The notes under the pieces: generated by a model | Databases searched by the model: none | The model's input: only the letters and a program-made list of their open reading frames with translations | What the model was told of the DNA's origin: nothing | Shown here: positions 1 to 57,861 of the stretch, one piece after another | Position numbering within the stretch: the first letter of the stretch is position 1 | Layout of the letters: each line of letters starts with the position of its first letter | Made by a program: the position numbers and the translations under genes | Virus record (IMG/VR): IMGVR_UViG_3300003322_000602 | Location: 1 to 57,861 of that record | Origin: a virus | Direction: 5' to 3' (one strand) | Length of the DNA: 57,861 nt

Positions 1-25
1 AAAAACAGGCAGATACACCAGCTGC
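1..25. repeat. Terminal direct repeat, left copy
   Basis: These 25 bases are identical to 57837..57861. A reading frame runs across the join without interruption (57734 to 299), so the simplest reading is an assembly overlap of a circular or circularly permuted genome. A true short terminal repeat is less likely but not excluded. Confidence 0.85.
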
Positions 26-299
26 CCCGCCTGTTGAAAAAGCTCCCGGTCTCATTCAGCAAATCCTCACTCACTTTAAGAACGGGAAAACCAAGGATGA
101 AATTGCCGCCCTCGGATTTCATCGCACTACCATTAACATCCAGGTTAATAAATATTGCAAGGAAAATGGCCTGGCGATCCCGCACTTCACGCGTAAGCCA
201 AAATCTGCTGCCGAGCAATTGGAAAAGTCTGTAAACGAGGGAGAAAAAACGCCAACCGGAACAGACTCGGCAGAGCAAGCTTCAACAGAAACAAAATGA
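1..299 (+). CDS. Small HTH protein A, C-terminal part (start at 57734)
   Basis: The frame is open from base 3 and stops with TGA at 297-299. It carries on from the ATG at 57734 once the 25-base overlap is merged, giving about 133 residues. The N-terminal third is low-complexity and rich in Ala, Pro, Lys and Thr. The C-terminal part carries a helix-turn-helix with the pattern GKTKDEIAALGFHRTTI. The same pattern recurs in the proteins at 15065, 16583 and 17489, so this is one of four paralogues. The stop overlaps the ATG of the next gene. A DNA-binding regulator is inferred; the target is unknown. Confidence 0.8.
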   Translation, partial: KQADTPAAPPVEKAPGLIQQILTHFKNGKTKDEIAALGFHRTTINIQVNKYCKENGLAIPHFTRKPKSAAEQLEKSVNEGEKTPTGTDSAEQASTETK

Positions 300-814
300 G
301 GATAGGGGTTATCCCTGTCCTAATAGTTTACCTTAGTTCATTCGTAGGGGCCAATTTACTCGTAAAATATTTTGGCCCCTACGGACTCTGGTTCTCCAGT
401 TTTTTTCTTATACCATTCGATTTTGTTGCGAGATGTTATTTTCAGGAAAAATACAAAGGCGCAAAATTCTACATCTTATTGTCTTGCCTAATAATAGGTG
501 CGGGTATGCTTACCCTTATACTAAACCATTCTACTGGTGGTATTGCAATAGGGTCGGTTTTTGGTTTTGCGTCCGCAACGTTGGCCGCAACATTCGTATA
601 TTCCTTAAATAAGAAAAAATCCTGGTTCCTTAAAGTTAACGGGAGCGACCTTGCTGCGATTTGTTGCGATAGCCTGGTGTTTCAGTTAATAGCTTTCGGC
701 GGAATAAACCTGTTGGTAACAGGGGGGCAGATCATAATAAAATTCGCCGGTGGTTTAATGTGGTATTATATCCTCTTCAAAAAGCTTCGCATTCAAAATG
801 AAATCAATCCTTGA
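296..814 (+). CDS. yhhQ: YhhQ/VUT-family queuosine-precursor transporter
   Basis: This 172-residue membrane protein has about five or six hydrophobic segments. Typical VUT/YhhQ features are visible: an early GANLLVKYFGP stretch, an acidic residue after FLIP (IPFDFVARCYF), and a late CCDSLVFQLIAFG segment. The family imports preQ0 or preQ1 across the inner membrane. Its gene lies in the same operon as folE, dpdA, queD, queC and queE, so it probably feeds preQ0 to DNA modification. The ATG at 296 overlaps the TGA of the upstream HTH gene. Family assignment is by pattern only; other small transporters remain possible. Confidence 0.72.
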   Translation: MRIGVIPVLIVYLSSFVGANLLVKYFGPYGLWFSSFFLIPFDFVARCYFQEKYKGAKFYILLSCLIIGAGMLTLILNHSTGGIAIGSVFGFASATLAATFVYSLNKKKSWFLKVNGSDLAAICCDSLVFQLIAFGGINLLVTGGQIIIKFAGGLMWYYILFKKLRIQNEINP

Positions 815-950
815 CTTCTGGTCTCACGTATTTTGGTTGATCGGTCGCATGATTTACCATTATACATATACGGCAGACGATGCCGCTTTCTTTGAGTGCT
901 GGTCGTTGCTAAAATTCCATTTCAAGTACAGATCAAAAAGGGTAAAATGA
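798..950 (+). CDS. Small hypothetical protein, 50 aa
   Basis: A short frame begins at ATG 798 inside the end of the transporter gene and ends with TGA at 948-950, overlapping the next ATG by the ATGA arrangement common in this operon. The product starts MKSILDFWSHVFWLIGRM, is aromatic-rich with one weakly hydrophobic N-terminal stretch and a basic end. It is supported mainly by the tight overlaps on both sides. Function unknown. Confidence 0.5.
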   Translation: MKSILDFWSHVFWLIGRMIYHYTYTADDAAFFECWSLLKFHFKYRSKRVK

Positions 951-1201
951 AAAAATATTTCCTAATTGGTTACATCATATCTTTGATGTCTTGTTCGAGT
1001 GAGAGTGATTTTGAAAAAGGTAAACAAATACTCGAAAACCAGGGATACACAAACGTAACAAACACCGGATTTGATGCATTTTGTTGTTCTGATTCTGATG
1101 ATTGGTCTACCGGTTTTGAGGCCACTTCAAAAGATAGTTCTATTATTCATGGATGCATTTGTTCTGGAATTGGCAAAGGCATAACAATTCGATTCGAATG
1201 A
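947..1201 (+). CDS. Small predicted lipoprotein, 84 aa
   Basis: The start at 947 is chosen because MKKYFLIGYIISLMSC forms a complete lipoprotein signal peptide with the lipidated Cys at residue 16. A longer frame from 896 would bury it. The mature part is acidic at first, then has a Cys-rich core (FCCSDSDD, IHGCICSG). A phage-encoded surface lipoprotein could act in superinfection exclusion, but nothing in the sequence proves that. Confidence 0.65.
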   Translation: MKKYFLIGYIISLMSCSSESDFEKGKQILENQGYTNVTNTGFDAFCCSDSDDWSTGFEATSKDSSIIHGCICSGIGKGITIRFE

Positions 1202-2124
1202 AAATCTTTTTTCGCCATAGCCCAATGAACAAGACGTCTCTTAAACGTCTTGCCATAATCAACAATATTGTTGAGGAATATCAATCGCAAGGATTGGTTC
1301 TGACACTTAGACAATTATATTACCAGCTTGTCAGCCGGGATATTATCGCCAATAAGCAGACAGAGTACAAAAAACTCGGCAGGCTACTTCTCGAAGGTCG
1401 AATGTGTGGGATTGTCGACTGGGAAGCTATTGATGACAGGTTGCGGGTCGTTCAAAAATCGTCGTCATGGAATAATCCTAAAGATATTATAAATTCTGCG
1501 GCATATAGCTTTGCCCTACCCAGGCAACAGGGTCAAAAACGTCATGTCGAAGTCTGGATTGAGAAAGATGCATTAAGCGGGGTTGTGGAAAGGGTGGTTG
1601 CGCCTTATCATATTCCTCTCATGGTCAACCGGGGATATAGCAGCGCATCAGCTATGCATGACGCATTCGAACGTTTTTGGCGAGCCGCTCAAAGAGGGCA
1701 ATCCGTTTCCATTATCTACCTTGGCGACCATGATCCAAGCGGAAAAGATATGATCAGGGACATACATGATCGCATTACAGAATTTATGAATGGCCCTAAA
1801 TATTTGCCGTTTAAATTCCACATTACCGGGATTGCCCTTACAATGGATCAAATTGAAGAATATGATCCCCCGCCAAATCCGGCCAAAATAACCGACCCTC
1901 GGGCAACGCAGTACATTGAAGAATTTGGAGAATCGAGCTGGGAGGTTGATGCACTCAGGCCAGAAGTGCTTAACCAGATTATTACGGATGCCATTACAGA
2001 AAGGATAGATATGGATTTGTACAAGTCTATACTTGAAAAAGAGGAAGGCGATAAAGCCAGGTTAGGTGAGCTCGTAAAACGCTGGTCAACAATTGAAAAA
2101 TACCTTAATCAAAAACTACAATAA
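1198..2124 (+). CDS. TOPRIM / Spo11-TopoVI-A-like protein
   Basis: The product is about 308 residues. The N-terminal part (LTLRQLYYQLVSRDII) resembles the winged-helix region of Spo11/topoisomerase VI A-like proteins, and the middle carries a TOPRIM-type IIYLGDHDPSGKDM segment with the DxD acidic pair. I do not see a clear catalytic Tyr context, so cleavage activity is unproven. The start may be 1198 (ATGA overlap with the upstream stop) or 1225. It sits directly before queE (stop TAA at 2122-2124, next ATG at 2124). A role in DNA replication, repair or the modified-DNA pathway is inference. Confidence 0.65.
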   Translation: MKIFFRHSPMNKTSLKRLAIINNIVEEYQSQGLVLTLRQLYYQLVSRDIIANKQTEYKKLGRLLLEGRMCGIVDWEAIDDRLRVVQKSSSWNNPKDIINSAAYSFALPRQQGQKRHVEVWIEKDALSGVVERVVAPYHIPLMVNRGYSSASAMHDAFERFWRAAQRGQSVSIIYLGDHDPSGKDMIRDIHDRITEFMNGPKYLPFKFHITGIALTMDQIEEYDPPPNPAKITDPRATQYIEEFGESSWEVDALRPEVLNQIITDAITERIDMDLYKSILEKEEGDKARLGELVKRWSTIEKYLNQKLQ

Positions 2125-2831
2125 TGCGCGATAATACATTGATCGTTGCGGAAACATTTTATTCTTTGCAAGGCGAAGGTCAAACAATGGGATACCCTGC
2201 CGTATTTTTGCGCCTGGCAGGATGCAATCTCTTATGCGAAGGCGCATGGCGATGCGATACTATTGAAGTGTGGCAGAAGGGGATGGCGACGAAGTTTGAA
2301 GATGTTTTTGATAAAATGCAATATGCGGAATTATATAGGGGGGCACATCTGATCATAACAGGCGGGGAACCGCTATTGCAACAAGCGTCTATACTGGCTT
2401 ATCTTAAATGGTTCAGAAAACACTCTGGATATCTTCCTTCAGTCGAAATTGAAACTAACGGCACCATAAGACCAGATGAACAATTGTTCCCTTTTGTTGA
2501 CTACTGGAATGTGTCTCCAAAGTTATCGAATAGCGGCATGCCATATGAGAAACGTGTCGATGAAGTTGTGCTGCGAACGTTTCAATCGTTGACAAAATTT
2601 GGCAAGAAAGTTATCTTCAAGTTTGTTATTGCAAACAAAGAAGACGCACTTGAAGTCGAAGAAGATTACGGATTGCTGGACAGAGACAAGACCGTTTTTA
2701 TGCCAGCAGGAGAAAATACTACGCAACTCGATTGCACCCGGCCTATGGTCGCTGAACTATGTAAATTAATGGGCGTTCGGTATTGCGACCGTTTGCATAT
2801 TGTTTTATGGAATCAAAAAACAGGCGTATGA
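2124..2831 (+). CDS. queE: 7-carboxy-7-deazaguanine synthase QueE
   Basis: QueE is a radical-SAM enzyme that converts 6-carboxytetrahydropterin to 7-carboxy-7-deazaguanine. The 235-residue product shows the family start (FYSLQGEGQTMGYPAVFLR), the cluster cysteines C34, C38 and C44 in GCNLLCEGAWRCDT, the glycine-rich IITGGEPLL motif and VEIETNGT. The cluster spacing CX3CX5C differs from the CX3CX2C of standard radical-SAM proteins and from the CX14CX2C form. It works with FolE, QueD and QueC, encoded across the junction. The stop overlaps the next start (ATGA at 2828). Confidence 0.92.
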   Translation: MRDNTLIVAETFYSLQGEGQTMGYPAVFLRLAGCNLLCEGAWRCDTIEVWQKGMATKFEDVFDKMQYAELYRGAHLIITGGEPLLQQASILAYLKWFRKHSGYLPSVEIETNGTIRPDEQLFPFVDYWNVSPKLSNSGMPYEKRVDEVVLRTFQSLTKFGKKVIFKFVIANKEDALEVEEDYGLLDRDKTVFMPAGENTTQLDCTRPMVAELCKLMGVRYCDRLHIVLWNQKTGV

Positions 2832-3175
2832 GCAAGAATAAATCCTGGATACCAGTCAAGAAAGGTTATCCGTTGCCGGACTTTGATCATCCTGTTCTCT
2901 GGCACAGACCGGATGGATTAATGTTTGTTTCAGCATTGGACAAGGACGGGAATCCTTGGCTCAACATGTGCGACTACTGGAAAGAACTTCCGGGTGATCC
3001 GCCGCCGCAATCGAACAAACCTCCAAAGGAAGATCGTCAAAAACACGCGATGCAGAAAGAAAACTTTGAAAAAAAGTTCTGGCATGACCTGGTAAAGTAT
3101 TATGCCCCTGGCAGAATGCGGCAGCATTACGAAGAATTGGAAACAAAATTAAAAGAAAATGGTTTAAGACAATGA
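2828..3175 (+). CDS. DUF551-like hypothetical protein
   Basis: The 115-residue product begins MSKNKSWIPVKKGYPLPD and has WKELPGDPP further on, the pattern of the short DUF551 domain found in phage proteins. The C-terminal half is charged and probably helical. Start 2828 is chosen for its ATGA overlap with the queE stop; a longer frame from 2783 lies inside queE. Function unknown. Confidence 0.6.
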   Translation: MSKNKSWIPVKKGYPLPDFDHPVLWHRPDGLMFVSALDKDGNPWLNMCDYWKELPGDPPPQSNKPPKEDRQKHAMQKENFEKKFWHDLVKYYAPGRMRQHYEELETKLKENGLRQ

Positions 3176-3399
3176 AATGGACACAACTCTCCGGACATGC
3201 ACTGGCTCGCCGATACAGCAGCGAATCCGGCGATATGATTCTTTACGTTATTCAATCAAATGGATTGAGAACAAGATCAGAAAAAGATAACGGATATTCT
3301 TACGTATGCGCAATGGAAGATGCGCATGGAACGAATTATAATACAGAATATCTTACCGACCAAGAACTTTTTCAACGTTATGGAATAATTTTTAAATAA
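3172..3399 (+). CDS. Hypothetical protein, 75 aa
   Basis: Small soluble protein (begins MKWTQLSGHALARRYSSES), overlapping its upstream neighbour by ATGA and its downstream neighbour by one base. No family recognised. The unbroken overlaps on both sides support translation. Confidence 0.55.
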   Translation: MKWTQLSGHALARRYSSESGDMILYVIQSNGLRTRSEKDNGYSYVCAMEDAHGTNYNTEYLTDQELFQRYGIIFK

Positions 3400-4445
3400 T
3401 GCAAGCTCGCATCCGCAAATCTGAAATAGTCTCTTTCAAAGAGCAATCCGGCACTATCAACACCAGCAAGGTGAGTCTTCCTATCCTTAAATTTCTTAAA
3501 ATAGATATTGAAGGCGATTTTTGTTCCATAACAAAATCAAATCACGAATCTTTCATCATTAAAACGTTTGGAAACGATAGCGAGGATTGCAGCTTCCTTG
3601 TATCTGAAGATACATTATACCATTTCGTAAATTACTGCGACAGCGAATATATAAATTTCCTTATCGACGGCACAAGGATTGTTCTATCTGGGGGTCACAG
3701 TAGCAAGGTATCATCTCCTACAGATTCTGCCAAGATTTACCCATCTATTGATACCGCAAATAATGCCTGGATATCCCTGCCAAAACTATCCCTTACTTCC
3801 GCTGGCCTTGCATCACAAATAATATTCGACGGTGAGATAGCTGGGCCAAAATCGTATGTATTCTTTGGGAATGGCAATGTGGCCGGGAGCGATGGGAGCA
3901 TAGGATTTCTCCAACCTATAAAAGATCATTTACCCAATCTGTCTTTAAGACGCGATGTTGCTCAGGTCGTATGTAAAATGACTTCTTGCCAACATGGATC
4001 GAATGAATCTTTTGACTTGTTTAAGGAAAACGACACGTTATATGGTTTTAGAAAATCAGAGCAACCCTTTTTTGATCTATCGCCAATATTCAGCAGACCG
4101 GAAGAAGGAATTGATCCCGATTTTGTCATAAACAAAGGGTTGTTTTCGAAATGGAATACTTGGGTAATAAATACCTCAGGAACGAAAGGGAAAGCAGCTC
4201 ATTTCAAATGCGAAGACAATAGGCTTATTCTTCAAATGATAGACGCCGATAATGGTTTAGATTTTCATGATATATTGCATTGCAAGGGCGGCAAGGGCGT
4301 CTTTGATTTTGATCCGGCTCTTATGAACAAGATCATCGATATTTGCCCTTGCGAAGAATTATTCTTTTATCCCGGTAAAAACCGGTATTACATAACCGAC
4401 GCGGAAAAAACATTCATTTCCGCTATAATGCTCATAGCATCATGA
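3399..4445 (+). CDS. Sliding-clamp (DNA polymerase III beta)-like protein
   Basis: At 348 residues this is close to the length of bacterial beta clamps (about 370). Two parts look clamp-like: an N-terminal stretch LPILKFLKIDIEGDF followed by an SITKSNHES strand, as in domain 1 of beta, and a C-terminal strand pair ending ITDAEKTFISAIMLIAS, where beta ends with strands that form the partner-binding cleft. Similarity is by pattern and is weak. If right, the phage supplies a processivity factor while using the host polymerase, since no polymerase gene is visible. It lies just upstream of a helicase gene. Confidence 0.45.
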   Translation: MQARIRKSEIVSFKEQSGTINTSKVSLPILKFLKIDIEGDFCSITKSNHESFIIKTFGNDSEDCSFLVSEDTLYHFVNYCDSEYINFLIDGTRIVLSGGHSSKVSSPTDSAKIYPSIDTANNAWISLPKLSLTSAGLASQIIFDGEIAGPKSYVFFGNGNVAGSDGSIGFLQPIKDHLPNLSLRRDVAQVVCKMTSCQHGSNESFDLFKENDTLYGFRKSEQPFFDLSPIFSRPEEGIDPDFVINKGLFSKWNTWVINTSGTKGKAAHFKCEDNRLILQMIDADNGLDFHDILHCKGGKGVFDFDPALMNKIIDICPCEELFFYPGKNRYYITDAEKTFISAIMLIAS

Positions 4446-4693
4446 TACGAATACAGGCAAGTTCTCCATATTTTGAAATGGATGCTATTGTTTCAAATAA
4501 ACGGGCTATACCTATGCTGAAAATGATTTTGGAACATTTTCAAAAATCGAAAACAAAAGAGCAAAAAGATAGATGGGAAGCAATAGGAAATGCCGCTACA
4601 CACAAAGAAATAAGAGAATTTGATGAATGGAATCAAAATTGCAAATTAACCGTAACAACCACTATAGTCAATGGCAGATCAACCGGCAAATAA
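4442..4693 (+). CDS. Hypothetical protein, 83 aa
   Basis: Short charged protein (begins MIRIQASSPYFEMDAIVS), ATGA-overlapped with the clamp-like gene. Its end overlaps the next gene by 23 bases. No family recognised. Confidence 0.5.
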   Translation: MIRIQASSPYFEMDAIVSNKRAIPMLKMILEHFQKSKTKEQKDRWEAIGNAATHKEIREFDEWNQNCKLTVTTTIVNGRSTGK

Positions 4694-5024
4694 TCCAGTA
4701 GCAGCGGAAGTAAAAAAGAAGTTGCGCGAACTTCACGATCTTGTTATGCCTATTGTTAATAGCGACAAGGATGGGAAAATAAATCAACTGACTCTTGAAC
4801 TAAAAGAGCGTGAAGAAAAAATTAAGTCCTTATCAGAAGAAATGGAAGATTATCCAAACTATGGCGGCGAAATAGAAACTGGGAACGGGGAAATAAATTA
4901 TAGTCTTCCTCCCGATCTCTGGTCCCAACAGGTAATGGAAGTAATTGATCGCCTTATGAAAAAGATAGGCCCGTTGCCCCTGCTATCACAACTCGAATTA
5001 TTAATCGAAAAATTTAAGGCATGA
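4671..5024 (+). CDS. Hypothetical coiled-coil protein, 117 aa
   Basis: Residues about 35-62 (KINQLTLELKEREEKIKSLS and on) form a predicted coiled coil; the rest is acidic. Overlaps both neighbours. Function unknown. Confidence 0.55.
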   Translation: MADQPANNPVAAEVKKKLRELHDLVMPIVNSDKDGKINQLTLELKEREEKIKSLSEEMEDYPNYGGEIETGNGEINYSLPPDLWSQQVMEVIDRLMKKIGPLPLLSQLELLIEKFKA

Positions 5025-5284
5025 CAAGATTATCGGTAAATCTCGGCGGAAGTTTTGAGAAATTTAAGAGGCCAACTATTTTTGAATGGATGACTTCCTT
5101 TAAATTGAAGTATGAGGGGCTTAATATAACCCATGCTTATTATGATTTAATGAAACAAGAATTGACTTCTTTTAATAAAGAATACGAGCATGAGTTAGAT
5201 GGATGGCAAGCAAGTATATCGCCAATAGATTTTTCTTCTTTCATTAAATGCGGTCATGTTTCTATTTTATTCAATCGCTTATGA
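5021..5284 (+). CDS. Hypothetical protein, 87 aa
   Basis: Small soluble protein (begins MTRLSVNLGGSFEKFKRP) starting at an ATGA overlap with the upstream gene and ending in an ATGA overlap with the helicase gene. No family recognised. Translational coupling to the helicase is likely from the spacing. Confidence 0.5.
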   Translation: MTRLSVNLGGSFEKFKRPTIFEWMTSFKLKYEGLNITHAYYDLMKQELTSFNKEYEHELDGWQASISPIDFSSFIKCGHVSILFNRL

Positions 5285-6768
5285 ACACCCCTTGGCCATA
5301 TCAATCGTCTTTTATAGAAGATATACGACAAATGTGCGTAAGGTACAATCACGTATTGGCCTGCGCCGCAACGGGTAGCGGGAAAACTACTGTATTTTCC
5401 AATATCGCATGGCGGGCGCATGAACGCGGCAGACCGGTATTAATTTTAACAGAATCGACAAAAATATATACCCAGCTACAAGAAGAAATTCCGGCCATAT
5501 TGATCGATCCGGATCAGGATAAAGATAGGTATCTTCCGCCTACGGAGATATTTATTGCTATGGTCCAAACGCTTGCCAGACGGGAAGCGTTAATGAAACA
5601 ATTGCAGCTATTTGGCAAGAATTTATTAATAATTGTCGACGAGTGCCATATGGGCACGTTCAATAAGGTTTTGGAACGTCTAAGCGAAGCGGTTATAATA
5701 GGTTTTACGGCTACTCCTGATGCTCGTTTTGCAAAGCATCTTCCAAAAATTTACAAAGGATTCGTGCTGGGTCCGCAACCGGAAGAATTGATACGGCTGA
5801 GCTACCTTATGCCTTACCGACATTTCGCCAGGGTATCCGCTGATCTGAATAAATTATCCATACAGAAGGGAGATTTCAGTGAAGAAAGTCAGGAAAGCGT
5901 ATTTGAAGAAAAGAAAGTATTTGATAATCTTGTTCAAGATTTGAATACGTTTCCTTATACAAAATGTCTTATTTTTTGCGCATCGATAAAAGATTGCGAG
6001 TTGGAATATAATCGTCTAATACATGCTGGATTCAATGTCGTTCGAGTTCACAGCAAGATGGACCCAAAAGAGGAATCCTACAGCCTGGGCCAATTCCGTA
6101 TGATGGATAGCGGCATTAATATCTGTCTTAGTGTTGGAAGTATGACCAAAGGTTTTGATTTTCGGCCAATTGATCTTATAGTATTGCGCCGGGCAACAAT
6201 GTCGACAATAGTTTATTTCCAAATGTGCGGGAGAGGGTCAAGGTTAAGTCCTGAAACAAATAAAAAACACTTCACTGTTCTTGATTATGGCGGCAACTAT
6301 CAACGCCACGGACTATGGGACGCCGAAGTCGATTGGGCTGATCTATGGAATAAACCAAGCAAACCTCGTAACGGCGTAGCCCCGGTTAAGCTTTGTCCTA
6401 ATTGCGATTACATCTCTAATGCATCCGCTCAATCTTGTCCTAATTGCGGATACGAGTTTAGCAAGAAAGATATAAGCGTCGAAGTCGGTCAATTGATCGA
6501 GATAACGGAAAAGTATACAGCGATGCAAGGCAAGCGTACTATTGAATTGACGCCAGAGGAATTGTCTGTATATGCAAAGTTGAAGAACAAGAAAAACCTT
6601 GCTATGAGGATAGCGAAGTTTTTGGATGTAAGGAAGCCAGGATATTTGGATCAGTATGCTGCTGCAATGGAGTATAGGCCGAATTGGGCGATGCATCAGC
6701 GAGAAATATTCCATCAAGAAATATCTATTCACCCGGACCATACGTGTCCTGATTTTATTCTAAAATAA
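5281..6768 (+). CDS. SF2 DEAD/H-type helicase with C-terminal zinc ribbon
   Basis: The 495-residue product has the superfamily 2 motifs in order: Q-region near residue 5, Walker A ATGSGKT ending near residue 36, DECH box at 120-123, motif III GFTATP, and motif VI QMCGRGSRLS. After the two RecA-like domains comes a zinc-ribbon with two CPNC pairs (CPNCDY and CPNCGYEF, about residues 372-392), usual in phage helicases of the UvsW/RadD type. It likely remodels replication or recombination intermediates. The start at 5281 is chosen because it overlaps the upstream TGA; the frame from 5248 would intrude into the previous gene. Confidence 0.9.
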   Translation: MNTPWPYQSSFIEDIRQMCVRYNHVLACAATGSGKTTVFSNIAWRAHERGRPVLILTESTKIYTQLQEEIPAILIDPDQDKDRYLPPTEIFIAMVQTLARREALMKQLQLFGKNLLIIVDECHMGTFNKVLERLSEAVIIGFTATPDARFAKHLPKIYKGFVLGPQPEELIRLSYLMPYRHFARVSADLNKLSIQKGDFSEESQESVFEEKKVFDNLVQDLNTFPYTKCLIFCASIKDCELEYNRLIHAGFNVVRVHSKMDPKEESYSLGQFRMMDSGINICLSVGSMTKGFDFRPIDLIVLRRATMSTIVYFQMCGRGSRLSPETNKKHFTVLDYGGNYQRHGLWDAEVDWADLWNKPSKPRNGVAPVKLCPNCDYISNASAQSCPNCGYEFSKKDISVEVGQLIEITEKYTAMQGKRTIELTPEELSVYAKLKNKKNLAMRIAKFLDVRKPGYLDQYAAAMEYRPNWAMHQREIFHQEISIHPDHTCPDFILK

Positions 6769-6773
6769 ATAAT

Positions 6774-7196
6774 ATGCGCAATCCATTCAAAGAAATCATC
6801 TATCGAGGAGACGGTAAAGAATATCTTATCCGTTATACGCTTTTTTGGTCTCCCTGGTTCAAAATTCGTATACATCATATTAAAGCAGATGATGACGATT
6901 GTCTGCATGATCATCCGTGGGACTTTGTAAGCTTTATATTGAAAGGGGGCTATTGGGAGCATTATGATCCAATTATGTTGGCGCATCCTCCCGGACTTGC
7001 TGTTGCAAGAAAATCGAAATGGTTTGGACCTGGAAAAATTCTTTATCGACCGGCCTGCTGGAGGCATAAGCTCAAACTCCCTTATAAAAAAACCTGTTGG
7101 ACCTTGGTATTCATGTTCCGTGTTAAACGGTTGTGGGGATTTTGGACGCGCAATGGTTTTATTCCTCATTATGATTATGATTCTAAAAAATGTTAA
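6774..7196 (+). CDS. Cupin-like protein
   Basis: The 140-residue product has CLHDHPWDFVSFILKGGYWE in its first half and RPACWRHKLKL later, which fits the two conserved motifs of a cupin barrel with His metal ligands. Such proteins are common in phages and in sugar or small-molecule enzymes. Substrate unknown. It follows the helicase by 5 bases. Confidence 0.55.
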   Translation: MRNPFKEIIYRGDGKEYLIRYTLFWSPWFKIRIHHIKADDDDCLHDHPWDFVSFILKGGYWEHYDPIMLAHPPGLAVARKSKWFGPGKILYRPACWRHKLKLPYKKTCWTLVFMFRVKRLWGFWTRNGFIPHYDYDSKKC

Positions 7197-7197
7197 T

Positions 7198-7425
7198 ATG
7201 AAAATGAGTCTACATGATCGCATATGGATGATAGAAGAAAATGTTTCTAAGCTTACCGAAGATAATTTGGCATTATCGCAAGAAAGAGATGAGTATTTCA
7301 ATATGCTTAAGCGTCTTCTTAAATTTGTTCCTCCTCATCTGTATAATGATATTATGAATCTCTTAAATAAATACAATGAACCTGAAACAAATAGCATCGG
7401 AAATACACCAGAATGCAGTAGCTAA
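7198..7425 (+). CDS. Hypothetical coiled-coil protein, 75 aa
   Basis: Start ATG 7198 lies one base past the cupin stop, better placed than the longer frame from 6964, which runs antisensically to sense through the cupin gene in another frame. Residues about 10-40 (IEENVSKLTEDNLALSQERD) are a coiled coil. It overlaps the MazG-like gene by 50 bases. Confidence 0.5.
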   Translation: MKMSLHDRIWMIEENVSKLTEDNLALSQERDEYFNMLKRLLKFVPPHLYNDIMNLLNKYNEPETNSIGNTPECSS

Positions 7426-7765
7426 AGGGTGGTGGGAAAAAGACAAAAACATGGGTGAAATGCTCATGTTATGCGTAAGCGAATTGGTTGAAGCAATGGA
7501 AGCGGATAGAATTGACAAATATACAGACCTTAAGGAAGATTTTATGAATCATGAGGTCTTATTAGGCGGTCAAGGAAATGATTATGATTTCGAATATTGT
7601 TTTAAGAATTGTGTTAAAAATACTTTCGAGGATGAGCTCGCCGATACGATCATCCGTATCCTTGATATATGCCACTCTAAAAATATAGACATTGAATGGC
7701 ATATCCGGCAGAAGATGCGCTACAATTCATTGCGCCCGTATAAGCATGGAGGGAAAAAATATTAA
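7376..7765 (+). CDS. MazG-like nucleotide pyrophosphohydrolase
   Basis: The 129-residue product has the all-alpha NTP pyrophosphatase pattern: GWWEKDKN, then LCVSELVEAMEADR (the ExxE helix), and FEDELADTIIRILD (the ExxD helix) followed by KMRYNSLRPYKHGGKKY. These acidic residues bind Mg and a nucleoside triphosphate. In phages the family is linked to nucleotide pool control or lowering of alarmones; the substrate here cannot be told. Confidence 0.8.
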   Translation: MNLKQIASEIHQNAVAKGWWEKDKNMGEMLMLCVSELVEAMEADRIDKYTDLKEDFMNHEVLLGGQGNDYDFEYCFKNCVKNTFEDELADTIIRILDICHSKNIDIEWHIRQKMRYNSLRPYKHGGKKY

Positions 7766-7785
7766 TCACTCTAAAAAAATCTAAC

Positions 7786-8064
7786 ATGAAATGGTTTAAT
7801 CGTCTATTCGGATCAAGAGATAAGAAAATTAAATATCTGGAACAAGATATAAGATTCTTAAGAGAAACAAATAACATAACATTTACACGTCTTATGGAGG
7901 CAAGAAATGAAAACAATGCACGGAGGCAGGCGTTAAGGGAGGTATATCATTATTTAGAAGAATTTGCCTATGGTAGACATTATCCAAGCAACAGCATTAG
8001 CGTCCGGCAATCAGCCCAATCAAATGCTCGTCAAGTTCTTAACCGGCACAAACATCTATTATGA
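7786..8064 (+). CDS. Hypothetical protein, 92 aa
   Basis: Basic, helical protein starting MKWFNRLFGSRDKKIKYL, the kind of N-terminus seen in short coiled-coil phage proteins. Overlaps the next start by ATGA. Function unknown. Confidence 0.5.
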   Translation: MKWFNRLFGSRDKKIKYLEQDIRFLRETNNITFTRLMEARNENNARRQALREVYHYLEEFAYGRHYPSNSISVRQSAQSNARQVLNRHKHLL

Positions 8065-8276
8065 AAACAATCGGCATAGTATGCGACGACTATAAAATAC
8101 AGCGGTTCAAGAAAGAGCTTGCCGATGCCGGATTCGACAGTGTAAAAATAAGTCCTGTCATGAAGGATCATAGCTCTATAAAGATAATTGTCAAAGACGA
8201 AGATTTTTCTTCTGCTCAGTTGAAAATATCCAGGATTTGTACACGTGTAGAAATGCACTTTAAAAGAGGGAATTAA
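8061..8276 (+). CDS. Hypothetical protein, 71 aa
   Basis: Small alpha/beta protein (MKTIGIVCDDYKIQRFKKEL), pattern beta-alpha-beta-beta-alpha. ATGA overlap with the upstream gene. Its repeat of strands resembles the protein at 12810 (both end in a helix after an isoleucine-rich strand), but I cannot show homology. Confidence 0.5.
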   Translation: MKTIGIVCDDYKIQRFKKELADAGFDSVKISPVMKDHSSIKIIVKDEDFSSAQLKISRICTRVEMHFKRGN

Positions 8277-8277
8277 T

Positions 8278-8667
8278 ATGGGATTAGATAATTATTCTTG
8301 CGCATGCCTGACAACATGGGGCGCTGTATTGGCGGTGGTTGAAGACCCAAAGACTTTGAAGCGTCCAGAGTCAACGGTATGGATAACTGATCCTAACGCG
8401 GTTGATGTTGGGATGGATATATCGTTAAGAAGCGAGGTTGTTTTATTGTGGCGCGTTAAAGAATACAAGAAGCCAAAATTTTGTTGTCAGTGCAAACATT
8501 GTATTATTTATTCTAATGAAGCATTAGATGAATACGGAAACAGGAAATATGCTGATACAATGGTATGCAAACACATTAAGAGATGGGAGAGTCTTGAAGA
8601 TTCAACAATAGCCAATACTATACATCCTGATATGATTCCTTCTCCATCCTGGTGCCCATTAAAATAA
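8278..8667 (+). CDS. Cys-rich hypothetical protein, 129 aa
   Basis: Contains CCQCKHC near the middle and later Cys/His (VCKH, WCPLK), suggesting a bound zinc. Begins MGLDNYSCACLTTWG. It is the last gene of the long operon, followed by a terminator. Function unknown. Confidence 0.6.
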   Translation: MGLDNYSCACLTTWGAVLAVVEDPKTLKRPESTVWITDPNAVDVGMDISLRSEVVLLWRVKEYKKPKFCCQCKHCIIYSNEALDEYGNRKYADTMVCKHIKRWESLEDSTIANTIHPDMIPSPSWCPLK

Positions 8668-8736
8668 TTGGAATATTTTTGGTTTCATTTTTTGTTGTAG
8701 CTTAGTAGTTTACGGCCATTGTAGCCCGTGTTATTT

Positions 8737-8756
8737 ATCCCTTATCGGGATTTTTT
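8737..8756 (+). terminator. Rho-independent terminator after the long operon
   Basis: Stem ATCCC / GGGAT with loop TTATC, followed by TTTTTATT. It separates the QueE-helicase-MazG operon from the primase gene. Confidence 0.7.
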
Positions 8757-8810
8757 ATTCTGTAACCGCGATTTTCGGGTGTCCGCGTACCATATGCCCG
8801 CCCGTCTATC

Positions 8811-11330
8811 ATGCCCCTCTTAAAAGACGTTTGGCAAAGTGTAGTTGCGCTGCTGGATAATGGCATATCGGTCATACCCATACGAGATAAAGATGAAGTT
8901 TTAAAGTCAGGAAAAGTATTAACACGAAAATCGCCGTACTCAGAATGGACCGAGTATCAGTCTAAGATAATATCAAAAGAACAGTTATGGTACGAGATGG
9001 AGCGGAGAGATACAACGGCTATTGCAACTATATGTGGGAAAATCTCAGGCAATCTCGAAGCAATTGATATCGACGTAAAATTTAAACCAGATGCAGCAGA
9101 GTTACTGTTCCAAGAGCTATCAGAAACAATACCTGACGTGGCAAAACTGCTCCGTATACATAAAACCCCATCCGGGGGATACCACCTATTGTATAGGTGC
9201 AATAACGGGGTTATACCTGGGAACAAGAAATTGGCGGAGCGTCCGGCTACACCAGAGGAATTATCTGAGAAGCCAAAAGAAAAAAATAAATGTTTCATTG
9301 AAACACGAGGCGAGGGAGGTTATGTTGCTGCGCCGCCTTCTCTCGGTTACACTGTCATCCGCGATAACCCGATCCCGACAATTACATGGGATCAACGAGA
9401 ACAATTAATATCCATTTGTACATCATTCAACGAAGTAATACGTGAAGACAAAGTATACAATCCGACGAACCAAGAATCGCTTTATTACAGTCAGAACCCG
9501 TTCGATCACTTTAACCATTCGAACGAGGCTGAAAGCGTCCTTCTGCAACACGGTTGGACGTTCGAGGGGAAAATGCGCGGCAACCGTGGAATATATTTCA
9601 CGCGTCCTGGCAGCAGATCGGGGGGCATCCATGCTGTATATTTCTTCGAAAAACGATTGTACCAATTCTTTACGACTAACAGCGAATTCGATACTACGCG
9701 GCGGTATTTTGCTTCCACCGTCCTTAGCATCCTTGCGCACGGCGGTGATAAGAAACAAACGTTTAAATACCTTGTTGGAAAAGGATACGGTCAGCTTAAG
9801 CCAGAGGCTGAGAGAAAGTTGGTTCAAAGAAAGGTATTGGCAGGGGATTCGTTACCGGAAAATGTGTCATCAGACGCACGAGAAGAATATCAAAAGCAGC
9901 GTCAAATATTGGCGGATAGTAACCCATTCGGCATATTTTGGGAACTCGATGAGAAAGGAAAGATTACTATATCAAGGGAACGTCTTTACGATGTAGCACA
10001 TGGCCTTGGATTTGGTCTTTATAATAACGAATTAATTCAAATTGATGGACGTATTGTTCATAGAAGAGAGCAGAACGATTTTATTAGTCGACTCAAATCT
10101 TACATCCGTTGCGATGATCCTGGATTACTGGAAGATGTCTACAACACTTGGGAAGAGTTTAGTGAATCTCACGGAAAATATACTATTAGTCGCCTCAGAA
10201 GAATTGAATCAGCGGATTTTGTTAGAGACGATAGCGATAGAGCATATAAATTCTACCAAGATCGAATTAGATGCATTACCCGTGATGGCGCAACAGACCT
10301 CAGCTATGATAGTGTTGTTGGCCTCATATGGGCAGATCGTATCGCCCCCCGCCCTTACAGACCCGCCCCCGCCGTCCCAGGTCTTTATACCGAATTTTTG
10401 TCGCTCGCCGCCCATTACAATACTAATCCTGATTATATAAGAGGCGTACTTGGATATCTTGCACACGACTACAAAGATGAAGCAATGGCATATATCATTG
10501 TTATTACAGAGGAGTGTTCTGATCCAAAAGAAGGCGGCGGTTCTGGTAAAAATGTTTTTTGTAATCTATTATCCCTCACTACTACTATCAATGGCATTTC
10601 TGGTACGCAAGTAAGCTACGACAGTAAATTCCTTCAAGCCTGGGACCTTCATGCCCGTATATTTGTCGTAAGCGATGTACCGAAAAAATTTGATTTTTCC
10701 TTCCTTAAAGAATTGGCATCAGGCCAGGGCGTCATCAAGAAGCTATATAAGGACGAGATGACGATCCCCGTAGAGAAAATGCCTAAATTTATTATCCAGA
10801 CAAATTATAGTTATGACGTTACAGATGGAGGTCTCAAACGACGGATCATTCCACTTGAATTTACTGACTTCTTTACGAACGCTGGCGGGATCGACGCGCA
10901 TTTTGGTTGTTACTTCCCTCGTGGATGGAGTGATGATGATTACGCCGATTACGATGCAGTTATCGAACAGTCCTTGCAACACTGGTTTAGATCAGGGCGA
11001 AAACTGTATCCAAAAGAGCTGACGTATGGGGGCAGTATCAAACAATTCGATTTGATGTATCCGAGTGCAAGAGATTTTATGGAACAGCATTGGGATGACA
11101 TGGTAGCAGAAGTATTTTTGACGAACTCATCTTTAGCGAAAAGATACGCTGATTACTGCCTATCAAACAACATTAGCAAAAATTATCAGATGACTGCGAA
11201 AAGATTGGGGCAAGCTATAATTGATTGGGCCACGCTGAAGGGCTGCAGAATTTCTGATGTTCAAATTAAAAGAACGAGTATGGGGACGGAACGAGGAAGA
11301 ACTATAGAATTGCCGGAAGCGCCGTTTTGA
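8811..11330 (+). CDS. Primase-polymerase / D5-like helicase
   Basis: The 839-residue product has a bifunctional primase/polymerase-type N-terminus (NGISVIPIRDKDE, then AIDIDVKF with the acidic pair, and HKTPSGGYHLLYR), a middle linker domain, and a C-terminal SF3-like D5 ATPase with Walker A GGGSGKN near residue 576, a Walker B-like IFVVSDVP and a sensor-type IIQTNYS. The protein would prime and unwind phage DNA. The iteron-rich gap that follows immediately downstream is the likely origin it works on. No promoter was recognised between the terminator at 8737 and its start. Confidence 0.88.
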   Translation: MPLLKDVWQSVVALLDNGISVIPIRDKDEVLKSGKVLTRKSPYSEWTEYQSKIISKEQLWYEMERRDTTAIATICGKISGNLEAIDIDVKFKPDAAELLFQELSETIPDVAKLLRIHKTPSGGYHLLYRCNNGVIPGNKKLAERPATPEELSEKPKEKNKCFIETRGEGGYVAAPPSLGYTVIRDNPIPTITWDQREQLISICTSFNEVIREDKVYNPTNQESLYYSQNPFDHFNHSNEAESVLLQHGWTFEGKMRGNRGIYFTRPGSRSGGIHAVYFFEKRLYQFFTTNSEFDTTRRYFASTVLSILAHGGDKKQTFKYLVGKGYGQLKPEAERKLVQRKVLAGDSLPENVSSDAREEYQKQRQILADSNPFGIFWELDEKGKITISRERLYDVAHGLGFGLYNNELIQIDGRIVHRREQNDFISRLKSYIRCDDPGLLEDVYNTWEEFSESHGKYTISRLRRIESADFVRDDSDRAYKFYQDRIRCITRDGATDLSYDSVVGLIWADRIAPRPYRPAPAVPGLYTEFLSLAAHYNTNPDYIRGVLGYLAHDYKDEAMAYIIVITEECSDPKEGGGSGKNVFCNLLSLTTTINGISGTQVSYDSKFLQAWDLHARIFVVSDVPKKFDFSFLKELASGQGVIKKLYKDEMTIPVEKMPKFIIQTNYSYDVTDGGLKRRIIPLEFTDFFTNAGGIDAHFGCYFPRGWSDDDYADYDAVIEQSLQHWFRSGRKLYPKELTYGGSIKQFDLMYPSARDFMEQHWDDMVAEVFLTNSSLAKRYADYCLSNNISKNYQMTAKRLGQAIIDWATLKGCRISDVQIKRTSMGTERGRTIELPEAPF

Positions 11331-11833
11331 TATTAAAAATGTTACACATATGTTTTAGCAACAAAAAAAAGTGTAACAAAATAAAATAATGAGAATAATT
11401 ATGTTAATTCAATTTGTTACGATGTTACATTTTAGCACGCATTGTATCTGCATAAATACAACAATAAGGCATATGCGTTTTTATTTGCTAACTAATTTCT
11501 TTAGCAATTTAGTAATGTTACATTTTTGCTTTTTTATTTTTTACTTCACGCAATGATAGTAAAAAAAGCGTAACATCGTAACATTTTAAATTAACTAACT
11601 GAGTCTTATAACCGAATCGATGTTACGGTTTGTAAAGAACAAGTGTAACACAAGTGTAACAAGCGTAACAAAATTGAGAATCAAATATTTAATTTTTTAC
11701 GACCAGACGATTAACTTAATGCGCATCTCTAACTATCATGCGTATTCGAAAATGTCAATCCAAGACACAACGGAATGGGAGAGTGAAGAATATATGTTAA
11801 AAGAAAATACTACGAGACAAGAAATCGCTCGAC
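11331..11833. other. Iteron-rich non-coding region, probable replication origin
   Basis: About 500 AT-rich bases without a convincing gene. They hold eleven copies of TGTTAC or its complement GTAACA at 11340, 11373, 11415, 11423, 11516, 11570, 11578, 11621, 11645, 11656 and 11665. Two copies are extended to an exact inverted pair, TGTTACAC (11340) and GTGTAACA (11371). Close pairs have 8 to 11 base spacing, about one helical turn. The place, right after the primase-helicase gene, fits an origin bound by an initiator. A short frame at 11620 is rejected as coding. Confidence 0.7.
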
Positions 11834-12283
11834 ATGGAATACTTAAAGATACCAGAGTTTCAGAACGAGGACCAATTTCAGGCGTTCTGCTTTAAATTGA
11901 TCTGGAATACATTCCCCGAACTACACTATTGCATCTGGCATGTGCCGAATGGCGGCGAGCGTGACCCACGGGTTGCAATGAAGCTACGCGCGATGGGCGT
12001 AGTCCCAGGCGTCTACGACATTCACATTTTCTATCGTAATTCTTACCACATAATAGATTTCAAGCATGGTTACTCAAATCTATCTGACGCCCAAGAAAAA
12101 TGGGGGACAATAATGCAGTCTCAAGGTGCAAAAAATCATAGGGCTATTTGGACGGTGCATGAATGCATCGGAATCGTAGTAAATGATGTATTGAAGTTGT
12201 CAGCCGATCATCAGGCGATGCAGAGATGGTTAAACGGATATTATATGACAGAGCAAGAACGCAAACGATTATCAAACTTATAA
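11834..12283 (+). CDS. VRR-NUC-like nuclease
   Basis: The 149-residue product has a PD-(D/E)XK nuclease pattern of the VRR-NUC kind: E12 in an N-terminal helix, WHVPNGGERDPR, GVVPGVYD with D62, and IIDFKHG with D75 and K77, then a Q-containing helix. Family members cut branched DNA or act as Holliday-junction resolvases. It lies beside the putative origin and primase, which suits resolving replication or recombination intermediates. Confidence 0.8.
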   Translation: MEYLKIPEFQNEDQFQAFCFKLIWNTFPELHYCIWHVPNGGERDPRVAMKLRAMGVVPGVYDIHIFYRNSYHIIDFKHGYSNLSDAQEKWGTIMQSQGAKNHRAIWTVHECIGIVVNDVLKLSADHQAMQRWLNGYYMTEQERKRLSNL

Positions 12284-12294
12284 ATTCTAACATT

Positions 12295-12507
12295 ATGGCA
12301 CAACCGAAAATCACAGAGATTGAGCGTCAATTCCTGATACATCTTTGTCAGGATAAGCCTATGGAGGATATAGCGAAGGCGATTTATCGAAGCAAAGCAT
12401 GCGTGGATAATATACGCGACAGGCTGGTTGAGAAAATAGGTTGCAGAACCCGTATTGGGCTGGTTGTTTTTGCCATTCGAACAGGCATCTATTTGATAAT
12501 AGATTGA
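12295..12507 (+). CDS. LuxR/GerE-type helix-turn-helix protein, 70 aa
   Basis: The whole protein is one HTH domain: ITEIERQFLIHLCQDKPMED, then IAKAIYRSKACVDNIRDRL and VEKIGCRTRIGLVVFAI, matching the four-helix LuxR/NarL C-terminal domain with no receiver. The start at 12295 is preferred over 12226, which lies in the nuclease gene. It sits just before the first accessory promoter and may regulate it. Confidence 0.8.
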   Translation: MAQPKITEIERQFLIHLCQDKPMEDIAKAIYRSKACVDNIRDRLVEKIGCRTRIGLVVFAIRTGIYLIID

Positions 12508-12551
12508 TTATCAGTAGGAGCCAAAAATATTTTAAAAAATATGTAAAAATA

Positions 12552-12583
12552 TTTGGAGGATTCGTGTCTGCATAGTATCTTTG
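12552..12583 (+). promoter_or_regulatory. Bacteroidota-type promoter P1
   Basis: TTTG at 12552-12555, 20 bases, then TATCTTTG at 12576-12583, matching the TTTG / TAnnTTTG consensus. An A/T tract lies upstream, and the site is nearly identical to those at 14422 and 16207 (ATTTGGA ... GTATCTTTG, then TATAT). Confidence 0.85.
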
Positions 12584-12605
12584 GTATATCAAAAAACAAT
12601 TTACC

Positions 12606-12797
12606 ATGTCTACTCCAATCAAATCAAATGAGCTTAATGGCTGGGATGGCAACAGCCGCAAAGGGCAAGCCGCTTATGATCGCCACTTCCAATTCGAGAT
12701 GGCCATATCCGAAGCTCAGGATATTATCGCCAACGAATTCGATTACAGCGAAGAAGAGGTTGATGCCGCAAAGAAACTGATTGAAAAATATAGATAA
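12606..12797 (+). CDS. Hypothetical protein, 63 aa
   Basis: First gene after promoter P1. Begins MSTPIKSNELNGWDGNSRKG; the C-terminal half is acidic and helical. It is preceded by AAAAACAATTTACC, the same leader as the next gene, so translation is well supported. Function unknown. Confidence 0.65.
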   Translation: MSTPIKSNELNGWDGNSRKGQAAYDRHFQFEMAISEAQDIIANEFDYSEEEVDAAKKLIEKYR

Positions 12798-12809
12798 AAA
12801 CAATTTACC

Positions 12810-13022
12810 ATGAAAATATCTACTAATAAAAAAGCCACATTTCTTTACGTAGAAACTATCGATGAAAAAAAAATTGAGCTTGTTAAAAAATGGGCAGCAG
12901 AATCTGGTGGCTTAAAATACTACAGTTATTCGAACGGTCTTAAGCTTATTATAGGTGGTAGCCAAAAAAACATAAAAAAATTCGTAGAAGATTATAATAT
13001 GCACCCTGTTGATGTAATTTAA
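12810..13022 (+). CDS. Hypothetical protein, 70 aa
   Basis: Basic alpha/beta protein (MKISTNKKATFLYVETIDEK) with the same 14-base leader before its ATG as the gene at 12606. No family recognised. Confidence 0.6.
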   Translation: MKISTNKKATFLYVETIDEKKIELVKKWAAESGGLKYYSYSNGLKLIIGGSQKNIKKFVEDYNMHPVDVI

Positions 13023-13049
13023 ACTAATTGATTTAGGCCATCGATCCCC

Positions 13050-13085
13050 GCCCCATAGCCAGCAACGGCATGTGGCTTTCGGGGC
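13050..13085 (+). promoter_or_regulatory. Structured leader hairpin before gene at 13100
   Basis: Two stacked helices: GCCCC (13050-13054) with GGGGC (13081-13085), and AGCCA (13057-13061) with TGGCT (13073-13077). No T-run follows; an A-rich leader and ATG come 15 bases later, so it is more likely a translation or stability element than a terminator. Confidence 0.55.
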
Positions 13086-13099
13086 AAAAACAATTTATT

Positions 13100-13318
13100 A
13101 TGAAAGAATATTACCAATTCGTTATAGATATGTCATTGGCCGATAAAGCCAATCCCATACTAAGAGGCTGGGACCCGGATAGGGAAATAAAAGATATAGC
13201 TTACTCTGGTCAATCTGTCTTATGCATTGTACGATTGAATCAGTTTTCTTTAGGTCTTCTGCTTAATGAATTGGGCATAAACGGTATCCGCGTATACAAT
13301 TTGATGCCAAAGCAATAG
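13100..13318 (+). CDS. Hypothetical protein, 72 aa
   Basis: Begins MKEYYQFVIDMSLADKANPI. Start 13100 is chosen because it follows AAAAACAATTTATT, nearly the leader of the two upstream genes; the frame from 13070 runs through the hairpin. Function unknown. Confidence 0.6.
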   Translation: MKEYYQFVIDMSLADKANPILRGWDPDREIKDIAYSGQSVLCIVRLNQFSLGLLLNELGINGIRVYNLMPKQ

Positions 13319-13339
13319 TTAACAAAAGGACGGTTCATA

Positions 13340-13379
13340 CCGCCTGCCCCGCACCCATACCAGGGCGGGGATTTGGCGG
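13340..13379 (+). promoter_or_regulatory. Structured leader hairpin before gene at 13396
   Basis: CCGCC (13340-13344) pairs with GGCGG (13375-13379) and CCCCGC (13347-13352) with GCGGGG (13365-13370). It is followed by an A-run and ATG at 13396, the same layout as the hairpin at 13050. Confidence 0.55.
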
Positions 13380-13395
13380 CAAAAAAATAATTATT

Positions 13396-13572
13396 ATGAA
13401 ACTCTACAAAGTTGTTATTTTCATGCCGGGTACAGTACCGGATGAAGAATTTGAAATTGGCAAGAATGACGTTAAAGAACTTGATACACATCTTTCATTT
13501 GTAAGCGTTCTTTATAAAAACGGTCGAATTGTAAACTATAATGGGATGCCGTTTGTAACTTATTATAAATAA
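13396..13572 (+). CDS. Hypothetical protein, 58 aa
   Basis: Short frame starting MKLYKVVIFMPGTVPDEE after an A-rich leader (AATAATTATT). Mixed alpha/beta, no family recognised. Confidence 0.55.
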   Translation: MKLYKVVIFMPGTVPDEEFEIGKNDVKELDTHLSFVSVLYKNGRIVNYNGMPFVTYYK

Positions 13573-13575
13573 ACC

Positions 13576-13815
13576 ATGCCAACCAAATTCCACCCAACGC
13601 TAGCCCAGCGCCGCGAGATACGAAAATATCTCGACGAACTGTATGATGACAAAACGCCGCCTACGTTATTTATCGTCGGTCTCGCCTCACGCTGCATGTA
13701 TCTCGGCGTCAAGTATGAAATGCACCCTGATGCCAGCCCGGAAGAAGATTTGATTGATTTAATGCGTACCTTTGGCTATGAAGAACGCAACTTCGAGATA
13801 GTGAAGATATTTTGA
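13576..13815 (+). CDS. Hypothetical protein, 79 aa
   Basis: Begins MPTKFHPTLAQRREIRKYLD; helical, acidic C-terminus. Last gene before a strong terminator. Function unknown. Confidence 0.6.
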   Translation: MPTKFHPTLAQRREIRKYLDELYDDKTPPTLFIVGLASRCMYLGVKYEMHPDASPEEDLIDLMRTFGYEERNFEIVKIF

Positions 13816-13869
13816 AATAGTTGGCAGGCCTACCCGCCTGTTGGCGTAAGGTTTAGTTTGGTAAATTGT

Positions 13870-13896
13870 CTCCCGGTTTCTACCGGGAGTTTTTTT
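13870..13896 (+). terminator. Strong rho-independent terminator
   Basis: Perfect 8-bp stem CTCCCGGT / ACCGGGAG, loop TTCT, then a run of seven T. It closes the group 12606-13815. The 94 bases to the next gene contain CCCGT/ACGGG and ACAC/GTGT pairings but no clear promoter. Confidence 0.9.
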
Positions 13897-13992
13897 ATTC
13901 GATTCTGGGAACCCGTAACACATTGTCAGATCAGTGTATTATCTTAGCACCATACTCGTGAGCAATTCCGCCACGGGATAAAATAAATAAAT

Positions 13993-14337
13993 ATGGAAAG
14001 CAAGATCATGATTGACATCGATGACAGCGGTCATCCGTTTATTTACATCGATTTTAAGAGTAGCGATGATTTACGCGACAAGGTTATCAGCAGGTTTCTT
14101 ACCAGGACCGGGGCCTTTAATTTTAAACCAGATCATCCGAACAATCCAAGACAACTTGAATTGCATGTGCTATGGTACGACGAAGATACTCAGCGGTTGC
14201 AAGCAATGATTGAAGTGCCGGAGGTGGATAAGGCCACTCAGATAACATGCTCCCAGGTTGCACAGGCAAAGTTTCCGGATAATGAGGAGGCTCAGAAAGC
14301 TTTTTTGGCTGGCTTTAATTGGGCTTACAAAGATTAG
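13993..14337 (+). CDS. Hypothetical protein, 114 aa
   Basis: Begins MESKIMIDIDDSGHPFIYID, ends with an aromatic helix (FLAGFNWAYKD). It is flanked by terminators on both sides, so it is probably its own transcription unit. No family recognised. Confidence 0.6.
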   Translation: MESKIMIDIDDSGHPFIYIDFKSSDDLRDKVISRFLTRTGAFNFKPDHPNNPRQLELHVLWYDEDTQRLQAMIEVPEVDKATQITCSQVAQAKFPDNEEAQKAFLAGFNWAYKD

Positions 14338-14361
14338 CTATTCGACAAACAATTGATTTCC

Positions 14362-14388
14362 AACGCCCTCATTTCGGGGGCGTTTTTA
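14362..14388 (+). terminator. Rho-independent terminator
   Basis: Stem AACGCCC / GGGCGTT (extended by two more pairs), followed by TTTTATT. Ends transcription of the gene at 13993 just before promoter P2. Confidence 0.85.
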
Positions 14389-14421
14389 TTTAAAAATATT
14401 TTGAAAAAACTTTGAAAAATA

Positions 14422-14453
14422 TTTGGAATAACCAAAACTCGAGCGTATATTTG
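14422..14453 (+). promoter_or_regulatory. Bacteroidota-type promoter P2
   Basis: TTTG 14422-14425, 20-base spacer, TATATTTG 14446-14453. Shares ATTTGGA upstream and GTATnTTTG followed by ATATAT with P1 and P3. Transcription should begin near 14458. Confidence 0.88.
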
Positions 14454-14487
14454 ATATATGAAACAAGCACAAATAAAAACCTCAAAT

Positions 14488-14616
14488 ATGAAACACGCAC
14501 AACAGTCTAAACTCTCAACCACTCAGATTCTTTCCCTTATAGGGTTAACAATTCTCGTAGGCATTGCCGCCTACCTGATTAGTAGCGGCGCATGGTGGAA
14601 TCACGCCACCTTGTAA
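14488..14616 (+). CDS. Small membrane protein, 42 aa, upstream of hammerhead 1
   Basis: Residues about 13-33 (LSLIGLTILVGIAAYLI) form one membrane span, followed by SSGAWWNHATL. An in-frame ATG at 14458 would give 52 residues and sits where transcription should start, so a leaderless form is possible. The stop TAA (14614-14616) is one base before the ribozyme begins. Function unknown. Confidence 0.6.
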   Translation: MKHAQQSKLSTTQILSLIGLTILVGIAAYLISSGAWWNHATL

Positions 14617-14617
14617 A

Positions 14618-14717
14618 GTCTGCCTGACGAGGTCTAAATGACCGAAACCGGGGTAGGATCGCAGCCAGCACGGGCCATAGAGCGAAGGTGCCTGGGCAAG
14701 CGGCCCCGGTCGCAGAC
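14618..14717 (+). ncRNA. Type I hammerhead ribozyme (HHR1)
   Basis: All parts of a hammerhead are in order. Stem I is GTCTGC (14618-14623) with GCAGAC (14712-14717), six perfect pairs. The core CTGACGA is at 14624-14630. Stem II is GGTC / GACC (14631-14634, 14640-14643) with loop TAAAT. GAA is at 14644-14646. Stem III is ACCGGGG (14647-14653) with CCCCGGT (14704-14710), seven perfect pairs, and its interior holds a further CCAGCAC / GTGCCTGG helix. C17 is C14711, so cleavage is after the GTC triplet, between 14711 and 14712. The invariant bases are all present. It lies between the small membrane gene and the gene at 14746. Confidence 0.93.
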
Positions 14718-14745
14718 AAAATTCACTAACCCAACCTATTGCAAC

Positions 14746-14985
14746 ATGACCAACCGGCTACCAATCAAACGCATTTATAGCATATTGTCGAAAACAACAA
14801 TGCGTATTTATGTCCTTGTTTATACATCCACTATTGGCAAAAACAAGATACCGCTATACGCGCACATCGAACAGGATGCTGCATGCAGCCTGATCGCCGC
14901 CGCCATCGATAATGGTGTTATATCGGCTAACCTCGAATATTTCAATGGCTCCGTTTATATCGATGGGTTCAGCGAAGAAATTTAA
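14746..14985 (+). CDS. Hypothetical protein, 79 aa, downstream of hammerhead 1
   Basis: ATG 14746 is chosen because the longer frame from 14638 begins inside stem II of the ribozyme. Product begins MTNRLPIKRIYSILSKTTMR, then an alpha/beta stretch. Cleavage by HHR1 would leave a 34-base leader with a 5'-hydroxyl end. A second possible start is the later ATG in KTTMRIYVLVY. Function unknown. Confidence 0.6.
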   Translation: MTNRLPIKRIYSILSKTTMRIYVLVYTSTIGKNKIPLYAHIEQDAACSLIAAAIDNGVISANLEYFNGSVYIDGFSEEI

Positions 14986-15015
14986 AAAATATTTTAAAAA
15001 ATATTTTAAAAAATA

Positions 15016-15047
15016 TTTGTTAGTCTCAACTCTGCATCTTATATTTA
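15016..15047 (+). promoter_or_regulatory. Bacteroidota-type promoter, variant -7
   Basis: TTTG 15016-15019, 20-base spacer, TATATTTA 15040-15047 (last base differs from consensus). Preceded by three AAAAATATTT-like tracts from 14985. It stands 17 bases before the HTH gene at 15065. Confidence 0.7.
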
Positions 15048-15064
15048 CCTAAATTTTAAAAGCC

Positions 15065-15508
15065 ATGTCTACCACCACCAAGAAAAAGACCGCCCCCGCC
15101 ACAAAGGCGGCACCAACCCCCAAGACCGAAGCAAAACTTATTATCGAAAGCGACAAGCTTAGCCACAAAAAAGATGAGCCAAAAAAACCTATCAATGACT
15201 TCATACAGGAGATCATTGACAAGGCTGAGGAAAACGGCGATCTGGATGACGGCCAGCCATTGGGAAAGATTTTCCTGATCCTGAAGTGTTATATTGCTGG
15301 GTATAGCCGTTCGACGATTGTAAAGGCAGGATTCAACCGTTCGACTGTCTACCGTCAATGTATTGAATACGAAAAGCTACTGAAAGCTCCTGCAAAGGAA
15401 TACCAGGGTTTTCCTATCTTCGAGGCTCGCGTTGAAAGGATTATGAAGACGAAAAAAATTAGCAGACAACAGGCTATCAAATTGATATACGAAAAGGACT
15501 TGGAGTAG
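15065..15508 (+). CDS. Small HTH protein B
   Basis: The 147-residue product starts with an Ala/Pro/Lys/Thr-rich tail (MSTTTKKKTAPATKAAPTPK) like protein A at the junction. The HTH follows as IAGYSRSTIVKAGFNRSTVY, closely matching GFNKNTVYRQ in protein C and GYNKSTVGRQ in protein D. The C-terminal KKISRQQAIKLIYEK looks like a further helix. It has its own promoter and terminator, so it is a monocistronic regulator candidate. Confidence 0.75.
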   Translation: MSTTTKKKTAPATKAAPTPKTEAKLIIESDKLSHKKDEPKKPINDFIQEIIDKAEENGDLDDGQPLGKIFLILKCYIAGYSRSTIVKAGFNRSTVYRQCIEYEKLLKAPAKEYQGFPIFEARVERIMKTKKISRQQAIKLIYEKDLE

Positions 15509-15524
15509 GTGCATGGGCAAACAC

Positions 15525-15560
15525 GGGGGCGGGCAGTGGGATGCCTTGCCCCCAATTTTT
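15525..15560 (+). terminator. Rho-independent terminator
   Basis: GGGGGC (15525-15530) pairs with GCCCCC (15548-15553), then AATTTTT. Closes the HTH B gene. Confidence 0.75.
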
Positions 15561-15567
15561 AAAAGCA

Positions 15568-15717
15568 ATGATAAAAATTCCATTCATATTCGCATATAAA
15601 CCAGGCCAGCATCTAAGATACCCAGACGGATCACGGGTTGCATGGGTTGCCGCTTATACGTGGCATTCTGCTGCCGGTGTTACTATTGAAGAAAGGTATT
15701 ATATTCACCTTAATTAG
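15568..15717 (+). CDS. Hypothetical protein, 49 aa
   Basis: Short frame MIKIPFIFAYKPGQHLRY..., six bases before the next gene. Contains several aromatic residues and a YPDGSRVAW turn. No family recognised; read-through of the terminator or an unseen promoter would be needed. Confidence 0.45.
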   Translation: MIKIPFIFAYKPGQHLRYPDGSRVAWVAAYTWHSAAGVTIEERYYIHLN

Positions 15718-15722
15718 ATCGA

Positions 15723-16016
15723 ATGAAAGTAAAGATATTCATCTCCGGGCAAATAAACAGTGTCGCAACACTCGCCAGGGCCATCCCTATATATATTGAC
15801 GGCATATCGGTTACGTCTGACTATAAAGAATTTCGAATGGCTGGTACATATACATTCACCTGCCCCACTAAAGCCATCGCCAAAAAAGCCCTTTGGCAAG
15901 CGTTTGTATATCTTCGAAAAACATTGGATAACCCAAATGTCGGCAGTATGAGCGGATTGCGCTATGCTAAAGGATTGGCGCTGTATTGGGATGCCGGTGA
16001 GGCGAAAATAATTTAA
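15723..16016 (+). CDS. Hypothetical protein, 97 aa
   Basis: Begins MKVKIFISGQINSVATLARA; alpha/beta with a long central helix (AIAKKALWQAFVYLRK). No family recognised. Confidence 0.55.
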   Translation: MKVKIFISGQINSVATLARAIPIYIDGISVTSDYKEFRMAGTYTFTCPTKAIAKKALWQAFVYLRKTLDNPNVGSMSGLRYAKGLALYWDAGEAKII

Positions 16017-16032
16017 ACAAAACCCCTAAATA

Positions 16033-16200
16033 ATGAAAAAGTCAATTCTTTTCTTTCTAGTTATCAGTATTTTATTCGCATCATGTGTAGTTGACAGGGA
16101 TCATGTTGATCCATGCGCCTCGAACAAAAAAATGGTAGGCTATGGCCCCGGTGGCTGGGGGCGGCATCGTACCGGCAAAAATAATTTAAAAATATTTTGA
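16033..16200 (+). CDS. Small predicted lipoprotein, 55 aa
   Basis: Signal peptide MKKSILFFLVISILFASC with the lipidated Cys at residue 18, then a short Gly-rich tail (YGPGGWGRH). Its last codons run into the A/T tract of promoter P3. Confidence 0.6.
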   Translation: MKKSILFFLVISILFASCVVDRDHVDPCASNKKMVGYGPGGWGRHRTGKNNLKIF

Positions 16201-16206
16201 AAAATA

Positions 16207-16238
16207 TTTGGAAATTATGGAATGGTGTCGTATCTTTG
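16207..16238 (+). promoter_or_regulatory. Bacteroidota-type promoter P3
   Basis: TTTG 16207-16210, 20-base spacer, TATCTTTG 16231-16238, with the same flanks as P1 and P2 (ATTTGGA upstream, GTATCTTTGATATATC). Confidence 0.88.
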
Positions 16239-16259
16239 ATATATCAAAACAGCAAAGAT

Positions 16260-16460
16260 ATGACACAAGTAACATACACAACGCAGATAGGTAACGGCCC
16301 GGTTTTTTTAGAGTACTGGAATGGCGTTGAGTTCACAAGCATTCCAGCCACGGTAGCGCAGTTTAATCCGGTTACTATGTGGTCATGGCTCGAGGAAAAT
16401 GCACCGTTCATAGCGATGAATCCTAAGAGCAGAAATCTTAAAGTCGAAACAATAGGCTAA
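16260..16460 (+). CDS. Hypothetical protein, 66 aa, upstream of hammerhead 2
   Basis: Start 16260 lies just downstream of P3; the frame from 16197 begins upstream of the promoter and is rejected. Begins MTQVTYTTQIGNGPVFLEYW. Its TAA stop (16458-16460) is part of stem I of the second hammerhead, so terminating ribosomes must interfere with ribozyme folding. Function unknown. Confidence 0.65.
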   Translation: MTQVTYTTQIGNGPVFLEYWNGVEFTSIPATVAQFNPVTMWSWLEENAPFIAMNPKSRNLKVETIG

Positions 16461-16551
16461 CTGATGAGGCGTAATTCGCCGAAATGGGTCGCGATCTCTG
16501 GTTTGAGCGATTAAACGGTAGCGGGTTTAGTACGCGCCGCCCATATTAGTC
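16455..16551 (+). ncRNA. Type I hammerhead ribozyme (HHR2)
   Basis: Stem I is GGCTAA (16455-16460) with TTAGTC (16546-16551), one G-U pair. The core CTGATGA is at 16461-16467. Stem II is GGCG / CGCC (16468-16471, 16477-16480) with loop TAATT. GAA is at 16481-16483. Stem III is ATGGG (16484-16488) with CCCAT (16540-16544) and continues with GCG/CGC. H17 is A16545, so cleavage is after ATA, between 16545 and 16546. The stem III interior holds TAAAC / GTTTA. It separates the gene at 16260 from the HTH gene at 16583. Confidence 0.9.
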
Positions 16552-16563
16552 AATATCGACTAA
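16546..16563 (+). promoter_or_regulatory. Competitor hairpin at the cleaved 5' end of HHR2
   Basis: TTAGTC (16546-16551), the 3' strand of ribozyme stem I, can instead pair perfectly with GACTAA (16558-16563) across loop AATATC. After cleavage this would form a terminal hairpin on the mRNA of the HTH C gene. Confidence 0.65.
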
Positions 16564-16582
16564 AATCTAAAAATGTCCAACA

Positions 16583-16759
16583 ATGGCAACTAAGAAAAAT
16601 GCACAAAAAACCGTTAAGGGTTTTATTAGGACGCTGTCAAAGGGCATCGGAGTATGTGAAATCATCCGCAAGGCGACCAAGAAAGGTTTCACGCAAAAAG
16701 AGCTGATCGATGCCGGGTTCAATAAGAACACCGTGTACCGTCAAGCAGCCCTTGCCTAA
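16583..16759 (+). CDS. Small HTH protein C, 58 aa
   Basis: Short protein MATKKNAQKTVKGFIRTLSK... with the HTH KKGFTQKELIDAGFNKNTVY near its end. It is the minimal member of the four-protein family (A, B, D). It lies 37 bases downstream of the HHR2 cleavage site. Confidence 0.75.
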   Translation: MATKKNAQKTVKGFIRTLSKGIGVCEIIRKATKKGFTQKELIDAGFNKNTVYRQAALA

Positions 16760-16803
16760 CGACTGCTAATATCCATCCGTAGGATAATATCCTTAAACAG
16801 CCA

Positions 16804-16832
16804 TCGGCAGGGTATCAGCCGAGAAATGATAC
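16804..16832 (+). ncRNA. Predicted H-type pseudoknot
   Basis: Stem 1 TCGGC (16804-16808) / GCCGA (16818-16822); stem 2 GTATCA (16812-16817) / TGATAC (16827-16832); loop AGG and loop GAAA. All eleven pairs are Watson-Crick and the stems interleave. A hairpin AGCGG / CCGCT (16834-16838, 16845-16849) follows directly. No known riboswitch class was matched. Confidence 0.6.
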
Positions 16833-16863
16833 GAGCGGACTAAACCGCTTAAACAAAATGGTT

Positions 16864-16936
16864 TGCCTTGTACGTATAATTGGTATTACGCCCAGCGAGA
16901 TGGCTGGGGATGCAGGTTCAATTCCTGTCGGGGCAG
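16864..16936 (+). ncRNA. tRNA-like cloverleaf with abnormal anticodon loop
   Basis: 73 bases fold as acceptor TGCCTTG/CGGGGCA, D stem CGTA/TACG with GG in the loop, anticodon stem CCAGC/GCTGG, and T arm GCAGG-TTCAATT-CCTGT with a canonical T loop. The anticodon loop is GAGATG (six bases, or eight if the inner C-G pair opens) and lacks U33, and no CCA is encoded. It may be a degenerate tRNA, a tRNA mimic, or an unusual tRNA. Confidence 0.55.
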
Positions 16937-16956
16937 CAAATCTAAACTCAAAAACC

Positions 16957-17220
16957 ATGACAAAGCAACAGCACGAAAGGGCGTCTCAGATCATTTCTGA
17001 GCTCAATACATTGCGTGACCACAAGAAGCATATTGAAAATATGATTAATCATAAAGACGATTCTTTTCCTGTAAGATTGAAAGTCAGTAGATATAATTGG
17101 AGCGATGCCCCATTATCGGACATTTTTTTACCGATACGAATCGATATGATCGTAGATTTTTATCTTTCTCGAGTCGATGCAGAAATAGCCAAACTTCATG
17201 CCGAATACGATGCCTTGTAA
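16957..17220 (+). CDS. Hypothetical protein, 87 aa
   Basis: Start 16957 is chosen because the longer frame from 16858 runs through the tRNA-like element. Begins MTKQQHERASQIISELNTLR; two helices flank a central strand region. Function unknown. Confidence 0.6.
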   Translation: MTKQQHERASQIISELNTLRDHKKHIENMINHKDDSFPVRLKVSRYNWSDAPLSDIFLPIRIDMIVDFYLSRVDAEIAKLHAEYDAL

Positions 17221-17237
17221 TCCTCAAACCGCATATC

Positions 17238-17504
17238 ATGTCTATTTTCCTAATGAACATTTCGTGTATTGGCATCTTAGCCGGTGTCGTATATATACTT
17301 CGGCGGGCCAGATTGCCGAAACGAACCAAACCACATAGTCTTACAGACTGGCCCTGGCCCAATACCCCCGCTTACACGATCAGCCAGCAACTTAAACGGC
17401 ATCATCGTCGCATGATCGCTTTATTTTGGTTATCCGCAATTCTTTTCCTATCTTTCATCTTATTCATAGGATACAAAATCATCTTCGTATGGCAATTACA
17501 TTAA
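17238..17504 (+). CDS. Small membrane protein, 88 aa
   Basis: Two membrane spans: residues about 1-20 (FLMNISCIGILAGVVYIL) and about 57-82 (IALFWLSAILFLSFILFIG), with a basic loop between. Its end overlaps the next gene. Function unknown; a holin-like role cannot be excluded. Confidence 0.55.
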   Translation: MSIFLMNISCIGILAGVVYILRRARLPKRTKPHSLTDWPWPNTPAYTISQQLKRHHRRMIALFWLSAILFLSFILFIGYKIIFVWQLH

Positions 17505-17980
17505 CGATGTCCCAGAATGATGCAATCATTCGAATATTAAAAACGGATGATACGCCCGATCTAACCCAGCTATCGCAACGCATTTGCGCCGAAGCAAGGG
17601 TGGATGAACATGTTGCAGAGGCATATATACGATCCTGGCGGTATAACCACGGGCAGGGAGGTGCAATAGGTAGGGCGCTGGCCGCTTACAATGAACGAAA
17701 TCCAGATGCGGCTAATACAACCACAACATCGAGTATAAAAAAAGATCATGTCGTTATAGATATTGATGAAAAACATGGTGAACTTCCTCAATCGGTCGTA
17801 AAAGAAATGGTTGCCGCCTGCGACAAGATTGATCCCATTCGCATCCCTAGTGGTATCTGTGGTGAAATAGTTCGCCTTCACATCTCAGGTAAATCAAACA
17901 AGGAAATTATAGCAATGGGCTATAATAAGTCGACGGTAGGTCGCCAGGTATCGGAGTACAAAAAACGTTGCGGTGCCTGA
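17489..17980 (+). CDS. HTH protein D
   Basis: The 163-residue product has an N-terminal helical domain (SQNDAIIRILKTDDTPDLTQ), an Asn/Thr-rich linker and a C-terminal HTH, HISGKSNKEIIAMGYNKSTV, of the same family as proteins A, B and C. Start 17489 overlaps the membrane gene by 16 bases; the frame from 17426 is rejected. Confidence 0.7.
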   Translation: MAITLTMSQNDAIIRILKTDDTPDLTQLSQRICAEARVDEHVAEAYIRSWRYNHGQGGAIGRALAAYNERNPDAANTTTTSSIKKDHVVIDIDEKHGELPQSVVKEMVAACDKIDPIRIPSGICGEIVRLHISGKSNKEIIAMGYNKSTVGRQVSEYKKRCGA

Positions 17981-18206
17981 CGAATATCTCATACAGGTTT
18001 ATAGCATCGTTACGTCGAATCCCTCTGCCCCGCTACGATGGTGTCTTAGCATCAGGCCCGGCGGCGATGGATGGGAGGTATACGAAGATCATGACGGCAA
18101 GACGTCATTCCCTCAGCCGATGTCCGGAGGTACAACGCCAGGGGAAGCATTGGATAATTTTCTTCATAGCGAACAGGATTTAGTAAACAAATACGCTTCC
18201 AAATAA
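17973..18206 (+). CDS. Hypothetical protein, 77 aa (GTG start)
   Basis: Starts at GTG 17973, overlapping the previous stop. Residues PGGDGWEVYEDHDGKTSF and GGTTPGEALDNFL look like a small beta-rich fold with a C-terminal helix. No family recognised. Confidence 0.5.
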   Translation: MPDEYLIQVYSIVTSNPSAPLRWCLSIRPGGDGWEVYEDHDGKTSFPQPMSGGTTPGEALDNFLHSEQDLVNKYASK

Positions 18207-18250
18207 CTTCTCATAACTACACATATTTAAAAAAATATTAGCTTTGTTTT

Positions 18251-18439
18251 ATGGTCAATGACAAACGAAAGAAAAATCAGGGTCGGCCTCCGGCAGGGCC
18301 AAACAAAAAGATTCCTATCACTATCTACGAAAGCAGAGAGGACATAAAGGAACTGGGCGGCATGGATGCGGTTAGGAAAATGTTGAAGGAGAAAATAAAT
18401 AACGACCTTTATAGAATAAGAAAAACCTGTTTGACGTGA
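18251..18439 (+). CDS. Small basic hypothetical protein, 62 aa
   Basis: Begins MVNDKRKKNQGRPPAGPNKK, a DNA-contacting kind of basic tail, then PITIYESREDIKELGG and a helix, as in ribbon-helix-helix proteins. A TAGCTTTG sequence stands at 18239 but lacks an upstream TTTG. Confidence 0.5.
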   Translation: MVNDKRKKNQGRPPAGPNKKIPITIYESREDIKELGGMDAVRKMLKEKINNDLYRIRKTCLT

Positions 18440-18705
18440 AAAAAGTTCGCTGTATCAATACAATGAAATGGGGCACGGATCATCCGCACCCGCCACAGCT
18501 TACCCGTTGCTATACCCCCATTGCTATTGTCATGGGGCCGAATGGCGATCCTTGTTACCTGTTTGTAGAATATTTGTATCATACAGACGGATATACGCAC
18601 ATATGGAGCTGCGATTGTTTCGAGGACGATATAGATGGCGCTGACTATGGGGTATTTGTATCTGCATGCGAAGACGTTGACGAGTTTCCAATGTGTTTGA
18701 ATTAA
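18436..18705 (+). CDS. Cys-containing hypothetical protein, 89 aa (GTG start)
   Basis: GTG start overlapping the upstream TGA. Seven cysteines spread through the protein and an acidic C-terminal half (WSCDCFEDDIDGADYGVFV). No family recognised. Confidence 0.5.
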   Translation: MKKVRCINTMKWGTDHPHPPQLTRCYTPIAIVMGPNGDPCYLFVEYLYHTDGYTHIWSCDCFEDDIDGADYGVFVSACEDVDEFPMCLN

Positions 18706-18716
18706 AATAACCAAAT

Positions 18717-18971
18717 ATGAAAAGAGTATTTACCGTTGGCGAACAGGTAACATGCGTCAACAATCAACCTCTTGAAGGAAAAAGGATTGCTCCTCCATTG
18801 ATCGTACGACATCGGTACAAAGTAGAAGAAATATTTATCGATAAAGAAGGCAATCAGCACTTACATGTAGGATTGAAATCGCACTACAGCTATATAACCA
18901 GCTATGAAACTGGAGAGGAGCTTCCTGATGGCGACAAAAAACATTGGTGCCATCCGTCGAGATTTGAGTAA
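18717..18971 (+). CDS. Hypothetical protein, 84 aa
   Basis: Begins MKRVFTVGEQVTCVNNQPLE, with the strand spacing of a small SH3-like barrel (VGEQVTCV ... RYKVEEIFID). Last gene before a terminator. Confidence 0.55.
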   Translation: MKRVFTVGEQVTCVNNQPLEGKRIAPPLIVRHRYKVEEIFIDKEGNQHLHVGLKSHYSYITSYETGEELPDGDKKHWCHPSRFE

Positions 18972-19002
18972 ATTTTTTTTATCACAGGCGTTCAAAATCC
19001 GC

Positions 19003-19032
19003 AACCCGGTATTTCTATATCGGGTTTATTTT
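19003..19032 (+). terminator. Probable rho-independent terminator
   Basis: AACCCG (19003-19008) pairs with CGGGTT (19021-19026), followed by TATTTT. Closes the gene at 18717. Confidence 0.6.
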
Positions 19033-19040
19033 CGACAGAT

Positions 19041-19119
19041 TTCTACTATCATCATATACAATGTAGAACTTTAGGTCCCAGGAATAGCAATGAATAAAAA
19101 CAGATAAGAGCCTGGGACC
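19041..19119 (+). ncRNA. Two-hairpin structured leader upstream of ssb
   Basis: TTCTAC (19041-19046) / GTAGAA (19063-19068), then GGTCCCAGG (19074-19082) / CCTGGGACC (19111-19119), a perfect 9-bp stem with a 28-base A-rich loop. No coding frame fits. Could be an operator, an RNA leader or part of a larger RNA with the tRNA-like element that follows. Confidence 0.55.
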
Positions 19120-19128
19120 AAACTTTGG

Positions 19129-19204
19129 AAATAGAGCTTTGTGGTCAGGGCTGTGTTTACCGGCAACGGGTTTGCTCTCGGCAGTTCGATTCTGCCACTT
19201 TTTA
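19129..19204 (+). ncRNA. Degenerate tRNA-like element
   Basis: A perfect T arm GGCAG-TTCGATT-CTGCC (19180-19196) stands at the right distance in a 76-base stretch. The acceptor is poor (AAATAGA with ACTTTTT, five of seven pairs) and the D and anticodon stems are short. A CCG-GCAA-CGG hairpin with a GNRA loop lies in the middle. It ends 19 bases before the ssb start. Confidence 0.35.
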
Positions 19205-19222
19205 ACAGTCAATTAATTCTAA

Positions 19223-19678
19223 ATGATAAAACTGCAAGTTATCGGCCATCTGGGGAAAGATGCAACGGTCAATACGGTCAACGGAAAGAATGTTATCAAT
19301 TTCAGCGTGGCCCATACCGAAAAATTCAAAGATGCACAAGGAAATCAGAAGGATAAAACCACGTGGGTTGAATGTTCGTATTGGACAGATCGTACCGGCA
19401 TCGCCCCGTATCTAAAAAAAGGAACTCAGGTATATGCAGAGGGAAGTCCAGAAGTGAGATCGTTTCCAAAAAGCGACGGAACGACCGGTGTATCATTAAG
19501 TCTCCGCGTTATATCAGTTCAATTGCTAAGTAGTGGTTCCAATAGCGGGGGGCAACAATCTGGAAATAACCAACAGGGGGCATATCAACAATCGTCGCAG
19601 CAGGGCGGTCAATCTGGCTGGGGCGGAGGTTCACCAATCGGCGACATAACAGAACCTATAGACGATCTACCGTTCTAA
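19223..19678 (+). CDS. ssb: Single-stranded DNA-binding protein
   Basis: The 151-residue product has the OB-fold of bacterial SSB: MIKLQVIGHLGKDA, VINFSVAHTEKF, TTWVECSYW and a KKGTQVYAEGSPEVRSF strand. A Gln/Gly-rich linker follows, then the acidic tip PIDDLPF, through which SSB recruits partner proteins. It would coat single strands during phage replication and recombination. Confidence 0.95.
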   Translation: MIKLQVIGHLGKDATVNTVNGKNVINFSVAHTEKFKDAQGNQKDKTTWVECSYWTDRTGIAPYLKKGTQVYAEGSPEVRSFPKSDGTTGVSLSLRVISVQLLSSGSNSGGQQSGNNQQGAYQQSSQQGGQSGWGGGSPIGDITEPIDDLPF

Positions 19679-19687
19679 ACTTATCCG

Positions 19688-19744
19688 GGGTCAGGCGCAA
19701 TTGTAATTTCGACAACGGCGGGGGAACCTGACCCTGGGTTTTTT
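19688..19744 (+). terminator. Terminator-like long hairpin after ssb
   Basis: Perfect 8-bp stem GGGTCAGG (19688-19695) / CCTGACCC (19727-19734), then TGGG and a run of six T. The 31-base loop is unusually large, so a structured RNA is an alternative. Confidence 0.55.
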
Positions 19745-19755
19745 AAATAATTCTT

Positions 19756-19908
19756 ATGAGAGTTTTCTACTTTGCCTTCTTGACAATCGCCTTTATGTTT
19801 GCGCTGGCATGGCTGGTAATAACGATGGATCAACATGCATTCGCATTGTTTATGGTTGTGCTTCTTGCGGTATTGATAACATTGCGGGAGAAGAGATACA
19901 AGGCATAA
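19756..19908 (+). CDS. Small membrane protein, 50 aa
   Basis: MRVFYFAFLTIAFMFALAWL and ALFMVVLLAVLITL give two membrane spans, then a basic tail (REKRYKA). Function unknown. Confidence 0.55.
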   Translation: MRVFYFAFLTIAFMFALAWLVITMDQHAFALFMVVLLAVLITLREKRYKA

Positions 19909-19952
19909 AAATTCTTGATTCTGGTTGACAGAATTTCTATGGGTTAGTAAAT

Positions 19953-19985
19953 AAATCCGGCATATTCTTGTGCTGGATTTTGTTT
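19953..19985 (+). terminator. Probable rho-independent terminator
   Basis: AATCCGGCA pairs with TGCTGGATT (one G-U) over an 8-base loop, followed by TTGTTT. Confidence 0.6.
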
Positions 19986-20055
19986 CGTAAATAATATCCG
20001 ATGGACAATAAAGAGCGGGCTTTCATACGATCATTACGAACTCGACCATAAGTGG

Positions 20056-20241
20056 GTGAAAGGTGGATGGGGAGATGGTGTAAGGACTGATATTTGTACT
20101 GAATGTGGGTGCCACAGGAATTGGGTGCGGTACTGGTCATTAGGAAGAATGTGGACAGAAATAGGTTCTTATTGGCGATCTGGCATATCCTATGCCGCCA
20201 ATGATCGTCCTGAATGCTGGGGCGGTCCTAATCCAAAATAA
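20056..20241 (+). CDS. Cys-containing hypothetical protein, start uncertain
   Basis: The frame from GTG 20056 reads as a folded protein: DICTECGCHRNW and NDRPECWGG suggest metal binding. The same frame is open upstream to 19951 and also looks protein-like (SYDHYELDHKWV) but has no usual start codon, while an ATG at 20001 opens a different frame that ends after 16 codons. A one-base frameshift near 20020 may have broken the gene. Confidence 0.45.
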   Translation: MKGGWGDGVRTDICTECGCHRNWVRYWSLGRMWTEIGSYWRSGISYAANDRPECWGGPNPK

Positions 20242-20257
20242 ACTAAACTATAATCAT

Positions 20258-20464
20258 ATGGAAGAAAAAGAATTTTTAGACAAAGTAACAGAGAAGGCCA
20301 GAGAATGTCACGGGCTACACACGATCAGAAGCCAAGCATTCGTCCAAGGTGCCAAATACGCGGCAACCCTATTGCAGCCCCACATCGACGCACATAAAGA
20401 TGAAGCAGAAAAAATAAGAAAGGCTCATCAAGACTATAAAGAATGGATGGAATGTCATATGTGA
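20258..20464 (+). CDS. Hypothetical helical protein, 68 aa
   Basis: Begins MEEKEFLDKVTEKARECHGL; mostly helical and charged. Start 20258 follows a short gap after the Cys-containing frame. Overlaps the next frame by 22 bases. Confidence 0.55.
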   Translation: MEEKEFLDKVTEKARECHGLHTIRSQAFVQGAKYAATLLQPHIDAHKDEAEKIRKAHQDYKEWMECHM

Positions 20465-20721
20465 TGTATGTTGATGAGTTTGGAGTTTTGCATATACAAG
20501 ATGAAGTATATGCTGATTTCTCATTTCCATCAAATCATTTTAATTGTCGATGTTCATTAAGTTACGACTTCAATCCGGCTGATATCATTTGGTGGACAAT
20601 GCCGATAAAAAATATCCGTATGATCCGTCGTCTCCGTCGTATGCCAGGAAAATCATGCTATGCCCAGCGCCGCCGAGATTATATTCGTGTTGCTAATAGT
20701 TGGAGCAAGCATCCATTCTAA
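20443..20721 (+). CDS. Hypothetical protein with MuF-like SNHFNCRCSL motif
   Basis: The 92-residue product (starts at 20443 or 20452) contains PSNHFNCRCSL, very like PLNHFNCKCLL in the head-morphogenesis protein at 25169. The C-terminus is basic (RRLRRMPGKS, QRRRDYIR). It may be a relict or free-standing version of that zinc-like motif, or a chance match. It stands just before the late promoter. Confidence 0.4.
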   Translation: MDGMSYVMYVDEFGVLHIQDEVYADFSFPSNHFNCRCSLSYDFNPADIIWWTMPIKNIRMIRRLRRMPGKSCYAQRRRDYIRVANSWSKHPF

Positions 20722-20727
20722 AATTTT

Positions 20728-20759
20728 TTTGTTTCTCATTCCAGACCCTGTTATATTTG
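20728..20759 (+). promoter_or_regulatory. Promoter for packaging and structural genes
   Basis: TTTG 20728-20731, 20-base spacer, TATATTTG 20752-20759. The terminase ATG at 20764 is only 4 bases past the -7 element, so the first ATG is close to +1. Confidence 0.85.
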
Positions 20760-20763
20760 CCCT

Positions 20764-21285
20764 ATGGCAATGACAGAAAAAAGGCTCTGGGAATTAAATG
20801 CTCATAGCATACCTTCGAAGCCAATGTTTTATGGATCGCCTCAAGAATTATTTGAGGCGGCGAAGACTTATTTTCGCCTGTGCGATCAGAATCCATTTTA
20901 TAAGAGCGAACAAAATAAATCAAAATCAGAAAGTTCTGAGGAAGTCGAGGTAGGCGATCATATCATACCAAAGGATCAGCTTATCGATATTCCAGTTCGA
21001 AGGATTTACACACGTTCTGGATTTGCGCTGTCCATCGGCCTCACAGAGGCTGCAATATTCTTAAATCCCGAAAAAAGATATAAAGAGCGCCCCGATCTGA
21101 TCCCTATCATTGCATGGATAGCTGAAGTTATAGACACGGAACAGTTTGAGGGCGCTGCTACCGGTTTCTACAATGCAGGAATTATCCAACGTAAACTCGG
21201 ATTATCGGAGAAAGTAGAAAATAAGCATAGCGGAGAAGTTACTCAGGTATTCAAGATTGGAGACATGGAATTTACTTTGGAATAA
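20764..21285 (+). CDS. terS: Terminase small subunit
   Basis: The 173-residue product has the DNA-packaging-protein pattern: KPMFYGSPQELFEAAKTYF at the N-terminus, an HTH-like middle, and FEGAATGFYNAGIIQRKLGL before the tail. It would recognise phage DNA and load the large subunit, whose gene starts at the stop codon (shared base 21285). The ATG is at or near the transcription start, so it may be read leaderless from ATG 20764 or 20770. Confidence 0.8.
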   Translation: MAMTEKRLWELNAHSIPSKPMFYGSPQELFEAAKTYFRLCDQNPFYKSEQNKSKSESSEEVEVGDHIIPKDQLIDIPVRRIYTRSGFALSIGLTEAAIFLNPEKRYKERPDLIPIIAWIAEVIDTEQFEGAATGFYNAGIIQRKLGLSEKVENKHSGEVTQVFKIGDMEFTLE

Positions 21286-22769
21286 TGGATGCGGCCGTTG
21301 ACGATAAGAAAGAAGTCTTATTCGATCCCTCTCCTAAACAAATCGAATTTATCAATGCAGTATTTTCGTCCAAGTACACAAAAATTCTATTCGGCGGCGC
21401 AATCCGTGGAGGTAAAACATACGCAGGACTCGGGGCTTTATTATTATTGTGTAAATTTTTTCCCGGCTCGATCTGGGCGGTTGTACGGGATAGCTTACCT
21501 ACACTTAAGCGTACCACAATTAAATCGTTTCTCAAAATTTGCCCGAAACGTTTTATTAAACTCTACAACCAAGAAACGCAAACCGTAACCTTCACCAACG
21601 GTTCTCAAATTATATTCTTCCCTGAAAATTACGACGACGATAAAGAGCTCGACAGATGGAAGGGTCTTGAAGTAAATGGATTCTTACTCGAAGAGTGCAA
21701 TGAACTTCAAGAAGTTTCTTTTTGGAAAGCTATTGAACGGGCTGGATCATATATACCTCCTGGCGGCAGAAAGAAACCTAAACCATTGGTCATGATGACG
21801 TGCAACCCGGCAAACAATTGGGTTAAAGAACTATTTTACAACAGATGGAAGAATGGTTTATTACCGGAAGGGTGGCTTTATATACCCAGCAAGATAACCG
21901 ACAATCCATACGTTACCGCCGATCAAGATTATATGAATTCCCTTAAAGACCTTCCTACATTCCAGTACGAGGTGTTTGTAAATGGTAATTGGGACATACA
22001 ATTGAAGGTAGGCGGAGAATACTTCAAATATTTTGAACTCGACAAGCACGTAGTACAGAACGAACCGGACGCAAATGGTGCGCTACCATTGTACGATCCA
22101 TCGCTCCCAATTCACGTTTCTTGGGACGATAACGTTAATCCTTACTTGCCTTGTGGTCTGTTTCAGGTCCACACAACTATGTCGATAGGAAGCGATGGCA
22201 AGTTAAAGGATTATCGCGTCGTAATGATTGATGAAATAGCGGCAAAATCACCAGACAATAATGTGGAGAAGGTTTGTAAAGAAATAATAAGGCGTTATCC
22301 GGGTCATACAGCTGGCACATATGTGTATGGTGATGCAACAGCAAAGAAGGAAGATACAAAATTGGAAAAGGGACACAACTTTTATACTCTCATTCTTGGT
22401 CATTTAAAATCTCATCATCCTCAATCTCGAGTAATGGAGCATAACCCTAATGTCGTACCTCGTGCAATGTGGATGAATAGTGTATTCGAAAAAAATGTCG
22501 GCAGGATAAAGATGGAGATAGGATCGAATTGCAAGACAGCTATTAACGATTTTATCCTATTGAAAGAGGATGAGAACGGAGGAAAGAATAAAGTTAAGCA
22601 AAAAAATCCAAAAACAGGAGTAACAGAACAGATAGTAGGGCACTTTGCCGATCTCTTAGAATATTTCATGGTTTCTTGCTTTAGCAAACAATTCGCAGAC
22701 TATCAAGCAGGCGGCGCCGTTAGTTCTATTCGAGTTGGGAAAAATGCGCATTCAAAAAATTCCTATTGA
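21285..22769 (+). CDS. terL: Terminase large subunit
   Basis: The 494-residue product has Walker A GGAIRGGKT (37-45), Walker B GFLLEECNE, the coupling motif MMTCNPAN, and an RNase H-like nuclease with D in VSWDDN, D in YVYGDATA and HFADLLEYF. It would power DNA entry into proheads and cut the DNA. Packaging type cannot be told from sequence alone. Confidence 0.95.
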   Translation: MDAAVDDKKEVLFDPSPKQIEFINAVFSSKYTKILFGGAIRGGKTYAGLGALLLLCKFFPGSIWAVVRDSLPTLKRTTIKSFLKICPKRFIKLYNQETQTVTFTNGSQIIFFPENYDDDKELDRWKGLEVNGFLLEECNELQEVSFWKAIERAGSYIPPGGRKKPKPLVMMTCNPANNWVKELFYNRWKNGLLPEGWLYIPSKITDNPYVTADQDYMNSLKDLPTFQYEVFVNGNWDIQLKVGGEYFKYFELDKHVVQNEPDANGALPLYDPSLPIHVSWDDNVNPYLPCGLFQVHTTMSIGSDGKLKDYRVVMIDEIAAKSPDNNVEKVCKEIIRRYPGHTAGTYVYGDATAKKEDTKLEKGHNFYTLILGHLKSHHPQSRVMEHNPNVVPRAMWMNSVFEKNVGRIKMEIGSNCKTAINDFILLKEDENGGKNKVKQKNPKTGVTEQIVGHFADLLEYFMVSCFSKQFADYQAGGAVSSIRVGKNAHSKNSY

Positions 22770-22800
22770 TTATTGAAAATAGTTTTTACCTTTATAAGGT

Positions 22801-23733
22801 ATGTCTTATTTAATCTTCAACGATTTTAAGCAGCAGATACAAGCAGACAATTTATTGAACATAATTAATAAAGATATGTCCATACTTGATTCTGCGATAA
22901 TTGATGCACAAGAAGAGTGCAAAGAATATTTATCTCAAAAGTATGTTCTTGATGCTGAATTAAGCGATACAGATAAATACGACATAACAAAAACATATAC
23001 CGCCGCAAACAGGGTCTATTTGGATGCAGATGCCTATTCAGATACGTCTACATATCCACTGAATGCACTAACTTTATTCGAAGGTAATGTGTATAAATGT
23101 ACGACGGCTATTTTGTCGGGAGAACCTTTTAATCAGGCGCATTGGGCGAAATTAGGCGCTCAGTTCAACATGTTTAACATTCCTCTTCCAAAACCCTTGT
23201 TCAATGCGAACAAGTACTACAATATAGGGGATCAGGTTTTTTGGAAAGGAAAAGTATATACTTGTGCAATAAAATCTTCTTCAATCGATCACACCATACT
23301 ATTGCAGCTTGTCTATTACAATAATATTCCATCTCTTAATGTAATGCCTGATGACCCCATATATGGAGTGCAATATTGGGGGGTTGGGATTGATTATATA
23401 GTGGGGGCTGGGCTATTGCCAAACGATCCATGGAAATTAGGGGATAACAGAAATCGCAATCTTCGCCGCCACATGATCGCAATAGTGTTGTTTATTGTCC
23501 ATAATCGGATTGCGCCAAGAAACATACCAGAATTACGCGATATAGCCTATAGGGGGAAGGAGGATGATAGGATAAATGCAAGGGATGGATTGATATACCC
23601 GGAATATTGTGCATTGGGCTGGCTGCAAGGTGCTCAGAGGGGAATGAGAGTGGTTGACTTGGAATATATACAGCCAAGAAAAGGAGGAAGGGTTAGATTT
23701 GGTGGTCAAATTAGAAATCAAAATGGTTATTAA
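22801..23733 (+). CDS. Head-tail adaptor-like protein (Mu gp36 / DUF1320 type)
   Basis: The N- and C-terminal parts (SILDSAIIDAQEECKEYLSQ ... RRHMIAIVLFIVHNRIAPR) match the small helical adaptor of Mu gp36 type. Between them lie two inserted beta modules with the pattern GNVYKC ... W, like carbohydrate-binding type 5/12 modules. A possible weak promoter TACCTTTA stands at 22787. Role: completing the head after packaging. Confidence 0.65.
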   Translation: MSYLIFNDFKQQIQADNLLNIINKDMSILDSAIIDAQEECKEYLSQKYVLDAELSDTDKYDITKTYTAANRVYLDADAYSDTSTYPLNALTLFEGNVYKCTTAILSGEPFNQAHWAKLGAQFNMFNIPLPKPLFNANKYYNIGDQVFWKGKVYTCAIKSSSIDHTILLQLVYYNNIPSLNVMPDDPIYGVQYWGVGIDYIVGAGLLPNDPWKLGDNRNRNLRRHMIAIVLFIVHNRIAPRNIPELRDIAYRGKEDDRINARDGLIYPEYCALGWLQGAQRGMRVVDLEYIQPRKGGRVRFGGQIRNQNGY

Positions 23734-25166
23734 TGGGAATCGTATCTAATATAAGAGCATCTTTACAACCATATTTCCCATCATTGGGAGGATTGATTCA
23801 GCAAACAGATCAGCGGTCGGGCAACAGCAATACTACACGCGATCTTTCCCGTTATATATCGCCGGTTCAGCTTGACCGTATCCGTCAGGACGTTCAGACA
23901 TGGCGCAATGCAATACGGGAAGCAGAAAACGCATGGTATCCTCATCGGGTCAAGATGCAGCAGATGTACATCGATACCGTTTTGAATGGTCACGTAGAGG
24001 CATGCATGACCAGGAGGCATAATCTTACATTGTCGAAAGATTATAATTTTGTCAACAAAAGCAGCAAGGCAGTTGATAAAAAGACAAATGATATTCTAAA
24101 AGGGAAAAAATGGTTTCGGTTATGGCAGGAGTACCAAATACAAAAACATGCCTACGGATATAGTCTTCCATACTTTGGAAGCATTGTAAATAGCGAATTC
24201 CCTGATTTATCTATCGTTAGAAGATATAATATATCTCCTGACCGTCTAAATGTTACACAATTCATCTACAGTATATCAGGAGCGCCATTCTTAGAAGAGC
24301 CATTTGCAGACTGGCACTGTTGGCTTACTACCCCAACAGACGTCGGCGCATCAAAAGTGGGTTACGGATATCTCTACAAAGTGGCATTCTATGAAATAGT
24401 TGCGCGTAATGTTCTTACTCAAAATCTCGACGCAACAGAAATGTACGGCGCTCCATTGCGTGTTGGGAAGACAAATAAATCTCAGGATGATCCGGAAAGG
24501 GCAGTATTTGAAGCCGCTCTTGCAGAGCTGGGAAGTGCTGGGTATATGCTTATGGACGCTGTTGGTGATGAGGTTCAATTAGTAGAATCAAAATCTTTGG
24601 GAAATGGATATAAAATCTATGAGAGCCTCGAAGGAAGGGCAGAAAAAAAGATCAGCAAAATTATTCTTGGACATGCCGACGCCATGGATTCCGTCCCGGG
24701 TAAACTGGGATCAGGACAAGGCGGTGAAGAAAGCCCAGCTACGCAAGCGATGAATGCAGTAGCGGCAAAGGATCAGGCGTCTATGTGCGACGATATTAAT
24801 AATATCTTATTGCCGAAATTGCGGAACCTCGGTTTTATTATTCCTGAAGATACGATATTTGAGTTCGACGGGGCAGAAGAAGAAGTAGCAACAAGGAAAG
24901 AAGATGACGAGAACAATAAGTTGACAGCAGATATTTTCCAGGTAATCAAGAATGCTGGAGGCGACCCCGATTGGGCTTACTTTACAAAGAGAACAGGCAT
25001 ACCCGTTACAAAGGCAGAACCGTTGGAGTTGCCCGGCGCACCCGGATTGCCGGGGATGCCCCAAACCAAACCGGGGGAGAAAAAACCAACTGAAGACAAA
25101 CCAAAAGATAAGGCTCAAAAGATCAAGGATAAATTGGAAAAAATTTACGGACGTCATAAACATTAA
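23733..25166 (+). CDS. Portal protein (Mu gp29 / DUF935-like)
   Basis: The 477-residue product has the DUF935 start (YISPVQLDRIRQDVQTWRNA) and HVEACMTRRHNLTLS, with a C-terminal Pro/Lys-rich tail. Portals form the dodecameric gate for DNA. Position after terminase and before a Mu F-like gene supports it. Confidence 0.82.
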   Translation: MGIVSNIRASLQPYFPSLGGLIQQTDQRSGNSNTTRDLSRYISPVQLDRIRQDVQTWRNAIREAENAWYPHRVKMQQMYIDTVLNGHVEACMTRRHNLTLSKDYNFVNKSSKAVDKKTNDILKGKKWFRLWQEYQIQKHAYGYSLPYFGSIVNSEFPDLSIVRRYNISPDRLNVTQFIYSISGAPFLEEPFADWHCWLTTPTDVGASKVGYGYLYKVAFYEIVARNVLTQNLDATEMYGAPLRVGKTNKSQDDPERAVFEAALAELGSAGYMLMDAVGDEVQLVESKSLGNGYKIYESLEGRAEKKISKIILGHADAMDSVPGKLGSGQGGEESPATQAMNAVAAKDQASMCDDINNILLPKLRNLGFIIPEDTIFEFDGAEEEVATRKEDDENNKLTADIFQVIKNAGGDPDWAYFTKRTGIPVTKAEPLELPGAPGLPGMPQTKPGEKKPTEDKPKDKAQKIKDKLEKIYGRHKH

Positions 25167-25168
25167 CG

Positions 25169-26011
25169 ATGCCTCGTAAAGAACCAAAGCCAAGGAAAGA
25201 CGCAACAAAAACGCTTTCAGATAAGCAGATAAAGAAATATATTGACGGCATTCATGATGGATCAATAACGGAAGAAAAATTATCTGAAGAAGTTTATTTT
25301 TCCATTGTCAAGTATTTGAGGGCTGGATTATACGAAGGGTTTGGGATTAAATACAATGATCTTCTGAAATTGGCTGCTGAAGATAGCGGCGCATATGGGA
25401 CAGACTTAGAATTGCTGCAAGAGCTGAGAGAAAATGTGTATATGTTTGGTGCGGCAAAGAATTACCAGATGACCAAAGAAATTAGCTCTTTGCTTATTGA
25501 CGATGAGACTGGATTAAGGCGTACTCTTGAAGAATTTCAAGATGTAGCTCGTAAAACATACGACAATTGGAATGATAATTGGGGAGAGACAGAATACAGT
25601 ACGGCCATAGGGCAGGGGTATGCCGCTCAGAAGTGGTTAGATATTGAGAAGAAGGCTGACATTCTTCCTATATTGAAGTATAGCGCCATTGGTGATGCAT
25701 GCGAAATATGTATGCCGTTCGATAGCATTACAGCACCTGTAAACGATCCAATATGGAATACGATTGCTCCGTTGAATCATTTTAATTGCAAGTGTTTATT
25801 ATTGCAAGAAGAAGAAGGGGAGAGTTTGTTAACGCCAGATGATGAGAAAGCTGAATTGTTAGTGCATGCAGACGATACAATGGATGATATATTTAAATCT
25901 AATGCCGGTAAAGACGGCATGGTTTTTAATGAAGATCATCCGTACTTTAAAGACGCGAAGGCTGATTTGGGGAAAGAAAATTTTGGCATGCCGATTCCTG
26001 ATAAGGATTAA
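25169..26011 (+). CDS. Mu gpF-like head morphogenesis protein
   Basis: The 280-residue product carries the MuF motif: DACEICMPFDSITAP followed by PLNHFNCKCLL, with Cys/His spacing of a metal site. Such proteins are minor head components beside the portal. It follows the portal gene by two bases. Confidence 0.82.
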   Translation: MPRKEPKPRKDATKTLSDKQIKKYIDGIHDGSITEEKLSEEVYFSIVKYLRAGLYEGFGIKYNDLLKLAAEDSGAYGTDLELLQELRENVYMFGAAKNYQMTKEISSLLIDDETGLRRTLEEFQDVARKTYDNWNDNWGETEYSTAIGQGYAAQKWLDIEKKADILPILKYSAIGDACEICMPFDSITAPVNDPIWNTIAPLNHFNCKCLLLQEEEGESLLTPDDEKAELLVHADDTMDDIFKSNAGKDGMVFNEDHPYFKDAKADLGKENFGMPIPDKD

Positions 26012-26014
26012 TAT

Positions 26015-26467
26015 ATGCAAGAGGATAAATTCAACTTTGCCGGTTTGAAAGAGAATTTGCGCCGTATGCATACGGAGCTGCCTGATCTTCTTGCAAATCA
26101 GGCTCAGAATTATTTTTCTAAATCTTTCTTCAAGCAGGGATGGAACGGGAAATCATGGAAAGAAGTTCAAAGGCGCATACCGGGAACCAACGCATATAAG
26201 TATCCTAAGAAAAAAGATTTAGGCAGAAGAAAAAGACCAATATTAGTCGGCAAGGGATCGACAAAATTGCGCCGCGCTGTTGCCAATAGTGTTCGAGTAA
26301 AAACATGGCCTGTTGTTCGTCTTGTTGTTGATTTGCCGTATGCGCGCAGACACAACGAAGGATTAGACGGAATGTCAAAGCGTCAATACATGGGCCAAAC
26401 TCAAGAGCTGAGAGATATGCAAATTAAAAGGATTCGACAATACGAAAAAGGAATATTCAAAAAATAA
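26015..26467 (+). CDS. Phage virion morphogenesis protein (Mu gpG-like)
   Basis: 150-residue basic protein with the pattern FKQGWNGKSWKEVQRR ... TKLRRAVANSV ... PYARRHNEG, as in Mu gpG-like tail or head completion proteins. Confidence 0.75.
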   Translation: MQEDKFNFAGLKENLRRMHTELPDLLANQAQNYFSKSFFKQGWNGKSWKEVQRRIPGTNAYKYPKKKDLGRRKRPILVGKGSTKLRRAVANSVRVKTWPVVRLVVDLPYARRHNEGLDGMSKRQYMGQTQELRDMQIKRIRQYEKGIFKK

Positions 26468-27060
26468 TGGCCGACATAGTTCAACCAATACGGGACATAT
26501 TAACCCAGCTATCACAACAGGACGTCAAGAACGGAGATGGGTCCATGGTGAAGCCGTATGTAAGAATTTGGAATGACCAGATCATGCAAATGGAAGCGGG
26601 TGATATTGAAATGTTCCCTCTCCCTGCATTCTTCCTGGAGATAAAGAGCCCTATTCAATACGAAATATTAGGGCAGGGATATAGGGATGCAGATTTGTCT
26701 GCATCTATCCATATTGCCCATGAATGGTATAACGACGGAGTTGGAGTTACATTTGAGCAAGATTTGGATATATTCATTCTAAGAGCACAGGTGTTGGATT
26801 TGTTATCATTCAAGACACCAACCGGCTGCGGACCGATGATGTGTATTCTTGAAGAACACGATATTGGTCATAAGAACATCTATCATATGATACTCACTTT
26901 CGTTACAAACTTTACAGACGGAAAAGGATCGCATGATGGAAGAAATACACCAGACTATCAGTATAAGCAGCCTCCAACAGGATCGGAAATAGATGTAACG
27001 ACCGACAAAGGCGGTGCGGCACCAAAAAGAACATTTATAATAAATAAACTTTCTCTATAA
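26467..27060 (+). CDS. Structural or connector protein, 197 aa
   Basis: Not confidently assigned. Beta-rich core (FPLPAFFLEIKSPIQYEIL, ASIHIAHEWY) resembles neck or tail-completion proteins and the place supports this. One-base overlaps on both sides. Confidence 0.6.
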   Translation: MADIVQPIRDILTQLSQQDVKNGDGSMVKPYVRIWNDQIMQMEAGDIEMFPLPAFFLEIKSPIQYEILGQGYRDADLSASIHIAHEWYNDGVGVTFEQDLDIFILRAQVLDLLSFKTPTGCGPMMCILEEHDIGHKNIYHMILTFVTNFTDGKGSHDGRNTPDYQYKQPPTGSEIDVTTDKGGAAPKRTFIINKLSL

Positions 27061-27929
27061 TGGCTCGTAGCGTAGAAGAAATAAATGATTATATTGTTAC
27101 TGCCCTGGTAAATAATTTCTCTGCCATAGGCATAACTATTGATCCGAATATTTGGTCTAAGAGAAATTTCTTTCGCCTCTTGTGCTACAGTGTTGCGATA
27201 GGGCAGGCGTTACTGGAACAATTAATGGACGCTTTTAAAGCAGCCATTGAAGCAATATCGAAAAAATCAGCCGCCGCCTCTCCATTATGGGTTCAAGCAA
27301 AAATGTTCGAATTTCAATATGATGAAACAAACACCCAATTCGTCATATTAAAAGACACTACCCCCCAGTATCCTGTTATCGATGAGACATTAAGAATAAT
27401 TACAGCATGCTCTGTTACATCTCCTATATCGGGGGCTGTTACGGTTAAAGTTGCTCAAACAATTTCCGGGGTGCTTGCAAAATTAAATACTAATCAGAAA
27501 AATGCAGCGCAAGGGTATTTAAATACGATAGGAACGGCTGGGATTATATATACTGTCCAATCTGATGATCCAGACCAAATATATATCGAAGCGGATATTT
27601 ATTTTCAGGGACAATTCGATCCAGTTATAAGACAGCAGGTCAAAGATACATGGGCTGCATTTTTAAAAGATCAATCAGTTTCTAACTTCAACGGGAATAT
27701 TAAAATGTCTGCATTGGAAAATGCAGTCAGGGACATGGAAGGAGTAAATGATATTATCCTTAAAAATGTTCGAGGAAGAAAATCATCTGATCCTTTTATT
27801 TCTGGCGTTGATTTAATATTGAATACAGCTATATTGCAAAGACAATACGTAAGCAATGCCGGGTATAATATACTGGAAACAACTTCTGGGAAAACTCTTG
27901 ATGACACTTTAAATTTCATAGCGGAATGA
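27060..27929 (+). CDS. Baseplate J-like protein
   Basis: The 289-residue product has an N-terminal helical region (MARSVEEINDYIVTALVNNF) and a C-terminal part with IRQQVKDTWAAFLKDQ and VRDMEGVNDIILK, as in the gp47/baseplate J family, which forms the wedge around the tail tube. It is separated from the other baseplate genes (38-40 kb). Confidence 0.55.
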   Translation: MARSVEEINDYIVTALVNNFSAIGITIDPNIWSKRNFFRLLCYSVAIGQALLEQLMDAFKAAIEAISKKSAAASPLWVQAKMFEFQYDETNTQFVILKDTTPQYPVIDETLRIITACSVTSPISGAVTVKVAQTISGVLAKLNTNQKNAAQGYLNTIGTAGIIYTVQSDDPDQIYIEADIYFQGQFDPVIRQQVKDTWAAFLKDQSVSNFNGNIKMSALENAVRDMEGVNDIILKNVRGRKSSDPFISGVDLILNTAILQRQYVSNAGYNILETTSGKTLDDTLNFIAE

Positions 27930-28225
27930 CAAATGGGATAGACACTGATCTGTTGCAAAAAATGAAAGAAGTTCATCTGTTAAATCAGATTGACGAGCCA
28001 TTGGATATGGAAATAGGTAAAAAAAGATTTGAAATGTTGCCGCAATCGGAAAAGGATGCCATACAAAAAAGATTCGAAGAATTATATGGAGTTGATTACA
28101 AGACGCGTAGTTATGAGCAATGGAAAAGGTTGGTCGAAAAGTATGGCATTGATACTATTATGAAAAAAGAAGGGTTAACAAAAGCATATATAAAGAGCAA
28201 GCTGAAGTATGGCAAACTTGTATGA
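27926..28225 (+). CDS. Hypothetical structural-region protein, 99 aa
   Basis: Helical, charged (MTNGIDTDLLQKMKEVHLLN). ATGA overlap with the upstream gene and 17-base overlap with the next. Function unknown. Confidence 0.6.
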   Translation: MTNGIDTDLLQKMKEVHLLNQIDEPLDMEIGKKRFEMLPQSEKDAIQKRFEELYGVDYKTRSYEQWKRLVEKYGIDTIMKKEGLTKAYIKSKLKYGKLV

Positions 28226-28859
28226 TGTTGATTTTAAGCAGCAGTCTAATGATTTATTGCCGCCAGATAAGCGGCATCCTAAAAATATTTCAATCATACG
28301 TGCCCTCATGGCCCCACTGCAATGGGCCAGAGATTTAATTCTTGGTTCTTATAAGACAGGATCAAATGCTCCTATATGGTCTGCGGGATCATACAACAAA
28401 TGGGATCAGGTTATATTTAACAAGAGAGTTTATTCGTCTTTAATAGACAATAATACATCCGATCCCACCAATTCAGATTCCTGGGAATTGGTCTTGTATG
28501 ACTTTATAGGAGTTGACGAAAGAATAAAATTCAATAGTCAGAAATGTGTTTTGGAGTACGCTTTGAATAAGCGGTTTGGCGGAACATTTAGGATGCCTCC
28601 TTCATCTCATTCAGATATTTATATACAGAATCTCCCCGCTGTTAAATTTGGTTTCTTAGTTGGAAAAACAATTGGATCGACTGTAGGAAAAACTCAGTCA
28701 TCAGATAATATAGGTTGGCCCTACACTTTCAAGCAGACAACAGGATTTCAAATAAACTTTCCTATTGCATTATATAATGCAACAACAGAAAGCGAAATAA
28801 GAAACTATACCGATCAATATAATGACGCCGGTATTCGTTATATAATTGTACAATATTAA
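28209..28859 (+). CDS. Structural protein with carbohydrate-binding-like module
   Basis: 216 residues. Residues about 57-95 (SYNKWDQVIFNKRVYSSL ... SWELV) match the same module type seen twice in the protein at 22801. The rest is unassigned; probably tail or baseplate periphery. Confidence 0.55.
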   Translation: MANLYDVDFKQQSNDLLPPDKRHPKNISIIRALMAPLQWARDLILGSYKTGSNAPIWSAGSYNKWDQVIFNKRVYSSLIDNNTSDPTNSDSWELVLYDFIGVDERIKFNSQKCVLEYALNKRFGGTFRMPPSSHSDIYIQNLPAVKFGFLVGKTIGSTVGKTQSSDNIGWPYTFKQTTGFQINFPIALYNATTESEIRNYTDQYNDAGIRYIIVQY

Positions 28860-28862
28860 GAA

Positions 28863-29714
28863 ATGAAAAAACTCGATATTACTCCCATTACCGATGCGGC
28901 CGAATTTCCTGTAAAGAAAGGGACATTGCAATTCCTTCAGGATGCATACGGAGATTTATTTACAGCATTCCTGATTTCTTTCATTCCAAATTACAATCCT
29001 AATACCGTATATATTCTTTGGGGTATAAATAATTCTGGTTCTGGATCAACCTATTTACTGAGTACTGGGGCCGTGTTTTACCAGGGAGAAATATTTCAGG
29101 TAGATGCGACAAATTTTACCGCGACAGGATCAAATACGGCTATATTTAGCATTGGGATCACTCAATATACAACAGACGCCGATCCTGTTACACTCACCGA
29201 TATGAGCGTGCATAATATGCATAATATAAGAAAGGTGTATGTCAATCAGGGTACAAGTGGTAGCGGAATTGCTGATTACTCTCAGGGAGCACGTGTTCAG
29301 CTAATAGTTCCGGCTCAGTTAAACCTAACGGCACCCACTTCAGGAGATAAACCAGGAGGCGGAACTTTTGACGGCAACCTATTGCAACTGATTGGCGATT
29401 ACCCGGATATTCAATTATATGTTGCTCCGGCAGCGAATCAATTTCCTATTCTTGATGTAGGGGAGGTTCATGTTGGCGATGTTGGCGGGGGCGGAGTTGA
29501 TATAGCGGTGGTATTTACCGTCGGAAATGTTGGGACAACAAATTACAAAGTCTGCGGAGAAATATTTAGCGGTGGCCCAAACACTCGACAGGATTCTGTT
29601 GTAACATGGTCTGTAAGAAATAAAACAGCAACAGGATGCACAATACATTTTGAAGAATATAGTCCTGGAGTCCAAAATATAACTTTCGGTTGGGTTATTG
29701 TTAAAAAAGGTTAA
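28863..29714 (+). CDS. Beta-rich structural protein, 283 aa
   Basis: Begins with a fibre-attachment-like stretch (DITPITDAAEFPVKKGTLQF) and continues as Gly/Ser/Thr-rich strands, typical of fibres or collar proteins. No family recognised. Confidence 0.6.
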   Translation: MKKLDITPITDAAEFPVKKGTLQFLQDAYGDLFTAFLISFIPNYNPNTVYILWGINNSGSGSTYLLSTGAVFYQGEIFQVDATNFTATGSNTAIFSIGITQYTTDADPVTLTDMSVHNMHNIRKVYVNQGTSGSGIADYSQGARVQLIVPAQLNLTAPTSGDKPGGGTFDGNLLQLIGDYPDIQLYVAPAANQFPILDVGEVHVGDVGGGGVDIAVVFTVGNVGTTNYKVCGEIFSGGPNTRQDSVVTWSVRNKTATGCTIHFEEYSPGVQNITFGWVIVKKG

Positions 29715-29715
29715 T

Positions 29716-29880
29716 ATGTCTGCACAAGAAAGAAGAATGATTTGCTATCCATCACCAGGGCTTATAAAGCAGATTAAAGATCAGAAAATAAGGACCGGAG
29801 AATCTGTGTCAGAAATAATCTGCGAAGCTATAAAGCAATATTACGCGAACAAAAACAGTAATAAAAAACCGGCTCAGTAA
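29716..29880 (+). CDS. Ribbon-helix-helix-like protein, 54 aa
   Basis: MICYPSPGLIKQIKDQKIRT followed by GESVSEIICEAIKQYY fits strand-helix-helix of RHH DNA-binding proteins. Start 29716 is one base after the previous stop. A regulator inside the structural region is unusual. Confidence 0.6.
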   Translation: MSAQERRMICYPSPGLIKQIKDQKIRTGESVSEIICEAIKQYYANKNSNKKPAQ

Positions 29881-30007
29881 TTGCATTATATTTATCCTTC
29901 AAAACCTTTCAATTATGTTTCTTTCATTTCTGTTTAATAGGAAAAAAAATTGTCGGAGGCAAATTGAGGGGAAACTTAATTTTATAACCGAACAAAATTT
30001 CAAGATC

Positions 30008-30232
30008 ATGAGCGCATTAACAGATCAAGAACAAATCCTTGCAGGCATCAAAGCAGACATCAAAGTCGTAGCAGACAAATTATCCTCTCAAGCAGGTGGA
30101 TTGCCCGAAGGCGCAATGTCGGCAGAAGATGTAGCAACATTTAAGAAAGAGCTTCAGGATACAGCAGACCAGCTGCATGCAGTAGCGGCACCGGCTCAAA
30201 GCGGCGGCACAGATACTACCACTCAGGCGTAA
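30008..30232 (+). CDS. Hypothetical helical protein, 74 aa
   Basis: MSALTDQEQILAGIKADIKV and ATFKKELQDTADQLHAVAA form helices around a Gly/Pro turn; Ala/Thr/Gly-rich tail. Start 30008 preferred over 29915. The 127 bases upstream hold no clear promoter. Confidence 0.6.
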   Translation: MSALTDQEQILAGIKADIKVVADKLSSQAGGLPEGAMSAEDVATFKKELQDTADQLHAVAAPAQSGGTDTTTQA

Positions 30233-30259
30233 GTAATTATTCCTATTAAGACTAAAAAA

Positions 30260-30286
30260 GTCAGCCTCTTTTGGCTGGCTTTTTTG
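30260..30286 (+). terminator. Rho-independent terminator
   Basis: GTCAGCC (30260-30266) / GGCTGGC (30273-30279), one G-U, then TTTTTTGTTTT. It precedes the protease gene, so that gene needs read-through or its own promoter. Confidence 0.8.
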
Positions 30287-30349
30287 TTTTTTAAAAAGGT
30301 GGCCCACTTTTTAAATGGTATTGAGAAGTGTAATTATTTTTACCACGCA

Positions 30350-31594
30350 ATGTATATCGTATACTCATCTTTGGAGACTGACGAACCGATAATGCTACTT
30401 AACCAGCCGATAGGAGTAGATAAAGATGACCCATACGCTCCATATATTGACGGAGCTCTTTTCCAATCTGAACTTTTAGAACTCGATACCAAGGGTTACA
30501 AATGCATAAAAATCCACATTAATTCTCCAGGCGGGAATGTTATTGAAGGTTACAATATCTGCAATGCCATTCTAAAATCAAAAACTCCTGTTGATACATA
30601 TAATGTCGGTATCGCCGCTTCTATGGCTGCTGCTATATTCATGACAGGAAGAAAGAGGGTTATGGCAGATTATGCAACCTTCATGATCCACAATCCATTC
30701 GGCGGAGAAGATCAAAAAATGCTTACAGCATTAAAACAAAGTTGTCTAACCATTATATCCGGCAAGTGTAAGATATCAGAAGAAGAAGTAGGGAAAATGA
30801 TGGATAAAGAGACGTGGTTATCACCTTCTGAATGCCTTGAAAAAGGATTTTGCACTGATATAGAAGCGACAAATGCAATTAATCAGCACAGAATGCCGAA
30901 AGCTTCTATACGGGCTATGTGGAAAGAAGCAAACGAAATTCAAAATAACATTCTTAATTCAAAAAATATGGCAGACACAACTCCTCAGTCTAAAGCAATT
31001 GGCCTCTCTTTGGTCGCTTCATATATTGGCCTTCACGCCGAAGCATCTGAAAGCTCCGTTCTTGACGCCGTTAAGGGCAAGATCAATAATGAAATACTTG
31101 CCAGAACAAAGGCCGAAGAAGCTCTTGCCTCTGCAAACGGTGAAAAGAAAAAGCTTCAGGACGAAATTGAAGACCTTAAGTCGAAGCTCGGAGAGAAGGA
31201 AAAAGAGCTTAAGACAATGAAGGATGCAGAGGCTCAGGCAAAGAAAGAGGCTGAGGATAAAGTAAAAATGGCGGAGGCAGATGCAGCGAAGGTGAGCGCA
31301 AAGGCAACCATCGAAGCATATGCCAAAGGCCCCAATGCCAGGATTAAAGCAGAACAAGTCGATAAATATGTCGATCTCGCCATAAAGACTTCCCTCCAGG
31401 ATGTAAAGGATATTATCGAGGCTATGCCGATCAATAAGGCAGCCGTTTCTGCTCAGGCGGCAGCAGCACAAACAGGAGGCAATGCAGCAGCCGCAAGAAC
31501 TGCCGGGGAAGCTGTTGATCCAAATCAGGTTCCAGCAAACAGCATGACCTATATGGCGAGGGTTCAAGCAAACATGAAAGTCAAAACGGCATAA
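30350..31594 (+). CDS. ClpP-like prohead protease fused to scaffold
   Basis: The 414-residue product has a ClpP-type serine protease domain: INSPGGNV, the nucleophile Ser91 in GIAASMAAAI, His114 in FMIHNP and an Asp in GFCTDIE. The C-terminal half is a long Lys/Glu/Ala coiled coil (residues about 230-330), the form of a scaffold. Start 30350 is chosen because the terminator overlaps the frame start at 30284. An internal ATG at 30968 with an A-rich leader could yield the scaffold alone. It lies just before the major capsid gene. Confidence 0.88.
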   Translation: MYIVYSSLETDEPIMLLNQPIGVDKDDPYAPYIDGALFQSELLELDTKGYKCIKIHINSPGGNVIEGYNICNAILKSKTPVDTYNVGIAASMAAAIFMTGRKRVMADYATFMIHNPFGGEDQKMLTALKQSCLTIISGKCKISEEEVGKMMDKETWLSPSECLEKGFCTDIEATNAINQHRMPKASIRAMWKEANEIQNNILNSKNMADTTPQSKAIGLSLVASYIGLHAEASESSVLDAVKGKINNEILARTKAEEALASANGEKKKLQDEIEDLKSKLGEKEKELKTMKDAEAQAKKEAEDKVKMAEADAAKVSAKATIEAYAKGPNARIKAEQVDKYVDLAIKTSLQDVKDIIEAMPINKAAVSAQAAAAQTGGNAAAARTAGEAVDPNQVPANSMTYMARVQANMKVKTA

Positions 31595-31637
31595 AGAAAA
31601 AAAATTCTTAATTCCAATTTTTAAAAAAATATAAACC

Positions 31638-32651
31638 ATGTCTTTAGTAATTAACGATACCTCATACGCCGGTACATTTGCCAGCTACTTCTGGGTTCCG
31701 GCCACATTCGAAATGGATACCGTGCAAAAAGGTATCGTTTACGTCCAGGACGGGATAAAGAAAAAACATACGATCGGTCGTGTTGACTTTGCTCGCCCGC
31801 TTCAGCCCAGGCAGGCAACGCCAACATCCAGCGGACAATTTACTATCGATGGCAGGTCTTTAACTCCTAATGACCTTATGCTGTATTCTGAGTTTAACCC
31901 TCGTGATTTCGAACAGCACTGGCTTGCAGAACAGTTGAGTCCTACGCTTCTTGCAAGGGAATTGCCAAATACCGCCGAAAACTACATGATGCAGATCGGC
32001 CTCAACAGGGCAATGGAACAGGTAGAAACCATGCTCTGGATGGGTTCAACAACTTATACCGCCGCTGCTGGTAGCGATGGCAATGGTCAGCTTAAATTCT
32101 TCGATGGATTCTTGAAGAAGATGATCGCCGATGCCGCCGTATACAAAGTATCCAATCCTTTCCCTCTGAGCACACTTCCCAGCGATAACGCAACAGTTTA
32201 CAATATTGTCGATGCGTTCAACGCATTGTTAACGCTGGTTGCCGTAAACAAGAAGGCGCTCATTACAAGGGCCAAGAGATATGACAGAATGAAATTCTTG
32301 GTTTCTATCGGTACGGAGCAGATTTATCACACCTACATTACAACGACCCAGACCTTCAAAGGCGTTAATACCACTGAACGCGGTATTAACAAATTCAAAG
32401 GTTATGACGTCGTTCCTGTAGCCGGTATGCCGGATAACACCATTGTTTTCACGGAATCTCTTCCTGATACTACGAGCAATCTGTATGTCGGCATGAACTC
32501 TGCGGAAGACAACAACCTGCAATTGATGCGCCTTCAGAATAACAGCGAACTGTTTTTCCTTAAGGGCTTAATGAAGTACGATGTCCAGTACGGGTTTAGC
32601 GATCAGGTCTTCCTTTTCACCACATTGACAAGCTCAACCTTTAACGCTTAA
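31638..32651 (+). CDS. Major capsid protein
   Basis: 337 residues, in the canonical place after protease/scaffold. Contains capsid-like features: an N-terminal arm, NPRDFEQHWLAEQLSP, a long spine helix region and GINKFKGYDVVPVAGMPDN in the second half as in HK97-fold capsids. The leader is A-rich (AAAAAAATATAAACC). Confidence 0.85.
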   Translation: MSLVINDTSYAGTFASYFWVPATFEMDTVQKGIVYVQDGIKKKHTIGRVDFARPLQPRQATPTSSGQFTIDGRSLTPNDLMLYSEFNPRDFEQHWLAEQLSPTLLARELPNTAENYMMQIGLNRAMEQVETMLWMGSTTYTAAAGSDGNGQLKFFDGFLKKMIADAAVYKVSNPFPLSTLPSDNATVYNIVDAFNALLTLVAVNKKALITRAKRYDRMKFLVSIGTEQIYHTYITTTQTFKGVNTTERGINKFKGYDVVPVAGMPDNTIVFTESLPDTTSNLYVGMNSAEDNNLQLMRLQNNSELFFLKGLMKYDVQYGFSDQVFLFTTLTSSTFNA

Positions 32652-32708
32652 GATACCAGGGGCCGGATTCTTATCCAACCTATTTTTAAAACTTCTTCAA
32701 TTTTTTTT

Positions 32709-33095
32709 ATGTCTACATCGGCAAGGTTTACAGGTGCAAAAAACGCTGACAATACCGCCAGAGCTCTGCAGAAAGACTATCAACAGATAGCAACTGCCGC
32801 GACTATTAACTTAAAGGTTATCCCAAATGCCGCGGAAACTCTTTTCGATATTGCCCTGGCAACAGCAACCCCAACAATCAATATTAATGTCGGGGATGCT
32901 AACAACCCGCCTTATGTTGGAGACAAAGTCGAATTAATTATAACTCCTGACGGAACTACCCGCGTTATTACATGGGGAACAGGTTGGATTTCTACAGCCG
33001 CAACTCTTTCCGCGACTGCTTCAAAGATTTCAACAGTTCGCGCAATGTTCAATGGTACTGGCTGGGTTATCACAGGAACTTCGACATCAGCTTAA
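32709..33095 (+). CDS. Probable head decoration or minor structural protein
   Basis: 128 residues, beta-rich (TLFDIALATATPTININVGD, WGTGWISTAATLSATASK, NGTGWVITGTSTSA). Place directly after the capsid gene suggests decoration. Confidence 0.55.
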   Translation: MSTSARFTGAKNADNTARALQKDYQQIATAATINLKVIPNAAETLFDIALATATPTININVGDANNPPYVGDKVELIITPDGTTRVITWGTGWISTAATLSATASKISTVRAMFNGTGWVITGTSTSA

Positions 33096-33122
33096 TATCT
33101 ATAACTTCTAAAAATAACTTTC

Positions 33123-33557
33123 ATGTCAGTCCAAGCATTAAAGCAAGTTCTTGCAAACGATGAATCCATAGAGTTTGTATGGTTTGTCGATGATGAGAAA
33201 AAAAGGGAATGGTCTTATTCTCCAAGCCCTTTTCACACGGTAAAGATGCATCGTTCGCAAGTATTAAGCATTGCCGATGATTTGGTTGAGCACACTCCGG
33301 ATGCGCAGGAAAAACTTCTGACTGCATATTCTGAATTACAGGAGGATCATGAGAAGATTTTTGAAGAAAACAAAAAACTCGCTCTTGATCTGGAAAACGA
33401 AAAAGAGATTACCAACCTATTGCAGCAGGAGAATGGAGCATTGAAGTCAGAAATAGCATTGCTTACTGCTGCGAATCCGGATATTGCCGCTATAAAGGCA
33501 GAATACGACAAGAAAATTGTCGAACTGGAAACAAAACTTTCAAAGAAAAAAAAATAA
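33123..33557 (+). CDS. Coiled-coil protein, 144 aa
   Basis: Residues about 60-142 are a coiled coil (LQEDHEKIFEENKKLALDLE and on). Between head and sheath genes; likely a structural or assembly factor. Confidence 0.6.
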   Translation: MSVQALKQVLANDESIEFVWFVDDEKKREWSYSPSPFHTVKMHRSQVLSIADDLVEHTPDAQEKLLTAYSELQEDHEKIFEENKKLALDLENEKEITNLLQQENGALKSEIALLTAANPDIAAIKAEYDKKIVELETKLSKKKK

Positions 33558-33560
33558 CAA

Positions 33561-35099
33561 ATGGCTCTCCCGGACGTTAGATTTATAAAAGGCAAGGGCG
33601 GCTTAGGCAGGCCCGCCGCCGGACAGGATTATATTTCCGGGCTAATTTTCTATACCGGGACTTTGCCGAGTGGATTTTCGAATACAAACCGGATAAAGCA
33701 GTTCTTCCAACCGGCTGATGCCATTGCAGCGGGGATACTGAATGATTATTCTGACGCAACAGCCGCAACGGCAACATATCTTATCACTACGCTTGGCGCA
33801 ACGGGAGATAAAATAGCATTTACCGTCGCCGATGTCGATGCATCTGGGAATCCTCAAACGACTCAACTCTGCAACTATACCAAAGTTGCCGGTGATACAA
33901 CTATTGCACTTCTTGGCGCATCCATCGCCGCCGCGATCAATGCCGGGACACTAACTCATGGTTATACAGCTTCATTCCTTACAGCAACCCTTACCATTAC
34001 AGCCCCTAAGAAATTCGGCGTACTGTTAAATAGCGGTTCGCCCCTTACTGTTACTATTACCGGAACAATTGCGGGAACTTTAACGGCTTTTAGCGGCGGT
34101 ATTGCTTCTGCTTTTGCTGGTTATTATTATCATATTTCAGAATTTTTTCGTATAAATCCAAAAGGATATCTATACGTCGGATTCTTTGCCGTACCTGGAT
34201 CGTACACATTCGGAGAGGTTGCAACAATACAAAATTTCTCCAATGGTGTTATACGTCAGGTCGGCGTAATGAAAGACCCAACAAGTGCATGGTCTTCATC
34301 CGATCTGACCGCCCTCCATACTGCATGCGCCGCCCTGGATGATCCGCACAAACCATTGTCTGCCATTTATGCAGCAGACCTATCCGGGACCGTTGATATA
34401 AGCACTCTGCCCGATCTTAATACGCTTTCTGCAAACAAGGCTTCTGATTGCATTAGCCAGGATGCCGGAGGTCAAGGTAATTTCTTGTGGGTTACTACTA
34501 AAAAATCGGTAACCAATTTAGGAGTCATGCTTGGTACTGTCTCTTTATCGAAAGTGTCTGAATCTATCGGCTGGGTAGGGAAATTCAATATCAGCGATGG
34601 AGTTGAATGCGAAGTCCTCGCTTTTGCGAATGGTCAATTATTCAGCAGCAGCGCCATAAGCGATACATTATTGGGCGTTCTTAATGATCGTCGTCATGTA
34701 TTCTTGAGGAAATTTGTCGGCCAGGATGGCAGCTTCTGGAATGGCGGTCACGCCGCTATTTCTGTATCGTCTGACTATGCTTACATTGAAGATAACAGAA
34801 CGATAGACAAAGCAATAAGGGGAATATATACAAATATCCTCCCTTATCTTAATTCTCCTATCCAGTTGAACTCTGACGGAACATTAAGCGATAATACCGT
34901 TGCAACATTCGAGAACGCAGTAAGACCAAACCTTGACCAAATGGTTAGGGATGGGGAATTAAGCGACTACAAACCAACTGTAAATCCGAATCAATTGGTT
35001 CTTGTTACCGGAAAGGTAGTGGTATCCGTTCAATTGTTGCAGAGCGGTGTGGCTAGAAACATAGAAGTTCCGATAGGGTTTGTGCCTAAAATTTCATAA
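33561..35099 (+). CDS. Tail sheath protein (DUF2586-like)
   Basis: The 512-residue product begins MALPDVRFIKGKGGLGRPAA and has GWVGKFNISDGVECEVLAFA and RRHVFLRKFVGQDGSFWNGG, then DYAYIEDNRTIDKAIRGIY, the conserved end of sheath proteins. A beta-rich insert sits at about residues 60-180. Its presence defines the phage as contractile-tailed. Confidence 0.85.
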   Translation: MALPDVRFIKGKGGLGRPAAGQDYISGLIFYTGTLPSGFSNTNRIKQFFQPADAIAAGILNDYSDATAATATYLITTLGATGDKIAFTVADVDASGNPQTTQLCNYTKVAGDTTIALLGASIAAAINAGTLTHGYTASFLTATLTITAPKKFGVLLNSGSPLTVTITGTIAGTLTAFSGGIASAFAGYYYHISEFFRINPKGYLYVGFFAVPGSYTFGEVATIQNFSNGVIRQVGVMKDPTSAWSSSDLTALHTACAALDDPHKPLSAIYAADLSGTVDISTLPDLNTLSANKASDCISQDAGGQGNFLWVTTKKSVTNLGVMLGTVSLSKVSESIGWVGKFNISDGVECEVLAFANGQLFSSSAISDTLLGVLNDRRHVFLRKFVGQDGSFWNGGHAAISVSSDYAYIEDNRTIDKAIRGIYTNILPYLNSPIQLNSDGTLSDNTVATFENAVRPNLDQMVRDGELSDYKPTVNPNQLVLVTGKVVVSVQLLQSGVARNIEVPIGFVPKIS

Positions 35100-35115
35100 C
35101 GTCTAAAAAAAATAT

Positions 35116-35535
35116 ATGCCGAACACTCCTATAATAAATGGTATTAATTACGCATGGGCAAATATTTCTTTTATCCTGTTCGGTACGCCAGTTGTTGGCA
35201 TCGTTGCTATTGACTATAAGCGATCTCAGAAAAAAGACAACAACTACGGTTCCGGTAAAAAGCCTGTCAGCCGTGGTTATGGTCAGGAAGAATATGAAGG
35301 ATCGATTGAAGTCTATCTCGATACATGGAAATCCATTATTGACGGATCGCCGAACAGAAATCCGCTCGAAATACCTCCTTTTGATATCCCCGTAATGTTT
35401 GGCGGCGAGGGAGTTGATACGACACAGGACATTTTACGTGCCGTAGAATTTACTGAAGACCCTCTGTCGAGCAAATCAGGAGATACGAAGATAACCGTTA
35501 AAATTCCATTAATCATAGGAGGCATAGACCGTTAA
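35116..35535 (+). CDS. Tail tube protein
   Basis: 139 residues, beta-rich, directly after the sheath. Contains YKRSQKKDNNYGSGKKPVSR and GYGQEEYEGSIEVYLD, as in Bacteroidota myophage tubes. Confidence 0.7.
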   Translation: MPNTPIINGINYAWANISFILFGTPVVGIVAIDYKRSQKKDNNYGSGKKPVSRGYGQEEYEGSIEVYLDTWKSIIDGSPNRNPLEIPPFDIPVMFGGEGVDTTQDILRAVEFTEDPLSSKSGDTKITVKIPLIIGGIDR

Positions 35536-35570
35536 CCCCCTATTGTAACAATTTCTAAAATAAAATCAAC

Positions 35571-36005
35571 ATGGCAGAAGATAAAGAACAAATCATTGCG
35601 ACAATACTTACACCTCTTTCTGACACAGATTCTTTGCCAGCTCAATCTCCCAGGCTTACAGACGAGGAAATAAATCAATACGATCAAATGGCAGAATCTT
35701 TAGCAAAAAAATATTCTGTCTCAAAAGTCCATCCGGTTGTCATGATCGATCCCGGTACGCTAAAGAGATACGTCTGCTATTTGAAAGAGCCGTTGTATAT
35801 GACGAAGATTCGTGTAATGGATAAAGCGTCTGCCCTTGGCGCATACACCGCCGCAGAAGAGCTAAGACAATTGTGTCTATTACCTCATGAATCCGATCCA
35901 ATCACCTATAGCGAATCTCCCGAGAGCGATAGATTCAAAATAGGCGTTTGTGATTATGCTCTTACAATGGTTCGTAGGGTGCAGAATCAGTTTAAAAAAA
36001 AATAG
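35571..36005 (+). CDS. Tail assembly chaperone (short form)
   Basis: The 144-residue product sits between tube and tape-measure genes, the classic chaperone place, and is acidic and helical (AEELRQLCLLPHES). It ends CAG TTT AAA AAA AAA TAG; the homopolymer allows a slip to the -1 frame that continues to 36175. Confidence 0.75.
   Translation: MAEDKEQIIATILTPLSDTDSLPAQSPRLTDEEINQYDQMAESLAKKYSVSKVHPVVMIDPGTLKRYVCYLKEPLYMTKIRVMDKASALGAYTAAEELRQLCLLPHESDPITYSESPESDRFKIGVCDYALTMVRRVQNQFKKK
35991..36003 (+). promoter_or_regulatory. Programmed -1 frameshift site
   Basis: TTT followed by nine A and T. In the -1 frame the codons after the slip are ATA GAG GAG TTT GAG, open to 36175. The zero frame stops at once (TAG 36003-36005). 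This is the lambda gpG/gpGT arrangement. Confidence 0.8.
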
Positions 36006-36175
36006 AGGAGTTTGAGATATCATTAGAAGGAGGTGCGGGAATAGACAGGATGAATGCTTTAATACACTGTACTATAGGAGTTGATCCTGATACACTCTCT
36101 GACGATGATTGGCATAAAGCGTGGGGCAGAACAGTTTACTATCTAAAAACAGTCCATAGTGTAAAATTCGAATAA
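36002..36175 (+). CDS. Frameshifted C-terminal extension of tail chaperone
   Basis: This -1 frame has no early start codon; it reads EEFEISLEGGAGIDRMNALI and ends SVKFE before TAA 36173-36175, one base from the tape-measure ATG. It would be made only as a fusion to the upstream chaperone, adding about 57 residues. The Trp-rich SDDDWHKAWGRTVYYLK resembles chaperone T-domains. Confidence 0.75.
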   Translation: MEEFEISLEGGAGIDRMNALIHCTIGVDPDTLSDDDWHKAWGRTVYYLKTVHSVKFE

Positions 36176-36176
36176 T

Positions 36177-37769
36177 ATGGCCGGGGAATATGGCGTTGAG
36201 TATGAGCTTAATTTAAAAGACGGATTATCCCCGAAGATACAAGAAGCAGAAGGCCATGTAAGCAAGTTAGAAGATGGCCTTAAAGGATTAGGGGAAAGGG
36301 CCTTGCATATCGGCGAGGCTTTTGGCATTTCATTCGCCATATTCAAAGGAATAGAGTTTGTAAAAGAGGCTAAAGAAGATTGGGAAAAGCTTGAATTTGC
36401 AAATAGCCAATTAGAGGCAGGTCTGGAATCTACTGGCATGGCGGCGGGTCTTACTTTTAAAGACTTAACAGAAAGCGCCGAACAGTTTTCTCATAATTTA
36501 AAGTTCACAAAAGCGGAAGTAGAAGATATGCAATCTATACTTCTGACATTCCCGTCTGTAACAAAAGATACTTTTAATTCTGCGTCTCAGGCTATACTGG
36601 ATATGGCTACAAGGTTAGGAACTGACGCGAAGGGGGCTGCAATCCAATTGGGTAAGGCGTTGCAAGACCCAGTGGCGGGCCTTAATGCTTTGCATAGAGT
36701 AGGCGTAAATACTGATGAATTAAAGAAAAAATTTGAGACTGTAACAGATACGCTCCAAAGGCAGAAACTAATCATACATGAACTTACGGAAGAATTTGGA
36801 GGATCGGCAGAAGCAGCCGCAAAAGCTGATGTTAGTTTCCGATATGAAAAGTCTATGCATGAGTTAAGCGAGACTATTGGTGAATTAGCGGACAAGTTTG
36901 TTGGATTATTAGCTCCTGCATTAGAAACGTTTGTATCTCTGCTTAAAGGAGCTGTAGAATGGAGTCAAAGGAACGCGGATTTATTAAAATCAATAGCGAT
37001 AGGAGTTGGAGTTGCAACTTCTGCATGGCTTATCTATAAGGGCGTCCTATTAGCTAATATAGCTATCCAGAAAGCAAAAGCAGCCTGGGACATTATACAG
37101 ATTGCCAGTATGTATACTGAAGCTGGTGCGGCAGGAGGATTGAGTGTTGCCATGACGATTGTAACCGCCGCGCAATATGCATGGAATGCCGCTATAACCG
37201 CAAATCCAATAGGTATTTTGATTGTGGGTATTGGATTGCTTGTGACAGCCCTCGTATATTGCTGGAATCATTTTAAAACCTTCAGAGCCGTTCTATTGGG
37301 GGTATGGGAAACAATAAAAGAATTTGGACGTATAGTAGGAGACATATTCATGGGCCTATGGCATGTCATACATGGCGTATTCACGCTTAGTCCTAGCGAA
37401 GTTGTTTTGGGCGGTGAGCAAACAGTCAATGCCATTAAGAATGCAGGGACAAGAATGGGTGACGCATTCAAACGCGGATACAAAGAAGGTGTAGAAGGAT
37501 TTGACGAAGATCATAAAGAGCAAAAAGAAGGAACAATTAAAGCAGCGCCTAAGCCAAAACCTTTAGGAAAAGGAGAGCCTGTAAAAGAACCAAAAACAAA
37601 GGCAACCGGATCAAAGAATATTACCATAAACGTTACCATTCATTCATTGATAGATAAATATACGACAAGCGTAACAACAACAAAAGAAAGTGCATCTAAA
37701 GCACGAGACATAGTTGTTCAAGCGTTAACCGGGGCTGTAAATGATTTCCAAATTGTCGCAGATCATTAA
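36177..37769 (+). CDS. Tail tape measure protein
   Basis: 530 residues with long helices, a Gly-rich hydrophobic region (LIVGIGLLVTALVYCWNHFK) and TANPIGILIVGI of the tape-measure type. The length predicts a short tail compared with large myophages. Begins one base after the frameshifted chaperone stop. Confidence 0.85.
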   Translation: MAGEYGVEYELNLKDGLSPKIQEAEGHVSKLEDGLKGLGERALHIGEAFGISFAIFKGIEFVKEAKEDWEKLEFANSQLEAGLESTGMAAGLTFKDLTESAEQFSHNLKFTKAEVEDMQSILLTFPSVTKDTFNSASQAILDMATRLGTDAKGAAIQLGKALQDPVAGLNALHRVGVNTDELKKKFETVTDTLQRQKLIIHELTEEFGGSAEAAAKADVSFRYEKSMHELSETIGELADKFVGLLAPALETFVSLLKGAVEWSQRNADLLKSIAIGVGVATSAWLIYKGVLLANIAIQKAKAAWDIIQIASMYTEAGAAGGLSVAMTIVTAAQYAWNAAITANPIGILIVGIGLLVTALVYCWNHFKTFRAVLLGVWETIKEFGRIVGDIFMGLWHVIHGVFTLSPSEVVLGGEQTVNAIKNAGTRMGDAFKRGYKEGVEGFDEDHKEQKEGTIKAAPKPKPLGKGEPVKEPKTKATGSKNITINVTIHSLIDKYTTSVTTTKESASKARDIVVQALTGAVNDFQIVADH

Positions 37770-37772
37770 AGC

Positions 37773-38423
37773 ATGGCAACAAGTATAAGACAATTAAGAA
37801 ATATTTTTAATCTTCCAAGTCAAGTAATAATATTACAAGACCACGAAATTTTGCGTCCGAATAATAACTCTTTAGTAAGACAGAATACGGAATCGTTTCA
37901 AATGGACAATTCTGATAATTCTGATGTTCCTCTGGATTATACTTCATCTCTTGGTACACCAGTATATACGAATATAGAATTTCTTCCTGGTCAATATGAA
38001 ACAAACACGAAAGGAGTATTCAATAAATTTGGTTCAGATCAGGATGGCCCAGACAGATTACGATTCGAGACTGTTTTGATCTCCGTTACACAACAGAAAT
38101 TAATCGTAAGAACTCAGATTGCCGGAAGAAATGGATCGGTAAAAGAGTATATTGGAGAAGACGATTATATGGTTCAGATCGCTGGTATCATTACTGGCAA
38201 TAATGGGCAGCGGCCTCTTGATAAAATTCTCGCATTTAAAAAAATGTTAAACGCGCCTATAGCGATACAGGTTGCCAGTCAATATTTGCAATCTTTAGGT
38301 ATAGAATGGTTGGTGATAGATTCTTATGATTTATCAGAAGAAGAGGGAGGGTATTCATACCAGAAATTTACTCTTAATTGCTACTCTGATATACAACAGG
38401 AACTAGAATTAGTTAATGTATAA
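37773..38423 (+). CDS. Tail/baseplate protein, 216 aa
   Basis: Beta-rich with GEDDYMVQIAGIITGNNGQR and YQKFTLNCYSDIQQELEL. Place after the tape measure corresponds to the DNA-circularisation or tail-hub-adaptor slot in Mu. Not firmly assigned. Confidence 0.6.
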   Translation: MATSIRQLRNIFNLPSQVIILQDHEILRPNNNSLVRQNTESFQMDNSDNSDVPLDYTSSLGTPVYTNIEFLPGQYETNTKGVFNKFGSDQDGPDRLRFETVLISVTQQKLIVRTQIAGRNGSVKEYIGEDDYMVQIAGIITGNNGQRPLDKILAFKKMLNAPIAIQVASQYLQSLGIEWLVIDSYDLSEEEGGYSYQKFTLNCYSDIQQELELVNV

Positions 38424-39625
38424 TGCTTCGTGTTAAAACTCAAATACAAATAAGCCAGAATCCGTCTCAGGCATGGCCGAATCGAAAAACGGTATTGAAT
38501 CTTTCTTTCTGCAACGAATACGAATGTTCTGATAGCTGGCGGGATTTGACCAATGAAGGGAAAATAATCATACCTAAGAATCTTTATTTTCGTGACCAAT
38601 TCGGCAAGTTAAGGCCATTGCATGGCACTAATATAAACATTGGCGGCTTCAGCAGTAATGCCCCACTTCTTTTGAGGGGCGATAAGGTTGTTATTTCGTC
38701 TGGGTATAAATATTTTGCAAAAACAAACGATCAGAGGGAGACAACTCTTACAAGTGTATTATTTACTGGATATGTATCTGAGGTTGGATCAAGAATACCA
38801 ATGGAGGCAAAGCTCGAGGATAACATGTGGCTATTAAAGCAAACGCCTGTAGACACGAAGACATTTAAAAAAAGCGATGGTCTTAATGTAATCCTAAAAT
38901 ATCTTACAGATAAATGCAATTCTATTTTTAATGCCGGACTTACATTTAACTCTTTAACGAATACCACATTTGGAGATTTTCCTATAGGAAACGAAACAGC
39001 CTGCCAGGTTCTACAAAGATTACAGAAGACATTTGGTTTCGAATCTTATTTCAGAGGAAACGAATTAAGATGCGGAGCAATAATTTATCTTGCAAGCGAT
39101 GCCATAACTAGAACTTTCACTTTCCAAAAAGATATAATCGAGCATGATGAATTAGAGTATGTAAGAAAAGATGATATAACACTATCCGCTGTTGCTAGAA
39201 ATACAATAACAGAAGGAACCGGGAAGCTTTGTAAAGACGGAACAGAGAAGACAAAAAAAGTTAGACTTGAAGTTTTGGTTTCATTGAAAAATGGCATTAA
39301 GACAGTAAAAACAATAAGCAAAGGTGAAACGCCATCGCCAAATACTGAAGGAGAAAGAAGGACTTTGTTTTTCCCAGGCGCAAAAACCACTCAAGAATTG
39401 GCCGATCTGGCTTTCGCAGAGCTTCAAAAATATTATTATGATGGATTGAAAGGAAAATTTGTTGCTTTTGGTCAACCACTTGTTAGGCAAGGAGACAATA
39501 TTAAATTTATCGATCCAATAATGCCTGAAAGAAATGGAACATATAAAGTAAAAAGGGTGGATTACAAGGGGGGCGTAGGTGGATTAAGACAAGAAATTCA
39601 TCTCGATTTCAAAATAAATATATGA
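38423..39625 (+). CDS. Baseplate hub protein
   Basis: 400 residues. Contains YFRGNELRCGAIIYL and later FVAFGQPLVRQGDNIKFIDP, the layout of gpD/gp44-type hubs. Spike gene follows with a 4-base overlap. Confidence 0.65.
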   Translation: MLRVKTQIQISQNPSQAWPNRKTVLNLSFCNEYECSDSWRDLTNEGKIIIPKNLYFRDQFGKLRPLHGTNINIGGFSSNAPLLLRGDKVVISSGYKYFAKTNDQRETTLTSVLFTGYVSEVGSRIPMEAKLEDNMWLLKQTPVDTKTFKKSDGLNVILKYLTDKCNSIFNAGLTFNSLTNTTFGDFPIGNETACQVLQRLQKTFGFESYFRGNELRCGAIIYLASDAITRTFTFQKDIIEHDELEYVRKDDITLSAVARNTITEGTGKLCKDGTEKTKKVRLEVLVSLKNGIKTVKTISKGETPSPNTEGERRTLFFPGAKTTQELADLAFAELQKYYYDGLKGKFVAFGQPLVRQGDNIKFIDPIMPERNGTYKVKRVDYKGGVGGLRQEIHLDFKINI

Positions 39626-40140
39626 GCGATAGAAGTATAAGAGAAGCTATTCAGCATTTGGCTGGGACAAACAGGAAGGACGATTGCTCATGCGTTGATG
39701 CGGAAGTTCTATCTTATGATAAAGGCGGTAGGAATTGTTCTGTAAAATTAATAACAGGAAAGTCTGGTTCGACTATAGATAATGTTCGATTAATGCCAGA
39801 AGTCGACGATGGAATTTTAATTTTGCCAACAGTCGGCAGTACTGTAACGATTTTAATCACTACATTTGGTGAGCCTACGGTTGTTGGATATAGCGAGGTT
39901 GATGAAATAATATTTCGAGGCGGAGATTTAGGTGGATTAGTAAAGTTATTAGAAGCTTTAAAAAGTTTCAATAGGATAGAGGAGGATATAAACAATTTGA
40001 AGCAATTGTTTTCTAGCTGGACACCTATTCCTAACGATGGAGGGGCTGCTCTTAAATCAGCAGTAGCTCCCTGGCTATCACAACAGCTTCCGGTTACGAA
40101 ACGGACAGATTTGGAGAATGAAAAAATAACGCAAGGATAG
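39622..40140 (+). CDS. Baseplate spike-like protein (OB fold)
   Basis: 172 residues with an OB-like start (CVDAEVLSYDKGGRNCSVKL) and ILPTVGSTVTILITTFGEPT, as in gpV/gp45 spikes, then a coiled stretch (IEEDINNLKQLFSS). Confidence 0.65.
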   Translation: MSDRSIREAIQHLAGTNRKDDCSCVDAEVLSYDKGGRNCSVKLITGKSGSTIDNVRLMPEVDDGILILPTVGSTVTILITTFGEPTVVGYSEVDEIIFRGGDLGGLVKLLEALKSFNRIEEDINNLKQLFSSWTPIPNDGGAALKSAVAPWLSQQLPVTKRTDLENEKITQG

Positions 40141-40445
40141 TGGACCCAAGATATGACATATTATTCGACGACTTTGGAGATGCTATTATTGAAAATAGTG
40201 ATCTTGCCTATGGTGTCAGCGATCAGCAGCATATACAGGATACAATAAATGCATATCCTGGCTGGTGGAAAGAAAATTTTAGCGACGGAGTTGGTATAAG
40301 AGATTATGTGAATTCAAGCGGACAATCTCAAATACTTTCGAGGATCATAGGAATTCAATTGAAAAGCGACTTATACACGGTTGATTCTCCAAAGGTATTT
40401 TTTGATTCTAGCGGCAAATTGATCATTCAACCAAATGCGTCTTAA
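40140..40445 (+). CDS. Baseplate wedge protein (Mu gp46 / gp25-like)
   Basis: 101 residues from a GTG start that shares a base with the upstream TAG. DILFDDFGDAIIENSDLAYG and HIQDTINAYPGWWKENFSDG match the gp46 family. Confidence 0.65.
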   Translation: MDPRYDILFDDFGDAIIENSDLAYGVSDQQHIQDTINAYPGWWKENFSDGVGIRDYVNSSGQSQILSRIIGIQLKSDLYTVDSPKVFFDSSGKLIIQPNAS

Positions 40446-40952
40446 ATGGCAATTAAACAATTTGTCGCTATCGATCAAATGACTATCTGGGACGTAGTTC
40501 TCAATACATATGGAACCGTTAATGACGTTGTTAGACTGATGCAAGACAATGACTTCCCAAATGCAAATACTTATCCGGTAAAAGGACAGGTTTTTTTGTT
40601 CGATGATACTTTAATTGAAAATCAGAATAACATACAATCTAATTTATCAACAAAGAAATTTTCGACAAGAGATAGAACTTCAACAAATGAAGAGAATATG
40701 ATAAAGTATGAAGCAGATTACCAAATCGATTATACATCGAATGCGGACGGAACCACAGTTATAGTTCTGACCGATCTCGCTGGATTAAATGCAAGAATAG
40801 TCTCAGTCGAAAAAGAAATTAAACCTTTAGAAAAAGAAGGCGTTGGATGGAGTTGGAATGCAAATTCAAATACACTAACACTTCTTAACGGGAATACGGT
40901 TGACAATGGTCAGACATTATTTATTCTTTACTCTATAATAAAAACGAATTGA
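40446..40952 (+). CDS. LysM-like baseplate protein
   Basis: 168 residues. N-terminal QMTIWDVVLNTYGTVNDVVR and PVKGQVFLFDDTLI follow the LysM pattern; LysM modules occur in tail proteins that bind peptidoglycan or link hub parts. The C-terminal half is beta-rich. Confidence 0.55.
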   Translation: MAIKQFVAIDQMTIWDVVLNTYGTVNDVVRLMQDNDFPNANTYPVKGQVFLFDDTLIENQNNIQSNLSTKKFSTRDRTSTNEENMIKYEADYQIDYTSNADGTTVIVLTDLAGLNARIVSVEKEIKPLEKEGVGWSWNANSNTLTLLNGNTVDNGQTLFILYSIIKTN

Positions 40953-43900
40953 TGAAACGTTTTATAATTTTAATCTTACTGGCTCTATGGGCAATATTTG
41001 GGAATGCTCAGACTACTCCTGGTTATACTGGAGTTTCCGGGAAATGGGAGTATCAATACTTCAGCATAACTTCAGGAGCTCATTTTCCTGAAGATACACT
41101 ATCAACAGCTCTTAATAATTCTTTGGCATTTAAGAACGGGACTTTATATGCAAAGTTGGGCGGTCATTGGCTTTCCGTAAGCTCTCCTGTTGGAGGAGGC
41201 ACATGGGGATTTATATCCGGCACCTTAAATGATCAGACAGACTTAAGAGATTCTTTGAGGTCCCGATTAAGATTATCGGATACTTTGGCTATGCTTTCAG
41301 CATATGCGAGAGGGGCATTGGTGGTTAAATATTCTGATACAGCAGCAATGTTGCTTCCTTATTTAAGGGTCTCTGATTTTAATAAAATAAATCTTGGATT
41401 GGGACAAGTTGCAAATGCCTTGCAGGTAATAAATAATGGAAATGCGAATGGTATAAAAGCTGGGCCTTATTTGTCAAGACCGGCACCGAATCAATTGGGA
41501 TTAATGTATATATCTTCCGACAGCGGTTTTTTAGATTATGATTTGGGAACATCTTACAGAAGAATAGGCGGCGGCGGTGGCGGGGGAGGGGGTGGATCAA
41601 CGGATACAACGAATTTAAGCGATAGAATTGATACCTTATCGAATCTTGTTTCAACAAAGAAAAATAATAATGATAGCGTAGGGCCGCAAGGATATTTATC
41701 ACACGGAAGAGGGCAGAAATTGATGGATAGTCTTTCTGCCGTAATTGCCACCAACTATGCCACCCTATTGCAACTTAATGCCAAGAAAGACAATGCTGAT
41801 AGTGTTGGTCCTAATGGGTATCTGTCGCATGGGCGTGGAACTAAAATAGCGGATAGCTTATCGGCAATATTTTATTTAAAGATTGATAGCATAAGAAGAG
41901 TACCTGGAAAGGACAGTGTGTATGAATATTATTCCAACGGAACGAAGAGATTTTCATACAGAGATAGCATAGGGGCTGCTTTGGATACTACCGGATTATT
42001 TGTATATAAAAAAGACACGACTACGTCAATAGGTTATGTTCCAAGAAATCAATTAGATTCAGCAAAACAAGCCCTGAGGAACTCTATTTTTCTGAAAAAA
42101 GACAATGCGGATTCTGTAGGTCCCCAAGGATATGCAAGCCACGGAAGAGTACAAAAAGTTGCTGATAGCTTAGGGTCTATTATTTCTCCAAAGCTGGACA
42201 GTATTCGACGTGTTCCAGGGAAGGATAGTGTGTATGAATATTATTCGAATGGAACGAAGAGACCGGCTTTTAGGGATTCTATAGGGGGGGGGTCTTTACC
42301 GCCCATTACAAACTACTCTTACAGGGGTAAGTTGAGCGGAAGTGATACTATTTTACAGTATTCGGTTTTCAATGTGTTGGATTATTCTGGCATTAAAAAT
42401 GATAGTAGTGCGGATATAACTACTGCTCTTCAATCGTTGATCAATATAGTCCCATCTGGTTCTACTATATATATCCCGGCTGGGAAGTACAGACTACTCT
42501 CAAAAGTTATCATTAACAAAACGATAAAATTAATTGGAGATGGTGGCGCTCCTATGACATATGTATCGGGAACTCATAGTGCTGTCTTTCAGCCTGGCAA
42601 AACAGGAATTTATTTAAGCTCTGCATCTGATACCGCTTTCTATGTTAATGCGCCCGGTGTTATTATGGGCGACTTTATGATTGCTCAGGCGGGCGGTGTT
42701 ACTCCTACAACCAGTGTTGGTATTGCTTATCAGAATGGAATTAATGCCAGGTTAGACAATATGTCATGGTACGGCCTAAATATAGGAGTTGATAGAGAAA
42801 GCGGATTTCAGAGTACATGGAATAATCCCTATTTCTATGGATGTAAGACTTACGGCGCTATTATAAGGGACACCGCTATAGGAGATGCCGGAGACGATTA
42901 TATAAATGGTGGTTATTTCTATGCGGCTATATATAATTCTCAAGCGGGTATTTTGTATGAATCCGGTGGTGGTCTGAAGATGAACGGAGCAAAGTTTAAC
43001 ATGGGTTCTGATAATCACCGGATGAAATATTGCATTGATGCACATTTGAATAAGCCAACAGTGGATAAAATAATTGCTAACTGTAGTTTTGAGAATTTTG
43101 ATAGTACGTCTATTTGGTTGCATCCTACTACCGGATTTTCAAATGTCCTTATAGCTAATAATCAGATTTGCGCATTTTCAACAACTGATGGCCCTAATAT
43201 AATAATAGACGGTACAAATGTAGTTTCCGGGTCCCTCAATACAATCACTTTAGCTAACAATACGCTATCAGGAACTTCTTTTGATACAGCTATCCTTATT
43301 AAAAATATCAATACCGTCCGGGTGATTCCCGGAGCCATGTATCAGTATAAGGAAAAAATAATTGTTAACGGTTCTAATGCAAACGTCAGTATAGACAGAT
43401 CGAATGCGCATCAAACACTCACCGGAACAACTGGCCTTTTTGATATAAATTTAGGCTACTCCGCGAACTACACATTGACCGGAGTTGATACGGTTACCTT
43501 TAAGAATGGGTTAGATGATGACCCATTTCAATTGATCGTAACGCAGGACGGTACTGGGGGTAGGACATTGTTCATAACAGGAGCTACTAATGTTGCTCAG
43601 GGCGTTAATCCTATAGGTATAAACACCACAGCAGGAGCAACAACAGTTATAAGGGGTTATACCCGCTATGGCGGCGGACCGGTAATAACTTCTGTTACTA
43701 GTTCCTTTACGCAATATTCTATTCCTTTCTTTACCAACGCCAATGGATTGACTGACGACAATACAAATCTAAAATATTACCCACCCAATCAGGCGTTACT
43801 CATCGGTCCAAAAGCGGTAACTACTAATGTGGGTCAATTAAATATCAGTACAAACACTGGCTCTTTTACGCCTGGTATAGCCACAGAAATGCATACAAAC

Positions 43901-45184
43901 TCATCCATTGGGGCAGCAATTCTTTTAAAACATTCAGGCGGTACGGACGCTAGTCCTAGCGCATCTCAAATAAATTGGTACAATGGACAGATTTGGTTTG
44001 GTGGTCATGACGGGAGCGCCTATAGATATTCAACCTCAATCGGTTCTACAGTTGATAGCGCTGTAAGCAATAATTCTGTTCCATCTGCTTTATTTTTTCA
44101 CTCAATGTATACAACTGATGTTGATGCTAAAGGGTCAAACGATATAAATTTCTGGCTTGATCATAGAGGAAGAATCGGCATAGGCATGAATCAAGTAACA
44201 GATACGGCTTTATTCACAATTGGTAATACCGGGAACTGGGGAACCTTCAATAATGGCGCATATGGCAACATATTTTCCATTAGGCGAATAAATATTCAAA
44301 ACTGGTCTACTTCTGGTACGACAAATAATTATTCTGGAATCGGATTCAGGTCGCCGATCTTCAGCGCAAATAATTCTCAGACGTATACGCATGGTTCGAC
44401 TTTATGGATCGAGGGCGACCCAATTTCAAGCACCAATGTAACACAAACTAATTCGTGGGCATTAAAGATTGAATCCGGGCACTCCTATATGGGCGGACCT
44501 TCCAAATTCATGGATTCGGTCAACTTAAACAAAATACCAAATAAAGCAACCCCGGGGGCGACCGATAGTCTTCTGATAAAAGCTCCCAACGGTGATGTTT
44601 TCAGCACACCGGCCACGGCGATAAGCGTTACTGGCAGAAACGGTGTTAGCTATAGAAGCAGGGATACTTCATTTGTATTTGGTAATTCAGCTTTCGATAC
44701 GACAATTGTAATTCAGGGAGGAGGACAAAATGTCTCTATCGGAACCAGCGGAAGCCATATGAACTCTCTATCTATCTATGGAGATACGATCAATCTTAAC
44801 GGATTGACTTTTAATGACGGGTTTCCAATTGTTGTGCCCATAAGGGGGACTTTAGAAACAGGACAAACCACATTTAAAGGACAGCAAAGAACGCTTACTG
44901 TCGATACAAAGTGTGAAGCAGGAGGATATATTTTAGTAAATTCCATTACTACGAACCATATTCATCTCGAAATTACATTTACGGACCTCGGAGGAGTATC
45001 GAGAGTAATTTCGTTGAATCCAGTAGGTAGCGCAACAGATATATCAACTACCGGCTATTATTTATTCCCAAATGTAACTTTTAGGGCGAAGGGAGGAACA
45101 GATGTAGGTGTTCAAACCAACGGAACAACAGGAGGCAGCATGAATTATGATTGGGAACCTACCATAAAGAGAATAGGTTTATGA
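40952..45184 (+). CDS. Large tail fibre protein with signal peptide
   Basis: The 1410-residue product starts with a Sec-type signal peptide (MKRFIILILLALWAIFGNAQ). A polyglycine linker lies near residue 208. Three imperfect repeats of DSVGPxGYLSHGRGxK and two copies of DSIRRVPGKDSVYEYYSNG follow (to about residue 445). Then a pectate-lyase-like right-handed helix domain (FNVLDYSGIKNDSSADITTA, ITLANNTLSG), and a C-terminal beta-rich tip. This is a receptor-binding fibre. A G9 run at 42284-42292 could shift the frame. A signal peptide on a fibre is unusual. Confidence 0.8.
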   Translation: MKRFIILILLALWAIFGNAQTTPGYTGVSGKWEYQYFSITSGAHFPEDTLSTALNNSLAFKNGTLYAKLGGHWLSVSSPVGGGTWGFISGTLNDQTDLRDSLRSRLRLSDTLAMLSAYARGALVVKYSDTAAMLLPYLRVSDFNKINLGLGQVANALQVINNGNANGIKAGPYLSRPAPNQLGLMYISSDSGFLDYDLGTSYRRIGGGGGGGGGGSTDTTNLSDRIDTLSNLVSTKKNNNDSVGPQGYLSHGRGQKLMDSLSAVIATNYATLLQLNAKKDNADSVGPNGYLSHGRGTKIADSLSAIFYLKIDSIRRVPGKDSVYEYYSNGTKRFSYRDSIGAALDTTGLFVYKKDTTTSIGYVPRNQLDSAKQALRNSIFLKKDNADSVGPQGYASHGRVQKVADSLGSIISPKLDSIRRVPGKDSVYEYYSNGTKRPAFRDSIGGGSLPPITNYSYRGKLSGSDTILQYSVFNVLDYSGIKNDSSADITTALQSLINIVPSGSTIYIPAGKYRLLSKVIINKTIKLIGDGGAPMTYVSGTHSAVFQPGKTGIYLSSASDTAFYVNAPGVIMGDFMIAQAGGVTPTTSVGIAYQNGINARLDNMSWYGLNIGVDRESGFQSTWNNPYFYGCKTYGAIIRDTAIGDAGDDYINGGYFYAAIYNSQAGILYESGGGLKMNGAKFNMGSDNHRMKYCIDAHLNKPTVDKIIANCSFENFDSTSIWLHPTTGFSNVLIANNQICAFSTTDGPNIIIDGTNVVSGSLNTITLANNTLSGTSFDTAILIKNINTVRVIPGAMYQYKEKIIVNGSNANVSIDRSNAHQTLTGTTGLFDINLGYSANYTLTGVDTVTFKNGLDDDPFQLIVTQDGTGGRTLFITGATNVAQGVNPIGINTTAGATTVIRGYTRYGGGPVITSVTSSFTQYSIPFFTNANGLTDDNTNLKYYPPNQALLIGPKAVTTNVGQLNISTNTGSFTPGIATEMHTNSSIGAAILLKHSGGTDASPSASQINWYNGQIWFGGHDGSAYRYSTSIGSTVDSAVSNNSVPSALFFHSMYTTDVDAKGSNDINFWLDHRGRIGIGMNQVTDTALFTIGNTGNWGTFNNGAYGNIFSIRRINIQNWSTSGTTNNYSGIGFRSPIFSANNSQTYTHGSTLWIEGDPISSTNVTQTNSWALKIESGHSYMGGPSKFMDSVNLNKIPNKATPGATDSLLIKAPNGDVFSTPATAISVTGRNGVSYRSRDTSFVFGNSAFDTTIVIQGGGQNVSIGTSGSHMNSLSIYGDTINLNGLTFNDGFPIVVPIRGTLETGQTTFKGQQRTLTVDTKCEAGGYILVNSITTNHIHLEITFTDLGGVSRVISLNPVGSATDISTTGYYLFPNVTFRAKGGTDVGVQTNGTTGGSMNYDWEPTIKRIGL
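41671..42290 (+). repeat. Imperfect repeats in the tail fibre gene
   Basis: A unit coding DSVGPxGYLSHGR recurs at about 41671, 41797 and 42107. A longer unit coding DSIRRVPGKDSVYEYYSNG occurs at about 41885 and 42197 with over 80% base identity. Such repeats support expansion or contraction by recombination. Confidence 0.8.
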
Positions 45185-47124
45185 GAAGTCTATTAACAAT
45201 ATTACTTTTTCTTCCTTTCTTTACAAAAGCAAACTCTTATTATGTATCCAATACGGGAACTGGAAGTGGTAATGGTCTGAGTGCATCTACTCCGTGGACA
45301 CCAAATCAATTTCGATCTTCATCTGCATGGGGTGCCGGAGACAACATTTATTTTCATGCAGGTGAGACATTTACGGGAAGGTTTAATTTCACCAGGTCGG
45401 GGGCGGTAGGTAATCCGGTGTATGTAGGCCGATATGGAACAGGTGCTAACCCTATTTTCTCTGGATATACAACATTAACAAACTGGACTTCTTACGGTAG
45501 CAATATTTACGCAGCCCCAATAGCTGGGGCAACTCAATACCTCCACAATGTAATAGTTGGGGGGCAGTTTATGCATACTGCCAGATATCCTAACACTGGA
45601 TTTCTGACAATTACGCCCATTTCAACTACACAGTTTACTGACGCAACACAAACAGGAACTCCAAGCAGAATAGGGGATAGCGTATGCGTAAAGGATTCTA
45701 GGTATACTCTTACACATGCATTGATAACAAATCAATCTGGGGGTACAATAACAGTCAACGGGTTATTTTATTCTGGAGTTGGCGGAAATGGATATTTCTA
45801 CTTTGGGCTCAAATATTTAGATACAGCTTGGGAGTATTCAATGAATGCAACAGGAGATAGTCTGCTGGCATATTTTTCAACAAATCCGTCTGGGCTAACC
45901 GTCCAAGCGTCGACCGTAGACACGCTAATATATGTAACCGGCTCATACATTCATTTCGATAGCCTGCAAGTCCAAGGCGGTAATATGTACAACATTTTAA
46001 ATCCATTTGGAAGCGGGAATCTTACATGGATGAATAGCTGGGTGGATCACGGATATACTGGTTTTGATATTCGGGCACAGAGAGATTCTATAATTTCTTG
46101 TACCATTCGTGACATGCTTAACAATGGTATAATGGGTCCGACAAATAATATAACAAAATATTCTTCAATAAAATTTTGTAAGCTTCGATCCATAGGTCTT
46201 ATACCTGGTATGGGGAAAAGCGGAACAGGAAATTATGAAGGTGTTGCTCTTCCTGCTGACGGACTATATGCATATAAACTCGATATTGATAGTATTGGGT
46301 ATCATGGAATATATTCTTCTTTTGATTCCATTTGTATTGATACTTGTCTGGTGAATCATACAGGAGCTACTTTATCAGATGGAGGAGGAATATACATATA
46401 TGATCATGATTCTACTGCTTATCCTCATACGCGACAGGTAAGGGGAAACCTTGTAATGAATGGCATAGGCAATACGGAAGGGATAATAGTTGATCCCGGA
46501 ACAAGACAGAATGGTATATATACTGATGCTAGGGCAAACCTGGTTAATATAACAGACAATACATGTATCGGGAATTCTGGCCCCGGCTATTATAACCACG
46601 GCTCCAATATAACCTATTTGAGGGATAGATCGTATGATAACGGTCTTGCACAGTTCTATCATGGACAATTCAGTGGTCAGCCCATTACTGGTATCACTAT
46701 GAAGTATTGTCAAGCTGGGTGTCCTGATACTTCGAAATCAATACTGTTTTTATATTCTCCAAATACAGTCGTTACGGGATTTTTTCAATCCTGCGATAGC
46801 AATTATTACGCTACAACAAATGCCGTTAAGCCCTTTAAATATCAACAAAATGGAGGTTCTATTAATACGTTAACGTTATCCGGCTGGCAATCATTTATCG
46901 GATCAGAAGGAAACTCATATCAAAGAAACGGAAGTATATCTGTAGTATATAATCCTACATTTTCGAAGTATCTAAATTATTTTAGGGGTCGATATATAAA
47001 CCCTGCCGGAATACAATTTGATCAATTGGCCTCTTTAGGTCCACAATCTTCTGAAATATTAATTTTACGAGATAACGGATATATAATCATACCTTCAGCA
47101 ACAAGAATAAAAGGGAAACCTTAA
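45181..47124 (+). CDS. Secreted-type beta-helix fibre/lyase-like protein
   Basis: 647 residues. Starts with signal peptide MRSLLTILLFLPFFTKANS, then YYVSNTGTGSGNGLSAST PWT, the classic start of pectate-lyase-type beta-helix proteins, and repeats of N/G-rich turns (ITDNTCIGNSGPGYYNHG). Probably binds or degrades surface polysaccharide. The ATG overlaps the fibre stop. No catalytic residues could be fixed. Confidence 0.7.
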   Translation: MRSLLTILLFLPFFTKANSYYVSNTGTGSGNGLSASTPWTPNQFRSSSAWGAGDNIYFHAGETFTGRFNFTRSGAVGNPVYVGRYGTGANPIFSGYTTLTNWTSYGSNIYAAPIAGATQYLHNVIVGGQFMHTARYPNTGFLTITPISTTQFTDATQTGTPSRIGDSVCVKDSRYTLTHALITNQSGGTITVNGLFYSGVGGNGYFYFGLKYLDTAWEYSMNATGDSLLAYFSTNPSGLTVQASTVDTLIYVTGSYIHFDSLQVQGGNMYNILNPFGSGNLTWMNSWVDHGYTGFDIRAQRDSIISCTIRDMLNNGIMGPTNNITKYSSIKFCKLRSIGLIPGMGKSGTGNYEGVALPADGLYAYKLDIDSIGYHGIYSSFDSICIDTCLVNHTGATLSDGGGIYIYDHDSTAYPHTRQVRGNLVMNGIGNTEGIIVDPGTRQNGIYTDARANLVNITDNTCIGNSGPGYYNHGSNITYLRDRSYDNGLAQFYHGQFSGQPITGITMKYCQAGCPDTSKSILFLYSPNTVVTGFFQSCDSNYYATTNAVKPFKYQQNGGSINTLTLSGWQSFIGSEGNSYQRNGSISVVYNPTFSKYLNYFRGRYINPAGIQFDQLASLGPQSSEILILRDNGYIIIPSATRIKGKP

Positions 47125-47138
47125 AAAATCAAACTGAC

Positions 47139-48461
47139 ATGAAAAAACTGCTTTTCTTTCTGTGTTTACTTCCGATTTTTGGAATATCTCAAACAACTAT
47201 AGTTGATAGTATTGTTCCAAATGGAACCGTCATAGGCAATCAAACGGCAATCCCCATACCCGTCTATGCGCCTGGGTATCCATTAGGGCAAGCGTTAATT
47301 TATTATCCAGACGATTATTCCCTTCCGCAAAATGCCAACAAGCGTTATCCTTTGTTTGTCTTTCTTCATGGGGCAGGGGAAGGCACAAAGCTTAATATAA
47401 GCGAGGTAACAAATACGTCTCTTCCTTATTTGATCAAGAACGGGCTAAAGCCTTATGGCATCGATCCAATAACAGGCGATACGGTTAAATACATTATAGT
47501 TAGTCCGCATTGTGCGAAATGCGGAGGGTCGTATTCTTTCCCTCAACTAAAGTATACTATACCATACCTCTTTACTGCTTTTCGAGTAGATACAACATGC
47601 GTATGGATTGGTGGATTATCATCCGGCGGACGTGGCACATGGTCTACTGTCATGGGCGATGCTGGCAACCCTATTTGGGCAGATACATTCTATACGAAAC
47701 GAATAACCGGAATTATGCCAATGGCAAATGGTGGATACGACTTAGCCTTGAATAATTCTATTAATCGGGGAGTATTAGATACAACAGATAGAAGGGGATT
47801 ATGTTGTCTATATGTCATCGGCGACCAGGACCCCGGTTATAATCAGATCGGCTTCTTTGCGTATCAGGCGGAAATGAAAAAGTACTGCCAACCGGGAAAA
47901 TATTTCGACAGCGTGATTATTGGCGGTACGCACAGCGCAAATGTGTGGAATACTCCGTTCCCCCTTACTGCAAGATTATGGAGCAAGACAATGAACAGTT
48001 GGACGCAAATGTGGGTAATGAGAAAAACACCCCCCGCTATTGTAACACCCCCGCCGCCCCAAACAGATTCTCCAGTCCATGCTCATCTCTTGCAAGACTC
48101 TACTGTCATTAATTATCCAAATACGGCAATTTATTTTTTTGATTCTAGTTATTCTGGCAGTGGGAAATTATTGAATACTCAATTCTTAATAACCGCCTCT
48201 CCTACAGGATTGCCTCCATTGATTGTAAGGCTATCCAGCGGCGGCATATGGGTTTCCAGACTTATTCCAGGAATATATCAGGCAAAATTGCTTGCTTTCG
48301 ATAGCGCAACAAACTATATAGATACTTCGACAATATATTTTAAAGTAATAGGCCCGCCGCCGCCAAGGAAGGTAATATCTTTGATTGTTAGTCTTTATGG
48401 CGTACAAGTGCCATGGCCTTTGGATGCTGCGAAAATTGGTTACGATGACGGAAATCCTTAA
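47139..48461 (+). CDS. Alpha/beta-hydrolase esterase with signal peptide
   Basis: The 440-residue product has signal peptide MKKLLFFLCLLPIFGISQTT. The hydrolase domain (about 60-290) carries FVFLHGAGEG, the nucleophile elbow GLSSG with Ser161, IGDQDPG with Asp229/231 and GGTHSANVW with His265, close to feruloyl-esterase or PHB-depolymerase-like enzymes. A Pro-rich linker leads to a beta-sandwich-like end. It could remove acyl groups from capsular sugars. Located next to two fibre genes. Confidence 0.78.
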   Translation: MKKLLFFLCLLPIFGISQTTIVDSIVPNGTVIGNQTAIPIPVYAPGYPLGQALIYYPDDYSLPQNANKRYPLFVFLHGAGEGTKLNISEVTNTSLPYLIKNGLKPYGIDPITGDTVKYIIVSPHCAKCGGSYSFPQLKYTIPYLFTAFRVDTTCVWIGGLSSGGRGTWSTVMGDAGNPIWADTFYTKRITGIMPMANGGYDLALNNSINRGVLDTTDRRGLCCLYVIGDQDPGYNQIGFFAYQAEMKKYCQPGKYFDSVIIGGTHSANVWNTPFPLTARLWSKTMNSWTQMWVMRKTPPAIVTPPPPQTDSPVHAHLLQDSTVINYPNTAIYFFDSSYSGSGKLLNTQFLITASPTGLPPLIVRLSSGGIWVSRLIPGIYQAKLLAFDSATNYIDTSTIYFKVIGPPPPRKVISLIVSLYGVQVPWPLDAAKIGYDDGNP

Positions 48462-48473
48462 AAAAATATCAAA

Positions 48474-48713
48474 ATGAACCAGAACAATTTTGTGTCTTAC
48501 CTTATGGAATTGCTTGGCCTCGTTGTTACTATAGTTCTTGCGTACGGGAAATTTATGGCAAAAAACAGAGAACTTGAATTGAGAATTAAATATCTCGAAG
48601 AAAAAAGTAATTCGAGAGATCAAAAAGACGATAGAATATTTATGAAGCTCGACGAAATAACTAAAGAGCTTACAAATATACGAGTCGAATTAGCCGATAA
48701 GGCAGACAGATAA
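48474..48713 (+). CDS. Holin-like protein, 79 aa
   Basis: One N-terminal membrane span (LMELLGLVVTIVLAYGKFM) followed by a coiled coil (KNRELELRIKYLEEK). Place before the spanin and endolysin genes suggests a holin or antiholin. Confidence 0.55.
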   Translation: MNQNNFVSYLMELLGLVVTIVLAYGKFMAKNRELELRIKYLEEKSNSRDQKDDRIFMKLDEITKELTNIRVELADKADR

Positions 48714-48742
48714 AAAACTTTCTTAATCAAAAAAAACAAATC

Positions 48743-49054
48743 ATGAAAAAAGTATCGAAGATCATTTTTGCAGTCAGTCTTTCTGTTATTGTGTTCATTT
48801 TTCTTGGCATTCATCCTGCTGCTGCACAGGCCGTATCCGATAGCACTAAACCTATCGTCGATAGTACGGGGATATCTATCATTAACCAATTTGTCGATTG
48901 GGCACAACACTGGCCGATTGTCGCCAGCATTGTTAGCATAATTGCTCTTGTATCAGAAATTTTGTCTATTATTCCTGACAAATATATTCCTGCAAATGGC
49001 GTATTGCATTCTATATATTTGTTGATTAAATCAATAACATGGAAAAAGAAATGA
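48743..49054 (+). CDS. Lysis-region membrane protein, 103 aa
   Basis: Signal-type N-terminus (FAVSLSVIVFIFLGIHPAAA, with AQA as a cleavage site) and a second hydrophobic segment (ASIVSIIALVSEILSII), ending KSITWKKK. Candidate holin. The end overlaps the spanin start. Confidence 0.6.
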   Translation: MKKVSKIIFAVSLSVIVFIFLGIHPAAAQAVSDSTKPIVDSTGISIINQFVDWAQHWPIVASIVSIIALVSEILSIIPDKYIPANGVLHSIYLLIKSITWKKK

Positions 49055-49683
49055 AACTTTTAAGAGCGGTTTTAATTGCCGCTCTATTTTTTTCTGCATG
49101 CAATCCGGCAAAAAAAATTGCGAAGCGTGATGCAGAGATAGATCAATTGAAAGCAAAATGGATTTATGACTGGGTTCAAAAAAATCCTTGCCCTCCAGGG
49201 CCGGAAATTGATCTGGATAGTGTATGTAGAATAATATGGATACATATGGACAGAGATGGTTTTGATACATCATATTTTCGGGATAATCGGGCTATGCCCA
49301 CTGATACTTCACATTGGTTTTTTGAAAGCTTATTAGAGCCAGATACAATATTATCGCCGTCGCTTCCAGACATTCCTCGTCGTTTCATATATAATGGGCC
49401 ATTCTACGGGAAAGGACAAATCCAATTCAAGCCAGAGATAAAATATATATTAAAGCCTGTTGAAGATTTGCGTCGAATTGAATTAATGCAAGACAGCATA
49501 GATGAGAAAGATAAAAGAATCTCGGCCTTGTCAGCGGCAAAAGATACGCATGCAGATGATTGTACAGCCGCCGTTAAAGCAGCAGATGCCAGAGCAAAGA
49601 AATGGATATGGCTTTTTATTGCCGCCTGCGTTACAATGGCGGGGGGGATAACCTGGAAAATTTATTCTACTTTTCACAAATAA
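49051..49683 (+). CDS. Unimolecular spanin (u-spanin)
   Basis: The 210-residue product begins MKLLRAVLIAALFFSACNPA with a lipobox (Cys16-17 region) and ends with a membrane span (WLFIAACVTMAGGITW) near the C-terminus. A lipidated N-terminus plus C-terminal span is the layout of one-protein spanins that fuse inner and outer membranes at lysis. Periplasmic helices (EDLRRIELMQDSIDEKDKRI) support it. Confidence 0.75.
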   Translation: MKLLRAVLIAALFFSACNPAKKIAKRDAEIDQLKAKWIYDWVQKNPCPPGPEIDLDSVCRIIWIHMDRDGFDTSYFRDNRAMPTDTSHWFFESLLEPDTILSPSLPDIPRRFIYNGPFYGKGQIQFKPEIKYILKPVEDLRRIELMQDSIDEKDKRISALSAAKDTHADDCTAAVKAADARAKKWIWLFIAACVTMAGGITWKIYSTFHK

Positions 49684-49693
49684 AAAAACCAAT

Positions 49694-50269
49694 ATGAGCG
49701 ACTTTTTAACAGCGTTTAAAGAGACAATGAACACAGAGGGCACGTACGCTAATGACCCGGCTGACAATGGCGGTGAGACATATGCGGGAGTTAGCCGTAA
49801 AAACTGGCCCGCGTGGGGCGGTTGGGTAGTCATCGATGAATTGCGACATACGCCAAATTTCCCAGAATGTTTGGATCAGAATAAGAGCCTGCAAGAATTC
49901 GTTCAAAACTTTTACTATGTCTCGTTCTGGATGGTATTGGGGTTAAATCAGATAGAATCCCAACCTATTGCAACAGAACTCTTTGATCTCGGCGTAAACT
50001 GCGGAACCGCAACAGCGGCCACTTTCTTGCAGCGATCATTAAACGTCCTCAACAAGGATCAAAAGTTCTATCAGGACTTAACCGTAGACGGTTCTGTAGG
50101 ATCGAATACATTAATAGCTGTATCCAAAGCTAACGAAATGGATTTGCTCCGTTGCATCGTTAGCCTGCAAGGCGCTCGATATATATCCATTTGCGAAAAG
50201 AATGGAACTCAAGAAAAGTTCATGGCAGGATGGATACGTAGAGCTTTTAAACATTTTTCTTACTCATAG
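49694..50269 (+). CDS. Endolysin, GH108 muramidase
   Basis: 191 residues. The catalytic start TEGTYANDPADNGGETYAGV (Glu15) and WPAWGGW identify a GH108 N-acetylmuramidase; the middle ELFDLGVNCGTATAATFLQR and DGSVGSNTLIAV match the peptidoglycan-binding part of this family. No signal peptide, so it needs a holin. Confidence 0.92.
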   Translation: MSDFLTAFKETMNTEGTYANDPADNGGETYAGVSRKNWPAWGGWVVIDELRHTPNFPECLDQNKSLQEFVQNFYYVSFWMVLGLNQIESQPIATELFDLGVNCGTATAATFLQRSLNVLNKDQKFYQDLTVDGSVGSNTLIAVSKANEMDLLRCIVSLQGARYISICEKNGTQEKFMAGWIRRAFKHFSYS

Positions 50270-50297
50270 CTGTTTCATGTTGGTTATTTTAGATTTT

Positions 50298-50325
50298 AAC
50301 CCGGTGTCTCTACGCCGGGTTTTTT
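50298..50325 (+). terminator. Rho-independent terminator after lysis genes
   Basis: AACCCGG (50298-50304) / CCGGGTT (50315-50321) with further TG/CG pairs, then six T. Ends the late region. Confidence 0.9.
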
Positions 50326-50345
50326 GTTGAGAATAAAAATAAAAT

Positions 50346-50376
50346 TTTGTTGCAAGCAAATTTGCATGTACGTTTG
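50346..50376 (+). promoter_or_regulatory. Promoter of the recombination/deazaguanine operon
   Basis: TTTG 50346-50349, 19-base spacer, TACGTTTG 50369-50376. The ATG at 50385 is 8 bases downstream. Confidence 0.85.
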
Positions 50377-50384
50377 CTGGCATT

Positions 50385-50594
50385 ATGGCAAATGAAATAC
50401 CAAAAGATTTATACAGCGATTTAGAAATAGCCATGTTGGCAAAAGTCTTCGATGTATCGACCTACACTATAGTTCGGTGGTGGTGGAAAAAGGATGACAG
50501 GCTTACAACCGATAAGGCCGCTATCGCTCTAAAACAGATAAACGAGTTTGTATCTTCTGTTTTCTATCCTAAATCAACTTACAAAGTAAAATAA
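50385..50594 (+). CDS. Small HTH protein, 69 aa
   Basis: LEIAMLAKVFDVSTYTIVRW fits a helix-turn-helix, with a Trp-rich turn (RWWWKK). It is the first gene of the operon and almost abuts the promoter, so autoregulation is plausible. It differs from the A-D family. Confidence 0.6.
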   Translation: MANEIPKDLYSDLEIAMLAKVFDVSTYTIVRWWWKKDDRLTTDKAAIALKQINEFVSSVFYPKSTYKVK

Positions 50595-50601
50595 AACCAA
50601 T

Positions 50602-50865
50602 ATGACAAAGCAGAAATCTTTCCAGCATCAAATATCATGGGAGCATCTGCCAAAAATGAGAGTAGATAATCCTGAAAAAGAGGCCCAATTCTGCACGGTT
50701 ACGTATGAGCATTTCAGCACGGCGCACAAACGCCACATTACTATAAAGAATATAGCCTTCTCTCCTTTGCAATTGCGGTATTTGCTATTCAATCCGCGTA
50801 TGGCCGCTCAAATCCTGGAACAGGCAAAAGAGCATTTGGAAAAATCTGAATCAATTCACGCTTAA
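50602..50865 (+). CDS. Hypothetical protein, 87 aa
   Basis: Basic N-terminus and a helical end (MAAQILEQAKEHLEKSES). No family recognised. Between the HTH gene and the Sak4-like ATPase. Confidence 0.55.
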   Translation: MTKQKSFQHQISWEHLPKMRVDNPEKEAQFCTVTYEHFSTAHKRHITIKNIAFSPLQLRYLLFNPRMAAQILEQAKEHLEKSESIHA

Positions 50866-50874
50866 ATTTTTTTT

Positions 50875-51768
50875 ATGGCTCTAACAAAACAACGAGCGAA
50901 AAGAAGTGCCGTCTATTTAAAAATGAATATTTCCGGTCCTTCTGGATCAGGGAAAACCATGAGCGCACTCTTAATGGCGTATGGCATGACCGGAGATTGG
51001 ACTAAAATAGCATTAATTGATAGCGAAAACAAGTCTGCATCTTTATATGATCACATAGGACCTTTTGAAGTTGTTAACCTGGAACCGCCATTTAGCCCGG
51101 AAACATATATAGAGGCTATTGATCTCTGCCTGAAAGATGGCAGCCAAGTAATAATAATAGATAGTTCGACTCACGAATGGTCTGGACCTGGCGGTTGCTT
51201 GGAAATTAATGAGGCTCTTGCGAAAACAAGGTTTAAGGGTAATACATGGTCTGCATGGAGTGAAACAACGCCAAGGCATGAGAAATTCTTGCAGAAAGTT
51301 CTTCAATGTAATGCTCATGTCATAACTTGTACTCGATCAAAAACGGAAACGGTTATGGATGAACAGACAAAAAAGGTAAAGAAAGTTGGCATGAAAGATG
51401 TCCAGCGTGACGGATGGGAATACGAATTGACTGTTTCGTTAAACCTCGACAGGGATACGCATTTTGCAACACCTTCAAAAGATAGAACAAACGTTTTCGA
51501 AAAAAGAGACCCTTTCATAATAACGGAAAAAACCGGACGTGAAATAAAGGCATGGTGCGAAAATACAGATTATAATGCCGCCGCCGCTGCTGCTGCTGAT
51601 ATTAAAGCGGCAGAACGTGCAAAGCTCCAGCCTTGCACGGATAAGGCGGTTAAATCGGCTATTGCCCGGTATGCTAATGGGGAATTAGACGTATTTGATA
51701 AGCTGAAATTGGCATTCAATTTAAATCCATCTCAAGAAGAGATGATTAATTTAGCTATTAAAAAATAA
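50875..51768 (+). CDS. RecA-like AAA ATPase (Sak4-like)
   Basis: The 297-residue product has Walker A GPSGSGKT (21-28), Walker B VIIIDSSTHEW and a RecA-core layout with DSENKSASLY. Sak4-type phage ATPases anneal single strands with an SSB partner. The C-terminal end (ADIKAAERAKLQPCTDKAVK) is helical. Confidence 0.8.
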   Translation: MALTKQRAKRSAVYLKMNISGPSGSGKTMSALLMAYGMTGDWTKIALIDSENKSASLYDHIGPFEVVNLEPPFSPETYIEAIDLCLKDGSQVIIIDSSTHEWSGPGGCLEINEALAKTRFKGNTWSAWSETTPRHEKFLQKVLQCNAHVITCTRSKTETVMDEQTKKVKKVGMKDVQRDGWEYELTVSLNLDRDTHFATPSKDRTNVFEKRDPFIITEKTGREIKAWCENTDYNAAAAAAADIKAAERAKLQPCTDKAVKSAIARYANGELDVFDKLKLAFNLNPSQEEMINLAIKK

Positions 51769-51776
51769 TAAGCAAT

Positions 51777-51893
51777 ATGACCATAGGCCCCGATGATGAA
51801 GAAGAGGAAATAGAAAACGGGTCATCCGAATTAGAGGACTTCGATTCTTGGTTTGACAGACAAGAAGAAATTGATTTAATGGATCGTCAATAA
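51777..51893 (+). CDS. Very small acidic protein, 38 aa
   Basis: Frame MTIGPDDEEEEIENGSSELE... to RQ, highly acidic with FDSWFDRQEEIDLMD at the end. It fits between the ATPase and the next gene. Could be a DNA mimic or a spurious frame. Confidence 0.4.
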   Translation: MTIGPDDEEEEIENGSSELEDFDSWFDRQEEIDLMDRQ

Positions 51894-51905
51894 AAATATT
51901 CTAAC

Positions 51906-52481
51906 ATGAATCTTCGTGAACCAAACAAGCGTACATACGAAGCGCTGACAAAGGAAAATTTTTTTAACAATATAAAGCTCTGGTATCCGGACGCTCTACA
52001 AGATTTCTGCGCATGGATCGATGAATACAAGAAAGAGATCGGATGGAATGCGTTATTTGGAGAACATGTAAAATTCCACGATCTCCCTTTCGATATGCAA
52101 CATGGTATTATGGCCCGTTATGATCTCGAAAAAAATCAGGGAAGGGTAAGGGCATTGCAAACACTTTCGACTGTTCCTGAGCAATTGAAAGGATTATTCA
52201 AAGATTTGCAGCTCCAGTATAATCTTAAGCTTACCAGGGATCGGCGCTCAGGCGAAAGGGATTTAGTAGCTGTAATAGGGTTTAATGAGAGGGATTTGCG
52301 AATATATATCCATGCAAAAAAAACAAAAGGCTCTAATGATTATTATGTCCCAATATGGCTTCCTGGTCAGGTAAAGGGATCAGAATTTGACGTTATCGAA
52401 GAAACTGCATCCGCAAAAGAAAACCCATATTACACCGATATTGCACAAAATTGCCTTCAGCGTATAAGAGCAAAAAAATAA
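51906..52481 (+). CDS. Hypothetical protein, 191 aa
   Basis: Starts MNLREPNKRTYEALTKENFF. No known family recognised; mixed alpha/beta, in the recombination cluster between two ATPase genes. A DNA-binding role is a guess only. Confidence 0.6.
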   Translation: MNLREPNKRTYEALTKENFFNNIKLWYPDALQDFCAWIDEYKKEIGWNALFGEHVKFHDLPFDMQHGIMARYDLEKNQGRVRALQTLSTVPEQLKGLFKDLQLQYNLKLTRDRRSGERDLVAVIGFNERDLRIYIHAKKTKGSNDYYVPIWLPGQVKGSEFDVIEETASAKENPYYTDIAQNCLQRIRAKK

Positions 52482-52488
52482 CCAACAT

Positions 52489-53733
52489 ATGTCTAAGATC
52501 AAAAAAATAAGCGTATCAAACTTAAAGGCCATATCTGCCAAGACCATTGACTTCAATGGATGCACAGCAATTATAACAGGCGGCAACGGTAAGGGGAAGA
52601 CTTCTTTCATTCGCAGCCTTATGGACCGTTTTAAAGGCATCAAGAATGATAAGATAGTACGGCAGGGAGAAGTCAACGGCAATTATGAGATGGAGCTTAC
52701 TACCGGCGAAAAATTGATATGGGAGTTTGATTTGAGAGGAAAAGAAAAAATGATCTATATATCTGAAAAAAATATTCGATCATCTGTCACAAAAGAGCTT
52801 CGCGATTATTTTTTTCCGCCTTCATTCGATGTTGACGCGTTCTTAAATCAACAACCGGCCCAACAGCGCAAGACGCTCGAAAAAATGGCCGGGATAGATT
52901 TTACGGAGCTGAATAAGCGGTTAAAAGAGGCAGAAGAAAACCGTACCTTTTATAACAAAAAAGAGGTCGAAGAAAAACTTAAATTGGGTAATGTTATCGA
53001 TAGCCTTCCTGAAGTAGAGGATACTACTGCATTAGAGGCCGCTCAGGCAAAGTTAAACAATGCTTCGGCCGATAATGAAAGGATAAAGGGAGTGCAGCAG
53101 CGATTAAATGATAAAAAGCAGATTCTACAGGCTAATGAAGCAAGCATAAAAGAGCTTCGAGATAAAATTGAATCGTTGCATCAGGCCAATATGCTCTTAG
53201 AAACCGATATCGATAAAGGTAATGCTTGGCTGGCCGACCCAAGAAATAAGCTAAAAACCGACGCTGATCTGGCAGCTATCCGCACCGAAATCCAAAAAAT
53301 AAAAGATAGCAACAAGCTTATAGAAGACAATAATAAAGCTAAATTGCAGCAAAAGACATGGGAAAAATCAGTCAAAGCAAAGCAGGAAGCTGATGATGAA
53401 GTAAAGAAAATAATCAAAGACAAGGATGAGGCGATACGTATGGCTAATCTCCCGGAAGGTTTTGGATTTGACGAAGAAGGCATAACGTACAACGGGTTTT
53501 CTTTTGACCGTAGCCAGCTTGCCAGCAGCGCCATATACATAGGTGCATTAAAGCTGGCATCCAGAACCATGGGCGAAGTAAGGGCTTTACATTTCGATGC
53601 ATCTACTCTTGACAGAAATAGTCTAAAGGAAATTTCTGAATGGGCTGCAAGTCAAGATTTGCAACTGTTGATTGAGCGGCCCGATTTTGAAGGCGGGGAT
53701 ATTAAGTACGAAATAACGGAGGTTATCAAATGA
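52489..53733 (+). CDS. SMC/RecF-like ATPase
   Basis: 414 residues. Walker A GGNGKGKT (31-38) after a RecF-type start (KKISVSNLKAISAKTIDFNG), a coiled-coil middle (about 130-320) and a C-terminal head with DRSQLASSAIYIGALKLA and HFDASTLDRNS. No nuclease domain, so it is a RecF or SbcC-like ATPase needing a partner. Ends in an ATGA overlap. Confidence 0.78.
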   Translation: MSKIKKISVSNLKAISAKTIDFNGCTAIITGGNGKGKTSFIRSLMDRFKGIKNDKIVRQGEVNGNYEMELTTGEKLIWEFDLRGKEKMIYISEKNIRSSVTKELRDYFFPPSFDVDAFLNQQPAQQRKTLEKMAGIDFTELNKRLKEAEENRTFYNKKEVEEKLKLGNVIDSLPEVEDTTALEAAQAKLNNASADNERIKGVQQRLNDKKQILQANEASIKELRDKIESLHQANMLLETDIDKGNAWLADPRNKLKTDADLAAIRTEIQKIKDSNKLIEDNNKAKLQQKTWEKSVKAKQEADDEVKKIIKDKDEAIRMANLPEGFGFDEEGITYNGFSFDRSQLASSAIYIGALKLASRTMGEVRALHFDASTLDRNSLKEISEWAASQDLQLLIERPDFEGGDIKYEITEVIK

Positions 53734-54170
53734 AGGCGCAAAAAAAGGGAGCAAAGTATTACAGAATAGAAATACCGGAAGAGGGTATATTATTAAAAGT
53801 ACAAGTTACTAACCTCGAAAAAAAAGATAATAAGCCACACAGAATATTGCCAATCGAACGATATGTTGTTAAAGAACTCGACGATATTATATCTGAAATA
53901 TGTTCCATATTCAACGTATCTTTTGAGAGCATGTATGGCAATTTATCCGACAAGAAAATGAGTGATTTGAGGAAAATATTCTGGTATGTATCGTTCGAAA
54001 AGTATTTCAGAAAATATAGTTGGCGTCAAATAGGAAATGCACTTTGCAGAGATAGGACAACTGCTATGCATTCATATGACGTTGTAAAAGACTATATCGG
54101 CACGGATGATCCTGTCTTTATGCCAAAGCTGGAAACGTTTATTTCACAATCGAAAATTTATAAAGGATGA
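53730..54170 (+). CDS. DnaA domain IV-like DNA-binding protein
   Basis: The 146-residue product has EICSIFNVSFESMYGNLSDK followed by WRQIGNALCRDRTTAMHSYD, the DnaA-box-binding helix-turn-helix and its signature (normally DHTT). There is no AAA domain. It could bind DnaA boxes or origin repeats and tune initiation. Sits just before folE with an ATGA overlap. Confidence 0.72.
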   Translation: MKAQKKGAKYYRIEIPEEGILLKVQVTNLEKKDNKPHRILPIERYVVKELDDIISEICSIFNVSFESMYGNLSDKKMSDLRKIFWYVSFEKYFRKYSWRQIGNALCRDRTTAMHSYDVVKDYIGTDDPVFMPKLETFISQSKIYKG

Positions 54171-54721
54171 ATCTAGACATAAGAATAAGGAAAGAGAATG
54201 CTCAATACGGGATTCAATTAGTTATAGATCGATATGATTCTTGCAGTAGGGAAGGTTTGCAAAAAACCCCAGAGCGTTATATAAAGTTTCTTGATGAGTT
54301 TATGACGCCGAAGCCATTTGAGTTTACTACATTCGAAAATGAAGGCAATGACCAAATGATTGTGGTAAATAACATCCCTTTCTATAGTCTTTGTGAACAC
54401 CACCTTGTACCATTCTTTGGATTCGCTCACGTGGCATATATACCGACAAGTAGGATCGTAGGTCTTTCCAAGATACCAAGAACAGTAGATCACTATGCCA
54501 GGGCTTTCCAAAATCAAGAAAGAATCACTCAGCAAATAGCGGATCGATTGCAAGAAGAATTAAATCCTAATGGCGTCGCTGTAGTTTTAAAAGCTAGTCA
54601 TCTCTGCATGGAAATGCGCGGCATACAGAAGCCTGGAGTAATGACTACCACCAGCGCCATGAAAGGTGTTTTTGAACGGGATATTAATGCGAGGCAAGAA
54701 TTTTTAAATTTGATAAAATGA
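54167..54721 (+). CDS. folE: GTP cyclohydrolase I
   Basis: FolE converts GTP to dihydroneopterin triphosphate, the first step to preQ0. The 184-residue product has YSLCEHHLVPFFG with zinc ligands C76 and H79, and ASHLCMEMRG with H145 and C147. All zinc and catalytic residues are visible. ATGA overlaps with both neighbours place it in the deazaguanine operon. Confidence 0.95.
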   Translation: MNLDIRIRKENAQYGIQLVIDRYDSCSREGLQKTPERYIKFLDEFMTPKPFEFTTFENEGNDQMIVVNNIPFYSLCEHHLVPFFGFAHVAYIPTSRIVGLSKIPRTVDHYARAFQNQERITQQIADRLQEELNPNGVAVVLKASHLCMEMRGIQKPGVMTTTSAMKGVFERDINARQEFLNLIK

Positions 54722-54978
54722 CAGACAAGAAGTTTAAAAAGAGGTTAAAATATCATATGCGGAATGGAGGAATTCTTTCTTCAATATCTGGTCAGAATCA
54801 TTATCAAGACACAGGAGCAGGTTCATTAAAATGCCTTGTTAGTCAGACAGTAAAGGCGACAATACTTGCTCCAAAATTCGGTGCAACATTAGAATTTGAA
54901 GCAACTTATCATGGCCCCAAAACAGCGTACGATCAGTTAATAAATTTCCTTGACAAAATAGAAAAAATAGTCTCTTGA
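54718..54978 (+). CDS. Hypothetical protein, 86 aa
   Basis: Basic small protein (MTDKKFKKRLKYHMRNGGIL) between folE and the dpdA-like gene, overlapping both. The location suggests a link to DNA modification, but no family was recognised. Confidence 0.55.
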   Translation: MTDKKFKKRLKYHMRNGGILSSISGQNHYQDTGAGSLKCLVSQTVKATILAPKFGATLEFEATYHGPKTAYDQLINFLDKIEKIVS

Positions 54979-55787
54979 AATACTACGCGGCCATCCTTTC
55001 ACCAGAAGAAGCTGAAGCCTGTTTTATCATACCTCCGTATCAGGTATTGGGGAGCTTCTGGTATTTCAGAACACAAGCAGAACTTATACGGTCCTGGATT
55101 GACAAAGGCATCGATGTATTTATCGATAGCGGCGCTTTCAGCGCAGAAAATAGTGGCCGGAAGATAGATATACAAGACTATTGCAACTTCGTTCGATCAT
55201 CCGGGGCCAAACTATATGCAGGGTTGGACGTCATTGGTGATGCAGAACAAACCATGAAGAATATGCGCTATATGGAGGCGCAAGAACTGCATCCTATGCC
55301 TACGTTTCATATGGGTGGAAGTATAGATGATCTACGCAAGATGTATGCAGAGTATGACTATATTGCCCTCGGAGGCATGGTGTTTAAATCTGGAAGAGAA
55401 AGATATTGCGACGAGATATGGGGGACCATATTAAGGGAAAAGCCTACATTGCGTGTTCATGGTTTTGGTATGACAAATGTGGAGTTGATGACCCGATATC
55501 CATGGTATAGCGTCGATAGTAGCACGTATAAAGATGGTCGTAGATTTGGCAGGCCACTATGCCTCTGGGCTGGGATGGAGTTCAAGCAGTTTGAAGAAGA
55601 GGAGGATTTTAAAGCCATACTACGAAAGATGGGTCATAAGATCGATGAGAATACTACGAAGAAAGAATTGCGAATGATATACGACTTCTACGGTGTCCAA
55701 GCTTACAAAACCTATGGCGAACACCTGGATGTTGTAAATCGCACAAAGGACTTTTCATATCTTACCAAACAACATAAAATGTTTTAG
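54975..55787 (+). CDS. dpdA: DpdA-like 7-deazaguanine DNA transglycosylase
   Basis: The 270-residue product resembles the phage DpdA branch of tRNA-guanine transglycosylases. FIDSGAFSAE (D51) matches the general base DSGGF of TGT. AGLDVIGD, MPTFHMGG, YIALGGMV and RVHGFGMT are conserved in the family. YSVDSSTYKDG (D181) is where the nucleophilic Asp of TGT stands. TGT zinc cysteines are absent, as in other DpdA proteins. It would replace guanine in DNA with preQ0 or a derivative. It starts at TTG 54975, overlapping the previous stop. Confidence 0.88.
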   Translation: MKYYAAILSPEEAEACFIIPPYQVLGSFWYFRTQAELIRSWIDKGIDVFIDSGAFSAENSGRKIDIQDYCNFVRSSGAKLYAGLDVIGDAEQTMKNMRYMEAQELHPMPTFHMGGSIDDLRKMYAEYDYIALGGMVFKSGRERYCDEIWGTILREKPTLRVHGFGMTNVELMTRYPWYSVDSSTYKDGRRFGRPLCLWAGMEFKQFEEEEDFKAILRKMGHKIDENTTKKELRMIYDFYGVQAYKTYGEHLDVVNRTKDFSYLTKQHKMF

Positions 55788-55788
55788 A

Positions 55789-56001
55789 ATGGATCAGTTA
55801 TTGGATGCAATTTTACGAGCGACTAATGTTGGCGCTATAGTGTCTTTTAAAAAAATTGGCGAAATTATATCAATACGACTTGAGAGATCGGTTGATGCAA
55901 GAACTCTGAGACGCATTGATGCGAAAGTAAGCCCAAACCCACATATATCAGAAGAGGAAAAAATTTCACACGCAATATTAAAAGCGCTTAAAGAATTATG
56001 A
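55789..56001 (+). CDS. Hypothetical protein, 70 aa
   Basis: Begins MDQLLDAILRATNVGAIVSF; short helical/strand protein between dpdA and queD with ATGA overlap downstream. Function unknown. Confidence 0.55.
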   Translation: MDQLLDAILRATNVGAIVSFKKIGEIISIRLERSVDARTLRRIDAKVSPNPHISEEEKISHAILKALKEL

Positions 56002-56249
56002 TATACAATCTATTGGCTGAGCTTGCAAAAAAGAATATTTTTTTTAAGACCGTGCGCGATTATCCCGATAAATGGCATTGTGTATTAGCGTATATGCCAG
56101 AAGGTTTAATACTGCATAAGTGCGAATTTTTTATTGAACAAGTCCAAGAGGTTAATGAACAAGTGAGGGACAGGATTTTCTTTCAAGAAATTCTTATTGC
56201 AAGAGATAAATTCTTTATTTACCTTGAAGACAACCATGTAATTTTATGA
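55998..56249 (+). CDS. Hypothetical protein, 83 aa
   Basis: Begins MIYNLLAELAKKNIFFKTVR; alpha/beta. Overlaps the queD start by ATGA, which suggests translational coupling. Function unknown. Confidence 0.55.
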   Translation: MIYNLLAELAKKNIFFKTVRDYPDKWHCVLAYMPEGLILHKCEFFIEQVQEVNEQVRDRIFFQEILIARDKFFIYLEDNHVIL

Positions 56250-56734
56250 CTACCGCTATTCGATACCACGACATATGCATGGGCCATCGCGTCTATGGTC
56301 ACGAGAATAAATGCTCTAAATTGCACGGACACAATTATCGAATACATTTTGAGGTTGTTGCCAAATCAGAAACAGATGCAATAGGGAGGGTAATAGACTT
56401 TTCTGTTATCAAATCAAAATTGTGTGATTGGTTGGAAATAGAATGGGATCATAAATTGATTATGTGGGAAGAAGACCCATTATCTGCCCAAATCTATCTC
56501 CATTTCGGTTCTGCATCTGGTATATATATTGTTCCTTTCAATCCAACTGCTGAAAATATTGCCAAATATCTCGTAGAGGTTATTGGCCCCCTGCAATTGC
56601 ATGGCACCGGCTGTAAGCTAATATCTTGCACAGTTGAGGAAACAAGAAAATGCAGTGCAAGATATGATTTGGAACCAGGTTGGGAATGGGATGAAATACC
56701 GCCCGCCCCAAATATAGAAGATTTGCCATTCTAA
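56246..56734 (+). CDS. queD: 6-carboxytetrahydropterin synthase QueD with SSB-like tail
   Basis: QueD turns dihydroneopterin triphosphate into 6-carboxytetrahydropterin. The 162-residue product has zinc ligands H14, H27 and H29 in GHENKCSKLHGHNY, nucleophile C23, IDFSVIK, WDHKLIM, FNPTAENIAKYL and TVEET. After the enzyme end comes an acidic tail WEWDEIPPAPNIEDLPF. Its last residues match the SSB tip DDLPF in the protein at 19223. Confidence 0.93.
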   Translation: MTTAIRYHDICMGHRVYGHENKCSKLHGHNYRIHFEVVAKSETDAIGRVIDFSVIKSKLCDWLEIEWDHKLIMWEEDPLSAQIYLHFGSASGIYIVPFNPTAENIAKYLVEVIGPLQLHGTGCKLISCTVEETRKCSARYDLEPGWEWDEIPPAPNIEDLPF

Positions 56735-56745
56735 AAAATTCTATT

Positions 56746-56910
56746 ATGAGAATTATACAAGCGATTCTTGTTTCTGCTTTTGTTCAAATAATTTCAATAT
56801 CATACGGACAAAAATTTTCTATTTTTCAATCCGTTATTATTTTTTTTGGCTATTTAATAGCCGATAAGCTCTACGATATATACGAACTTCTTAAAAATAA
56901 AAAACCATGA
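56746..56910 (+). CDS. Small membrane protein in the deazaguanine operon, 54 aa
   Basis: MRIIQAILVSAFVQIISISY and FQSVIIFFGYLIADKL give one or two membrane spans; the end is basic. It lies between queD and queC and overlaps the queC ATG. Function unknown. Confidence 0.5.
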   Translation: MRIIQAILVSAFVQIISISYGQKFSIFQSVIIFFGYLIADKLYDIYELLKNKKP

Positions 56911-57644
56911 AGAAAAAAGTAATCGTTCTTTTATCAGGAGGTCAGGATAGTACAACGTGTCTCTATTGGGCGAAGAAAGGATGGCCCGATGCTGAAATAA
57001 TCGCTTTCAGCTTCAACTATGGTCAACGTCATTTGATAGAGCTCGAACAGTGCAAAAAGATAGCCAGGGATGCCGGTGTTTCTCGGCATGTGTTCAGAGA
57101 TGTTCGAGGATTATTGGAAGGCTCTTCGCTTACGGATCATGACCTGAATCATAATGAATCGCATTCCCAAAATGCCAACCTCCCGGCCTCCTTCACCGCT
57201 GGCCGTAATATGCTTTTCCTTACCATTGCGGCCTCGTGGGGGTTTAACAATGGAATATTCGATATAGTAACCGGGGTATGTCAAACGGATTATAGCGGCT
57301 ATCCGGATTGTAGGAGGAGTTTTATAAACAGCATGGAAAATACCCTTAGCCTTGCCATGGATACTACTTCGCATCAGCCCATTTTTCAAATCCATACCCC
57401 TCTCATGTTTCTGACAAAAGCTGAAACATTCAAGCTCGCAAAGGATTTGGGGGTTGCGTATACTAGATTTTTGGGAGTTAAAGAGGTTGAGAGATCGGTG
57501 CTCGACGTAATCATCCGAGATACCATGACCGATTATAATGGCGATACAACGCCAAATGAATGGGGAATGGGAAGACTCGATAATCCTGCAAGTAAGTTGA
57601 GAGCAAAAGGATATGAAGAAGCGAAGATGGCTGGATGGGTTTAA
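56907..57644 (+). CDS. queC: 7-cyano-7-deazaguanine synthase QueC, zinc site lost
   Basis: QueC makes preQ0 from 7-carboxy-7-deazaguanine, ATP and ammonia. The 245-residue product has the PP-loop SGGQDSTTCL (10-19), FNYGQRH, ASFTAGRNM, and TGVCQTDYSGYPDCR. Family members normally carry four zinc cysteines near the end. Here the region aligns (YNG ... EWGMGRLDNPASKLRAKGY) but the four Cys positions are D209, R223, N226 and S229. The PP-loop and substrate motifs are intact, so activity without zinc, or an altered product, should be considered. Confidence 0.9.
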   Translation: MKKKVIVLLSGGQDSTTCLYWAKKGWPDAEIIAFSFNYGQRHLIELEQCKKIARDAGVSRHVFRDVRGLLEGSSLTDHDLNHNESHSQNANLPASFTAGRNMLFLTIAASWGFNNGIFDIVTGVCQTDYSGYPDCRRSFINSMENTLSLAMDTTSHQPIFQIHTPLMFLTKAETFKLAKDLGVAYTRFLGVKEVERSVLDVIIRDTMTDYNGDTTPNEWGMGRLDNPASKLRAKGYEEAKMAGWV

Positions 57645-57733
57645 AATTTCTTCGCGAAACAAAAAATATTTTTTTGTAACCGAAAAAGACCCCACCTTTA
57701 AATCGCTAAACAATCACAATTCAATTAAAAGCT

Positions 57734-57861
57734 ATGTCTAAAAAAACAACTCCCGCCGCTGCCAATCAGCAGCCGAAAAAATCTAAAGCAGAAAAACAGG
57801 CTTCGACAGCTAAAACTCCCGCCACACCGTCGCCGGAAAAACAGGCAGATACACCAGCTGC
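57734..57861 (+). CDS. Small HTH protein A, N-terminal part (continues at base 1)
   Basis: ATG 57734 opens a frame reading MSKKTTPAAANQQPKKSKAE..., rich in Ala, Pro, Lys, Thr and Gln with two EKQA repeats. It continues in frame at base 1 (merging the 25-base overlap) to the HTH end at 299. A CACCTTTA near 57693 may be a weak -7 element, but no TTTG stands at the proper distance. Confidence 0.75.
   Translation, partial: MSKKTTPAAANQQPKKSKAEKQASTAKTPATPSPEKQADTPA
57837..57861. repeat. Terminal direct repeat, right copy
   Basis: Identical to bases 1..25; see the left copy. The reading frame that crosses the join supports circularity. Confidence 0.85.

Follow-up and report, generated by a model that had tools for sequence, protein, structure and literature searches.

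Prophage hammerhead ribozymes flank single genes or short gene blocks, with several copies per element, and have been proposed to process long phage transcripts between cistrons; the Agrobacterium copies cleave in vitro and in E. coli (Perreault et al. 2011, PMC3088659). Near the genes of Mu-like phages, too, bacterial hammerhead and twister ribozymes are enriched (PMC10085705). The reason for many bacterial and phage hammerheads is an open question. Here we describe two hammerheads, HHR1 and HHR2, from a viral sequence of 57,861 nucleotides (IMG/VR record IMGVR_UViG_3300003322_000602; hereafter the window, meaning this whole stretch). They have the same core and open stem I as the prophage hammerheads of PMC3088659, but differ from them in a stem III of 61-64 nt that is internally structured and that, in HHR1, resembles a terminator hairpin. 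Neither "terminator" nor "mRNA stab" occurs in the main text of that paper. Judged against the open-licence literature, the ribozyme type is already known, and what is new is the terminator-like stem III together with the comparison of gene junctions, which offers a testable answer to the open question: the ribozyme as an alternative maker of mRNA 3' ends. A preliminary description of HHR1 had called its context notable; hammerheads at phage gene junctions are in fact already known and common.

Table 1. Features at the two hammerhead junctions (window coordinates)
Feature	Position	Strand	Evidence
Promoter-like site, Bacteroidota-type (TTTG...TATATTTG), upstream of microprotein	14422..14453	+	pattern search
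Membrane microprotein ORF, 42 aa (MKHAQQSKLSTTQILSLIGLTILVGIAAYLISSGAWWNHATL), upstream cistron	14488..14616	+	sequence
HHR1, complete type I hammerhead ribozyme	14618..14717	+	descriptor scan, null tests, covariance model, MFE fold
HHR1 stem III, 64 nt, terminator-like architecture P1-UA-CGC...GCGG-P1'	14647..14710	+	local alignment, pattern search
79-aa ORF downstream of HHR1	14746..14985	+	ORF call; no family match
VYRQ1, small protein with ...GFNRSTVYRQ motif, orthologous-junction marker	15065..15508	+	tblastn
HHR2 with extended stem I: distal helix AGTCGA/TCGACT past internal loop AACAATA/AATA	16442..16561	+	fold
HHR2, second type I hammerhead	16455..16551	+	descriptor scan, null tests, covariance model R1
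VYRQ2, 58-aa protein downstream of HHR2	16583..16759	+	orthologue at L213:13808-13996

Structure of the two ribozymes

The preliminary description had placed at 14618-14717 a complete type I hammerhead with all elements in order, cut between 14711 and 14712 and sited between a membrane microprotein gene and the next gene, and our analysis bears this out. Stem I is GTCTGC (14618-14623) with GCAGAC (14712-14717), six pairs and open-ended; it encloses the core CTGACGA (14624-14630; CUGACGA in RNA) and stem II (GGTC/GACC, four pairs, loop TAAAT, 14631-14643), which is followed by GAA. The ends of stem III (14647-14654 and 14703-14710) form the seven Watson-Crick pairs that had been reported, plus one G-U. 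Cleavage is predicted at 14711^14712, with C14711 as H17, which is not G and adjoins stem III. The upstream stop codon ends at 14616 and the downstream ATG lies at 14746. The earlier account of the ribozyme itself thus stands; what it overlooked is the long stem III and the likeness of that stem to a terminator hairpin in a related phage.

HHR2 consists of stem I GGCUAA/UUAGUC, core CUGAUGA, stem II GGCG-UAAUU-CGCC and a 61-nt stem III, with six, four and six pairs in helices I, II and III, respectively, and a predicted cut at 16545^16546 (H17 = A16545). Common to both ribozymes are the CUGANGA and GAAA core with the A15.1-U16.1 pair (A14647-U14710 in HHR1), an A flanking stem I on either side and a TNANT loop II, which bear on a putative tertiary contact between loop I and loop II. 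The flanking A is present in 174/179 and 162/179 phage copies for the two sides, among the matches listed. In stem III, HHR1 and HHR2 differ in sequence.

Chance does not readily produce such structures. The full descriptor matched the window twice, at HHR1 and HHR2, whereas 150 dinucleotide-shuffled versions of the window gave no match. When the HHR1 core was given random flanks, 1 of 20,000 trials produced at least six pairs in each of stems I and III. The core motif by itself is not significant in the window (4 observed, 3.5 expected). The unconstrained minimum-energy fold of HHR1 is the hammerhead (-43.3 kcal/mol, z -2.76). For HHR2 the hammerhead fold lies within 0.3 kcal/mol of an alternative minimum-energy fold, making the RNA bistable in prediction, and HHR2 is therefore less certain than HHR1. 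Self-cleavage is predicted for both.

Covariance-model searches

At the gathering score, Rfam release 15 calls neither HHR1 nor HHR2 a hammerhead. The best permissive match for HHR1 is HH9 (12.6 bits, E 7.7), and both sequences are unmatched by Hammerhead_1 (RF00163), even at E 10, and by RAGATH-1-hammerhead (RF03152). Hammerhead_1 describes the same permutation, and canonical phage relatives reach up to 30 bits with it, but it models 45 positions and a short stem III, unlike that of HHR1 and HHR2; several phage hammerheads match RAGATH-1-hammerhead weakly, at 23-30 bits against a cut-off of 56. Rfam at the gathering score likewise misses every hammerhead in 15 loci rich in the canonical short-stem phage type; these hammerheads surface under Hammerhead_1 and RAGATH-1 at a permissive threshold, below the cut-offs. 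Since Rfam is insensitive to the phage class and misses even canonical copies, its failure to call HHR1 and HHR2 does not refute them.

We have also produced a covariance model, R1, from 49 hammerheads of other phages. It retrieves HHR1 with 38.7 bits (E 5.6e-8) and HHR2 with 33.6 bits (E 1.4e-6), scores that stem mainly from core and stem II because the R1 alignment misplaces stem III, with its long inserts. These are the only matches of R1 in the window, the next best reaching 11.5 bits. The covariance search that had been put forward as a check on HHR1, with the lack of a hit named as refuting it, is thus negative with Rfam at the gathering score and positive with our own model.

Phage hammerheads as a class

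A 15-base pattern (core plus stem II loop) matched at least 120 stretches in IMG/VR. Stems I and III with H17 are completed in at least 113 of 120 distinct matches, among the matches listed, as compared to 59/2,400 (2.5%) in a null with swapped flanks; a scan of reversed sequences found no hammerheads. We used the swapped-flank null and set helix covariation aside, as the sequences had been selected for pairing. Stem III is mostly 10-30 nt long in other phages, as compared to 64 nt in HHR1 and 61 nt in HHR2.

These ribozymes occupy a characteristic place. Among the matches listed, 150 of the 162 phage copies with enough flank have an open-frame stop codon close to where stem I begins, 138/162 have an ATG within 120 nt past the cut (mostly at 18-45 nt), and 128/162 (79%) have stop and start together, compared with 8.5% of random positions. 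Internal stops at +3, +7 and +17 are partly inherent in the motif, which makes the spacing to the start codon the cleaner evidence. HHR1 and HHR2 both obey this stop-then-start layout. The microprotein ORF ends one base short of HHR1 stem I (stop codon 14614-14616, at -4), and 34 nt separate the cut from the next ATG; stem I of HHR2 overlaps the stop codon (16458-16460, at +3) of an ORF at 16260-16460, and the cut lies 37 nt from the VYRQ2 ATG (16583). Such placement fits inter-cistron mRNA processing.

Two other kinds of RNA were encountered among the phage contigs. L126, L136, L141 and L157 carry half-hammerheads, with core and stem II, for which stem III, H17 and a stem I partner were not found; several lie just 5' of a start codon. 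One contig has a type-P3 twister ribozyme (L094:174-241) ∼0.4 kb upstream of its hammerhead.

Comparison with related phages

Of the relatives found, G011 (IMGVR 3300050821_007131; locus L213) is the nearest, with a terminase and a primase 73% and 48% identical to those of the window. The marker VYRQ1 has tblastn matches at L213:11931-12350 (44%) and, in a further relative, at L220:16135-16512 (48%), and a short hydrophobic ORF takes the equivalent place of the microprotein in G011 (L213, about 11683-11796); a Pfam search with the microprotein gave no match. Between this ORF and the VYRQ1 gene, G011 carries no hammerhead but the hairpin AACCGGGTACGCGAAAGCGGCCCGGTTTTTT (L213:11824-11858), which is U-tailed and terminator-like. 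A second G011 hairpin, CGGGGTAGGTTCGC...AAGCGGCCCCCGTTTTTT (L213:13370-13456), lies ∼1.5 kb beyond the junction.

HHR1 stem III aligns over its full length with L213:13373-13446 (local alignment score 30, reached by 1 of 300 shuffles). It has in common with both G011 hairpins an outer GC helix, a 5' UA bulge and an inner CGC/GCG; the likeness is mostly at the two ends of the hairpin, and the junction hairpin provides only the short common core. In all three a 3' G adjoins the outer helix. The G011 hairpins then finish in a U-run and have no hammerhead core, whereas HHR1 has H17 and stem I and no U-run. A pattern made from the stem III/G011 pair matched two sites in 2.9 million viral contigs: G011 itself, and a chance site inside coding sequence (L214).

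The G011 counterpart of HHR2 is a hammerhead-like RNA before VYRQ2 (L213:13622-13779), which carries between A9 and stem II a 25-nt insert predicted to base-pair with CUGA; this RNA may be either decayed or switched. Neither hammerhead was found at the corresponding junctions of L220, so this phage group can do without the hammerheads. A scan of the terminase relatives L005-L084 with R1 returned no hammerheads, and the searches for relatives via VYRQ1 and via a single-sequence primase confirmed none; L217 proved to be an unrelated phage with VYRQ-type proteins and no hammerhead.

A structured RNA serves as stem III in another phage hammerhead. At L185:1671-1761, the int-alpA RNA (RF02996; 45.2 bits, cut-off 35.8) forms stem III of a complete hammerhead, the outer helix of this structured, U-tailed RNA being the hammerhead stem. 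The int-alpA consensus ends with a U-run, and L185 has H17 and stem I in place of the U-tail. Only the principle is common to this case and to HHR1 and HHR2, whose stems III do not match int-alpA RNA; RF02996 does not match HHR1 stem III in a search of 14400-15100 at E 10. A second candidate of this type, L218, turned out to be a plain short hammerhead, and the combined pattern gave no further case in viral contigs and none in 84,980 bacterial and archaeal genomes.

Proposed function and alternative explanations

Type I hammerhead cleavage leaves the ribozyme body on the upstream fragment and yields a 5'-OH and a cyclic phosphate. Our preferred reading, which we hold with a probability of roughly 0.7, is that HHR1 and HHR2 punctuate one long phage transcript, with HHR1 doing the 3'-end job of a terminator. 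Each hammerhead would fold during transcription and cut once between two cistrons. The upstream mRNA would keep stems II and III as a capped 3' end, finishing in a 2',3'-cyclic phosphate one base past stem III, and the downstream mRNA would begin with a 5'-OH and a leader of 34-37 nt. Because the body stays upstream, the microprotein mRNA would end one base past a stable hairpin, much like a terminated transcript. HHR1 stem III appears to be built on a terminator-type hairpin, and the nearest relative carries a U-tailed, terminator-like hairpin at the same junction; the ribozyme would form the mRNA 3' end in the terminator's stead while transcription runs on into the next gene. Our scan of the window recognised no plus-strand terminator-like site from 14384 to 19003, so that HHR1 and HHR2 are the sole 3'-end-forming elements recognised there. 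The stop-to-start siting of more than 100 phage copies supports the 3'-end reading broadly. From one relative and one analogue (L185), we infer that HHR1 arose from, or gave way to, a terminator hairpin at this junction. A wider proposition falls a little short of an even bet: that, at the same gene junctions, intrinsic terminators and hammerheads take each other's place among phages, a terminator-type hairpin or another structured one being wrapped as stem III, the ribozyme taking over 3'-end formation and transcription reading through.

The strongest competitor, to which we give appreciable weight while leaning against it, is that these are ordinary type I phage hammerheads in which stem III expanded neutrally and came to resemble a terminator by convergence on GC-rich hairpins. 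The shared sequence is indeed GC-rich, one shuffle did equal the alignment score, HHR2 stem III shows no clear similarity to L213 sequence (19 of 300 shuffles as good), and about 4% of phage hammerheads, among the matches listed, have long inserts. Against this explanation stand the long stem III (61, 64 and 97 nt) of every hammerhead or remnant in this lineage, three in all, the short version of the stem III hairpin at the orthologous junction, and a pair pattern that, in all the contigs searched, singles out the nearest relative apart from one chance site.

Decay or a chance motif, leaving the RNAs inactive, would agree with the CUGA-pairing insert of the G011 counterpart, yet HHR1 and HHR2 have intact cores and all helices, and the nulls are near zero; we consider this the least probable explanation. 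Hardly more credible is a retrozyme-like excision of the 1,834-nt RNA 14712-16545 by both hammerheads, followed by ligation to a circle. Two type I hammerheads on the same strand do bracket a gene block, and by established chemistry their cuts would give the 5'-OH and cyclic phosphate ends that a circle requires; against it stand promoter-like sites within the block, the single hammerhead of many phages, and the fact that such products were sought and not found in prophages (Perreault et al. 2011, PMC3088659). A natural aptazyme, in which the 61-64 nt stem III would bind a ligand or protein and switch cleavage, is unlikely too, if less so than the circle. Its attractions are structured inserts attached directly to the catalytic core, as in engineered allosteric hammerheads, and the predicted bistability of HHR2, with one fold a hammerhead and the other not. 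The window has no match to an Rfam riboswitch or aptamer, however, and the differing stems III of HHR1 and HHR2 speak against an aptamer in common, with homologues too few for covariation.

Gene neighbourhood

The promoter-like site upstream of the microprotein gains support from where it lies and from comparable sites at 15016 and 16207; the promoter pattern alone is weak, with 11 matches in the window as compared to 6.8 expected by chance. VYRQ1, VYRQ2 and a third protein of the window (17426-17980) have in common a GFNxxTVYRQ-type, helix-turn-helix-like motif, and small paralogues of VYRQ-type proteins are present in relatives. A non-coding stretch of hairpin-like repeats lies 3' of VYRQ2 (16760-16860), with counterparts at L213:13997-14102, L220:18473-18740 and L006:355-545, and may be a separate RNA. 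Close to VYRQ genes we also observe tRNA-like RNAs with an unreadable anticodon, one in the window (16864-16936; 34 bits with the Rfam tRNA model, no ARAGORN call) and one at L220:16772-16858, which ARAGORN reports as "tRNA-???".
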